Shown: positions 1 through 40,990 of the stretch, one piece after another
Layout: each line of letters opens with the position of its first letter
How positions within the stretch are numbered: the first letter of the stretch is position 1
IMG/VR virus record: IMGVR_UViG_3300030102_000150
Span: 1-40,990 of that record
DNA from: a virus
Reading direction: 5' to 3' (one strand)
DNA: 40,990 nucleotides
Program-made: the position numbers and the translations under genes
The notes under the pieces: model-generated
What the model was told of the DNA's origin: nothing
Database searches by the model: none
What the model saw: only the letters and a program-made list of their open reading frames with translations

Positions 1-255
1 AAACTTTAGTAATGCGTTATACTCTAAAGGTATAGCCTCTTTAGGTGTGTTTACTTTGTACCATAGTTTTCTTTTACATGGTGTTCCAATAGAAGATAGA
101 GACAAGTAGCCTCGTGATTCTTGCGGTTTACTGAATCGGCTGTTAGCTATCAGAGAAATGTTGCGGCCTAGAATAGAACCTTGTATTCCAGACCACCCAC
201 CTTCACCCTTGATAACCTCTTGCATGTCAGCAATTAGTGTATCAATGGTTTTCAT
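1..255 (-). CDS. Cas4/RecB-like PD-(D/E)XK exonuclease, N-terminal part (gene crosses the seam)
   Basis: This is the first 85 codons of a gene that continues at the other end of the window; joined, it encodes 283 residues. The start is ATG at 255, just after the SSB stop. Cys60 in GTPCKRKLW is the first of four cysteines that, with Cys244, Cys247 and Cys253, resemble the 4Fe-4S set of Cas4/AddB-type nucleases. The nuclease motifs lie in the other part. In T7-like phages the exonuclease degrades host DNA to feed replication and processes recombination ends; that role is inferred here from family and from its place between SSB and endonuclease I. Confidence 0.88.
   Translation of the reverse strand, partial: MKTIDTLIADMQEVIKGEGGWSGIQGSILGRNISLIANSRFSKPQESRGYLSLSSIGTPCKRKLWYKVNTPKEAIPLEYNALLKF
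2..99. repeat. Terminal direct repeat, left copy (circular overlap)
   Basis: These 98 bases are identical to 40893-40990. The next base outwards differs (a at 1, g at 40892); that change is synonymous in the gene crossing the seam. The repeat lies inside the coding sequence of the exonuclease gene, and merging the copies gives one uninterrupted frame. The simplest reading is assembly overlap of a circular or circularly permuted genome, not a genuine 98-bp terminal repeat. Confidence 0.93.
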
Positions 256-750
256 TTAGAATCCTACTGCTTCGTTTTCTTTGACGTACTCTTCAAGTTC
301 AAGAACTTTGACACCGACTAAACTTGTACGGCTGTACTGTTGACCATCACTGCCAGTAAACGTAGTGACTAGGTTGGTACACTCAGCAAGAGTTCCGTTA
401 CCGATTACACCCATGTCCTCAGTCCAAGGATTACCGTCCTTATCTGTAACCTTTGGTGCTCCACCTGCTTGTGGAATCTCAGTACCATCCTTCTTTGTAA
501 CTTTGTGTGGACGTACAAACTTTACTACAATCTCACCATCAATCATACGACTTTGGTTAGGTTGCTTCTGAGAACCTGCATCTTTCAGATACTTCATACC
601 CTCTTTATCTAGGATTTGATTGACAGTGTATGCACCATCAGACTTCTCGTATGCTCCACCGTATCCTGTTAGATCACGGTTCTCTTCGTTGAGTCGAGGC
701 CATTCGATTTGACCTACAGTTTTTACTTCTTTGTATATTGTTTTAGGCAT
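256..750 (-). CDS. Single-stranded DNA-binding protein, T7 gp2.5-like
   Basis: This 164-residue protein probably coats single-stranded DNA during replication and recombination and recruits polymerase and helicase. The C-terminus is acidic and ends in Phe (ELEEYVKENEAVGF), the typical protein-docking tail of phage and bacterial SSBs. The body carries scattered Lys/Arg and aromatic residues as in an OB fold, but no signature motif is decisive. ATG at 750 is chosen over an in-frame ATG at 777 because AAGGAAGGATAACC precedes it. It lies directly after DNA polymerase and before the exonuclease, the same neighbourhood as T7 gene 2.5. A promoter-like element lies at 776-812, so it can be transcribed separately from the polymerase. 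Confidence 0.72.
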   Translation of the reverse strand: MPKTIYKEVKTVGQIEWPRLNEENRDLTGYGGAYEKSDGAYTVNQILDKEGMKYLKDAGSQKQPNQSRMIDGEIVVKFVRPHKVTKKDGTEIPQAGGAPKVTDKDGNPWTEDMGVIGNGTLAECTNLVTTFTGSDGQQYSRTSLVGVKVLELEEYVKENEAVGF

Positions 751-775
751 GGTTATCCTTCCTTTTCTTAGAGCC

Positions 776-812
776 ATACTTATATGTTACTATATAATTT
801 TATTCGTGTCAA
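776..812 (-). promoter_or_regulatory. Promoter upstream of SSB, TAACATATAAGTAT class
   Basis: On the minus strand TTGACA (812-807) is followed by a 17-bp spacer and TAACAT (789-784), the start of the 14-nt string TAACATATAAGTAT. The same 14 bases occur upstream of terS (9711-9724) and of the thyX cluster (5438-5425). It lies in the short gap between polymerase and SSB. A sigma70-like promoter is inferred from spacing and repetition. Confidence 0.72.
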
Positions 813-815
813 GTG

Positions 816-2696
816 TTAATGTGTATCTTTCCAAGATTTTCCTATCGAAGATTCACCTTCTAGTGGACACATGATTCCTAGATGTAAACCTGCCCACTTG
901 ATTGCGTCACGTTGTATCTCTCCTAATCTTTCAGCAACATCCAACGCACCTCTCACTTGTGTTTGCCATTCATCATGCACCCATGTACATATCTTGTAGT
1001 CTATCTTCTCTCTGTCTGCTATCTCTCTCCATCGTCTTGTTGCATACTTCATCACCAAGGTTTCACCGTTCTGTAACATACCTGCTAGTGTCTTGTGTTG
1101 ATTAGGTACAAATACTTTACGTCCATCGTATGCTTTGAAGTAACCACGTTCAGCTATGTCTGGTATGACTACACCCCTCAGTCTAGACAAACCTTCAATG
1201 CTAGTCGTAAAGTTATGGACTGCCCTGTTAGCTTCTCTCACATTGGTCTTTAGTATTTGAGCAATCTTTTGTGTACCTGCACCAAGTAAGAACGCATAGA
1301 TAAAAGTCTTAGCCATGTCTCTCGTGATATGTTTCAGACCCAATGCCTTACGGTTGAGGTTATGTATGTCCGTTCCCTCTTCTTTCTTTCCTTCGATAAT
1401 CGCCTTAACGTATTGCTTACTCTCCATGATGTCAGCCAGTATCCGAAGTTGGATTCCTGCAGCATCCGTACCCACAAGATAGCAACCGTCAGGGGTTGTC
1501 CATAAATCTCTGAAGTCTCCATCATAATCTTTCTTTACTCTTTCTACTGCACTATTTGGATCACCATGAAATACACTTGGTATATTACCCATGTTAGGAT
1601 GTCTGTGTGCCATACGTCCTGTCCATGAACCAATGTGTAAAAACTGTCCGTGTATACAACTGTCATTACTATCTGAGAAAGCCTGTATCCACTCAGCAAG
1701 TGTGCTTCTTCTTCCTTCCAATGTTAACCATTCAGCTAGAGCTTGAGCACCTTGAGGGGCGTCCTCTGGCAGTGTCTTGAGGTTCTCCTCAGATACAGTC
1801 CAACCATAGTATCCGTAGTGTTCTAGCTTCTCTTTGTTATCTTCACGTATAGCTTTGATGTGTCCTTTAGTTTTTTCTACTGGTTTCCACCCTGCTTCCC
1901 ATAGTCTTTCTACTCTGTGCTTTGTCGATCCAGGATTGAACGCTACGTAGTCATAACACTCTAGCATATCGTCTTCTATCTTAGTCTCAGGAAACTCTTC
2001 GAGTGCTTTCTCTACGTTCTTGAATAGACCACCATCCTCTTTGACCCTGTACTTGATAGTCTTTATTAACTCTAGTCTTGGTGGAAATGCTTGATGTATT
2101 CTCTCCTCTAGTTCTTGTAGTCTCTTCGTTATATCTAAGTGTAACTTGTTTGCGACATCTATATTAAACTCGAAGCCACCATCGTGCATCTCTTGGCATA
2201 TGATTGCTACATCATGTTCTAGTCTCATTGCCTGTGACCATGCCTGTGACATAATGTGTGGTGCGAAGTGATTGAATAGTTTCTCTGTTACCTCTACATC
2301 TCTATGACAATAGTCTAACATCTCTTGAGTTAGGCCACCCTGAAAGTCACTGAAGTTATCTTTAGGGTAGCCTAGTTTTTCTCCCCATGTAGCCAACTTG
2401 TGTGATCCAATACCGAAGTCTATGAGCATAGAAACAACTAGTGTATCTACAATCTTAGACATATCGATCACGTTACCTAAGTGTCTGTTGATTACTGGTG
2501 CGTCAAAGTTAATGAAGTTATGCCCCACCCATCTCGTTACTTTCTTAGCGTAGTCCTTGAATCTAGTGCGCTCTGCCTGATCCTCGTGTAAGTTATGGAA
2601 CTCGTGTACCTTACCTGTGTCTTTTTCTTTAACACAAATACACCACAACTTATCTGCGTTTAGATCGTTTGTTTCTATGTCTGCGAATACTATCAT
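816..2696 (-). CDS. DNA polymerase, family A (T7 gp5-like) with 3'-5' exonuclease domain
   Basis: This is the replicative polymerase, 626 residues against about 700 for T7 gp5. The N-terminal proofreading domain opens with MIVFADIETNDL, carrying the Asp/Glu pair of Exo I, and has an Exo III-like stretch YCHRDVEVTEKLF near residue 130. The polymerase domain shows motif A (VGTDAAGIQLRI, Asp about 411), motif B (RDMAKTFIYAFLLGAG) and motif C (WVHDEWQ, Asp about 575). Both catalytic aspartates are present. ATG at 2696 is preferred to TTG at 2699 because it follows AGGGAAACTTG. Primase-helicase lies 38 bp upstream. It would act with that helicase and the SSB encoded next. Confidence 0.97.
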   Translation of the reverse strand: MIVFADIETNDLNADKLWCICVKEKDTGKVHEFHNLHEDQAERTRFKDYAKKVTRWVGHNFINFDAPVINRHLGNVIDMSKIVDTLVVSMLIDFGIGSHKLATWGEKLGYPKDNFSDFQGGLTQEMLDYCHRDVEVTEKLFNHFAPHIMSQAWSQAMRLEHDVAIICQEMHDGGFEFNIDVANKLHLDITKRLQELEERIHQAFPPRLELIKTIKYRVKEDGGLFKNVEKALEEFPETKIEDDMLECYDYVAFNPGSTKHRVERLWEAGWKPVEKTKGHIKAIREDNKEKLEHYGYYGWTVSEENLKTLPEDAPQGAQALAEWLTLEGRRSTLAEWIQAFSDSNDSCIHGQFLHIGSWTGRMAHRHPNMGNIPSVFHGDPNSAVERVKKDYDGDFRDLWTTPDGCYLVGTDAAGIQLRILADIMESKQYVKAIIEGKKEEGTDIHNLNRKALGLKHITRDMAKTFIYAFLLGAGTQKIAQILKTNVREANRAVHNFTTSIEGLSRLRGVVIPDIAERGYFKAYDGRKVFVPNQHKTLAGMLQNGETLVMKYATRRWREIADREKIDYKICTWVHDEWQTQVRGALDVAERLGEIQRDAIKWAGLHLGIMCPLEGESSIGKSWKDTH

Positions 2697-2734
2697 CAAG
2701 TTTCCCTATCCAGTGTGTAACATCGTCAAACGGA

Positions 2735-4318
2735 TTAGCTCCATCTGCCTCTATCCTCTGAGAGTTTAAAGGTTGCTTCGTTGAAGATGAGCTTTCCTGC
2801 GAACCCTGTCTTTCCTGCAGGTCTGTTCTTGACGAGTAAGAGCTTTGTCGTGTTTCTTTCATCACGATCCTCTGCCATCTTATCACGTTCTAGTTTCACT
2901 ACAACAGATGCACGTTTCGCAATGGTTCTGCAATCTCGTACCTGTCCATCATCATTCTCATGGGCGATGGTTACGATACCCACATTAAGTTCTGAGGCTA
3001 GTCGAGATAGCTGCACTGATAAACCAGACAACCATTTCTCTACTGTCTCATCACCTTTACGTGAGTAAGCTAGGTCTTGTATCGGTTCAAAGAATACATA
3101 GCTTACACCACAAGCTTCCCTAAAGTATCTTATCTTTTCTAAGATGTCCATAGGGTCTTCGTCAACAGCAATCTGAAACTGGTATAGTCTCTCATCTTTG
3201 GTTAGATCAATGATCGATTGCTTGACCTCTTCTTCCATGTCGTGTTCTTGTATTAAATCTTTACGTGTCAAGTTCATGTTTAGATCATAAGAAACTAAGC
3301 CTAACACACTTCTTTTTTCTGTCTCTTCGAGATGACATATCGCAATGGATATATCCTTGTGCTCAGTCAGTACGTGATGTTCCAAGTACCGCATGAACTC
3401 AGTCTTACCTATACCTTCGGGAGCTTGAAACACAGTGAAGTGTCCTTGCATTAGACCCAAGGCTACATCATCGAAGGACTCAATCCCTGTTGATACATAG
3501 ATAGCATCGTCTTGTTTCTCGAACAACTCAAGGAACTGTTCTGGTGTACTACGAATGTTATCTGGTGTGTACCTCTTCGCATTATAGAATGCTGCAGCGT
3601 AACTTGGTTTAGCATTGCCCTCAAGAAACTCGTTAGCATCTTTGTACTTGTCGTGTATAATCTGATAAGTCTTCTTCGGGAAGAGTGCTCCTATCTTAGT
3701 AGCCAATGCCCTACCTGCCTCATCGTTATCTACTGACAACACAATCCTGTCGAAGCTATCAATCCACTCCTTTGATTTACCTTGCCATAGTTTCTGATTA
3801 GGTGTTGCACTTGGTACAGACACACAAGGATATTTCTTGTCGAGCATTTGGAAAGCAGACATAGCATCTAGCTCACCTTCGCATACGACTACAGACCTTG
3901 ATGAACCTGCATTGAACTTGTCCATGCCGAAGAGTTCATCAGTCTTGAAGCCTTTGTCTGTCTTGAAACTCTTCTCCTTTGTGTTACGTACCTTCCTGAA
4001 TCCTGATGGATATTTGTACACCTGATTGAAACCAAATGTTTGCACCCCGAAGAACTCCATGACATCTTTACGTACACCACGATACGTAACGTAGTCACCA
4101 AGTCCTTCTATCTCTGTAGTCTTTAGTGTTCTTGTTATCTCTTCCAATGGATACTTATCCTTTGCCCATGACTTCAAGTTCATTCCCTTCATTGGATATG
4201 TTCTCTCACAACTATGACAGAACCCTGTCTTCTTCTCAGAATTAAAAGCAAAGGCATCTGAACTATCACACTCAACATGAGGGCATGGCTTGTGTGTTAT
4301 CTCTATTACTCTCATCAT
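2735..4318 (-). CDS. Bifunctional DNA primase-helicase (T7 gp4-like)
   Basis: This 527-residue protein combines an N-terminal zinc-binding primase with a C-terminal DnaB-type ring helicase. Zinc ligands are Cys12/Cys17 (CPHVEC) and Cys34/Cys37 (CHSC). The TOPRIM core shows VVCEGELDAM (Glu147) and SVDNDEAG (Asp197/Asp199). The helicase P-loop is APEGIGKT (299-306), with later segments VFFEPIQDL and GIVTIAHEND fitting the Walker B and H3 regions. The product would synthesise primers and unwind DNA for the polymerase encoded next. ATG at 4318 is chosen because AAGGG lies 7 bases upstream; a second ATG follows at 4315. Confidence 0.96.
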   Translation of the reverse strand: MMRVIEITHKPCPHVECDSSDAFAFNSEKKTGFCHSCERTYPMKGMNLKSWAKDKYPLEEITRTLKTTEIEGLGDYVTYRGVRKDVMEFFGVQTFGFNQVYKYPSGFRKVRNTKEKSFKTDKGFKTDELFGMDKFNAGSSRSVVVCEGELDAMSAFQMLDKKYPCVSVPSATPNQKLWQGKSKEWIDSFDRIVLSVDNDEAGRALATKIGALFPKKTYQIIHDKYKDANEFLEGNAKPSYAAAFYNAKRYTPDNIRSTPEQFLELFEKQDDAIYVSTGIESFDDVALGLMQGHFTVFQAPEGIGKTEFMRYLEHHVLTEHKDISIAICHLEETEKRSVLGLVSYDLNMNLTRKDLIQEHDMEEEVKQSIIDLTKDERLYQFQIAVDEDPMDILEKIRYFREACGVSYVFFEPIQDLAYSRKGDETVEKWLSGLSVQLSRLASELNVGIVTIAHENDDGQVRDCRTIAKRASVVVKLERDKMAEDRDERNTTKLLLVKNRPAGKTGFAGKLIFNEATFKLSEDRGRWS

Positions 4319-4331
4319 ATACAATCCCTTA

Positions 4332-4481
4332 TTAGAACATAGGGTTCATCAGGTTGAACTTCTCATACCATGACAAACCTTCCAATGCTAACCACATACC
4401 TACAGGTGCGCCTAATATTAATATTACACAAACTAGAAATGCCCACCCTAATCCTTTTGTTGTACAATAGTTTTCTGTCAT
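4332..4481 (-). CDS. Small single-pass membrane protein (49 aa)
   Basis: This reading frame begins with MTENYCTTKGLGWAFL and holds one hydrophobic segment at about residues 11-34, rich in Val, Leu and Ile, followed by a short polar tail ending NLMNPMF. Its ATG overlaps the stop of the preceding 53-residue gene as ATGA, which implies translational coupling. It ends 13 bases before the primase-helicase start. No family is recognised. Inner-membrane location is inferred from hydrophobicity only. Confidence 0.7.
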   Translation of the reverse strand: MTENYCTTKGLGWAFLVCVILILGAPVGMWLALEGLSWYEKFNLMNPMF

Positions 4482-4639
4482 CTATTAAAACCTCTGCTTG
4501 TTTGTTCTATCTGTGCGGATGTTTCCTCATCCCAACCATCTTGAATTGACTTACAACTTTCTTTTGGACAGTCTGTGTATTTAGTCGCATTAAAATATTC
4601 TTTACAGATGGGACACTCTATTTCTCTATATCTTCTCAT
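4478..4639 (-). CDS. Small zinc-ribbon-like protein (53 aa)
   Basis: The product starts MRRYREIECPICKEYF and contains CPIC plus a second pair in DCPKESC, a plausible four-cysteine metal knuckle, then an acidic and polar tail. Its ATG overlaps the thyX stop (ATGA), and its own stop overlaps the next start in the same way, so three genes are coupled. Function is unknown; small zinc ribbons in early phage operons often bind nucleic acid or host proteins, but nothing here identifies a target. Confidence 0.72.
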   Translation of the reverse strand: MRRYREIECPICKEYFNATKYTDCPKESCKSIQDGWDEETSAQIEQTSRGFNR

Positions 4640-5298
4640 TCTGTATAATCTCTCAACGCTAACCAGGATTTAGGGTAAAGAGTACTCATGTCCATACTAA
4701 TTGAGTTAGCAACTAGACGTGTCTCCTCTTGTGCGTCCTCACTCTGTCGTAGTCTGCACATATCTGACCAAGCATCCAAGCTACCAGACCAGTACCACTC
4801 TGTCATTGTACTCTGAGGTAATACCATACGTGCTTGCTCTGGTGCTACACCATCCTCTAACAACTTTTTATAAGTTTTCACACACCACATTTCATGTTTA
4901 GCTAGAGCACTAATACCTTTGTTTGATATTTCTACAACACCTCGACTGCCTTGTTTCTTATCATCAGCACGTCCTCTCCATTTTGTGACACTGGTAGATG
5001 GGTAAAAAAACTCAGGCTCATCATCTACATACCTACGGCTCACCTCATTCCATCTAAGGAACTTGTGTTTAACTAACTGCCTTGCTACAAACACTGGTGC
5101 TCTGACATGGAAGGTTGCAAAGCAATGACCAAAAGGTGACATGTGTTTGTGTCGAGCAAGGTAGGATATTAGTATACTGTCCGACACAGTTAGTGTATTG
5201 TCTGCATCCCACTCACTCTTCTTGTTGAAGCTTACACGAGCAGCATTAACTACAGTCAAATCACTACCCATACTATCTATTAAAGTTACATCAATCAT
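4636..5298 (-). CDS. thyX: Flavin-dependent thymidylate synthase ThyX
   Basis: This 220-residue enzyme methylates dUMP to dTMP using methylenetetrahydrofolate, with FAD and NADPH, supplying thymidine for phage DNA. The ThyX signature (canonically RHRxxSxNxxSxR) appears as KHKFLRWNEVSRR at residues 77-89: His78, Asn84, Ser87 and Arg89 are kept, the two outer arginines are lysines, and the first Ser is Arg. The length is normal for the family. Other fitting segments are ARHKHMSPFGH (48-58) and EQARMVLPQS. The start overlaps the stop of a 40-residue upstream gene and follows AAGGG. It works with the class II ribonucleotide reductase and MazG encoded further along the same block. Confidence 0.93.
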   Translation of the reverse strand: MIDVTLIDSMGSDLTVVNAARVSFNKKSEWDADNTLTVSDSILISYLARHKHMSPFGHCFATFHVRAPVFVARQLVKHKFLRWNEVSRRYVDDEPEFFYPSTSVTKWRGRADDKKQGSRGVVEISNKGISALAKHEMWCVKTYKKLLEDGVAPEQARMVLPQSTMTEWYWSGSLDAWSDMCRLRQSEDAQEETRLVANSISMDMSTLYPKSWLALRDYTE

Positions 5299-5413
5299 TC
5301 TTATTACCCTTGAGCCTGTGTTTGAAAAACAAAATCGTATTGATGCCTGTGTTGATAGTAACCATGATAAGTATCCACCATTGCCACCATACTAGTCCCC
5401 CTACTTCTAACAT
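5291..5413 (-). CDS. Small membrane peptide upstream of thyX (40 aa)
   Basis: The frame starts MLEVGGLVWWQWWILIMV, gives one tryptophan-rich transmembrane segment (about residues 5-20) and ends with a basic tail (FKHRLKGNKND). GGAG lies 7 bases before the ATG. The stop overlaps the thyX start region, so it is coupled to thyX. A promoter-like element at 5425-5461 would make it the first gene of this transcript. No homologue is recognised; a leader-peptide role is possible. Confidence 0.62.
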   Translation of the reverse strand: MLEVGGLVWWQWWILIMVTINTGINTILFFKHRLKGNKND

Positions 5414-5424
5414 TTCTAATCTCC

Positions 5425-5461
5425 ATACTTATATGTTACTACGAAAAACAAACAAAGTAAA
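5425..5461 (-). promoter_or_regulatory. Promoter for the thyX cluster, TAACATATAAGTAT class
   Basis: The minus strand has TTTACT (5461-5456), a 17-bp spacer and TAACAT (5438-5433), within a 14-nt string identical to those upstream of SSB and terS. It lies between the stop of the 68-residue zinc-ribbon gene and the 40-residue membrane peptide, so it would start a transcript covering thyX and the replication genes. Confidence 0.65.
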
Positions 5462-5463
5462 TA

Positions 5464-5670
5464 CTATTCTTTATGTTTTTCTTTTAAATTAAATAGTGAT
5501 GCTAATTCACCCTGCACATCGTCTATCTTGAATGCTCTATACAGATCATCTAAACCGTATTGATTATAGACAGTTACATTTATCTCATCCTTACATAAGG
5601 TACAGTAGTATCTGTCCATCCTCACATCTTTGAACGTTGCATCTGCTCTGTTACAACAATAACATCTCAT
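5464..5670 (-). CDS. Small zinc-ribbon protein (68 aa)
   Basis: The N-terminus MRCYCCNRADATF and the segment RYYCTLCKDEI provide two cysteine pairs, a typical short zinc ribbon, followed by a polar helix-forming tail ending NLKEKHKE. AAAGGAG lies just before the ATG and forms part of an ATACTTAAAG repeat in the leader, so initiation may respond to folding of that leader. It is the first gene after the internal early-type promoter at 5741-5769. No specific function is recognised. Confidence 0.75.
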   Translation of the reverse strand: MRCYCCNRADATFKDVRMDRYYCTLCKDEINVTVYNQYGLDDLYRAFKIDDVQGELASLFNLKEKHKE

Positions 5671-5769
5671 GTCTCTCTCCTTTAAGTATATTTGTTTAGA
5701 GTATTATTATACTTAAAACAATAATACTTTAAGTATAGATAGGGTATCACAACTAAAATAAATTGTCAA
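5671..5769 (-). promoter_or_regulatory. Early-type promoter with structured leader, copy A
   Basis: On the minus strand TTGACA (5769-5764), a 17-bp spacer and TACCCT (5746-5741) are followed by CTATACTTAAAG, an inverted TTTTAAGTAT, and a second ATACTTAAAG that runs into the ribosome-binding site of the zinc-ribbon gene. The middle element can pair with either flanking one; AGTATTATT and AATAATACT form another 9-bp arm pair. A related cassette lies at 9551-9664. The stop codon of the upstream 72-residue gene is embedded in the -35 hexamer. Confidence 0.68.
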
Positions 5770-5984
5770 GCCACCTCTTTTAAATTAAATATAAAAGCTT
5801 TCTTTATCTCCTTAAACTCCTCTTTTTTTATGTGCATATTGAATATCTCCAAGTGATTACGAGCCTCTCTTATGTTTAGTTTCTTTGTTAGAATCTCGAA
5901 TTTACCATCATGTTTCTCTGCTATGATCACGTAAGAGTTAGGTAAATCCTGGATTTCCATACCGAATGTAGTTCTGTTGTTCAT
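5766..5984 (-). CDS. Hypothetical small protein (72 aa)
   Basis: The protein begins MNNRTTFGMEIQDLPNSY and reads as a short alpha/beta domain: strand-like segments around YVIIAEK and FEILTKK, then charged helices rich in Lys and Glu. No membrane segment, cysteine motif or family was recognised. AAGG precedes the ATG by about 7 bases, and the start overlaps the stop of the upstream 47-residue membrane peptide (ATGA). Its stop lies inside the -35 box of the next promoter. Confidence 0.7.
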   Translation of the reverse strand: MNNRTTFGMEIQDLPNSYVIIAEKHDGKFEILTKKLNIREARNHLEIFNMHIKKEEFKEIKKAFIFNLKEVA

Positions 5985-6124
5985 TGTGTTACCTTTAATA
6001 CATGTGCTATAAAAATTACTATGAATACAATTACCAATAATCTACCAGTGATTATAGTTTGTTGTGGTGGCATCGGTATCGTCAAGAAAATAATCAATGC
6101 CGCTATCCAAAGTAGTACGTCCAC
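5981..6124 (-). CDS. Two-pass small membrane peptide with GTG start (47 aa)
   Basis: A GTG at 6124, 8 bases after AAGGAG, opens a frame starting MDVLLWIAALIIFLTIPMPP. Two hydrophobic segments (about residues 3-18 and 29-42) are separated by a short turn holding PPQQ and one Arg, giving a hairpin membrane protein. The stop TGA overlaps the next ATG. The near-uniform hydrophobic content and clear coupling support a real gene despite its length. Function is unknown; early phage membrane peptides include superinfection-exclusion and host-takeover factors. Confidence 0.63.
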   Translation of the reverse strand: MDVLLWIAALIIFLTIPMPPQQTIITGRLLVIVFIVIFIAHVLKVTQ

Positions 6125-6139
6125 TACATAAGCTCCTTT

Positions 6140-6397
6140 TTAATCGTTACAAGTAAGTCTTAATACTTCCTGTCTCATAAATTGATGGGCTGAGTATGCA
6201 GCATTTCCAATCATGTCAACAACCTCAGATGCAGGAAAATATTCAAGAGGTTCCCACGCATGACGTTCAACAAACTCTTCTATCTCATCTTCATCCCAAT
6301 CAATTGCTTCATCAGGTAATCGTTCAGTCAGAAAGTTTGCGCTCATTTGAATAAACAATCTGTCTCTAGTTGTAGGGTCTTGGTCAAAATCAATCAT
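6140..6397 (-). CDS. Hypothetical acidic protein (85 aa)
   Basis: The product starts MIDFDQDPTTRDRLFIQM and is strongly acidic in its centre (DWDEDEIEEFVERHAWEP), with helix-forming ends. There are no membrane segments and one Cys near the C-terminus. The start overlaps the stop of the upstream gene as TAATG. An acidic, DNA-mimic-like early protein is one possibility, but no family was recognised. Confidence 0.7.
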   Translation of the reverse strand: MIDFDQDPTTRDRLFIQMSANFLTERLPDEAIDWDEDEIEEFVERHAWEPLEYFPASEVVDMIGNAAYSAHQFMRQEVLRLTCND

Positions 6398-6879
6398 TAT
6401 ATTAACTCCTCTCTCTTACACTCTTTGTAATACTCGTAGTCACCATCTATGTCGTACTCAAACCTCAAGTCAGAAGGTATGTCTGCGAACCACCATTGAT
6501 CATCAAAGTCTACCTCGTATCTGTTGTACTTACCGTTATCGAAAAGACCGATAAAGATATACGAGCTATTGTAGAATGAGGCTGATAGTCCTACACCTAA
6601 CCTCTCCATTGCCGCCTCGTATGCAGCGATAGGTGGACAGTTCTTAGTCTCGAATGTGATATGCAACCACCAGTCTCCTTCCTCTAATTCGGGTGGACTG
6701 CACTCAATGCTGTAAGCTTCCGCGTTTGTGCCCCACATTTCTACTGCTTTCTCATACTCCCATGTTCCAATGGGATTAAGATACTCAAGTAAAGTACCAT
6801 CATCACAGGCATTTTCGATAGCTGTTATGACCTCGATACCACCGCTGATAGTTAAGATATTCTGACATACACTAGACAT
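6397..6879 (-). CDS. Api92/DUF1281-like protein with ferredoxin-like fold
   Basis: This 160-residue protein matches in outline the phage and plasmid Api92-like (DUF1281/YubB) family: an N-terminal VCQNILTISGG resembling the family's WCSNxLxISG opening, a central WGTNAEAYS, a FETKNCPPIAAYE segment like the family's FDTAWSPPI, and a tyrosine/aspartate-rich C-terminus. The family's biochemical role is not established. ATG at 6879 is preferred to ATG at 6891 because GAGG lies 6 bases upstream and the family opening then falls at the N-terminus. It overlaps the upstream gene and is coupled downstream by TAATG. Confidence 0.68.
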   Translation of the reverse strand: MSSVCQNILTISGGIEVITAIENACDDGTLLEYLNPIGTWEYEKAVEMWGTNAEAYSIECSPPELEEGDWWLHITFETKNCPPIAAYEAAMERLGVGLSASFYNSSYIFIGLFDNGKYNRYEVDFDDQWWFADIPSDLRFEYDIDGDYEYYKECKREELI

Positions 6880-7153
6880 AATCTTCCTCATCCTTTTGCG
6901 TTACATTTGGGAAAGCATGGTACAACTTCCATCGGGTTTTACGTAGCGTTCTTTCTGTATGTGCATAACAATCACCGTTCTCAGTCAGTTCGTTATCCCA
7001 ATCATAAAGAGCACTCCATAATTCTTTGATTGCACCCTGCTGTTTCATAGTTAGTTTATTAAAAGATGTATTCAAGATATTATCTTTCTCCTCTTTAATT
7101 TTCATCCATTTATCTGTACGTTCTTGTTCTTCTTCGTTTGGTATGTATGGCAT
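6872..7153 (-). CDS. Hypothetical protein (93 aa)
   Basis: The protein begins MPYIPNEEEQERTDKWMKI and is charged and predicted mostly helical, with Trp-rich patches (ELWSALYDWDNEL, TRWKLYHAF). No motif or family is recognised. GAGGAG lies 6 bases before the ATG. Its 3' end overlaps the start of the Api92-like gene, so both are probably co-translated early products. Confidence 0.68.
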   Translation of the reverse strand: MPYIPNEEEQERTDKWMKIKEEKDNILNTSFNKLTMKQQGAIKELWSALYDWDNELTENGDCYAHTERTLRKTRWKLYHAFPNVTQKDEEDYV

Positions 7154-7203
7154 TAGTTTCTCCTCTCAATTATAAACTGTACCCAATTCCTCTTGTTGCT
7201 ACA

Positions 7204-7656
7204 TCATATATCTGCTCTATCCGTATATGTACAATACCCCTCGTCAATTAGTCGTTTAGCTGTACGTCCAAAGTAGCCTTGCAGTTCCTCTGCCTGTGCG
7301 TCAGTAAGCTTGTACTCTATGCCTGTCTTTAGGTCTTGCACAATCCAAGGCATCTTACGTGCTTTACTCTTGTAGCCTACCAAACTGAAAGACATACCTT
7401 GAGTGTTGTGTATCTTAGACGTATCCAAACCCATTAGTTTAGCCATCTGCGTCAAGTCTTTCTGTTCTTTCGTTTCTGCTCCATCCAGTAGTACATTTAC
7501 TTTGTATGTAGCCTCACCACCATTGTAGGTACAGTTAGCTACAGTGAATGTAACACCACCTATACCATACCTCCCATAATCATCCTCCATTCTGTCTAAT
7601 GCGTCTTGCATTGCTGCACGTATTGCTTTCAATTGTGGTTTTGTAAAGTTAGTCAT
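7204..7656 (-). CDS. Hypothetical early protein (150 aa)
   Basis: The N-terminal third (FTKPQLKAIRAAMQDALDRM) is an amphipathic helix; a strand-rich middle follows (GVTFTVANCTYNGGEATYKV), then a helical C-terminus (TDAQAEELQGYFGRTAKRLIDEG). No membrane segment or known domain was recognised. It is preceded by AAAGGAGAATATACAAATG, a strong ribosome-binding site, and by a 126-bp gap with a promoter-like sequence at 7698-7726, so it may head its own transcript. Confidence 0.72.
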   Translation of the reverse strand: MTNFTKPQLKAIRAAMQDALDRMEDDYGRYGIGGVTFTVANCTYNGGEATYKVNVLLDGAETKEQKDLTQMAKLMGLDTSKIHNTQGMSFSLVGYKSKARKMPWIVQDLKTGIEYKLTDAQAEELQGYFGRTAKRLIDEGYCTYTDRADI

Positions 7657-7697
7657 TTGTATATTCTCCTTTTAATTATCTGTAGACTTACTGCTAC

Positions 7698-7726
7698 CAT
7701 ATAAACTTGTAATTCAATTAAGTAAA
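7698..7726 (-). promoter_or_regulatory. Possible promoter before the 150-aa early gene
   Basis: The minus strand has TTTACT (7726-7721), a 17-bp spacer and TATATG (7703-7698). The -35 is the same as in the thyX-cluster promoter, but the -10 lacks the TAACATATAAGTAT core. It falls in a 126-bp gap, the longest in the minus block apart from the main control region. The evidence is sequence resemblance only. Confidence 0.35.
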
Positions 7727-7782
7727 TAGTTATTATATTTATATTTTCCAGGTGTAACCCAAATGTCACACTTAAAATATCA

Positions 7783-7944
7783 TTAGAACATTATCTCCCC
7801 TTGCTCATCGTATGGACTTCTAAAGTAATCTTTAGCCATACATATTTGATAGTCATTAGGCTCGTCAAACTCAGGATCAACTTGGTATTCTTTCAACTCA
7901 ACTAATCCGAATTGATCCATAAAAAACTCTAACTCTTTGTCCAT
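7783..7944 (-). CDS. Small acidic protein (53 aa)
   Basis: This short frame begins MDKELEFFMDQFGLVELK and is acidic throughout (Asp/Glu-rich, ending DEQGEIMF). It overlaps the end of the upstream 56-residue gene by 16 bases, and AAGGAG lies upstream of the ATG within that gene. No family was recognised. Neighbour overlap and a good ribosome-binding site are the main support. Confidence 0.6.
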   Translation of the reverse strand: MDKELEFFMDQFGLVELKEYQVDPEFDEPNDYQICMAKDYFRSPYDEQGEIMF

Positions 7945-8099
7945 GGGCTGTACTCCTTCATTGTGTTTTCAATTACTTCTAACATCATCTTTGCAGTGAG
8001 TAGCTCCGACTTATCATCTCGTATTGCTTTAACTATTGCTCTCCTACAAAAACCTATTGTATCTTTTATTATCAATATCTTTTCATCTTCAGTGTACAT
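7929..8099 (-). CDS. Small helical protein (56 aa)
   Basis: The frame starts MYTEDEKILIIKDTIGFC and continues as a charged amphipathic helix (RRAIVKAIRDDK, LLTAKMMLEVIENTM). GAGAGGAG precedes the ATG, a strong ribosome-binding site, and the gene sits 11 bases after the gp88-like gene. It overlaps the next small gene by 16 bases. Function is unknown. Confidence 0.6.
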   Translation of the reverse strand: MYTEDEKILIIKDTIGFCRRAIVKAIRDDKSELLTAKMMLEVIENTMKEYSPWTKS

Positions 8100-8110
8100 A
8101 GTTTCTCCTC

Positions 8111-8731
8111 TCAGTACTTTTTAACTTTCTCTACTATAGTTGTGATACTATTCACAGTGTAACACAATCTACAATCTTTACATTTCTGTCCTGTGCAATT
8201 TTGTTTGTCAGTGTGTTCATCTTGCAACACATTATTAAACGTCTTATCAAAATGCTTTGGCGGTTTACTCATAATGTGTGACTTCATAGGGTTACTGTAG
8301 ATCAACTGTAAATTGCTAGGCTTGTCGTTATCTCGTAACCACCTAAAAACAAGATCAACTCGTTTAGTCCACAATGCAAACGTACACCAAGGATTATCTT
8401 TGACGATAGCGATTAGGTTTTCTAAGTGTTGCATATTGATTAGCTCACCATGTGCATTGAACCTAAACATTGCATCAGTCACTCGTGGTATCTCTTGAGG
8501 TTCAAGTGGTCTACTCGACAACAAGTCACTGTTACGCTGCAATGCACCTTGCATGTTCTTACGGTACGTATTGAGCATAGCGTGACTGTAACAATCACCG
8601 CATATATTCTTACCGTCTTTCTTTCCCTTCTCATGTTGCTTGTTGCAGTAGTCATTCGTAATCGTGTTGGTGCTGATAGCCTTGAAACCGTCAAGTTTAC
8701 CAGTCATCTTGCTTATGTGTACTTGTTGCAT
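8111..8731 (-). CDS. gp88-like cysteine-rich protein
   Basis: The 206-residue product resembles the phage gp88 family: it opens MQQVHISKMTGKLDG, continues SISTNT-like AISTNTITNDYC, then has the hallmark ICGDCYSHAM, and ends in a cysteine cluster CTGQKCKDCRLCY. Five or more conserved-looking cysteines suggest an Fe-S or zinc centre; the family's activity is not established. ATG at 8731 is chosen because AAGGAG lies 5 bases before it; an upstream extension to a TTG at 8791 lacks proper spacing. It is among the first genes of the minus block, so an early host-interaction role is possible (inference). Confidence 0.72.
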   Translation of the reverse strand: MQQVHISKMTGKLDGFKAISTNTITNDYCNKQHEKGKKDGKNICGDCYSHAMLNTYRKNMQGALQRNSDLLSSRPLEPQEIPRVTDAMFRFNAHGELINMQHLENLIAIVKDNPWCTFALWTKRVDLVFRWLRDNDKPSNLQLIYSNPMKSHIMSKPPKHFDKTFNNVLQDEHTDKQNCTGQKCKDCRLCYTVNSITTIVEKVKKY

Positions 8732-8800
8732 GTTTACTCCTTGTGTTGATTTATCTAGTGGTACTCTAAGTGAATACCACCAATAAAGCAACCCTCCTAT

Positions 8801-9040
8801 TTAAGTAGAACCTATTCCGTTGTATTCTCCCTTTCTGCTAAAGAGTTTTCTATTTTCATATTCATCTATAGAGGGTATTTCGTGACCTCTTGAGATTAAC
8901 TCATCACGGTACTTGTTAGCGAGTACCATATTCCAATAAGACTTTGAATGACCCATGCATTCAGCCTCAGTAGCTAGTGCATTGTTCAACCATTTTTGCA
9001 ACTCGTTGTCGGCTGCTGACTGTATGTTTTCGTTGTTCAT
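8801..9040 (-). CDS. First gene of the minus block, hypothetical (79 aa)
   Basis: The protein begins MNNENIQSAADNELQKWLN and is soluble, mixed-charge and mainly helical, with no recognised motif. AAGGAGTTACGC precedes the ATG, giving an ideal ribosome-binding site. As the first coding sequence downstream of the control region on the minus strand it is probably expressed immediately after DNA entry. Function is unknown. Confidence 0.72.
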   Translation of the reverse strand: MNNENIQSAADNELQKWLNNALATEAECMGHSKSYWNMVLANKYRDELISRGHEIPSIDEYENRKLFSRKGEYNGIGST

Positions 9041-9216
9041 GCGTAACTCCTTTGTTCGCGGTTTGAATGATTAATAAAGTAAGGAGTGTTTTAAATAAGT
9101 CAATAGGGTTTTTAAGTATTTTTAAAATAATTACTGAAAAGGTATAGTTTGTGTCTTTTATGCAACAGTAAGATAGTGAGTATATACATTATAATATATA
9201 CCCTATAGAACAAACA

Positions 9217-9282
9217 CGATAGGTAAGAAGTGCTTACCAATTAATCCAATGGTATCAACTCGATAGGTAAGGATTGTTTACC
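9217..9282. repeat. Paired inverted repeats CGATAGGTAAG...TTACC
   Basis: Two copies start CGATAGGTAAG (9217 and 9261) and each closes with TTACC. The first is a perfect 6-bp stem, GGTAAG-AAGTG-CTTACC; the second is GGTAA-GGATTGT-TTACC. They lie 44 bp apart, about four helical turns, and a third half-site ACCTATC, inverted, lies at 9366-9372. They could be binding sites for a regulator or initiator; no U-tract follows, so they are not typical terminators. Confidence 0.6.
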
Positions 9283-9333
9283 TTTATTGTATTGCCACTA
9301 CAAATTGTTATTGATAATCATTCGCAACTAGGA

Positions 9334-9388
9334 TGTGATCACGAATTAATACGTCAAGAGTACTGACCTATCTGTATTTGTGATCACG
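9334..9388. repeat. Two TGTGATCACG palindromic sites 45 bp apart
   Basis: TGTGATCACG occurs at 9334-9343 and 9379-9388; the inner GTGATCAC is a perfect palindrome in both. The 45-bp centre-to-centre distance is close to the spacing of the neighbouring GGTAAG repeats, suggesting dimeric protein binding on one helix face. The binding protein is unknown. Confidence 0.55.
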
Positions 9389-9550
9389 TTCTTGGTTTGT
9401 TCCAGGCAAGGGTGCATTTGTTTACGTTTTGTTCCTAGGGCGGCAAGGGGGGTTTGGGGGGTAGCCTTGTACTGTACAATACAACATAAAATTATCTCAG
9501 AAAAACATTGGCCTATGTAACAAAAAACCTAGGTGGCGGTGTACACTTGT

Positions 9551-9664
9551 AGTACCTTACTTTAAGTATCTTTGTTTAAAGTATAATATAATACTTATAA
9601 CACAATACTTGTAAGGTATATTACTTAAAGTATATAGGGTATCATAAAGAAATCTTGTAGTCAA
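9551..9664 (-). promoter_or_regulatory. Early-type promoter with structured leader, copy B
   Basis: On the minus strand TTGACT (9664-9659), a 17-bp spacer and TACCCT (9641-9636) are followed by ATATACTTTAAGTA, TTATAAGTATTATAT, TACTTTAAACAAA and ATACTTAAAG, in the same order as copy A (5671-5769) but with an inserted segment of about 15-20 bp. It points into the control region towards the first early gene near 9040, which would give a leader of about 590 nt. Confidence 0.66.
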
Positions 9665-9686
9665 CAATAAATTTATAATTTTTTAC

Positions 9687-9724
9687 TTGACAATCACCCC
9701 TAAACCATGTTAACATATAAGTAT
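9687..9724 (+). promoter_or_regulatory. Late-block promoter, TAACATATAAGTAT class
   Basis: TTGACA (9687-9692), an 18-bp spacer and TAACAT (9711-9716), continuing as TAACATATAAGTAT, lie just before the terS ribosome-binding site. The 14-nt core is identical to those upstream of SSB and the thyX cluster. It is the only clear promoter seen for the long plus-strand structural block. Confidence 0.74.
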
Positions 9725-9738
9725 AGGGGAGGATAACC

Positions 9739-10281
9739 ATGTCTATGTATAGCCTATCACAACTAAAGACAGATAACGGAATAATAAGAACCAAGAGTTT
9801 ATTCTACGAGTTATCTTATGACGATCCTGACTTTGCTTTGTTTACTCTCAAGGAAGAAGACATAGTGATGCCTAACGGTAAGTCAGCTACTGCTCTAGGT
9901 AAGTTATACATAGCCTTTGCAACAATGGACCCTACAGAGTACCAGTTCGCTAACGCAGTGTTTGGAAGTTGGGAAGTATGGGAAAAGATGCAAACAACTG
10001 TACCACTCAAGAAACATATTGATAAGTGGCGCAGAGAAGCAGAGGTCAAACGTAAGTCAATGGCCTTTGAGTCTGTAGTAAAAGAAATACAAGAAGGTGG
10101 GCGAAGTAGTTTTACTGCAGCTAAGTTCCTAATCAACGAGGAATGGAAGTCTAGAGAAGACGGAAGAACAGCCCGAAAAGAAAAGAACGCTAAAGATAAA
10201 TCTACATCTCAAGAAGCTTTCGAGAGAGCAGGTGTAAACGATGATCTTAAAAGATTAAAAGATCAAGGTCTAATTAACTAA
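9739..10281 (+). CDS. terS: Terminase small subunit (probable)
   Basis: This 180-residue protein begins MSMYSLSQLKTDNGIIRTK and ends in a charged helical tail (AFERAGVNDDLKRLKDQGLIN), the size and layout of small terminases that recognise phage DNA and load the packaging motor. No single motif is diagnostic; the call rests on its position as the first late gene with terL downstream, on a central helical region (WREAEVKRKSMAFESV) and on its Lys/Arg-rich C-terminus. AGGGGAGG lies 6 bases before the ATG, and AGGATAACCATG is shared with the SSB start. Tail-fibre genes separate it from terL, unlike in T7. Confidence 0.7.
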   Translation: MSMYSLSQLKTDNGIIRTKSLFYELSYDDPDFALFTLKEEDIVMPNGKSATALGKLYIAFATMDPTEYQFANAVFGSWEVWEKMQTTVPLKKHIDKWRREAEVKRKSMAFESVVKEIQEGGRSSFTAAKFLINEEWKSREDGRTARKEKNAKDKSTSQEAFERAGVNDDLKRLKDQGLIN

Positions 10282-10292
10282 GAGGTAGTTGA

Positions 10293-10586
10293 ATGCCGAA
10301 ACGTCCTGACATAAATACAATTAGTTCTGGCTATGCTTCACAAAGTCAACTAAATGAAAACTTTACGAATATTCAACGAGCATTCGACAATACTGTATCT
10401 CTAGATGGCAGTGTTCCAAATGCTATGTCAGGAGATTTAGACTTAAACAATAATGATCTTCTCAATGTAAAAGCTATATATGTAGATGGTATAAATGTTC
10501 TCAATGTTCTAGATAACGTTACCGTTAGTACTGCAAGCCCTTCAGGTGGTAATGACGGTGACATTTGGTTTAAAGTTTCAAGTTAA
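10293..10586 (+). CDS. Short tail-fibre-like protein (97 aa)
   Basis: The segment INTISSGYASQSQLNENF, followed by NTVSLDGSVPNAMSGDLDLN and NDLLNVKAIYVDG, is a pattern found at the N-terminal, virion-anchoring region of tail fibres in many marine phages; here it forms a whole small protein ending GDIWFKVSS. It probably contributes to the fibre base. GAGG precedes the ATG by 7 bases. It is first in a cassette of five fibre-like genes plus a chaperone between terS and terL. Confidence 0.68.
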   Translation: MPKRPDINTISSGYASQSQLNENFTNIQRAFDNTVSLDGSVPNAMSGDLDLNNNDLLNVKAIYVDGINVLNVLDNVTVSTASPSGGNDGDIWFKVSS

Positions 10587-10603
10587 GAAAAAGGAAATAA
10601 ATT

Positions 10604-10990
10604 ATGGCTGCTCTTTCAGATCATTCAGAAAACTTACTATTAAACTACTTGATGACTACAGGTAGTGTTACTAGACCTACTAATTGGTATTTGGGTCTAT
10701 TTACATCTGCGCCTAATGATGCAGGTGGTGGAACAGAGGTATCTACTGGTGGTTACTCACGTCAGTCTATGGCATTCAGTACCTCTTCTTCAGGTACAAC
10801 AAGCAACACAGGAGCTATTTCTTTTACTGCTTCAGGTGCTAACTTTGGTACAGTTACTCACGTAGGTATCTTCGATGCAAGTTCTAGTGGTAACTTACTG
10901 TGGCATGGTGCTATGACTGCATCTAAAACTGTCGAAGACGGTGACACAATTACATTCGCTATAGGTAACATAGACTTAACATTAGCTTAA
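10604..10990 (+). CDS. Tail fibre or decoration protein (128 aa)
   Basis: The start MAALSDHSENLLLNYLM, then NWYLGLFTSAPNDAGGGTEV, resembles a widespread phage family annotated as tail fibre protein. The rest is strand-rich and Ser/Thr/Gly-rich, typical of extended beta structures (FTASGANFGTVTHVGIFD). No membrane or signal sequence is present. AAGGA lies 8 bases upstream of the ATG. It is probably a structural part of the adhesin complex; which part cannot be told from sequence. Confidence 0.7.
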   Translation: MAALSDHSENLLLNYLMTTGSVTRPTNWYLGLFTSAPNDAGGGTEVSTGGYSRQSMAFSTSSSGTTSNTGAISFTASGANFGTVTHVGIFDASSSGNLLWHGAMTASKTVEDGDTITFAIGNIDLTLA

Positions 10991-11007
10991 TCTAAAAGGT
11001 ATTTAGT

Positions 11008-11745
11008 ATGGCTGATGGCTTTCGTATAACGGAATCAGGTGACTCAAGAATAACTGAGGCATCAGATACTCGTATAAGTGAAAACCTTGTTGTAGCCTCT
11101 GCATCTCTTTCAGGTGCAGGTGCTGTTAGTATATCTGCAAATACTTCTGTTTTTGTATCCTGTAGTCTATCATCAACAGGTTCTAAACTTACTGCGGCTG
11201 TTTTACAAACAGAAGCTGATCCCATTACACTTAGTGCTACTTCAAGCATGACTGCTACTGGCGGTGCTTTTTTTGTAGATAGTGCAAACCTTTCAGGAAC
11301 AGGTACTGCTACATTCCTTGGTCTTAATAGTTTCGATATTAGTAAGACACTAAATGGTACAGGTACAGCAACCTTTGATGGTATACGAATCAAGAATGCT
11401 GCTACGTCTCTGAGTGCTTCAAGTACTTTTGTTAATGATGGATTTAACTTTGTACACTACGGTGCTTTTTTAAATGAAAGTTTTACCTTCGGTAGAATAA
11501 CTGAAGCAGGTGATACTCGTATAGACGAAGCAGGTAACACAAGAATAGTATTTACTACATCAAATAGTGCCGAAAGTTCGCTAGATGCTGAGTGCACTTA
11601 TATTGCATTTAGTTCTATAGCATACGTAAAATGGAATGGTGAATGGACTACATTTACTCCTAAAGTAAAACAAAGTGGAGTATGGGATGATCCTTTAGCT
11701 ATCTACAAAAAGATAGACGCAAACACTTGGAAGAGGGCTTTTTAA
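11008..11745 (+). CDS. Repeat-containing tail fibre protein (245 aa)
   Basis: Two clusters of a RITExGDxRI motif flank the protein: residues 6-24 (RITESGDSRITEASDTRIS) and about 161-178 (RITEAGDTRIDEAGNTRI). Between them are Ser/Thr/Gly-rich imperfect repeats of the SLSGTGTATF type. The C-terminus is aromatic (YVKWNGEWTTFTPKV, then KRAF) and may be the trimer end or ligand-binding tip. This composition fits an elongated beta-structured fibre. It is a receptor-binding candidate within the cassette between terS and terL. Confidence 0.7.
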   Translation: MADGFRITESGDSRITEASDTRISENLVVASASLSGAGAVSISANTSVFVSCSLSSTGSKLTAAVLQTEADPITLSATSSMTATGGAFFVDSANLSGTGTATFLGLNSFDISKTLNGTGTATFDGIRIKNAATSLSASSTFVNDGFNFVHYGAFLNESFTFGRITEAGDTRIDEAGNTRIVFTTSNSAESSLDAECTYIAFSSIAYVKWNGEWTTFTPKVKQSGVWDDPLAIYKKIDANTWKRAF

Positions 11746-11748
11746 CAA

Positions 11749-12351
11749 ATGGCTAATATTAAAATTTCAGACATGACCGCTGCAAGCTCTGCTTCAGGTG
11801 CTCAAGAGTTCGAAGTAAACGAAAGCGGTACAACTAAGAAAGTAACTGGTACTCAGATTTCTACTTTCGTAAGAGGTAATGTTACACTAGGTGACTTGAG
11901 TGTAACGGCATCAGCAAGTGATCTAAACACAACTGATGTAACAACACTAGGTACATCCGAAGCATCTAAGGTAGTTACTGCAGACGCAAACGGTGACGTA
12001 AACCTCTCAGAAGAACTTAAAGCTAAGTCTTACAATGAAACATACGTAAGCCTTACACCTGCAGCAACAGTTGATATAAGTTGTGAAGCAGGGAATATGT
12101 TTGCACTAAGCACTAACCAAAATACAACATTTACTTTTAGTAATCCACCTGCTTCTGGTACAGCATTTGGTTTTACTCTCAAACTAACTGCAGGTGGAAC
12201 ACATACTATAACATATCCAAACTCTGTAGACTTTGCAGGTGCTACGGCTCCAGACGCTCCTGCTTCAGGAGAAACAGACATACTGGGTTTTATTACACAC
12301 GATGGCGGTACTAACTGGTACGGCTTCCGCGCAGGAGACGCAATGGGATGA
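11749..12351 (+). CDS. Tail fibre protein (200 aa)
   Basis: The N-terminus MANIKISDMTAASSASG, then FEVNESGTTKKVTGTQI, is a common fibre-adaptor opening in marine phages. A strand-rich body follows (VSLTPAATVDISCEAGNMF, TFTFSNPPASGTAFGFTL), ending DGGTNWYGFRAGDAMG. Such C-terminal domains build beta-sandwich fibre tips. Its stop overlaps the next gene's ATG as ATGA, suggesting coupled synthesis of two proteins of the same adhesin. Confidence 0.74.
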   Translation: MANIKISDMTAASSASGAQEFEVNESGTTKKVTGTQISTFVRGNVTLGDLSVTASASDLNTTDVTTLGTSEASKVVTADANGDVNLSEELKAKSYNETYVSLTPAATVDISCEAGNMFALSTNQNTTFTFSNPPASGTAFGFTLKLTAGGTHTITYPNSVDFAGATAPDAPASGETDILGFITHDGGTNWYGFRAGDAMG

Positions 12352-13871
12352 GTGTTACAAGTAAGCTTATTACTTTTGCAGCAGCAGGTGCAGGTGGCGC
12401 TCCTAGTTCTTGGGTTTTTGAGTACGGTTCTTCTGGCTCAAGTGAGCGAAACTCGTATACCCCAGACCGTACATCTCTTTGGGTAAATAATACTTATGGC
12501 GGTGTTCTTACTTGTCATCAAGATGGTGACGTAACATATAGACCTGCAGTAGTTAATATTCTTGACACAGATGGTAATTTACAACTTTCGAAAGTCTTAA
12601 CAGCTTCAAACTTTGCAAATAGTGCTAATACTATGCAAGATTTAGGTGGGTGTGCATTAGGCAATGACGGTAAGTTTTGGGCCTATATGCTTTTTAAAGA
12701 AGATGCTGGAACTTACGGTTTAATGCCTGTTGTTGCCCATTTTAATTCGTCAGGTACAACACAATGGGCTAGACAAGTAGGTTTTCCTGCACAAGGAAAT
12801 GATCTTCTTGCCTCTATCACTTATGATGCTGCAACTGATGTTGTTCACACTACTCATAGAGCTATCGGCATTACAGGACAGCAAGGAGTTATAACAAGAT
12901 TCAATTCAAATGGAACAACGCCTTTTGAAGGTTTAAAGCCTAGTACAAATAACTATGACATTCAATTTAATGATGTAATGTATAATAGCGTTGACGGTTT
13001 TTATTATCATTGCGGATATTCTAATGAAAGTGGATCACCTAGAGGAACGCTTGGAAAATTTACAAGCGGTTCAAGTAGTCATTCTATTCCTTCTTCTAGT
13101 AATTATCAAATACAAGACGCAAATGGAGCTACTCTTAGATTTCATCAAATGGCACACGATAGTAGTGGTAATGTCTTTGCAGTAGGTACACTGTTTACTA
13201 CACAAAAACGTACATTAGTTGTTAAATTTAATAGTACTTTAACTGGCATAACAACCGCAAAATACATTACTGACTCTTCAAATTCTAATAATTGTTTTGA
13301 ACAAAATGTATGTATTACAGTTGATAGTAATGATAATGTTATTATTGCGGGTAAACATAATGGTCAAAATGCAACTGATAGAATAGGCTCTCAAACTACA
13401 AACAACGAAGATTTAATTATAATAAGTTTGAAAAATGATTTAAGTGCTTACAACTGGCACAGTATTTTTGGTTCTGAAAGATACAGTACGGATTTTGGAA
13501 ACGGAAATGGTTATGGTGCAACTCTTGGTCAGAAATTAATGGCTGACGATAACGGAAGTTTTTATGTTTGTGGAAATAAACAAGAGTTAATTAGTGGCTC
13601 AACAAGATATAGATTTTTTGTTGCTAAATTACCTGCTGACGGATCATTAATTGATAGTGTACAAGTTGGCCCAACTTCAGATGAATATAAATGGGTTTCC
13701 GCAACAGCAAATAGAACGTTAAATAGTTATACACTTAGTTCTGATTGGAACGCTTCAACAACAGCAATTTTGAGTACTAACACACTTAACTATACTAGAG
13801 ACAGCACTATTACTGAAAACTTTTCACCTGTTGATGAAACAGACACAACTAAAACTACCTACACGATATAG
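12348..13871 (+). CDS. Large adhesin with beta-propeller-like repeats (507 aa)
   Basis: Repeated units of about 50 residues carry VxxFNSxGT- and DSNDNVxxAG-type motifs (VVAHFNSSGTTQWARQVG, VITRFNSNGTTPFEGL, TVDSNDNVIIAGKHNG, MADDNGSFYVCGNKQ), the pattern of SBBP-type beta-propellers. That fold commonly binds carbohydrate or protein on the host surface, so this is the best receptor-binding candidate. The N-terminus SVTSKLITFAAAGAGG is a short Ala/Gly-rich anchor. The gene looks more A+T-rich than its neighbours, especially around 13.2-13.5 kb, which suggests recent exchange. It is coupled to the upstream fibre gene. Confidence 0.66.
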   Translation: MSVTSKLITFAAAGAGGAPSSWVFEYGSSGSSERNSYTPDRTSLWVNNTYGGVLTCHQDGDVTYRPAVVNILDTDGNLQLSKVLTASNFANSANTMQDLGGCALGNDGKFWAYMLFKEDAGTYGLMPVVAHFNSSGTTQWARQVGFPAQGNDLLASITYDAATDVVHTTHRAIGITGQQGVITRFNSNGTTPFEGLKPSTNNYDIQFNDVMYNSVDGFYYHCGYSNESGSPRGTLGKFTSGSSSHSIPSSSNYQIQDANGATLRFHQMAHDSSGNVFAVGTLFTTQKRTLVVKFNSTLTGITTAKYITDSSNSNNCFEQNVCITVDSNDNVIIAGKHNGQNATDRIGSQTTNNEDLIIISLKNDLSAYNWHSIFGSERYSTDFGNGNGYGATLGQKLMADDNGSFYVCGNKQELISGSTRYRFFVAKLPADGSLIDSVQVGPTSDEYKWVSATANRTLNSYTLSSDWNASTTAILSTNTLNYTRDSTITENFSPVDETDTTKTTYTI

Positions 13872-13880
13872 GAGAATATG

Positions 13881-14363
13881 ATGTACGTTAAAGTAGTAAA
13901 TAACTCAGTAGATACATTTCCCTATACACTGAGACAATTAAAAATAGACAACCCTAAAACTTCTTTTCCGAAGACAATATATAAACCAGAGGGTAATGAT
14001 GTTTTAGCAAGTTTTAATATTTACCCTGTTACACAAGAAGATATTCCATCTCACAATTATAGAACTCAGTACGTAGAGCAAAACTCAAAACCTGTTTTAT
14101 CTGACGGTTCCTGGACAGTAGGTTGGACTGTTTCAAATAAAACCTCTAAACAAATTGCAGAGCATGATGCCGACATTGCTGAAACAAACAGAGGAATAAG
14201 AAATAATCTTTTATCTGATACAGATTGGACACAAATGAATGATAGCCCACTAAGTAATGAAGATAAAACTGCATGGGCTACTTACAGACAAGAACTACGT
14301 GGTATTACTGATCTAGACGAATGGCCTAACTTAGCAGATGATGATTGGCCTGTAGAACCGTAA
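13881..14363 (+). CDS. Tail fibre assembly chaperone-like protein (160 aa)
   Basis: The N-terminal domain starts MYVKVVNNSVDTFPYTL, as in fibre-associated proteins of marine phages, and the C-terminus carries RNNLLSDTDWTQMNDSPLS followed by WATYRQELRGI, the hallmark of the phage tail assembly chaperone family (Phage_tail_APC-like). Such proteins usually help their fibre fold and lie directly after it, as here. ATG at 13881 is preferred to the adjacent ATG at 13878 because AGGAG then has a 6-base spacing. Confidence 0.78.
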   Translation: MYVKVVNNSVDTFPYTLRQLKIDNPKTSFPKTIYKPEGNDVLASFNIYPVTQEDIPSHNYRTQYVEQNSKPVLSDGSWTVGWTVSNKTSKQIAEHDADIAETNRGIRNNLLSDTDWTQMNDSPLSNEDKTAWATYRQELRGITDLDEWPNLADDDWPVEP

Positions 14364-14373
14364 AGGAACTAAC

Positions 14374-15918
14374 ATGGCTAAACAAGCACTAGACCAGATC
14401 AGACAAGCGGCTGAAAATGATCTAGAGTTCTTTATACAGCTAGTAGCTCCTCAACAATTACTAGGTGACTGTCACAAAGAAGTTATAGAGTGGTGGACAA
14501 GACAGGACGCTAGAAACTATCAGTTACTTTTGTTTCCACGAGATCACGGTAAGTCAAGACTAATAGCTTACAGGGTAGCGTGGGAAATAACTAAAGACCC
14601 AACCTTACGTGTGTTGTACATATCAGCTACAGCTAATCTCGCAGAGAAACAACTTAGTTTTATAAAAGGTATCCTAACATCTAAGATATACAGAAGGTAC
14701 TGGCCTCAACACGTAAACCAAGAAGAAGGTAAACGAGCAAGGTGGACTAACTCAGAGATTAGTTTAGATCACCCACTACGTAAAGAAGAAAATGTTCGTG
14801 ATCCAAGTATATTCACAGGTGGACTTACTACATCACTGACAGGTCTACACTGTGACATAGCTGTACTAGATGATGTTGTAGTTGCTGAGAATGCTTTGAC
14901 ATCTGAGGGTAGATCAAAAGTAGCAAGTCAATACTCACTACTATCATCTATTGAAGGCGCTGATGCTAGAGAGTGGGTTGTAGGTACAAGGTATCACAGT
15001 AAAGATTTATACAACGACTTGATAGAAATGAAAGAAGTTCTCTACGATGATGAAGGAGAACAAACAGGTGAAGATAACATATACGAAATCTTAGAGAAAC
15101 CTGTAGAAGATCAAGGTGACGGTACTGGACAGTTCTTGTGGCCTAAACAACAACGTAAAGACGGTAAGTGGTTTGGATTCGACATTGCTACGTTAGCTAA
15201 GAAACGTGGTAAGTACTTAGACAAAGGGCAGTTCAAAGCACAGTACTACAATGATCCAAGTGATCCTGACAATGTACCAGTATCAAGAGACAAGATACAA
15301 TACTTCGACAGAAAACATTTACTATTAGATAATGGTCACTGGCATTACAAAGATAGTAAACTAAATCTATTCGGAGCTATCGACTTCGCATTTAGTTTAA
15401 GATCAAAGGCTGACTATACTGCACTTGTTCTTATAGGTGTTGATTCAGAGAATAACGTATACGTTTTAGACATTGACAGGTTCAGGACTGATCGTATATC
15501 TGAATACTTCGATCATATCTTTGAGTTACATAACAAGTGGTCCTTCAGAAAGCTAAGAGCAGAAGTTACTGTAGCTCAGATGGCAATCGTTAAACAACTA
15601 AAAGATTTAATTAAACAACACGGTCTAGCACTAAGTATTGATGAGTTCAGACCTAATAAACAACAAGGTAATAAACAAGAGCGTATTGCTTCGGTTCTAG
15701 AACCTAGATACGATAATCTTCAAATGTGGCATTATCGTGGTGGTAACACTCAGTACTTGGAAGACGAACTGTCTACACGTAACCCCCCACATGATGACGT
15801 AATTGACGCTCTAGCATCTGCAGTTGATATGGCTGTACGTCCAACACGTAACCTTAACAGGAAACGAGAGAATAACATTGTCTGGGCGAATAGCCGTTTC
15901 AGAGCAGGGAGTAGGTAA
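14374..15918 (+). CDS. terL: Terminase large subunit (packaging ATPase-nuclease)
   Basis: This 514-residue motor translocates DNA into the prohead and cuts the concatemer. The ATPase domain has a Walker A-like PRDHGKS (55-61) after LLLF, Walker B DIAVLDDVV (161-169), and a coupling segment WVVGTRYHSKDLY. The C-terminal RNase H-like nuclease shows AIDFAFSLRSKADYTALV (first Asp about 335) and the late acidic pair DDVIDALASA. All key acidic residues appear intact. AAGGA precedes the ATG. The T7 gp19-type arrangement places it immediately before portal, with overlapping TAATG. Confidence 0.97.
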   Translation: MAKQALDQIRQAAENDLEFFIQLVAPQQLLGDCHKEVIEWWTRQDARNYQLLLFPRDHGKSRLIAYRVAWEITKDPTLRVLYISATANLAEKQLSFIKGILTSKIYRRYWPQHVNQEEGKRARWTNSEISLDHPLRKEENVRDPSIFTGGLTTSLTGLHCDIAVLDDVVVAENALTSEGRSKVASQYSLLSSIEGADAREWVVGTRYHSKDLYNDLIEMKEVLYDDEGEQTGEDNIYEILEKPVEDQGDGTGQFLWPKQQRKDGKWFGFDIATLAKKRGKYLDKGQFKAQYYNDPSDPDNVPVSRDKIQYFDRKHLLLDNGHWHYKDSKLNLFGAIDFAFSLRSKADYTALVLIGVDSENNVYVLDIDRFRTDRISEYFDHIFELHNKWSFRKLRAEVTVAQMAIVKQLKDLIKQHGLALSIDEFRPNKQQGNKQERIASVLEPRYDNLQMWHYRGGNTQYLEDELSTRNPPHDDVIDALASAVDMAVRPTRNLNRKRENNIVWANSRFRAGSR

Positions 15919-17657
15919 TGAAAACTATTGATATTGAAAATCTTATCGATCCAGATAACCTTGCCGTAGAGATCGCAGATAAGTGGAGACTATGGCATCA
16001 GTTACGTAACCATTGGGTTGAAGGTACTAAAGAGTTACGTAACTACCTCTACGCTACCGATACAACTACAACAGCTAACGCAATCCTTCCTTGGTCTAAC
16101 ACAACAACTACACCAAAGATAACACAGATTGCAGATAACCTTCACGCTAACTACTTTGCAACTTTGTTTCCTCAACAGAACTGGATGCGTTGGGAAGCTG
16201 ACTCACGAGATGCTGCAGTAAAAGCTAAACGTGACATTATTCAGTCTTATATGGAAAACAAGGTAAGACAGTCTGACCTACTGAACACAGTGTCTAATCT
16301 TATACAGGATTGGATTCTTTACGGTAACTGTTTTGCTATGGTTGAGTGGGAAGATGGTTATACTACAAAAGAAGATGGTGAGTTTATACCGAAGTATGTA
16401 GGACCAAGAGTTGTACGTATCTCACCATACGACATTTGTTTTAATCCTACGGCTGCATCATTTGATGATTCACCAAAGATAATGAAAAGCATTAAGTCTT
16501 TAGGTGAAATCAAACGTATGGTAGATGCTGATCCTCGTAACAAGTACCTTAATGGTGTATTTGAAAAGATGATGTATGCTCGTAAGTATGTACGAGGAAC
16601 AGACGGTTATTTAGAAAAGTCTGAAGGTTTTGTTGCTGATGGTTTTACAAGCATAGAGCAGTACTATGAATCAGACTACGTAGAGATTATGACGTTCTAC
16701 GGTGACATCTACGATCAAGAGTCTGGTGAGTTAATGTCAGACCGTGTGATTACTATCGTAGATCGTGCTCACGTACTAGACAATCAAGAGAATCCATCTT
16801 GGATGGGTAAGGCTCCTATCTTTCATAGTGGGTGGCGTAACCGTCCAGACAACCTATACGCAATGGGTCCACTAGATAATCTTGTAGGAATGCAGTACAG
16901 AATTGATCACTTAGAGAACCTCAAGGCAGATGTCTTTGATCAGATCGCATACCCAATACTAAAAGTAAAAGGTGATGTAGAGGACTTTGACTTCGAACCT
17001 GGAGCTAGAATCTACATGGGTGAGGAAGGTGACGTAGGTTACATGGCTCCTGATGCTACTGCACTAAACGCTGACCTTCAGATTCAAGTCTTAGAAAATA
17101 AGATGGAAGAGATGGCAGGTGCTCCTAGACAAGCTATGGGTATCCGTACTCCAGGAGAAAAGACTGCCTTTGAAGTACAAACACTACAGAACTCAGCGTC
17201 ACGTATCTTTGAACATAAGGCTGCACACTTCGAGCGTACATTCATAGAACCTATGTTAAATGCAATGCTTGAGGTAGCTAGACGCTACATGAATCGTGCT
17301 GACATAGTAAGAGTATCTGATGAAGACTCAGGTGTTTTACAGTTTTTAGAAATAACTAGAGAAGATATTACAGCAAGTGGTAAGATAGTTCCTGTAGGAG
17401 CAAGACACTTTGCTGAACGTGCTCGTAGAGTACAGAACCTGATTCAGTTGTCTGCAGTAAAAGCACAAGACCCAACTGTAGCACCACACCTATCAGGTAA
17501 AGAACTAGCTCGTATCATTGCATACGAATTAGGTGAGCCAACACTATACGGTGAGAACATAACCGTAACTGAGCAACTAGAAACTCAGAAGATGGCTCAA
17601 GAAGCAGAAATGCTTAACGAAGAAGAACTAATGGCTGCACAAGAAATGGGGATTTGA
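15918..17657 (+). CDS. Portal (head-tail connector) protein
   Basis: The 579-residue product fits the portal family of T7-like podoviruses: an N-terminal helical wing (WRLWHQLRNHWVEGTKELR), a conserved-looking core with LIQDWILYGNCFAMVEWEDG and MGPLDNLVGMQYRIDHLENL, and a GIRTPGEKTAFEV segment before the long crown helices. The C-terminus is acidic and helical (AQEAEMLNEEELMAAQEMGI). Twelve copies would form the DNA channel at one vertex. Its start overlaps the terL stop (TAATG), and a tiny basic gene follows. Confidence 0.93.
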   Translation: MKTIDIENLIDPDNLAVEIADKWRLWHQLRNHWVEGTKELRNYLYATDTTTTANAILPWSNTTTTPKITQIADNLHANYFATLFPQQNWMRWEADSRDAAVKAKRDIIQSYMENKVRQSDLLNTVSNLIQDWILYGNCFAMVEWEDGYTTKEDGEFIPKYVGPRVVRISPYDICFNPTAASFDDSPKIMKSIKSLGEIKRMVDADPRNKYLNGVFEKMMYARKYVRGTDGYLEKSEGFVADGFTSIEQYYESDYVEIMTFYGDIYDQESGELMSDRVITIVDRAHVLDNQENPSWMGKAPIFHSGWRNRPDNLYAMGPLDNLVGMQYRIDHLENLKADVFDQIAYPILKVKGDVEDFDFEPGARIYMGEEGDVGYMAPDATALNADLQIQVLENKMEEMAGAPRQAMGIRTPGEKTAFEVQTLQNSASRIFEHKAAHFERTFIEPMLNAMLEVARRYMNRADIVRVSDEDSGVLQFLEITREDITASGKIVPVGARHFAERARRVQNLIQLSAVKAQDPTVAPHLSGKELARIIAYELGEPTLYGENITVTEQLETQKMAQEAEMLNEEELMAAQEMGI

Positions 17658-17658
17658 T

Positions 17659-17754
17659 ATGCCAGGAAAAGGACAAATGTACAAAAAGAAGGCTCCTAAA
17701 GCACCTATGCCTAAGAAGAAGCCTATGCCTAAGAAAAAGAAGGTAATGAAATAA
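17659..17754 (+). CDS. Tiny lysine-rich protein (31 aa)
   Basis: The frame reads MPGKGQMYKKKAPKAPMPKK and continues with a second MPKKK unit to VMK: more than a third lysine, with repeated Pro-Met-Pro-Lys blocks and no hydrophobic segment. It begins one base after the portal stop and ends immediately before the next ATG. Similar small basic proteins lie at the end of the late block. DNA binding or charge neutralisation in the capsid is an inference from composition. Confidence 0.66.
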   Translation: MPGKGQMYKKKAPKAPMPKKKPMPKKKKVMK

Positions 17755-18003
17755 ATGCACTCAGCTTGGACCAAAGGTCTAAAGGGTGAGGATAAAAACA
17801 AACGCATCGAAGAGATTATGTACTACAAGAATGCCTTCGATGATTTACAAGATGTCATTGAGCAGACACTATTCAAGAAAGATTCTGTTCGTGATTATAG
17901 CCCTGGATGGGCTGAAAAACAGATTGCCGTTAATGAGTACAATGCTGCTCTTGAGGACATTCTGAAACTAATAGACCTCAACCGTAAGGATCGATTACAA
18001 TAA
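17755..18003 (+). CDS. Hypothetical protein between portal and scaffold (82 aa)
   Basis: The protein begins MHSAWTKGLKGEDKNKRIEE and is entirely helical in appearance, with alternating charge and a YYKNAFDDLQDVIEQTLF stretch. It overlaps the scaffold gene start as TAATG. Its position in the head-assembly cluster suggests an assembly or minor head role; no family was recognised. Confidence 0.72.
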   Translation: MHSAWTKGLKGEDKNKRIEEIMYYKNAFDDLQDVIEQTLFKKDSVRDYSPGWAEKQIAVNEYNAALEDILKLIDLNRKDRLQ

Positions 18004-18794
18004 TGTCAATATTTGATGAAGCAAAGTCTGCAGATGCCCAACCACAGGAAGCTCAGACTACACCAGAGCAGACGCAACAAGAAGAAAAACCAAAGGATTC
18101 TTACTTGCAAAAGCTCGTAGAGACAAGGGGTGATAACTGGAAAGACCCTGAAGTTCTTGCTAAAGGTAAACTTGAAGCTGATGAGCACATCAAGAACCTT
18201 GAGACTCAACTCACACAAATGCGAGAAGACCTCAGTAAGCAAGACTATGCAGCCCAGTTGTTGCAACAACTAGAGGGAAAGGCTTCGGCTCCCACCAACG
18301 AAAAACCTCTAGAGTCCAATAACAATAATAATGGTGGCACTAATACTGAAGGTAACACCAACCTTGCAGTGAGTGAGGATGATCTAAAAAGCCTTGTTGA
18401 AAAAACTCTAACAGAACGTGAGACTCAAGCTACTGTTCAACAGAATATTTCTACTGTTGACGCTAAGTTGCAAGAGACATATGGCACTGAGGCACGTAAC
18501 GTACTAGTCAGTAAGTCGCAAGAACTTGGGATTAGTGTGGAGCGTATGCAAGATTTAGCAGCCGAATCACCATCAGCGTTCTTTGCTTTGATTGGCGAGA
18601 AACAACAGACATTCAAACCCATTACTCAGGGGTCTGTTCGCACAGAGGCTGTTGGAGTTAAACCTAACGCAGAACGTGATTTTAATTATTATCAAACTAT
18701 GCGTAGAGAAAACCGTAGCTTATATTACACACCAAAGATGCAACAACAGATGATGGAAGATCGTCAACGTCTAGGTGATAAGTTCGGTGTTTAA
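18003..18794 (+). CDS. Capsid assembly scaffolding protein
   Basis: This 263-residue protein is hydrophilic, Gln/Glu-rich and has long helices: an N-terminal PQEAQTTPEQTQQEEKPKD, a coiled-coil stretch (LEADEHIKNLETQLTQMRED), a flexible Asn/Gly linker and a C-terminal basic segment (MMEDRQRLGDKFGV). That composition, and its place directly before the major capsid gene, match T7 gp9-like scaffolds, which direct prohead assembly and leave before maturation. A basic C-terminal helix in scaffolds usually contacts the coat protein. Confidence 0.88.
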   Translation: MSIFDEAKSADAQPQEAQTTPEQTQQEEKPKDSYLQKLVETRGDNWKDPEVLAKGKLEADEHIKNLETQLTQMREDLSKQDYAAQLLQQLEGKASAPTNEKPLESNNNNNGGTNTEGNTNLAVSEDDLKSLVEKTLTERETQATVQQNISTVDAKLQETYGTEARNVLVSKSQELGISVERMQDLAAESPSAFFALIGEKQQTFKPITQGSVRTEAVGVKPNAERDFNYYQTMRRENRSLYYTPKMQQQMMEDRQRLGDKFGV

Positions 18795-18824
18795 TCAACA
18801 TAACTTTAATAAAGGAGATGCAGT

Positions 18825-19787
18825 ATGTCTATGACAACTGGTAACGTGTCTCTCTTAACTCGCTCAGAGGTATGGTCTGGTGAGCTAAAAGAGATTCTGC
18901 GTGACGAGATGATGGCACAGCGTTATGTCCGTATGCTAGAAAGTTTTCCTGATGGCGATACGTTCAAGATACCATCAATCGGTCAAGCGCAAGTGGACAA
19001 CTACGCTGAAGATACAGCGGTTCAGTATCGTCCATTGGATACAGGTCAATTCACATTCAGTGTTGACAAGTATCTATCATCAGCTACTTATATTACTAAG
19101 AAAGCTAAACAAGACATGTTCTACATGAACGAAATGGTTTCTCGTTTTGTTCCAGAACAAGAACGTGCTATCATGGCACACTTCGAAACAACGACTATGG
19201 CTGCTCCCGAAGCAGGTGTATCAGCAAACTCCAACGAGACAATCGATGGTGTAGAGCACAGATACGCTGCAGGAGGAACTGGTGCGGTTATTACACTTGA
19301 GGACTTCGCTCGTGCTCGACACGTACTGAAGAAAGCAAATGTACCTGATCGTAACCTAGTTGCTATCGTTGATCCATCAGTAGAGTACACATTGAATACT
19401 CTAACAAACCTAACAAACGTGTCAAACAACCCACGTTTCGAAGGTATTGTACGTGATGGTATTGCGACAGGTATGCAATTCGTTGCAAACGTGTATGGTT
19501 TTGACGTGTACTGCTCGAACTATCTAGCTGACGTTACTGACAGTGCGTTGCCTACATCAGCCGATGCTAATGTGGACTTCTCATCTGTTAATGGTAAGGC
19601 TAACTTGTTCTTCTCTGCAGACCCAAGTGCTTCCCCATTAGTGGGTGCATGGCGGCAAATGCCAGAAGTGGACTACGACTACAACAAAGACTTCCAACGT
19701 GATGAGTTTGTAACTACTGCTCGTTACGGTGTCAAGTTGTACCGTCCAGAGAACATGGTTCGCGTTGTATCTAAAACTAACGTCTAA
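18825..19787 (+). CDS. Major capsid protein
   Basis: The 320-residue protein starts MSMTTGNVSLLTRSEVWSG, has an extended arm region (VQYRPLDTGQFTFSVDKYLS), the long spine-helix segment (MNEMVSRFVPEQERAIMAHF), and a C-terminal domain ending RYGVKLYRPENMVRVVSKTN, the layout of HK97-fold capsids of T7-like phages. Its size matches T7 gp10A (about 345). AAAGGAG, 7 bases before the ATG, is a strong ribosome-binding site, and a hairpin terminator follows the next gene, consistent with high expression. Confidence 0.93.
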   Translation: MSMTTGNVSLLTRSEVWSGELKEILRDEMMAQRYVRMLESFPDGDTFKIPSIGQAQVDNYAEDTAVQYRPLDTGQFTFSVDKYLSSATYITKKAKQDMFYMNEMVSRFVPEQERAIMAHFETTTMAAPEAGVSANSNETIDGVEHRYAAGGTGAVITLEDFARARHVLKKANVPDRNLVAIVDPSVEYTLNTLTNLTNVSNNPRFEGIVRDGIATGMQFVANVYGFDVYCSNYLADVTDSALPTSADANVDFSSVNGKANLFFSADPSASPLVGAWRQMPEVDYDYNKDFQRDEFVTTARYGVKLYRPENMVRVVSKTNV

Positions 19788-19808
19788 TTAAGATAAGGAG
19801 AAAGATAC

Positions 19809-20288
19809 ATGTCTTACAATAACTCAGATGGCCTACGTGTCATCACAGGTCTTGACCAAGGTGCTGCGATTGACGCAGGTACTACAACCAAGTCCGAAGT
19901 AAAAACCCTTGTAATTGATATTGCAGATGCTACAGAACTAGGTTCTTCAGCGGCAACACCAGTAGCGAATGATCCATTCATTCCTGCTAACTCTTACATC
20001 ACAGGTGCTCACCTAATGGTGACTACTGCTTTTACTTCAGGTGGTTCTGCAACCTTGGGAATCGGTGCGTATAACTCTGCAGGTTCTGCTATTGATGCTG
20101 ATGGTATCGATGCAACCATTGCACTTTCAGCATTAAACGCTACAACTAAGGCAGTCGCATGTGACGGTGCTTTAGTAGGTGGTGCAGTAATGACAGGTGC
20201 TGCAGACGCATACATCAAAGCTAACTACGGAACGGCTGCATTTACTGCAGGTGCTGCTAAGTTAGTTATTACTTACATCGAAACTTAA
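19809..20288 (+). CDS. Probable head decoration or fibre protein (159 aa)
   Basis: The protein is Ala/Thr/Gly-rich with strand-forming segments (SYITGAHLMVTTAFTSGG, GAYNSAGSAIDADGIDATIA, GAAKLVITYIET). It lacks charge clusters and membrane segments. AAGGAG precedes the ATG, and a stable terminator hairpin follows 7 bases after the stop, so capsid and this gene are probably made in similarly large amounts. A capsid-surface or head-fibre role is inferred from position and composition. Confidence 0.66.
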   Translation: MSYNNSDGLRVITGLDQGAAIDAGTTTKSEVKTLVIDIADATELGSSAATPVANDPFIPANSYITGAHLMVTTAFTSGGSATLGIGAYNSAGSAIDADGIDATIALSALNATTKAVACDGALVGGAVMTGAADAYIKANYGTAAFTAGAAKLVITYIET

Positions 20289-20295
20289 TACTAAC

Positions 20296-20325
20296 AGGTA
20301 GCTCCTTCGGGGGCTACCTTCTTTT
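20296..20325 (+). terminator. Hairpin terminator with UUCG loop after capsid genes
   Basis: AGGTAGCTCC (20296-20305) and GGGGCTACCT (20310-20319) form a 10-bp stem with one G-U pair, closed by the very stable TTCG tetraloop, and TCTTTT follows. It lies after the capsid and decoration genes in mid-operon, so it probably ends part of the transcription and lowers expression of the tail genes relative to capsid. Confidence 0.88.
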
Positions 20326-20347
20326 ATGCTCTTGAGGAATTTATAAT

Positions 20348-20806
20348 ATGGCAAACGTAAACCATTCAGCACTTTCAGACCCTTATCTTCATGAGCCAAA
20401 GGGTGTAGCTACTGCTAGTTCAGGAGATGTTTATTTAGCAAACGGATCAGGATCAGGAACATGGACTTCAAGACATTCAATGCTTACTGTTCACTTTTCT
20501 GATATATCTAGTGCGAGTGATATATATGTACCTATGCCGTATGCAGGTACTGTAACAAAGATACAAAGTGTTTTAAGTGGAGCAATATCAGGTTCAGATA
20601 CAACATTTACAGTAACCAATTCTGCAGGTGCTTCGATGGGTGTGTTAACTGTAACTCAATCAGGTTCGGCTGCAGGAGATGTAGATACATTAGCTCCATC
20701 ATCTAATAATACAGTAACCGCAAGTAGTTTTATAAAGATAGCCTGTAACGGTGGCGCAACTTCACACAAAGATTGTGTAATAGTTGTTTGTGTGGATGGA
20801 TCATAA
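20348..20806 (+). CDS. Structural protein of unknown role (152 aa)
   Basis: It starts MANVNHSALSDPYLHEPKG and is strand-rich (VHFSDISSASDIYVPMPY, GAISGSDTTFTVTNSAG) with Ser/Thr/Gly and few charged residues, resembling small head or tail decoration proteins of marine phages. GAGGA lies about 11 bases before the ATG. Its stop overlaps the tail-tube gene start (TAATG). Confidence 0.68.
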   Translation: MANVNHSALSDPYLHEPKGVATASSGDVYLANGSGSGTWTSRHSMLTVHFSDISSASDIYVPMPYAGTVTKIQSVLSGAISGSDTTFTVTNSAGASMGVLTVTQSGSAAGDVDTLAPSSNNTVTASSFIKIACNGGATSHKDCVIVVCVDGS

Positions 20807-21537
20807 TGAAAAGAACACTCCTACAAATAGTACAAAACATCTTATCGGATATGGATTCCGAAGATGTAAACAGCATCGGTGACTCTATAGAAGCAGAACA
20901 AATTGCATCTGTAGTACGTGATGTTTATCTTAACATGGTATCTACAAGGATGATACCAGAACACCAAGAATTAATGAAGCTTGTGAGTTTATCAGACTCT
21001 ACAAGACCTACACACTTTCAAGTACCAGACAGTGTAAAAAGAATAGATTACATTAGATACAATGTTAAAGCAACTTCAGGTAATGAGTTTAGAGAAATAG
21101 AATATATTGAACCTCTAACATTCCTAACACTAAACAATGAAGGTGATGATGTAATAGTTGTTAATGACGTAAACGGAAGCACACCCATACTAATCCGTAA
21201 CGACAAGATGCCTAACTTCTATACATCCTTCGATGACCTTCATATCGTAATGGATTCGTATGACAGTGCAGTTGATCAGATACTAGCAGAATCTAAGACA
21301 CAGGCACTAGGACACAAGGTTCCTACATTTACAATAAGTGATAATTTTACACCTGACATAGATGCAGTATTGTTTCCGTATCTGATTGCTGAAGCTAAGT
21401 CTACATGCTTTTCGTTGTTTAAGAGTGGCGTAGATCAGAAAATAGAACAAGCCGCACGTAGGCAAAAGTCCTATATGCAGAGTGATATGTACAGAGTAAA
21501 GAAAGAAAACAAAAGGCCGTACTATGGTAAACGTTAA
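20806..21537 (+). CDS. Tail tubular protein A (T7 gp11-like)
   Basis: The 243-residue protein opens MKRTLLQIVQNILSDMDSED, a helical opening usual in gp11-like adaptors, and ends with LIAEAKSTCFSLFKSGVDQK and a basic tail (KKENKRPYYGKR). In T7 twelve copies of gp11 ring the portal. An upstream ATG at 20773 is rejected because it lies in the previous gene, whereas the ATG at 20806 overlaps that gene's stop as TAATG. It lies directly before the gp12-like gene, as in T7. Confidence 0.85.
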   Translation: MKRTLLQIVQNILSDMDSEDVNSIGDSIEAEQIASVVRDVYLNMVSTRMIPEHQELMKLVSLSDSTRPTHFQVPDSVKRIDYIRYNVKATSGNEFREIEYIEPLTFLTLNNEGDDVIVVNDVNGSTPILIRNDKMPNFYTSFDDLHIVMDSYDSAVDQILAESKTQALGHKVPTFTISDNFTPDIDAVLFPYLIAEAKSTCFSLFKSGVDQKIEQAARRQKSYMQSDMYRVKKENKRPYYGKR

Positions 21538-21838
21538 CTTCGAGATTGATTACGACAGTAAAACACTGAAGGCTACATGTCCAGAAAAACTAGTTACTCC
21601 TATCCATGTAAGAAAATCACCAGATGGCTTTATATTCTTCGAGGTCCATGTAGAAAAAGGCAAGGTTCCAGGAGATTTAAGTGGAAAGTATACATCACTA
21701 GATAGTGCAAAGAAAGCAATACAAGTATATCTAAACGGAATTACTCCTTCTAAAACAGTTCGAAGAGAAGCGTTTGGTAAGGACTACGAGGAGCGTAAGA
21801 AACGAAATGCCACAGAGTCTAACACAAAGGGTAGTTAA
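21524..21838 (+). CDS. Hypothetical protein between tail-tube genes (104 aa)
   Basis: It begins MVNVNFEIDYDSKTLKATCP and appears as a small alpha/beta domain (FIFFEVHVEKGKVPG, SAKKAIQVYLNG) with a basic C-terminal tail. It overlaps the preceding gene by 14 bases and the next by 32, so the three are tightly co-translated. No family was recognised. Position suggests a tail assembly helper. Confidence 0.7.
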   Translation: MVNVNFEIDYDSKTLKATCPEKLVTPIHVRKSPDGFIFFEVHVEKGKVPGDLSGKYTSLDSAKKAIQVYLNGITPSKTVRREAFGKDYEERKKRNATESNTKGS

Positions 21839-23978
21839 TACATTTGTAAAAGGTTTGATTACTGAGGCAGGTGAGTTAACGTTTCCACCAGATGCTTCAG
21901 TAGATGAACTTAACTGTGACCTTAGACGTGACGGTTCAAGACGTAGACGTAAAGGTGCAGCTAAAGAAACTAACCACGTACTATCTAGCTTTACAGTAGC
22001 TGATTCAGAAGTTACTGCAACAGGATCATGGTTGAATGTTGGCGGTGAGTCAGGTAAAGAGTTTCTAGTATTCCAGAAAGGTGCTACACTATACTTCTTT
22101 AATAAGTCTGATGTGCCCTTTTCAGCTAATATAGAAACAGCTACGGTTAATTTAGCAACATATGAAGTATCAGGGGGTGTTGGTGCATCTAACGCTAAGT
22201 GTAGTTTTACTTCACTAAAAGGTGCATTAATTGTAGTATCTGAAGCTATTGACCCTATCTATGTAGAGTACGATAATGTAGCTGAGACTGCTACAGTAAA
22301 TCAGATAAGCTTTCGTACTCGTGACTTTGAATGGCAAGGTAACACAACAGATTACGATGAGTCTAAGTCTAGTCCATCAATTCAAAGACAGTACGATACA
22401 GAAAATGCAGGATGGGTTGCACCTAACGGTGACACTGCTCTAAGTGCGTATCAATCAGCTAATTCTAATAAACACCCACCTCTTACACATGCTTGGTATG
22501 CAGGTAAAGACTCTACTGGTGCTTTTGATGCGGCTGAGTGGGCAAAGGTCTACACAGGTAACAGCCTTACAGGTAACGGTCACTACATACTAGACTTCTT
22601 CAGTAAAGATCGTTCTACTGCTTCAGGTATATCTGGACTCACAACAGAAGTAGAATCAAGTAGATTTAAAACTGTAGCTAACTTCGCAGGACGTGCTTTC
22701 TATGCAGGTCTAAACAGTAGTAAGAACTCTGATGTAATATTGTTTAGTCAATTAATAGATGACTTCTATCAACTAGGTGAGTGCTTACAAAGGAATGATC
22801 CTACATCAGAACAGATTAGTGATCTTCTAGCTACAGACGGTGGTACAATAAGAATATCTGGTGCTGTTGGTATCAAAGTACTTTACGTTATCGATGCTAG
22901 TTTGTATGTCTTTGCTGAGAATGGTGTGTGGCGTATTGAAGGTATCGATGGTGTCTTTAGTCCTACAGCATTCGCAGTTAAAAAAATTACTGATGTCGGT
23001 ATCGTAGATGCAGGTAGTTTCGTAGTAGCTGATGGCTCTCCTATTTGGTGGAGTAAGAACGGAATACACACTTTACAGTTTGACTCTACAAGTGGTAGAC
23101 CAGTAGAAAATAATCTAACTATAGGAACTATACAAAAATACTGGGATGAAGTTCCTACTGCATCTAAGACTAAACTAATATCTACCTTTGATCCTATAAA
23201 CAAACGTGCTTATTGGTCATGGCCTAAACAGGGTGAAACCGTAGAATCTAAAGTAAACCACATTCTTGTTTTAGATGTAGCTTTGAGAGCTTTCTATCCT
23301 TGGTATGTAGAAGACGAAACAGGTACTACAGATTCAATTATAGGTATTGAGTTCTTTTCTGGATTTGGTGCGGCTGCTTCTACTTTAGATGTGGTTACAA
23401 CAAACGGAGATGATGTAATAACTTCTGCAGGAGATGATGTTGTATCTATTCAAACCGCTGCAGTAGCTACAGGATTACCTGCAATCATCTTGATTATACG
23501 AGATGGCGATACAAACAAAATGACTATGGGTTCCTTCACTGAAGATAACTTCTTAGATTGGGGAACTACAAACTATAGTTCTTTTGCTGAAGCAGGTTAT
23601 GACTTTATGGGTGACTTACTTCTAAGAAAAAATGCACCTTACGTTACCACGTACATGAGACTAACAGAATCTGCATGGGAAGGTAACGAAACAGATGGAT
23701 ATGCTCCAAACAATCCATCTTCAATGTTGGTATCTGCTTTCTGGGATTTCAAGAACATTTCATCTAGTACTGCACAACAAGCATATAGATTGAAGTCAAT
23801 ACCAATAGTTGATTCTAATAACTTATTAAACTTCGACTACCCTGATTCTGTCATTACAACAAGAATGAAAGTAAGGGGTAGAGGAAGATCAATGCGTATA
23901 AAGTTTGAAAGCGAACAAGGCAAAGACTTTATACTTCTAGGTTACTCCGTTTTAAGTGGACGTAACAACGCACATTAA
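21807..23978 (+). CDS. Tail tubular protein B (T7 gp12-like nozzle)
   Basis: At 723 residues this is close to T7 gp12 (about 794), which forms the tail nozzle. The N-terminus MPQSLTQRVVNTFVKGLITE, followed by DASVDELNCDLRRDGSRRRR, is typical for the family. The body is strand-rich, fitting a nozzle beta-propeller (ALYVFAENGVWRIEG-type blades, SPIWWSKNGIHTLQF). ATG at 21807 is chosen by this family-like start; an in-frame ATG at 21774 lies deep in the previous gene. Order relative to the gp11-like gene matches T7. Confidence 0.88.
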   Translation: MPQSLTQRVVNTFVKGLITEAGELTFPPDASVDELNCDLRRDGSRRRRKGAAKETNHVLSSFTVADSEVTATGSWLNVGGESGKEFLVFQKGATLYFFNKSDVPFSANIETATVNLATYEVSGGVGASNAKCSFTSLKGALIVVSEAIDPIYVEYDNVAETATVNQISFRTRDFEWQGNTTDYDESKSSPSIQRQYDTENAGWVAPNGDTALSAYQSANSNKHPPLTHAWYAGKDSTGAFDAAEWAKVYTGNSLTGNGHYILDFFSKDRSTASGISGLTTEVESSRFKTVANFAGRAFYAGLNSSKNSDVILFSQLIDDFYQLGECLQRNDPTSEQISDLLATDGGTIRISGAVGIKVLYVIDASLYVFAENGVWRIEGIDGVFSPTAFAVKKITDVGIVDAGSFVVADGSPIWWSKNGIHTLQFDSTSGRPVENNLTIGTIQKYWDEVPTASKTKLISTFDPINKRAYWSWPKQGETVESKVNHILVLDVALRAFYPWYVEDETGTTDSIIGIEFFSGFGAAASTLDVVTTNGDDVITSAGDDVVSIQTAAVATGLPAIILIIRDGDTNKMTMGSFTEDNFLDWGTTNYSSFAEAGYDFMGDLLLRKNAPYVTTYMRLTESAWEGNETDGYAPNNPSSMLVSAFWDFKNISSSTAQQAYRLKSIPIVDSNNLLNFDYPDSVITTRMKVRGRGRSMRIKFESEQGKDFILLGYSVLSGRNNAH

Positions 23979-23989
23979 CAGGAGACTAA

Positions 23990-24448
23990 ATGTCTTATAC
24001 AATACGTGACGCTAACCATAGCGATACTTTAGATATTATTCTTACGGTAAAACAATTCTGTAAAGAAATACCTCATAAAGCTTGGAGTAAAGTTAACTCA
24101 ACAAAAGTTAATCAACTTGTAACAGACTTGATAAATATAGAAGGTGGCTTTGTTAAAATAGTTATTCACGAAGGTGAAATTGTAGGATGTCTTATTGCTA
24201 TGGCATCTGAACTTCCAGTAAATGACTTTATAGTAAGTCAAGAGTTAATGTTTTGGTTAGACCCAAATCATCGTAACGGAAAAACTTCTCTTAAATTAAT
24301 TGATAGCTACGTAGAATGGGCTAAAAATCTAGGATGTAGTTTTGTAAGGTTGTCTAGTATTGATCAGATATTAGGTGGAAAAGCAGGTATTCTGTTTAAA
24401 AGAAAAGGTTTCAAGGAAGTAGAAACCGCATACATAAAGGAATTATAA
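23990..24448 (+). CDS. GNAT-family acetyltransferase-like protein at gene 13 position
   Basis: The 152-residue protein shows a GNAT outline: MSYTIRDANHSDTLDIILTV at the start, a central strand ending IVGCLIAMAS, the motif A region (ELMFWLDPNHRNGKTSLKLI, with HRNGKTS standing in for the acetyl-CoA loop RxxGxG/A), and a C-terminal ILFKRKGFKEVETAYIK. It lies between the tail nozzle gene and the gp14-like gene, exactly where T7 has gene 13. It may be an active acyltransferase or a structural derivative. Confidence 0.78.
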   Translation: MSYTIRDANHSDTLDIILTVKQFCKEIPHKAWSKVNSTKVNQLVTDLINIEGGFVKIVIHEGEIVGCLIAMASELPVNDFIVSQELMFWLDPNHRNGKTSLKLIDSYVEWAKNLGCSFVRLSSIDQILGGKAGILFKRKGFKEVETAYIKEL

Positions 24449-24449
24449 T

Positions 24450-25157
24450 ATGGCTCTTTTTACTCTTTTAGGTGCTGCTGCAGGAGCCGCTGTAGGTGCG
24501 GTAGCAATAGGAGGTACTGCTGCAGTTGTAGGGGGTGCTGTTTTAGGAGCAGTTGCAGGAACAGTTGTAGGAAATAAAATAAGTAATGCTCAAGATGCAG
24601 CGGCTGCAGCTACTGCTCAAGCAGAAGAGCAGATAGGCGTTATAACAGATAAACAAGAGGAAATTATAGGTGTTACTGAACAGGTAACAGGACTGCAATC
24701 ACAACAGATAGCAATACAGAAACAGATAGCTGAGGATAGACAGGAACAAGAAAGACTTGCTGTACTTAGGCAACGTAGACAAGCTATACGAGAGGCTCAA
24801 ATAGTACGAGCGAGACAAACAAATATAGCTTCTGCTATGGGTGCTGTAGGTTCAGCCGTATCTGGCGGTGCTGCATCTATTGGTTCTCAACTATCATCTG
24901 CTTTAGGCTACTCAACACAGCAATCAGGTCTGTCTGAAGAGATACTTCAAGGACAACAAAGAGGCATGGACTTACAATCTGAAATAAACACACTTTACGG
25001 TAAAGCTAACGTTCTTCAAACAGAAGCTAATATTGCAGCTACAAAAGCAGGTATGTTCAGTTCTAGAGCAGGACTGTTTTCACAGCAAGCAAGTAGCTAT
25101 ATGGGATTGTTTACTAACTTTATGAACGTAGGTTCAAGTATGATACCATACATATAA
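24450..25157 (+). CDS. Internal virion protein (T7 gp14-like)
   Basis: The first 45 residues are Ala/Gly/Val-rich and membrane-like (LGAAAGAAVGAVAIGGTAAV), then a long helical Gln/Glu/Ala-rich region (GVTEQVTGLQSQQIAIQKQI, AVLRQRRQAIREAQIVRA) and another Gly/Ser-rich stretch. T7 gp14 has the same size (about 196) and is ejected to form a channel in the outer membrane. Position before the two large internal proteins supports the call. Confidence 0.78.
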   Translation: MALFTLLGAAAGAAVGAVAIGGTAAVVGGAVLGAVAGTVVGNKISNAQDAAAAATAQAEEQIGVITDKQEEIIGVTEQVTGLQSQQIAIQKQIAEDRQEQERLAVLRQRRQAIREAQIVRARQTNIASAMGAVGSAVSGGAASIGSQLSSALGYSTQQSGLSEEILQGQQRGMDLQSEINTLYGKANVLQTEANIAATKAGMFSSRAGLFSQQASSYMGLFTNFMNVGSSMIPYI

Positions 25158-25168
25158 GGACTTATTAA

Positions 25169-28100
25169 ATGGAATTACAACAGCCTATCGACTACACTGA
25201 AGATAGTATGACTCCTATCGATGAGGAGCTTCCTGAAGTAGTTACTCAAGAAGATACTGATCAAAGCATACAAGAAGCATTTATGGCTACAGGTCAGGAT
25301 GTTGCTCCTTCAGAAGCTAAAGAGATGTTGTTTAAGAGTGCTAATCCTATAGAAGCTTTGATTCGAGATAAGTTCTACACTGAGGAAATGCAAGCTGAAG
25401 AACTCGAAAAAGCATACAAGAGTGCTGAGTTAAAGTCAAATGACTTCTTTGAAAACCCTGATTTCTTTTATGAGCAAGCTAAAGGATTTTCTAAAGATGA
25501 TGTAGATGCTTTAGACATACGTGCTGCTATCAACTCAAGAATAGAACAGAGAATTTTACAAGACTTGATTGATAGAGAGTCGGATGTTCTTTTTCCTACA
25601 CTTGACACTATACTAGACTTCGGTGCATATGTTCTTAGAGAATCTACTATAGGAATACCTGAAAACTTAACTGATCGAACTGAACGATTAGGCACTGAAC
25701 TTGTGTTCAATAAAATGAACATGAAACCTAGTGAGTATAAAGCTTGGTTTCAACAGACAGCCGATGAAATTATGCAGGAAGGTGTTCGTGAAAACGATGC
25801 TAACAAGATTGAATGGTTGAGGAGTGTTGTTGCAAGTAACGGATATGACAAAGATGCAGGTATAAAGAAAGCGTTTGCTCTAGTAGACTTGATAGGTGTA
25901 GGAGAGTTAGCTTCTGTAGGGTTTAAATTAGCACGCACTGCATCAATACCTACTACACGTATTGGACGTATTGCTGAACTTGAAGGACCAGAACAAGCTG
26001 CTAGAATTGGTGAAGGTATTGCTGTTCGTAATCTTGATCCAGAAGTAAACGCTGATCTTGGACCTAGAGTTGTTAACCCACACCCACCTAAAGTGGCTAC
26101 GCCTGAAGGTTGGTACTCTCGTGCTCTAAGAGAGAATCAACTAGCAGATGAAATAGCTACTATCTACAAGAGTGGAGCTATGGGCCGTATTGTAGATCAG
26201 GATACTATACGAGCATCTGTATCTTCAACAGTATCTAAGTTCAGACAACGAGTTGACAATCCTGTATACAAGTCAGACTTAGAAGAAACAGGATTCGGAA
26301 ACTACACAGTCAACATACAACTAGGTAAAACTACTGATGGCACACCTTACAAGCCAACGCCAAGAGGTGAACCGTCTGCAGGTGTCAATCGTTTAGCTGA
26401 GAATACAGGCGGTGAGGTAGTTCCAGTTAAAAACTCTGCAGGTGAGTTACAGGGGTACGTTGTTCAGTTCAGAGAAAACATAGATTTATCTAAAGAAGTA
26501 GCTGCTATAGACGCTGACGAACTTCTCAAGATGGAACGTGGCGTAGTTAGGAATACTCTAGGTAGAGTGTTCGGTAATACTCTTATGGGTTCTACTGCTT
26601 TACGTGGTGTTGACAGATTAACTACACTAGCTCAAATGGGTGAGTCTGCTCAGTCTGCAGTAAAAGGTGTATTCCAGAAAGAAGCAAAGAAGATAAATGC
26701 TCTTGGCCCCAGTGATCGTGCAACACTGTCTTCTATTGTAGGTAAACTACGGGATGATCCAGTAGAGGCTGTCAGACGTGGATGGTACAGTGAAGAAGAG
26801 TTTGCTGTACGGTATGCAGAACTAACAGGAAAGCAACCAAGTCAGAAAGTTATAGATGCTTACGATGCAGAGGTTGCTATATCTAATACTGCAGCCGTTA
26901 TTCGTGCTAACAACATCATGCGTACTTATGTACAGAAGGGATACCGCGCAGTAGAAATGCCTGACGGTATTCGTGTACCTGCAAAGACTACATCTACAGC
27001 TAAGATAGAAGCAGATGAGTACATCCTAGACTTAAATGATAATGTTCGTCTTTACAAGAATGAGATAGATGCAGGGTTTGACGTATGGAAACTAGATCGT
27101 GATGATCTTGGAGTACGTTACGTAACTAAACCAAGAAAAGTTGACGCACTAGAGCCACAAGACGTTATGGGTTTCAACGCAGGTGGTCCTCGAACTAACC
27201 CTAATGCTAACTACTTTGTAGTATTAGGCCGTGAAGGTAAGTTCCCTAAATCCTTGTTGACAACATTTACTGAGGCTGATGCAAAGCTTGCAAGAGATCA
27301 ATTAACAGCTTTACAAAATGCACTAAGAGATGCACCTGAAACTGTTGATGATGTCTTAACTGCTAATAACGATTGGAATCCTACGATTACTAATCTAGAT
27401 GAGCTACGTAAATTCTCAGATGAAAACAACTGGGATTTAGATGAAGGTATTATTGCCTACAAAGAACGTAATTCATTCGTACAAGACGTAGATGCTGATG
27501 ATGCTACATACAGAATGGCATTCTCTGACTATGTAGAAAAAGAAGCATCACGGCAAGACAGAGTTTTACCTGAGTTCGGTGGTAAGAAAACGTACAACGT
27601 TGATCCTATGGATACCATAACTCAACAGTTCGGAACAGCCGTACAAGAGTTAGCTAATCACGCATACACATACAATGCTATGGTAGGTTGGGTAAAGAGA
27701 GCACAGAAAGCAGGAGTCAATTGGCTTCCTGAAGGTGTGTCACCAAATGATTATCGTACACTGTTTATGGATGCAAAGATAACAGGTAATACTGCATTTG
27801 ATAGACGTATGAAAGAGATACGTGATATTGAGATGAGACGTATGGGTGTCAAGAGTGCAGCCGTACAAACAATGGAAGACTTAGGAAGACAAGCTTCTGA
27901 GTATGTGTTCCAAAAGACTCACATACCTACACGTCTAGGTGATCCAAGTAATGCTCTACTTAACATTGGTTTTCAGTCTGCCTTTGGTTTCTTGAACGTA
28001 TCTCAAGCTTTTGTACAAGGTTCTCACGCTGCTACAATCATGGCTATTTCTCCGAAGCATGGTTTTCGTGGATCAAGTATGGCTTTGACTATGCGTAGTC

Positions 28101-29500
28101 TGTATCACAAGTCTCCTGAAGTAGTAGACTTAGGTGTTCAACGTCTATCTAAGTACTACAACATGCCAGAAGATGAGATAAAAGAGATCATAGAATATGT
28201 TCGTACATCTGGACGTGAAGTAGTTGATGCTGAAGCAATCGAACAAGGCACTGGTGTATCATATGGTATCTCTGGTTTCCAAGGAGAAAGCTACAAACCA
28301 TCACTGTTACGTAAAGCTTGGCTATCTACAAAGAAAACTGCACGTCAAGGTATGGACTTAGGTTTGATACCTTTCAACCAAGGTGAACGATTAGGAAGAC
28401 TTACTGGTACGTACACTGCTATACTAGAGTTTAAGGCTAAGAATCCTGGAGTATCTATCCTAAGTGATCGTGCTCGTATGTGGATTAGTAGACGTGATCA
28501 AGATTTAACATTCAACATGACTGCAGTAGGCAGACCTCAGATTCAAAGTGGTCTAATGCGAGTTCCTACACAGTGGTTATCTCATACATTCAGAGCTATG
28601 GAATCTGTGTTTGTAGGACGTAACTTTACTAAAGCAGAACGAGTACGAATGTTTGGAATGTTGATGCCTTTCTATGGTACTGCAGGTTTCGGTCTTACTC
28701 ATGCAGCCGACTCTCTAGCAGACTACTTCGGTATAGAGGTTAACAGTAATACGTTTACATTCTTGAAGTATGGTGTGATTGATGGGCTTACTGACTACCT
28801 CATGGAAGACACAGACGGTAGAGTTGGTACAGGATTAGCAGGTAGACTAGCTCCTGCAGGTGCTGTTGTAGAGACATATCGTAAGATCAAAGAAGGTCAG
28901 TTCATTGAAGTTATAGGTGGCCCTTCAGGTGATATTACAGGTGGTATCGTAGACGCATTCATGGAAGCATACTCATCTCTAAGAGATAATCGTGGAACTA
29001 TGCTAAGTGATGATGTCATTAAGATTCTAAGACAGCCATCAGGTCTAGATAACATTGCTAAAGCTTACGGTATCTTTAATAACGGTATTTATCGTAGTAA
29101 GAATGGTATAACAATTCCAGGAGAAATGGGTACAACAGAAGGTATCTTACAGTTACTTGGTATAGGTAGCTTGAAACAGGCTGAGTGGTATGATACTCGA
29201 AGAACTATGTTCACAAGTAACAAGAAACTAACTAAGTTCCGTAAAGAAATAAACAGTGAAGCTAACTACGCTTTTGATTTACTACAAGGTGACACTGCAG
29301 ATAAAGAGAAAGCATTCAAGTTGTTTAATGAATTGAAGGTAAAGATTGACATGAGTGGGTTTTCTCCTGAGATTCAGACATCTTTAAGAAAAAGTATGAA
29401 TCGTAGACTCGATGATCAGTTCTTTAATGTATACGAAAATCTACTAAGATCAGATCAAGACGCTGAAGCAGAACGCCTCAGATCAGTACTAGGAAGGTAA
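25169..29500 (+). CDS. Giant internal virion protein (1443 aa)
   Basis: This is the largest protein in the genome, mostly soluble and helical with an acidic N-terminus (MELQQPIDYTEDSMTPIDEE). Segments near residue 930 (LLNIGFQSAFGFLNVSQAFV) and near 1165 (MLMPFYGTAGFGLTHAADSL) are hydrophobic enough for membrane insertion. Length and place match T7 gp16 (about 1318), which is ejected into the cell envelope with the DNA. No transglycosylase motif is visible here; it lies in the next gene. AAGGA precedes the ATG by 8 bases. Confidence 0.83.
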   Translation: MELQQPIDYTEDSMTPIDEELPEVVTQEDTDQSIQEAFMATGQDVAPSEAKEMLFKSANPIEALIRDKFYTEEMQAEELEKAYKSAELKSNDFFENPDFFYEQAKGFSKDDVDALDIRAAINSRIEQRILQDLIDRESDVLFPTLDTILDFGAYVLRESTIGIPENLTDRTERLGTELVFNKMNMKPSEYKAWFQQTADEIMQEGVRENDANKIEWLRSVVASNGYDKDAGIKKAFALVDLIGVGELASVGFKLARTASIPTTRIGRIAELEGPEQAARIGEGIAVRNLDPEVNADLGPRVVNPHPPKVATPEGWYSRALRENQLADEIATIYKSGAMGRIVDQDTIRASVSSTVSKFRQRVDNPVYKSDLEETGFGNYTVNIQLGKTTDGTPYKPTPRGEPSAGVNRLAENTGGEVVPVKNSAGELQGYVVQFRENIDLSKEVAAIDADELLKMERGVVRNTLGRVFGNTLMGSTALRGVDRLTTLAQMGESAQSAVKGVFQKEAKKINALGPSDRATLSSIVGKLRDDPVEAVRRGWYSEEEFAVRYAELTGKQPSQKVIDAYDAEVAISNTAAVIRANNIMRTYVQKGYRAVEMPDGIRVPAKTTSTAKIEADEYILDLNDNVRLYKNEIDAGFDVWKLDRDDLGVRYVTKPRKVDALEPQDVMGFNAGGPRTNPNANYFVVLGREGKFPKSLLTTFTEADAKLARDQLTALQNALRDAPETVDDVLTANNDWNPTITNLDELRKFSDENNWDLDEGIIAYKERNSFVQDVDADDATYRMAFSDYVEKEASRQDRVLPEFGGKKTYNVDPMDTITQQFGTAVQELANHAYTYNAMVGWVKRAQKAGVNWLPEGVSPNDYRTLFMDAKITGNTAFDRRMKEIRDIEMRRMGVKSAAVQTMEDLGRQASEYVFQKTHIPTRLGDPSNALLNIGFQSAFGFLNVSQAFVQGSHAATIMAISPKHGFRGSSMALTMRSLYHKSPEVVDLGVQRLSKYYNMPEDEIKEIIEYVRTSGREVVDAEAIEQGTGVSYGISGFQGESYKPSLLRKAWLSTKKTARQGMDLGLIPFNQGERLGRLTGTYTAILEFKAKNPGVSILSDRARMWISRRDQDLTFNMTAVGRPQIQSGLMRVPTQWLSHTFRAMESVFVGRNFTKAERVRMFGMLMPFYGTAGFGLTHAADSLADYFGIEVNSNTFTFLKYGVIDGLTDYLMEDTDGRVGTGLAGRLAPAGAVVETYRKIKEGQFIEVIGGPSGDITGGIVDAFMEAYSSLRDNRGTMLSDDVIKILRQPSGLDNIAKAYGIFNNGIYRSKNGITIPGEMGTTEGILQLLGIGSLKQAEWYDTRRTMFTSNKKLTKFRKEINSEANYAFDLLQGDTADKEKAFKLFNELKVKIDMSGFSPEIQTSLRKSMNRRLDDQFFNVYENLLRSDQDAEAERLRSVLGR

Positions 29501-29504
29501 AGGA

Positions 29505-32117
29505 ATGGCAGATATATTCGCACCTAAAACATCTTTTAATATCGGGTATGAGCGTGTAGTCTCTCAACCTGTAGAAGATAAAAGAGGTGAGACGCAAGCT
29601 AAGTTTCAGGCTATGGCTAATCAAGTCCAAGCTTCAGCTATACGAGCACAGACTCAGGTTGAACGTGCCAAGATGGGTGCAGAAAATGCAATGATTCAAG
29701 GCTACGGAAACCTAGCTATATCTGCATTGAAGTTTGGTGCAGGTTATGGACGCCAATATCAGAAGGGTGTGATTTCTGGTGCTGCAGGTGAATGGCTTGA
29801 TTCAATGGTAAAGGCCCAAGACTTACGTGATCAAGGTCAAGTAAACGAAGCTAGTATGTTCGAAAGAAAATCTACTAGAGCAGCCGTAGGTGCAGGTGTT
29901 GATTTAGATAAGTATAAGACAGAGTATGAGGCTATCACTGGCAGACCTATGGAGTATGTAGGTCAAACTCGTGAGCAACAAGTATTCGAGATGATGAAGA
30001 GTGATAAGAACTACCAAATGGCATATCTAGCTGCTCAAGGTACTCTTGGACCTAATGCTTCAGAAGAACAATTAACTTCAGCCGCTTTAGCTTCAATACA
30101 AAAACAAGCTATCGCAACTAACACTCTAGCTCTTGTTGGTGCAGGTAATCAACTTGATTGGGAAACTCAAGTAAAAGGCGCATACAACACAACTCTAGAT
30201 CAATTTGATCAGGGTATTGTAGCAGGGTTAATTAGCAGGACTCAAAAAGGTCAACCTATAACTCCAGGAGAGATAGATACTGTTCTTTTACAACATAACC
30301 TTATGTCTCAGAAGTTGATAAAACCTGCTTATGTTTCAGATGAACAATGGAACTCAGTAAAACAGAGACTAGATTTACAGAAAGAGTTCTTGACTACACT
30401 GAAAGCTGCTCGTGATCCTGATAATCTGTTAACTGACATTGTTTCTCAAATGATGCAGAGCGCAGAGTCACCTGAAGATGCTATGGCTGTAGCAGCCGCC
30501 TCTGATCCAAGTAATCTAGCAGCTACTCTAGGTGTCAATATACCAGAAGTTATGAATAAAGTATCTTCAACTGCATTTACAGATAATAACTTCAAGAACA
30601 GAGGTAAGATACTAAATGATTTACAGGAAGTAGATGTAACTCAGCCTGTCAGTGGTAACTCTACTTTCACAATAGATACTGCTCCATCATTTCTAAAAGA
30701 TCACGTCAATGATGATCCTAAAGCTATGCAAAGAAATGTAGAAGCAGGGTTAGAGATGATTAAGAATCTAAAACCTATGGAACTTCAGGGTGAAGGTGCT
30801 ATAAAACAGTTCTACAATGCAACAATGTCTATGGCTGCAGGTATGTTGTCAGATAAACAATTCTACTCTTCAGCTACAATGTCTAAAGTATTCAACAATC
30901 CTAACTTAGAACAGGCTTTAGGTATGGTTGCTGCAGTAGATCGTGAAGCTGCAGATGAAATACGTATATCTTTACGTAGTGTTGCTAACTTACAAAGAAG
31001 AGCATTGCAAGCTAACCTACAAAGTATGGAGAGTGCTTTAGTTGGTGCAGTATGGGATGAGCAAGATCAAACCTACTACATAACTGGTGATCAAGGTAAG
31101 TTTTTAAACAGACCTAACTCTACAATCTCTGGAGAAATGACAGATAAAGGTTTTAAAATATCAGATACTAGTGTGACATTTCCTGAAGGTTACAAAGAAG
31201 CTATAGATAGACGTAAATCTCTTACAATACTTGATCGTGCTATAAATAATTTATCTGTACAAGGTGTAGAAGAAGAGACTACAACAACACAAACTCAGTC
31301 CGTAGAAGGTATAACTTATAAACTTCCTGAAGATGTACAAGCAGATACTGAGTTTTTAAATGAAGTTGCTAGGGTAGCAAACGAGGTTGGAGTTCTTCCT
31401 GATCAACTATTAGCAGTAATAGACTTTGAAACAATAGGGTCTTTCTCTCCTAGTGAAAAGAGTGGGACGTCAAGTGGTACAGGTCTGATTCAATTCTTAG
31501 AAAGAACAGCCAAAGGTTTAGGAACCACTACTTCTGAACTATCTCAAATGAGTCGTGCTGATCAAATGGAATACGTAGGAAAGTACTTAAATAGGTACGA
31601 AGGTGATATAAAGAATACAGGTGATCTTTATATGGCGGTACATTGGCCTAATGGTATAGGTCAGTCTGATGATTATGTTCTTTACAGAAAAGGCTCTAAA
31701 GCATACAGAGCTAACTCAAGTTTAGATACTTCAAAAGATGGTACGGTTACTAGAGGAGAAGCATTAGTAAGACTTAGAGATGTAACCTCTGCTAAGTTTA
31801 CTGACGTACAACAAGTGGCTGAGTCTGCTATAAATAACTCTACTGTTCAGCCACAACCTAGACCTGCACCTATAACTGAAAGTTTAATTCCTGAACCTAG
31901 ACCTGAACTTGCAAACGCAACTCAAGCTCCTTGGTACACGGAAGAAGTAGGAGAGAAGTTCGCTAAGTCAATTAAAGACTCAACAGGACAAACTCTTAAC
32001 TTATCTGATATACTATACTTTGCTACAGAGGAAGAGGCTCAAGCGGCTGTGGACTCTGGAAGATTACAATCAGGAGAGTTTGTTATCATAGGAACAAAGT
32101 ACGTTGAGGTAGAATAA
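29505..32117 (+). CDS. Internal virion protein with lytic transglycosylase domain (870 aa)
   Basis: The N-terminal two thirds are helical and Gln/Ala-rich, like T7 gp15. From about residue 620 a lysozyme-like SLT domain appears: NEVARVANEVGVLPDQLLAV, the catalytic Glu642 in IDFETIGSFSPS, GTGLIQFLERTAKGLGTTT, and YVGKYLNRY. The domain would open peptidoglycan locally during DNA ejection. The C-terminus has Pro-rich linkers (PQPRPAPITESLIPEPRPEL) and a small alpha/beta tail. In T7 this enzyme domain is at the N-terminus of gp16 instead. Confidence 0.88.
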   Translation: MADIFAPKTSFNIGYERVVSQPVEDKRGETQAKFQAMANQVQASAIRAQTQVERAKMGAENAMIQGYGNLAISALKFGAGYGRQYQKGVISGAAGEWLDSMVKAQDLRDQGQVNEASMFERKSTRAAVGAGVDLDKYKTEYEAITGRPMEYVGQTREQQVFEMMKSDKNYQMAYLAAQGTLGPNASEEQLTSAALASIQKQAIATNTLALVGAGNQLDWETQVKGAYNTTLDQFDQGIVAGLISRTQKGQPITPGEIDTVLLQHNLMSQKLIKPAYVSDEQWNSVKQRLDLQKEFLTTLKAARDPDNLLTDIVSQMMQSAESPEDAMAVAAASDPSNLAATLGVNIPEVMNKVSSTAFTDNNFKNRGKILNDLQEVDVTQPVSGNSTFTIDTAPSFLKDHVNDDPKAMQRNVEAGLEMIKNLKPMELQGEGAIKQFYNATMSMAAGMLSDKQFYSSATMSKVFNNPNLEQALGMVAAVDREAADEIRISLRSVANLQRRALQANLQSMESALVGAVWDEQDQTYYITGDQGKFLNRPNSTISGEMTDKGFKISDTSVTFPEGYKEAIDRRKSLTILDRAINNLSVQGVEEETTTTQTQSVEGITYKLPEDVQADTEFLNEVARVANEVGVLPDQLLAVIDFETIGSFSPSEKSGTSSGTGLIQFLERTAKGLGTTTSELSQMSRADQMEYVGKYLNRYEGDIKNTGDLYMAVHWPNGIGQSDDYVLYRKGSKAYRANSSLDTSKDGTVTRGEALVRLRDVTSAKFTDVQQVAESAINNSTVQPQPRPAPITESLIPEPRPELANATQAPWYTEEVGEKFAKSIKDSTGQTLNLSDILYFATEEEAQAAVDSGRLQSGEFVIIGTKYVEVE

Positions 32118-32118
32118 C

Positions 32119-32895
32119 ATGGGTTTTAAAACTATAACTTCTGTAGAGCTACCTTCAGCCGAAACATCTAAAGCTACATTTAAGAGTATATTTGATATAG
32201 GCTCAGATGTTGTAGAAACTGTAGGTGGTGCTGTTAGTTCAGGTGTTGATAAGATGCAAGGACTAGGTGAGAAAGCACTCGAAGGTGTGAAGGTTGCTTC
32301 ATCTACACCAGTTAGAACTATGTTAAAAGATATATTTGTTCCTAACTTTTTAGTAGGGGATATAACTGAGTCTAGTTTTAGTCCTGAATCTTTAGATATT
32401 CTTAAACAAGCTGCAATAGATAAAGGTATAAAACCCGGGCAAAGAGTTAAACTTGATTATGAAGACTACAACAAGTACGGTGCTAAACTTTCTGCTAAAT
32501 TTGTAAGTGGTACAAACAAAGACACCAGAGACTTAAAAGATAAACTGATAAATATCACACCTGCAGACGAAGTTAAGATGACTCTTGGTGAGGTCATGGT
32601 AGAAGCAGACGCAGACGGCAATCTAGTAACAGTAGATCAGTACGACTTTAACAACTGGGCCTACTACGGCAAAGGTAAACAGAAAAATGGTAAGTATTTA
32701 TCCTATTCTGCAGATGAGTTTGAGAAGTCAGGGTTAACTTTCTTTGAAGCATTGAATGACACAATAAAGAACAGTCCATCTGATTATCAAATGGTTAGGA
32801 ATCTTGCATTCTTGTTTGGTAGTAGAGATTACGAAGGAACAGAAAGAGACACAGGCCGACAGGTCAGATTACAATTAGGTAAACTAGGAGCATAG
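32119..32895 (+). CDS. Virion-associated protein of unknown function (258 aa)
   Basis: It starts MGFKTITSVELPSAETSKAT, has a Gly/Val-rich amphipathic stretch (DVVETVGGAVSSGVDKMQGL) and a soluble C-terminal domain (VDQYDFNNWAYYGKGKQKNG, FFEALNDTIKNSPSDYQMVR). It begins one base after the previous stop, in the internal virion protein series, so a virion or ejection role is likely, but no family was recognised. Confidence 0.68.
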   Translation: MGFKTITSVELPSAETSKATFKSIFDIGSDVVETVGGAVSSGVDKMQGLGEKALEGVKVASSTPVRTMLKDIFVPNFLVGDITESSFSPESLDILKQAAIDKGIKPGQRVKLDYEDYNKYGAKLSAKFVSGTNKDTRDLKDKLINITPADEVKMTLGEVMVEADADGNLVTVDQYDFNNWAYYGKGKQKNGKYLSYSADEFEKSGLTFFEALNDTIKNSPSDYQMVRNLAFLFGSRDYEGTERDTGRQVRLQLGKLGA

Positions 32896-32896
32896 A

Positions 32897-33364
32897 ATGA
32901 GTTTTAGGTTAAGTCAAAGGTCATTGGATAGACTCGAAGGAGTACATCCAGATATGACTGCAGTAGTTGAGAGAGCTATAAAACTTTCTAAGGTAGACTT
33001 CGGAGTGACGCAAGGAGTCAGAACTTTAGAAGAGCAGAAAGCTAACGTAGCTGCAGGAAGATCACAAACTATGAGGTCTAAACACCTACTACAAGACGAT
33101 GGATTCAGTCATGCTGTAGACGTAGTAGCGTATGTAGGTCCAGATGTATCATGGGAACTGAACTTGTATGATGACATCTGTGATGCTTTCAAAGAAGCAG
33201 CTATAGAAGTAGGTTGCAGTATAAAGTGGGGAGCAGCTTGGAGTGAAGGTGACATAAGAACCTATCCAGGAACCTCAGAAGATGCTATGATGGCATACAT
33301 AGACCTAAGACGTTCTCAATCCAGAAGACCCTTCATTGATGCCCCACATTTCGAGAAAATGTAA
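32897..33364 (+). CDS. Endolysin, M15-type zinc peptidase
   Basis: The 155-residue protein resembles L-alanyl-D-glutamate / VanY-type peptidases that cleave peptidoglycan stem peptides at lysis. Expected zinc ligands are His63 and Asp75 in SKHLLQDDGFSHAVDV and His151 in DAPHFE; KWGAAW (110-115) matches the family's RWGGDW-like element, and GVTQGVRTLEEQKANVAAG is the usual substrate-cleft start. A few extra residues between His63 and Asp75 are unusual. There is no signal peptide, so it needs a holin. AGGAG precedes the ATG. Confidence 0.9.
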   Translation: MSFRLSQRSLDRLEGVHPDMTAVVERAIKLSKVDFGVTQGVRTLEEQKANVAAGRSQTMRSKHLLQDDGFSHAVDVVAYVGPDVSWELNLYDDICDAFKEAAIEVGCSIKWGAAWSEGDIRTYPGTSEDAMMAYIDLRRSQSRRPFIDAPHFEKM

Positions 33365-33591
33365 TGGAGATGTTAGAGTTCATAGCCCAGTGGTTAGCTA
33401 CACCTCTTGCTTTTGTAGTATGGTTTCTATTTATGAAGTCAACAAAGAACGAGAGAGACATTGCAGTATTACAAGCACAGTATGAATCTAACAGACTAGC
33501 CTACGACAGAGAGATGAAAGAACTGAAAGAAACTGTTAAGGCAATCTTTAACAAACTAGACAATATAGAGCAAGCATTAAGAGATAAGTAA
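33364..33591 (+). CDS. Membrane-anchored coiled-coil protein, lysis cassette (75 aa)
   Basis: An N-terminal membrane segment (EFIAQWLATPLAFVVWFLFM, residues about 4-23) is followed by a long charged coiled coil (ERDIAVLQAQYESNRLAYDR, EMKELKETVKAIFNKLDNIE). This resembles XhlA-like holin helpers or an i-spanin-like topology. It overlaps the endolysin stop and the next start by TAATG, so it belongs to the lysis unit. Which role it has cannot be settled from sequence. Confidence 0.7.
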   Translation: MEMLEFIAQWLATPLAFVVWFLFMKSTKNERDIAVLQAQYESNRLAYDREMKELKETVKAIFNKLDNIEQALRDK

Positions 33592-34067
33592 TGGACCCAG
33601 TAAGTTGTGTTATGATGGCATCAGGTGCTTTCAAAGCATTGAAGGGTGCAATTGGTGCAGGTAAAGACTTGCAGGAAATGACAGGACAGCTTGCTACTTG
33701 GGGTAAAGCTTTCTCTGACTTTACTAACTTAGAGGAGCGTCAAAAGAATCCCCCTTGGTGGCAGAAAACTTTTAAAGGCAGTGATGAAGAAACTGCTATA
33801 GAAATATTTGCTCAAAAGAAAAAGATGGAACACATGAGACAAGAGATAAAAGATCACATCTCTTGGAATTATGGTCCTGCAGCATGGAAAGAAGTCCTTG
33901 CTATAGAGGCTCAAATGCGTAAGCGTAGAAAAGAAGAACTCTATAGAAAACAAGAGATGATTGATAACGCTATTAACTTTACTATAGGTTTTTTAGCTTT
34001 TGCTACAGGTGCTATAATACTAATAGCTATCTTTTATTATATAGGAAAAGTACAAGGCAGGTGGTGA
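33591..34067 (+). CDS. C-terminally membrane-anchored protein (158 aa)
   Basis: It starts MDPVSCVMMASGAFKALKGA, has a soluble Trp-rich middle (EERQKNPPWWQKTFKGSDEE), a charged helix (EAQMRKRRKEELYRKQEMI) and a C-terminal membrane segment (FTIGFLAFATGAIILIAIFY) ending YIGKVQGRW. Similar proteins are recalled from marine podoviruses and cyanophages without assigned function. Co-translation with the lysis genes suggests an envelope role. Confidence 0.68.
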   Translation: MDPVSCVMMASGAFKALKGAIGAGKDLQEMTGQLATWGKAFSDFTNLEERQKNPPWWQKTFKGSDEETAIEIFAQKKKMEHMRQEIKDHISWNYGPAAWKEVLAIEAQMRKRRKEELYRKQEMIDNAINFTIGFLAFATGAIILIAIFYYIGKVQGRW

Positions 34068-34189
34068 GGTTAGTAGAGGTAAACTATAAGTGGATAGTTT
34101 ATGATGTCGATAACAAAGTTATAATTATTACAAGAAATAAAAATATTGCTATAAGATATGCGAGGAAGAATGGCACATACGGTGATTGA
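34064..34189 (+). CDS. Small protein with GTG start (41 aa)
   Basis: A GTG overlapping the previous stop (GTGA) opens a frame beginning MRLVEVNYKWIVYDVDNKVI and ending with RKNGTYGD; it is basic with strand-like alternation and no membrane segment. It fills an otherwise empty gap and overlaps the next gene by 20 bases. The coupling and absence of other coding here support it, but the length makes it uncertain. Confidence 0.5.
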   Translation: MRLVEVNYKWIVYDVDNKVIIITRNKNIAIRYARKNGTYGD

Positions 34190-34427
34190 TGATTGGAAAA
34201 TTATACCAAGGCTGATGATGTTAGCTGTAACTATACTAACATATCAAGCTGTACATTGGTATATGGCTTTACCTGATCCAACAATACAACAGTCAGGTCT
34301 GGTATCTGTGTGCATGGGAGCTTTAACTGGCTGTTTTGGAATCTGGATGGGTAAAGAGTCAAGAACTACTGTGACTCCAACAAGGGTGATACATGAAGAA
34401 TCTTATAGCAAGTCTGATTCTAGGTAG
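34170..34427 (+). CDS. Holin candidate (85 aa, two membrane segments)
   Basis: The protein begins MAHTVIDDWKIIPRLMM and has two hydrophobic segments, LMMLAVTILTYQAVHWYMAL (about 15-34) and GLVSVCMGALTGCFGIWMG (about 47-65), then a charged tail, the topology of class II holins that open the inner membrane for the endolysin. ATG at 34170 is preferred to 34158 because GAGGAAG lies just upstream. It sits between endolysin-linked genes and the u-spanin candidate. Confidence 0.68.
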   Translation: MAHTVIDDWKIIPRLMMLAVTILTYQAVHWYMALPDPTIQQSGLVSVCMGALTGCFGIWMGKESRTTVTPTRVIHEESYSKSDSR

Positions 34428-34779
34428 CCTACTAGCAGGTTGCGTATTGAATCCAATGAACCTACTTGGTGGTGGGAGTGGGCCTAGTGTCAATGCAAAT
34501 ACACAGGCAGGTAAAACAAACTCACAGACTCTAGGTAATTCTACAAACACAGACCAAGAGATTAGCCTACAGAATCTTGAAGGGAACTTAAATCAAAGTA
34601 ACGATAAGAATAAAGTAAGTACTGATAGTGTGGAGAATATAAATATAAATGAGATTCCACCTTGGGTATTGATACTTCTAGTACTAGGTTGGCTAGCACC
34701 TAGTCCACATGAAATGGGACGTGGTTTACTTACTCTTATTGCAACAATAAGGAGAAAGAAAGATGGCAGCGCGGCTTAA
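34393..34779 (+). CDS. u-spanin candidate: lipoprotein with C-terminal membrane anchor
   Basis: The 128-residue protein has a lipoprotein signal with lipobox LLAGC (Cys17), a polar Asn/Gln/Ser-rich linker of about 70 residues, and a C-terminal membrane segment PPWVLILLVLGWLAP (89-103) with a basic tail. An outer-membrane lipid anchor plus an inner-membrane anchor in one chain is the definition of unimolecular spanins such as T1 gp11 (similar length), which fuse the two membranes at the last lysis step. It overlaps the holin candidate by 35 bases, typical for lysis genes. It implies a Gram-negative host. Confidence 0.72.
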   Translation: MKNLIASLILGSLLAGCVLNPMNLLGGGSGPSVNANTQAGKTNSQTLGNSTNTDQEISLQNLEGNLNQSNDKNKVSTDSVENININEIPPWVLILLVLGWLAPSPHEMGRGLLTLIATIRRKKDGSAA

Positions 34780-35014
34780 AAAGTCAAAGATGAAATGCAA
34801 TAAGCCCAAAGCTACGCCTAATCATCCTAGTAAATCACACGTAGTAAAGGCATGTTCAAATGGAAAAGAAAAGGTTATCAGGTTTGGTCAAAAAGGTGTC
34901 AGAGGAAGTCCTAAAGGTTCAGCTAGGAATAAAGCTTTTCGTGCAAGACATGCTAAGAATATTAAAAAGGGAAAAATGAGTGCAGCATATTGGGCTGCTA
35001 AAGTAAAATGGTAA
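34763..35014 (+). CDS. Small basic cysteine-containing protein (83 aa)
   Basis: It starts MAARLKKSKMKCNKPKATPN and is strongly basic, ending NIKKGKMSAAYWAAKVKW. Two Cys/His pairs (MKCNKP with HPSKSHVVKACSNG) could bind zinc. It resembles small proteins recalled from marine phages and cyanophages that share the SAAYWAxKVKW ending. A packaged or DNA-binding role is inferred from charge. AAGGAG lies upstream of the ATG. Confidence 0.74.
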   Translation: MAARLKKSKMKCNKPKATPNHPSKSHVVKACSNGKEKVIRFGQKGVRGSPKGSARNKAFRARHAKNIKKGKMSAAYWAAKVKW

Positions 35015-35024
35015 AGGATATAAA

Positions 35025-35108
35025 ATGAAAACAACTACAATGGCTGCAGTTATAACAATATGGATGTGTTTAATTGCATACTTAGTACTAACGACTCCAG
35101 TTTTATAA
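35025..35108 (+). CDS. Tiny membrane peptide (27 aa)
   Basis: The frame MKTTTMAAVITIWMCLIAYL continuing VLTTPVL is a short basic N-terminus plus one hydrophobic helix. AAGGA precedes the ATG, and its stop overlaps the next ATG (TAATG). It may be a holin helper or a leader for the secreted protein encoded next; function is not known. Confidence 0.5.
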   Translation: MKTTTMAAVITIWMCLIAYLVLTTPVL

Positions 35109-35299
35109 TGTGGTTAGCTATAGTAATGTTCTGTGTGTCACCTACCAATTCAACAACGTGTACTCTGACAGTCAACAATGAAAACTTATACAGAACTATA
35201 GAAGAATGTCGTATAGAGATGCGTAGTATGGTAGATATGTTTACTTCAAGAGGTGTCTTTTCACAAGGCACTTGTGTAGAAATAGGAGTTTCAACATGA
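35108..35299 (+). CDS. Small exported cysteine protein (63 aa)
   Basis: The N-terminus MWLAIVMFCVSPTNSTTC looks like a short signal sequence, and the rest is a small charged domain with two more cysteines (IEECRIEM, SQGTCVEIG). ATG at 35108 is chosen because it overlaps the preceding stop (TAATG); an in-frame ATG at 35060 lies inside the neighbouring gene. Periplasmic location and a disulphide are inferred. Confidence 0.6.
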   Translation: MWLAIVMFCVSPTNSTTCTLTVNNENLYRTIEECRIEMRSMVDMFTSRGVFSQGTCVEIGVST

Positions 35300-35391
35300 A
35301 TAAAATAAAATGGATATTGAGATATTTAAAAAGAATAGGTTGTGCAATATTAAATAAAAATTGTGGACCTGACTGTAATTGTAAGGCTTAG
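35296..35391 (+). CDS. Cysteine-rich mini-protein (31 aa)
   Basis: Coupled by ATGA to the previous gene, this frame has a basic amphipathic N-terminal helix (MNKIKWILRYLKRIG) and a C-terminal knuckle with four cysteines ending NKNCGPDCNCKA. The spacing C-x6-C-x3-C-x-C suggests metal binding. No match is recognised. The complete lack of spare bases around it supports a real gene. Confidence 0.58.
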   Translation: MNKIKWILRYLKRIGCAILNKNCGPDCNCKA

Positions 35392-35393
35392 TC

Positions 35394-35570
35394 ATGGCGA
35401 GTCCTACACCTACAAAACCTGCTCTGTGGGCTAGAGCCAAGAGAGAAGCTAAGAAGAAGTTCAAGGTATATCCTTCAGCATACGCAAATGCTTGGGCTGC
35501 TAAGTGGTACAAGTCTAAAGGCGGTGGATGGAGAGGCAAGGACAACAGAGTAAAGAAGAGGAAGACGTAA
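35394..35570 (+). CDS. Small basic protein (58 aa)
   Basis: The protein begins MASPTPTKPALWARAKREAK and contains FKVYPSAYANAWAAKWYKSK followed by GGGWRG, a motif seen in small basic proteins of many marine phages, and ends KKRKT. About a third is Lys/Arg. It is coupled to the next gene by TAATG. DNA condensation or virion packaging is a guess from charge and neighbours. Confidence 0.72.
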   Translation: MASPTPTKPALWARAKREAKKKFKVYPSAYANAWAAKWYKSKGGGWRGKDNRVKKRKT

Positions 35571-35695
35571 TGCCTTATTCAAAGTACTCACCTAAACAAA
35601 AGAAACTGGCTGCAGTAGCACCCCCTAGAAATAAAATTACTTCGGCTGACATGAAAAAACTTAGAGCATCTAAGAAGAAAAAGAAGAAGAAGTGA
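35570..35695 (+). CDS. Small lysine-rich protein (41 aa)
   Basis: The frame reads MPYSKYSPKQKKLAAVAPPR, then NKITSADMKKLRASK and a final run of lysines. It overlaps the previous stop and lies one base before the next gene. Similar proteins beginning MPYSKYSPKQKKLA are remembered from marine phage genomes, unassigned. The poly-lysine tail points to nucleic-acid binding. Confidence 0.7.
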   Translation: MPYSKYSPKQKKLAAVAPPRNKITSADMKKLRASKKKKKKK

Positions 35696-35696
35696 T

Positions 35697-35924
35697 ATGG
35701 CTAAAGGTGGTTTAGGTAAATGGTTCAAAGAGGATTGGCGTGATGTCAAGACAGGAAAAAAGTGTGGAAGGTCAGGGAAGAAAGATAAGCGCAGAGGCTA
35801 CCCTGCGTGTAGACCTAAAGCAGTTGCAGGAAAAATATCAAAGAGTGAAGCCAGAAAGAAAACAGGACCAAAAAGAGTCAAGTGGTCAGTAACCGCCTCT
35901 GGTAAGAAAAGAAAAAAGAAATAA
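35697..35924 (+). CDS. Small basic protein, last gene of late block (75 aa)
   Basis: It begins MAKGGLGKWFKEDWRDVKTG and continues with CGRSGKKDKRRGYPACRPK and a Lys/Arg-rich tail ending GKKRKKK. The MAKGGLGKWFKExW opening is common in marine phages and also known near some cellular operons, without proven role. Two cysteines could bind metal. The terminator starts four bases after the stop codon. Confidence 0.76.
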   Translation: MAKGGLGKWFKEDWRDVKTGKKCGRSGKKDKRRGYPACRPKAVAGKISKSEARKKTGPKRVKWSVTASGKKRKKK

Positions 35925-35927
35925 AAT

Positions 35928-35960
35928 AAACCCCCTTGGATTTCTCCTTGGGGGTTTTTT
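35928..35960. terminator. Bidirectional terminator between converging blocks
   Basis: AAACCCCC (35928-35935) pairs with GGGGGTTT (35950-35957); GGA and TCC inside can extend the stem. Six T's follow on the plus strand (35955-35960), and the minus-strand side is A/T-rich (TTTATTTTATTT). It lies four bases after the plus-block stop and one base before the minus-block stop, so it can end both transcripts. Confidence 0.9.
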
Positions 35961-35961
35961 C

Positions 35962-36258
35962 TTACTTGTGTGTCTGAGTCCATCTCTTGCGTAGTCTATT
36001 GAGATACCAGATAGCTTTGTCTATATCCTCTAAACCATTCTTGTACTCGCAACGCCAGAGGTACTTGAGGACATTGGCAGCGTGTGGTGCTATACTACCA
36101 GACATATTCTCAGTCATAGCTTCGATAGCTTGTATACATTCTATCCCACTATGGTTGTAGTGGACAGGGTTGTTGACTTGATCTGGACCAATCTCAATAC
36201 ACTCACCACAAACACCATCATCATCCAACACCCTCTCACATATTTCACAGTTAGCCAT
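35962..36258 (-). CDS. DUF3310 / T7 gp1.7-like protein with zinc knuckle
   Basis: The 98-residue protein carries the DUF3310 core: DQVNNPVHYNHSGIECIQAI, then HAANVLKYLWRCEYKNGLED and KAIWYLNRL. T7 gp1.7, of this family, is a nucleotide kinase acting on dGMP and dTMP, so a nucleotide role is plausible here. An N-terminal zinc knuckle (CEIC, CGEC) is added in front of the domain. It is the last gene of the minus block, ending at the shared terminator. Confidence 0.85.
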   Translation of the reverse strand: MANCEICERVLDDDGVCGECIEIGPDQVNNPVHYNHSGIECIQAIEAMTENMSGSIAPHAANVLKYLWRCEYKNGLEDIDKAIWYLNRLRKRWTQTHK

Positions 36259-36442
36259 AGGCTCTCCTCTTTAGGTACTTGATTCTATAATGTTGATACA
36301 CTATTATCAACGGAACTGCAATACAAAAAAGATATACATTTATTTCTTCGTATGTAATCCCCATCATCTTAGCTGACCACAACAGAAATAAAACACAAGC
36401 ATCAAAGACTGAATCTATCCAGTATATACCGCTGTTTCCCAT
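36251..36442 (-). CDS. Small two-pass membrane protein (63 aa)
   Basis: It starts MGNSGIYWIDSVFDACVLFL and has two hydrophobic segments (about 9-26 and 36-50) with a basic C-terminal tail (RIKYLKRRAYG). ATG at 36442 follows AGGAG by 6 bases and is preferred to the in-frame TTG at 36445. It overlaps the DUF3310 gene. No family was recognised; membrane location is inferred. Confidence 0.66.
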   Translation of the reverse strand: MGNSGIYWIDSVFDACVLFLLWSAKMMGITYEEINVYLFCIAVPLIIVYQHYRIKYLKRRAYG

Positions 36443-36451
36443 CAAGTTCTC

Positions 36452-38344
36452 CTACGCTGATATGTCTACAATCTCACATGACTCGCCAGTACATGCGAAT
36501 GTTTGACTAGACTTAGTTGTATCCTCTGACTCATACTCTGATAGCTTAGTCCAATCAATACTCTTGGGCATCGTCTTCATAAGTTCTTTGTATTCATCTT
36601 TACTGCACTCTTGATAAGGTGCTTGCTGATAGATGTGATCATCGTATGGTAAGAAACTTACACCAGACATCTCATCAAAGTGCTCGTATACAAATGAACC
36701 TACCTCAAACCACTCATCCTTCTTGACGTTGATTGTAACGCTAGGTTTGTGCTCACACCAATGACGTTGATACATCAACCACGTTTCTAGTTGATCGATA
36801 GCTGACAAGTCAGATGTTACTACGGCATTGTTTGGAGCTTGTACTGGAAAACTAAACACCGTAGTCTGATCTGGTTTGTAAACACATGGCTCACTTGGTA
36901 TACCTTGATCCTTCATAAACTGAGTGAGAGGGTCTTTGTTGTCACCTCTTACTGTTCGGATATAGTAAGGACTATACCTAGCATGGATGCCAGAAGAAGA
37001 GTCAACAAGTTGGGAGACAGTTCCGCTAGGCTTATTGCAACTTATAGCTGCACTACAGTTAACGCCAAGACGTTCAGCCCACTCAGCATTAGTAACTACA
37101 GCAACCTCACGAAGTCTTTCTAGTGTCTTGTCTAATCCTTTGTTCTTTGTAGTCATAAGTGGATTGTCTTGGACACCAGTTAATGACACACCAAGCAGTC
37201 GTTCTTCTTCTGTATTCCTCTGCCACACTTTTCGCAAGTAAGGGAAGTTGGTGTATGTGGATTGTATAGTTCCCAGTATTGTTGCCAAACGGACTTTTCG
37301 CTCCAGATCACCCACACTATCCGTAGCCCTGACAACAACTTCTGTAAGATTGCAGAACTGATACGGCCTAAGAATAATCTCACTACAGGGATTAGTTCCG
37401 AAGTCGTAGTTAGGATCACGTCTGCCATTCTTTGCAGCTTGATTCTTACTTGCTTGCCTATTGAATACACCTCTCTCTCCACTTCCTGATTCTACTAATG
37501 CCATCCACTCACGCATGAATGAAAGACTATCTGGTTTTTCTACGTATGCTACACTGTTGTTAGCTAAGTATCTGTGAGCAGGAAACTCTCCTGACTTAGC
37601 GTGTCGCATCTTATCATCTGATAGGTTAGACAGACTGATCATAGCACTACGTCTAACACCACCTACTACAACTACCTCACCTATCTTACACATGATGTCG
37701 TGTGCTTCGATGCTTGATAGCTTACGTCCTTGCGCTTCTTTGAATACATGAACTACAAAGTTAAACAAGTCTACCAGAGGAGCAGGTCCACTAGCACGTC
37801 CACCAAACGTTTTTAATCTAGCACCTGCAGGTCTGATCCTACTAACATTCCACTTAGGAATCTCACCACTATAGAGAAGAGCAATAACTTGTCGAAGAGC
37901 TTTAGCCCACCCTTCCTTACTGTCCTTTACCACAATGGTAGTATCACTCTCGAAGAGTTCTGGTATCTCTGGGAGCTTAGAAACAAACTGCCTCTCGACA
38001 CTGAACCCAACCCCAGTGCCACAGAGCAAAATGAACATAGCTTCATCGAAGGACTTTGGATCATCTACAGGTAGGTAACTACAGTTATATCCTGCAGTAT
38101 TATCTCTTTCTAAAGCTGGACCTGCAGTCATCATGGCTCTCATAGAAGGCATAACTTCTAGAGATAGTATTGCTTCTCTTAGTTCGTTGTATATCTTATG
38201 ATCGATGTCATAACCAACAACGTTACCCATGTAGCGGTCTACTGTCTCTGACCAAGACTCACGTCTCCCCTCGTCCTCAAGCCAACGAGCATACCTTGAA
38301 GTATGTATAAAAGCTTGGTAGTCAGTTGGCAAGTAATTGTTCAT
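36452..38344 (-). CDS. nrdJ: Class II (B12-dependent) ribonucleotide reductase
   Basis: This 630-residue enzyme reduces ribonucleotides to deoxyribonucleotides using adenosylcobalamin and no second subunit. The thiyl Cys320 and Glu322 lie in NPCSEIIL; Cys88 (YNCSYLP) and Cys331 form the substrate-reducing pair with the same 11-residue Cys320-Cys331 spacing as in Lactobacillus RTPR; and the C-terminal pair Cys618/Cys623 (CTGESC) matches its CX4C recharging motif. It is about 110 residues shorter than RTPR (739). It depends on B12 from the host. Genes for thyX, MazG and DUF3310 complete the nucleotide supply. The start overlaps the MazG stop. Confidence 0.96.
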   Translation of the reverse strand: MNNYLPTDYQAFIHTSRYARWLEDEGRRESWSETVDRYMGNVVGYDIDHKIYNELREAILSLEVMPSMRAMMTAGPALERDNTAGYNCSYLPVDDPKSFDEAMFILLCGTGVGFSVERQFVSKLPEIPELFESDTTIVVKDSKEGWAKALRQVIALLYSGEIPKWNVSRIRPAGARLKTFGGRASGPAPLVDLFNFVVHVFKEAQGRKLSSIEAHDIMCKIGEVVVVGGVRRSAMISLSNLSDDKMRHAKSGEFPAHRYLANNSVAYVEKPDSLSFMREWMALVESGSGERGVFNRQASKNQAAKNGRRDPNYDFGTNPCSEIILRPYQFCNLTEVVVRATDSVGDLERKVRLATILGTIQSTYTNFPYLRKVWQRNTEEERLLGVSLTGVQDNPLMTTKNKGLDKTLERLREVAVVTNAEWAERLGVNCSAAISCNKPSGTVSQLVDSSSGIHARYSPYYIRTVRGDNKDPLTQFMKDQGIPSEPCVYKPDQTTVFSFPVQAPNNAVVTSDLSAIDQLETWLMYQRHWCEHKPSVTINVKKDEWFEVGSFVYEHFDEMSGVSFLPYDDHIYQQAPYQECSKDEYKELMKTMPKSIDWTKLSEYESEDTTKSSQTFACTGESCEIVDISA

Positions 38345-38700
38345 CTTTCGTCACCATCCCCTTGTATAGTTCCACGTTCTTTACGTCCATATAGTTTCTC
38401 TAGATTCTTCATAGCTACATCATGTAACTGTATATTTAAATCTTTAGACAACATAGCCGCATACCACAAGACATCTCCTAGCTCAGATTCAATAGCGTTC
38501 TTATCTAGATTATCATCTCGTAACATCTTCTTTACTTTGTTTGCTACCTCACCTGCTTCACCTGCTAGTCCAAGTGCAGGGTAAAGTATCTTGTGATTGT
38601 GTTTGTACATTGCAGTCTTAGCTGCAGCACTCTGATACTGAGCAAGACTTATCATGTCTTTGTAAACTTCTTTGTAGTATTCCCAGGATTCATTGATCAT
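38341..38700 (-). CDS. MazG-like nucleotide pyrophosphohydrolase
   Basis: The 119-residue protein has the MazG motif set: EAGE at 48-51 and ELGD at 73-76 followed by VLWYAAML, the acidic Mg2+-binding arrangement of all-alpha NTP pyrophosphatases. Phage MazG proteins hydrolyse dNTPs or related nucleotides and may alter ppGpp-linked starvation signals or recycle host nucleotides. It lies just before nrdJ (ATGA-type overlap), which supports a nucleotide-metabolism role. Confidence 0.9.
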   Translation of the reverse strand: MINESWEYYKEVYKDMISLAQYQSAAAKTAMYKHNHKILYPALGLAGEAGEVANKVKKMLRDDNLDKNAIESELGDVLWYAAMLSKDLNIQLHDVAMKNLEKLYGRKERGTIQGDGDER

Positions 38701-38884
38701 ATTCTAACTCCTCTTCTAGTATATCCAATGGCATGTCCTTGAAGAAGTAATCCCCCAAGTCTATGTCTCCTCTTTCAATCAACAACTCAAGAACAACGTT
38801 CTCTGTTATATCATTCTGTTCTAATAACTGTGCTAGTCCATAACTTTCTATTAGTAAATCTAATTGACCCTGATAATCAAACAT
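38690..38884 (-). CDS. Small acidic helical protein (64 aa)
   Basis: From ATG 38884, which follows GGGGGAAGGG, the protein starts MFDYQGQLDLLIESYGLAQL and has acidic helices LLEQNDITENVVLELLIE and DMPLDILEEELEYDQ. Similar small proteins with a LLEQNDI stretch are remembered from marine podoviruses; their function is unknown. It overlaps the phosphatase gene upstream and MazG downstream. Confidence 0.66.
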   Translation of the reverse strand: MFDYQGQLDLLIESYGLAQLLEQNDITENVVLELLIERGDIDLGDYFFKDMPLDILEEELEYDQ

Positions 38885-39674
38885 CCCTTCCCCCATAGAG
38901 TTTACGGATGGTGTTCAATGAAATAAACTCAGGTTCATACACACCATTCTCTAGTTCACGTTTGACTACGACACCCTTCCACCATTCATTATTCGATTGA
39001 CCTGCCCAAGATTCTTCTGCACCTTTGAAGCACCCTGCGACAAGCCCGATAATTGAATTAGGATGTGCAGAATCTTTGAAATACATACTACGTTTATGAC
39101 TGTGACCACAAGTAGAACTGTGATTCCTGTTTTGTAGTAAGGTGTAAGCATGATGAACACCAGAGATAGGTGTGCCATAATTACCTGCACCAAAGAAATG
39201 AGCATAAGATACGCCATCGTAATCAGCGATACTGGGGGCTGAATTGCGGTACTCATGGTATTCATCGAACCATTGCTTCGTTTGAAGATGGCTGAAGGAA
39301 ATCCCGTACTTTTCTCCCTGAAGTCTTGGATCATGGGCGATAGCTTTCTTGATTCTGTTCTCATGGTTTCCCTCGAACCCTATCCAGTATGGACGCTTTC
39401 TCTTGTGATGTCTGAATCTCCAACGTAGTCTCTCCTGTGAATCGTTGTAGTGGTTGATGTCACGTTCATAACCTTGAGACACTATTGCTTGAGGATACTT
39501 TGTATCAAAGCTATTCAAGCTACGCATGTCAGCACCATCACCTAAGTCTACAACATAGTCTGGTTTCAAGTCGTAGATAAACGCACCTAGCCAATCGAAT
39601 CTTTCATTGCTTGTATCAGGATCAGCGTGAGCGCATGTATAAACTAATACTGTTTTTCTTTTTCTAAGCATCAT
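38877..39674 (-). CDS. Calcineurin-like metallophosphoesterase
   Basis: The 265-residue enzyme has DLGDGADM (GD motif), FEGNHENR (GNHE motif), GVHHAY and CGHSHKR (GHxH motif) in the right order for two-metal phosphoesterases. The first metal motif, normally DxH, reads CAH in VYTCAHADPD, so one ligand is changed (see findings). SIO1-type roseophages carry a phosphoesterase; the substrate is not known. It may act on nucleotides or host nucleic acids. It overlaps the next small gene. Confidence 0.88.
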   Translation of the reverse strand: MMLRKRKTVLVYTCAHADPDTSNERFDWLGAFIYDLKPDYVVDLGDGADMRSLNSFDTKYPQAIVSQGYERDINHYNDSQERLRWRFRHHKRKRPYWIGFEGNHENRIKKAIAHDPRLQGEKYGISFSHLQTKQWFDEYHEYRNSAPSIADYDGVSYAHFFGAGNYGTPISGVHHAYTLLQNRNHSSTCGHSHKRSMYFKDSAHPNSIIGLVAGCFKGAEESWAGQSNNEWWKGVVVKRELENGVYEPEFISLNTIRKLYGGRDV

Positions 39675-39897
39675 ATAAATCGCTGTTCTCTATAACAACA
39701 CCTTCTATAGTTCTATTAACTCTATTAGATTCTTCGTAAGCTTCATCAAATGTACTGTATAACATTTCTGTTTCTTCTACCTTACCATTAAACTCAGATA
39801 AATAAACAACACAGACAGGGTGGTCTCCTGTAGTATTATCTATTAACTCAGGATACTCAAATGGTTCTCGTATAACTTTATGTAAAGTAAGCTTCAT
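39664..39897 (-). CDS. Hypothetical protein (77 aa)
   Basis: The protein begins MKLTLHKVIREPFEYPELID and is an alpha/beta-like small domain with PVCVVYLSEFNGK and a Glu/Asp-rich helical end. ATG at 39897 overlaps the endonuclease stop as ATGA and is therefore preferred to the in-frame ATG at 39918. No family was recognised. Confidence 0.68.
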   Translation of the reverse strand: MKLTLHKVIREPFEYPELIDNTTGDHPVCVVYLSEFNGKVEETEMLYSTFDEAYEESNRVNRTIEGVVIENSDLYDA

Positions 39898-40295
39898 CTC
39901 TTTGGTTCCTTTAGCCATGCTTCAGGTATATACCTGTCAGCGTATTTAAAATCATACTTGTTACACCACATACCATATGTTGTTTTACTTCCTTTGTAAA
40001 GCTTTGATTTACTATTTGTAAACACAAACCTTATGTCTAACTCAGGGTATTGATCACGAACTGCTAGGTGTTTAGCGCGATCAGGAGATATAAACCTTCC
40101 TTTAGTCTCAATAATTATGCCGTTGTCTAATACAAAGTCAGGAGTGTAGGTCTTAGTCTTAGGGTCTACCCACTTGATCTTCATCTCTTCGTATGTAAAA
40201 CCTATCCCTCTTTTGTTTAAGAACTTTGCAGTGTCTTGTTCTAGTCCTGATCTGTAACCTGCCCTCAGTGCTCTCTGTCTTACTTTAAGTTTCAT
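39894..40295 (-). CDS. Endonuclease I (T7 gp3-like Holliday junction resolvase)
   Basis: The 133-residue protein has the T7 gp3 active-site layout: Glu19 (SGLEQDTAKF), Asp53 (YTPDFVL), Glu63 and Lys65 (IIETKGRF), with spacings 10 and 2 as in T7's Asp55, Glu65 and Lys67. Gp3 resolves branched DNA before packaging and helps degrade host DNA. A basic N-terminus (KVRQRALRAGYR) fits DNA binding. Its start overlaps the exonuclease stop as TAATG. Confidence 0.95.
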   Translation of the reverse strand: MKLKVRQRALRAGYRSGLEQDTAKFLNKRGIGFTYEEMKIKWVDPKTKTYTPDFVLDNGIIIETKGRFISPDRAKHLAVRDQYPELDIRFVFTNSKSKLYKGSKTTYGMWCNKYDFKYADRYIPEAWLKEPKR

Positions 40296-40990
40296 TACAT
40301 CGGAACCTCTGGTACTTTCGGTTCTGACTTAACGTCTACTAGAAAAACAGGACCGTAGCTGTAGATAAACTTTCGTGCTTCAGGCCAACACTTCTTCTTG
40401 AACTCACAGTAACTACACATGACAGGTAACTTGGTGTTAGGACTTGTCTTAGATTGAGGTACTTGTGCTTGACGTGCTACAGTTAACTCACCGCCTACAA
40501 GCTCTTTAGCCTCAAGCATCTCCTCTTCTTTTGTCTTTAGTTCCTCAGTAAAGTCATAAACATCAAGACATACGTGACCATTCTGTTTATCTATAGCTAG
40601 GAAACCCCCTTGCTTTTTGTTAGTAACCTTATCATCATCTTTACCTGCATAGACGTAACTACTTAACTGACTGATGTACCCAAAAGGATCATCGTCACGC
40701 AATGCACCTTCCTTGAACTTCTTGAAAGCATATGGACTACAAGACTTGACATCAACAGTCATGCCATCAATGACTGCATCACGATGTCCTTTGATACCAT
40801 GCACGTCTAGTCTGTCCTGTTTTCCTCTCACATCATGCCCTGCAGCTATAGCTAGACTCAACGCAAGCTCTTCTATCATGTCACCATAAAAGAACTTTAG
40901 TAATGCGTTATACTCTAAAGGTATAGCCTCTTTAGGTGTGTTTACTTTGTACCATAGTTTTCTTTTACATGGTGTTCCAATAGAAGATAG
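40295..40990 (-). CDS. Cas4/RecB-like exonuclease, main part (continues from position 1)
   Basis: This covers residues 53-283 of the gene that starts at 255. The PD-(D/E)XK core is GHRDAVIDG (Asp123) and VDVKSC (Asp132, Lys134); the C-terminal cluster CSYCEFKKKCW gives Cys244, Cys247 and Cys253, which with Cys60 forms a probable 4Fe-4S site as in Cas4 and AddB. It most likely acts as the T7 gp6-type exonuclease in host DNA breakdown and recombination. Bases 40893-40990 repeat 2-99. If the start were taken within the linear window (ATG at 40879) the N-terminal cysteine would be lost, which argues for the joined gene. Confidence 0.9.
   Translation of the reverse strand, partial: LSSIGTPCKRKLWYKVNTPKEAIPLEYNALLKFFYGDMIEELALSLAIAAGHDVRGKQDRLDVHGIKGHRDAVIDGMTVDVKSCSPYAFKKFKEGALRDDDPFGYISQLSSYVYAGKDDDKVTNKKQGGFLAIDKQNGHVCLDVYDFTEELKTKEEEMLEAKELVGGELTVARQAQVPQSKTSPNTKLPVMCSYCEFKKKCWPEARKFIYSYGPVFLVDVKSEPKVPEVPM
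40893..40990. repeat. Terminal direct repeat, right copy (circular overlap)
   Basis: Identical to bases 2-99; see the left copy. The reading frame of the exonuclease runs through it without interruption. Confidence 0.93.

Follow-up and report, generated by a model that had tools for sequence, protein, structure and literature searches.

Stabilising stem-loops at the 5' terminus are known from bacterial and phage mRNAs, such as that of ompA, and phage T7 carries a right-end promoter (phiOR) together with a palindrome at its concatemer junction. In the operator arrays of phage repressors, dimer operators are expected to show constant spacing and symmetry within their dyads. The 40,990-base virus record analysed here over its whole length (the window) contains two cassettes, designated c1 and c2, in which a promoter-like sequence is followed by a chain of inverted repeats. 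As with phiOR, a promoter near the right genome end would read outward through palindromes into a direct terminal repeat, but this promoter is of the host type, whereas that of T7 is a phage-polymerase promoter, and an extra copy lies in the early operon. As in repressor operator arrays, two promoters have repeated dyads close to their start sites; the spacing and symmetry of these dyads, however, are unlike those of a dimer operator.

The closest studied relative in logic is the put RNA of the lambdoid phage HK022, which, in the account consulted, is about 70 nt long, forms two stem-loops and binds the zinc-binding domain of the beta' subunit with no phage protein involved (PMC9378689). The likeness consists in RNA hairpins behind early promoters, in two copies per genome, although for the present cassettes it is one of position, their transcription being putative. 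According to the same account, put acts on the host polymerase without a phage protein; the sister phages of the present virus have a terminator downstream of the leader. The cassettes differ from put as described there in that hairpin number and sequence vary and in that the leader of the window is without a terminator by the rule used. The best reading of the cassettes, with a probability of about one half, is a cis-acting hairpin leader that tunes transcription by the host polymerase.

The window encodes, among other proteins, a DNA polymerase, a primase-helicase, a thymidylate synthase, a ribonucleotide reductase and the large subunit of the terminase. Because of this gene content and of the nearest records, the Roseobacter phages CRP-4 and CRP-5, the virus is placed by sequence within the Cobavirinae, in the genus Veravirus or close to it. 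The isolate CRP-4 has both cassettes, and the isolates CRP-5 and ICBM2 have a sister form. Cobaviruses are termed globally distributed in the sea in the title of PMC6775973, and the cultured ones are described as missing an RNA polymerase gene (PMC6775973; PMC6918029), and the host polymerase therefore presumably transcribes these phages. Neither of these genome papers uses the word "promoter" in its main text, and the literature searched yielded no description of the timing of cobavirus transcription and no paper on the hairpin leaders treated here. A two-site leader module with a stable layout and changing sequence, together with a terminator that tracks the promoter type, offers a concrete and testable entry point into this timing.

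Layout, promoter class and conservation of the two cassettes

Both cassettes are read on the minus strand. The c1 promoter (5741-5769) consists of TTGACA (5769-5764), a 17-nt spacer ending in TGA (extended -10), and TACCCT (5746-5741). It is followed by the first element D1, ATACTTAAAGTAT (5724-5736), near the expected transcript start, by the second element TTGTTTTAAGTAT (5721-5709), with ATACTCTAAACAA next in array order, and by the last element ATACTTAAAGGAG (5677-5689), which stands before the ATG at 5670 of a gene for a 68-aa zinc-ribbon protein (5464-5670). A long imperfect hairpin is predicted at 5685-5728, with arms at 5728-5709 and 5704-5685 and the loop AATA at 5708-5705. The c2 promoter (9636-9664) has TTGACT at 9664-9659, an N17 spacer ending in TGA, and TACCCT at 9641-9636; its array (9557-9633) comprises D1 (9633-9621), D2 (9617-9605) and D3 (9569-9557), and includes a predicted hairpin with arms at 9610-9591 and 9584-9565 around the loop TATATT (9590-9585). 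The first-pass annotation had described the c1 promoter with paired elements behind it, a second copy in the same order, and an insertion in one of the two. Promoter and elements are present at c1 as placed, the second copy extends in the same element order from its TTGACT down to about 9557, and the extra material, located in c2, amounts to one more array element.

Promoters were called in the cassettes by consensus and spacing. The -10 hexamer TACCCT shares with TATAAT the first, second and last bases only, and TG precedes it at the extended -10 place. Within the window, the motif TTGACW-N17-TACCCTAT has exactly two exact matches, the c1 and c2 promoters, and four matches if up to two mismatches are allowed (0.92 expected; 2 of 100 shuffles reach four). 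A further promoter-like sequence, TTGACA-N17-TAACAT, is found at 784-812 (minus), just before the ORF at 256-777. Scans of viral contigs for TTGAC-N-TGATACCCTAT returned 112 stretches for spacings 14-16 and 33 stretches for the control spacings 16-20. Among the 75 distinct matches in the fetched contigs, 44 had the spacing of the cassettes, 15, compared with 6, 8, 7, 3, 2 and 5 matches at spacings 14, 16, 17, 18, 19 and 20, respectively, and 31 of the 44 lay outside the window's clade. By this spacing preference, TTGACW-N14-TGATACCCTAT is a real promoter class with an unusual -10, common to diverse phages; with the exact spacing of the cassettes it occurs in 31 distinct contig stretches beyond the window's clade (e.g., L306, L303, L272 and L269). 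The leaders behind spacing-15 promoters outside this clade were not more structured than controls (31 vs. 31; median z -0.46 vs. -0.35, p = 0.26), and thus the array does not simply come with promoters of this class. In one contig (L217), a hairpin-forming CTAACAG-ATA-CTGTTAG directly follows a TTGAC..TGATACCCTAT match of another spacing.

For the comparison with relatives, all of which are related sequences and, where metagenomic, fragments, 41 IMG/VR loci were fetched by their relative of the first late gene; 22 were near relatives with upstream DNA, six ended too near the gene, and 13 were more distant and had another leader type. It had been proposed that the conserved order in two places implies function and that relatives lacking the paired elements would speak against it. 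The opposite was found, since promoter and paired elements are kept across relatives: c2 was present in all 22 near loci with DNA there, in CRP-4 and in the window (with the -35 TTTACA in L019 and L020), and c1 in all 19 sources in which the zinc-ribbon start was found among 43 examined (17 loci, CRP-4 and the window; -10 TACTCT in L019, L021 and L022). A separate zinc-ribbon search, in contigs partly the same as before, found c1 in 28 of 29 loci; in the one without it (L074), the zinc-ribbon match is 38% over half of the protein. Four loci (L008, L011, L014 and L015) contain an extra 49-bp array unit. A DNA search with the c2 region retrieved one record, CRP-4, which matched at its c1 (75.2%, two places). 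Among the matches listed in the pattern scan, L115 and L161 share the promoter and the first element and have other sequence downstream. In L115 two tandem hairpins with asymmetric internal loops follow, and L161, for which six further relatives were found, stands before a homologue of the first late gene (40% identity).

Hairpin arms and operator dyads

The sequence TACTTWAAGTA, with at most one mismatch, occurs seven times in the window (2.2 expected; none of 100 shuffles reaches seven), and four of these matches lie in the cassettes. Along the RNA strand the array reads as a row of hairpins; in the main unit the arms are about 20 nt long, the loops measure 3-12 nt and mismatches occur at regular places, with the ATACTTWAAGTAT dyads at the junctions, where one hairpin ends and the next one starts. 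The earlier annotation had left open whether such an array is a set of operators or an RNA switch. In a DNA operator array, a dimeric regulator encoded by the phage would bind the ATACTTWAAGTAT dyads and jointly repress or activate the two promoters. The 13-bp dyads at both promoters, the first of them at the expected start site, and the ACTTAAGT-like dyads that also occur in sister-phage leaders are consistent with this possibility. Half-site spacing, however, is not constant, with CTT-1-AAG and CTT-2-AAG within one array and a spacing of 0 in sister phages. Moreover, no DNA-binding family was detected in ten early ORFs searched against Pfam, eight of them also against PHROGs, most of which matched no family at all; in ICBM2, one gene carries a helix-turn-helix annotation.

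The two explanations also differ in the partner to which a variable base should be matched. The test applied covers a single base in each half-site and is restricted to elements whose A/T spacer is 1-2 nt long. Complementarity at that base was raised between neighbours, from the right half of an element to the left half of its successor (26 of 39; permutation p = 0.0002), whereas within one dyad the variable base was asymmetric, with complementarity in 15 of 57 cases (18 informative arrays of 27 types). After collapsing to 13 distinct patterns, nine of which were informative, the values were 18 of 29 for neighbours (p = 0.024) and 9 of 38 within dyads. Complementarity also runs on through the arms outside the dyads: in 16 distinct units, 93 of 144 outer-arm positions were complementary to their own partner (mean 68.1 and maximum 86 in 5,000 permutations), values that are somewhat generous since the units were chosen by pairing score and motif, which favours pairing. 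In an alignment of 15 hairpins, which omits the one unit with shortened arms, 74.4% of the cells were paired compared with 34-56% in slid alignments, and the covariation score was reached by 8 of 500 shuffles; the aligned rows are related, so that such permutation values overstate significance. After the neighbour-versus-dyad test, 13-bp operators were dropped as the first choice for the elements, and an operator array is now considered unlikely, if still a serious possibility. Covariation of the arms is stronger across loops than inside dyads. The elements are thus best seen as the arms of imperfect hairpins in tandem, and RNA structure rather than dimer operators is favoured but not proven by these sequence comparisons.

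As to the compensatory changes for which a search in relatives had been suggested, complementarity and covariation of the arms are raised, but RNAalifold returned no consensus structure for the 15 hairpins, and the number of pairs with double changes in their alignment was not above that in shuffles. An Rfam search at gathering thresholds gave no matches in the window, ICBM2, CRP-5 or L115. Folding of the leader, also suggested earlier, does predict hairpins, but its energy alone is not exceptional in the genome, as the best 100-nt windows of c1 and c2 rank 12 and 228 among 1,636. Leaders folded alone had z-scores of -0.2 to -4.4 (18 c1) and -1.0 to -5.4 (15 c2). The fold z-score was rejected as a proof, the fold energies of c1 and c2 not being outliers genome-wide.

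With RNA as the active form, G-U pairs would be expected to favour folding of the transcript strand over its complement. The transcript strand folded better in 21 of 28 clusters (87 leaders), and over the 28 clusters the mean strand difference went beyond composition, being lower than in any of 60 composition-matched shuffle sets. This signal arises from the 17 clusters that do not belong to the clade of the window (again none of 60 shuffle sets as low). Within that clade, its 11 clusters showed no preference for the transcript strand (36 of 60 shuffle sets as low), a result compatible with operators; the RNA reading there consequently leans on the covariation of the arms and on the relatives. 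On balance, the inverted-repeat chains behind both promoters most likely fold as hairpins in newly made RNA.

The right genome end and the leaders of sister phages

No gene adjoins c2, and the first listed ORF starts about 600 nt away, past a terminal-repeat-like sequence whose start, ATTGTACAGTACAAGGCTACCCCCC (9456-9480, minus), resembles the start of the ICBM2 repeat, ATTGTACATACAGCAGGCTACCCCC. In ICBM2, for which the repeats are annotated, the corresponding promoter (40364-40392) is followed by a terminator-like site (40627-40646) and by the repeat from 40749 on; in the linear genome this unit occupies the right end and faces outward. Because the repeat-like start at about 9480 of the window resembles that of ICBM2, c2 would, by similarity, likewise lie at the right genome end and read outward into the terminal repeat. 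The order of outward promoter near the right end, palindromes and direct terminal repeat was thus encountered in ICBM2 itself and in the window by similarity only. On the opposite strand a divergent late promoter-like site, TTGACA-N18-TAACAT (9687-9716, plus), precedes the late operon, the first ORF of which is at 9739-10281; its ICBM2 counterpart is at 40314-40286. The same promoter scan found no promoter in positions 1-800 of ICBM2. In the window, the noncoding stretch that separates the first early gene from the repeat-like motif contains two direct-repeat hairpins, GGTAAG..CTTACC-TATCG (9202-9282), and a similar pair occurs in CRP-4 (L001, about 330-390). TGTGATCAC(A) palindromes are repeated in the terminal-repeat region of the window (about 9336-9390) and in the repeat regions of L029-L038.

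This location raises the possibility, by analogy with T7, of a DNA function at the genome end, in which outward transcription and the palindromes by the terminal repeat would aid concatemer processing, packaging or replication. The repeat-like motif, where found, lies about 150-370 nt after the -10 of the outward promoter, and T7-like concatemers are inferred for cobaviruses in PMC6775973. However, the same module is present at c1, far from the genome ends, the phages presumably use the host polymerase, and ICBM1, of the sister genus Siovirus, has no such outward promoter within the stretch scanned. A function of this kind is therefore regarded as improbable.

For the leader reading, the sister phages provide a comparison of promoter and terminator. 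Promoters were searched in 42 loci, 38 of which had one by pattern; the other four (L254, L257, L258 and L259) were dropped from later counts, and a further scan yielded 28 loci of the sister type, some overlapping the earlier ones. All but one of the 35 non-TACCCT leaders, many of them near-duplicates, have a perfect TTGACA-N17-TATAAT, the exception being L240 with TACACT. In 33 of the 38 leaders there is an intrinsic terminator ahead of either the terminal-repeat-like motif or the stretch end; of the five without, L230, L032 and L255 are truncated, and L253 and L256 are of the TACCCT type. When the sister type (L225-L251 and L029-L039) was compared with the TACCCT type (L115, L253 and L256 together with 24 leaders from the window's clade, among them those of CRP-4 and the window itself), the terminator tracked the promoter type, being found by the same rule in 33 of 33 sister-type leaders of sufficient length and in 1 of 27 TACCCT-type leaders. 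This single case, in L016, is weak (-13.4 kcal/mol), and there is none in the window. Under a stricter T-run rule, L038, from the same contig as L227, had no terminator.

Some sister-type leaders also form rows of tandem hairpins. As in ompA-type stem-loops, the predicted folds of 14 of the 38 leaders of the sister-type set begin to pair 6 nt past the -10, where the transcript is expected to start. Counted by cluster, the start of the strongest hairpin lies 5-6 nt past the -10 in 6 of the 17 clusters that do not belong to the window's clade, whereas in 8 of the 11 clusters within it the start is at least 14 nt away, unlike in the ompA type. A 5'-terminal hairpin as a universal rule was rejected, as the position of the strongest hairpin differs between the groups. 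A formal count for the sister hairpin gave no double changes, in an alignment that was poor across types.

The zinc-ribbon gene and a possible mechanism

The c1 cassette precedes the zinc-ribbon gene, in whose product C3, C5, C6, C23 and C26 are invariant in both alignments. The protein has no family match in Pfam or PHROGs and one non-significant match in the PDB (E = 0.48), and its structure model is of moderate confidence (pLDDT 68). In CRP-4 (MK613346.1, 1760-1963) the ORF apparently starts at 1760, compared with the annotated start at 1832 (gp06), and c1 lies directly upstream. An RNA switch had been proposed for c1, in which the centre element pairs with either the first or the last element and the latter pairing covers the ribosome-binding site. 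The predicted c1 fold is instead a single long nested hairpin, in which the first element pairs with the last around a central hairpin, and not a simple either/or arrangement; because the elements are self-complementary, other pairings are possible. In the window phage the last element does overlap the ribosome-binding site AAAGGAG, so that alternative pairing might cover or free it, but this overlap is not conserved, the site lying outside the array elements in L016 (where it is within a separate small predicted hairpin), L018, L158 and L019, and c2 has the same array with no adjacent gene. On these two grounds the switch was rejected, and it is now considered very unlikely. That the cassettes are functionless AT-rich, palindrome-rich DNA retained by common descent and tandem duplication, as the unremarkable fold energies and the duplicated 49-bp unit would allow, is most improbable given an array kept at two separate sites despite turnover of sequence and unit number, and given L115 and L256, in which other sequences form a similar layout.

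Under the favoured reading of a hairpin leader acting in cis, each cassette would comprise a host sigma-70-type promoter and a transcribed, promoter-proximal chain of inverted repeats, which in the nascent RNA would form AT-rich, imperfect hairpins in tandem, of the dimensions given above, the self-complementary ATACTTWAAGTAT elements being the meeting points of neighbouring hairpins. c2 may be this clade's form of a conserved transcription unit that faces outward at the right end in Veravirus-like genomes and is composed of promoter, leader hairpins, a terminator in the sister phages, and then the terminal repeat. c1 would be a second copy inside the early operon, placing the zinc-ribbon gene and those that follow it under the same control. 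The leader would act at the RNA level on transcription by the host polymerase because the relatives are without an RNA polymerase of their own, and it may determine how much of the transcript persists or extends beyond it. Transcript amount is suggested as the controlled quantity because the leader is promoter-proximal, structured and kept despite sequence change, and because the terminator tracks the promoter type. The effect would be exerted in cis, on RNA decay or on the polymerase of the host, and the two most natural routes would be protection of the 5' end and altered pausing and termination as with put, either alone or together.

A bolder and rather doubtful extension of the leader reading is a protein-free transcription module that senses the genome junction. 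The outward terminal promoter would reach the early genes only when the genome ends are joined in a concatemer or circle, and the hairpin leader would decide, in a put-like manner, how much polymerase continues, with sister lineages balancing output either by a consensus -10 and a terminator or by a TACCCT -10 and a hairpin array without terminator. If true, such a module would boost the early genes only after the start of replication, without a polymerase of the phage's own or an N/Q-type protein. Among the early genes themselves, the one at 8111-8791 (minus) has a Pfam match to GP88 (7.3e-09).
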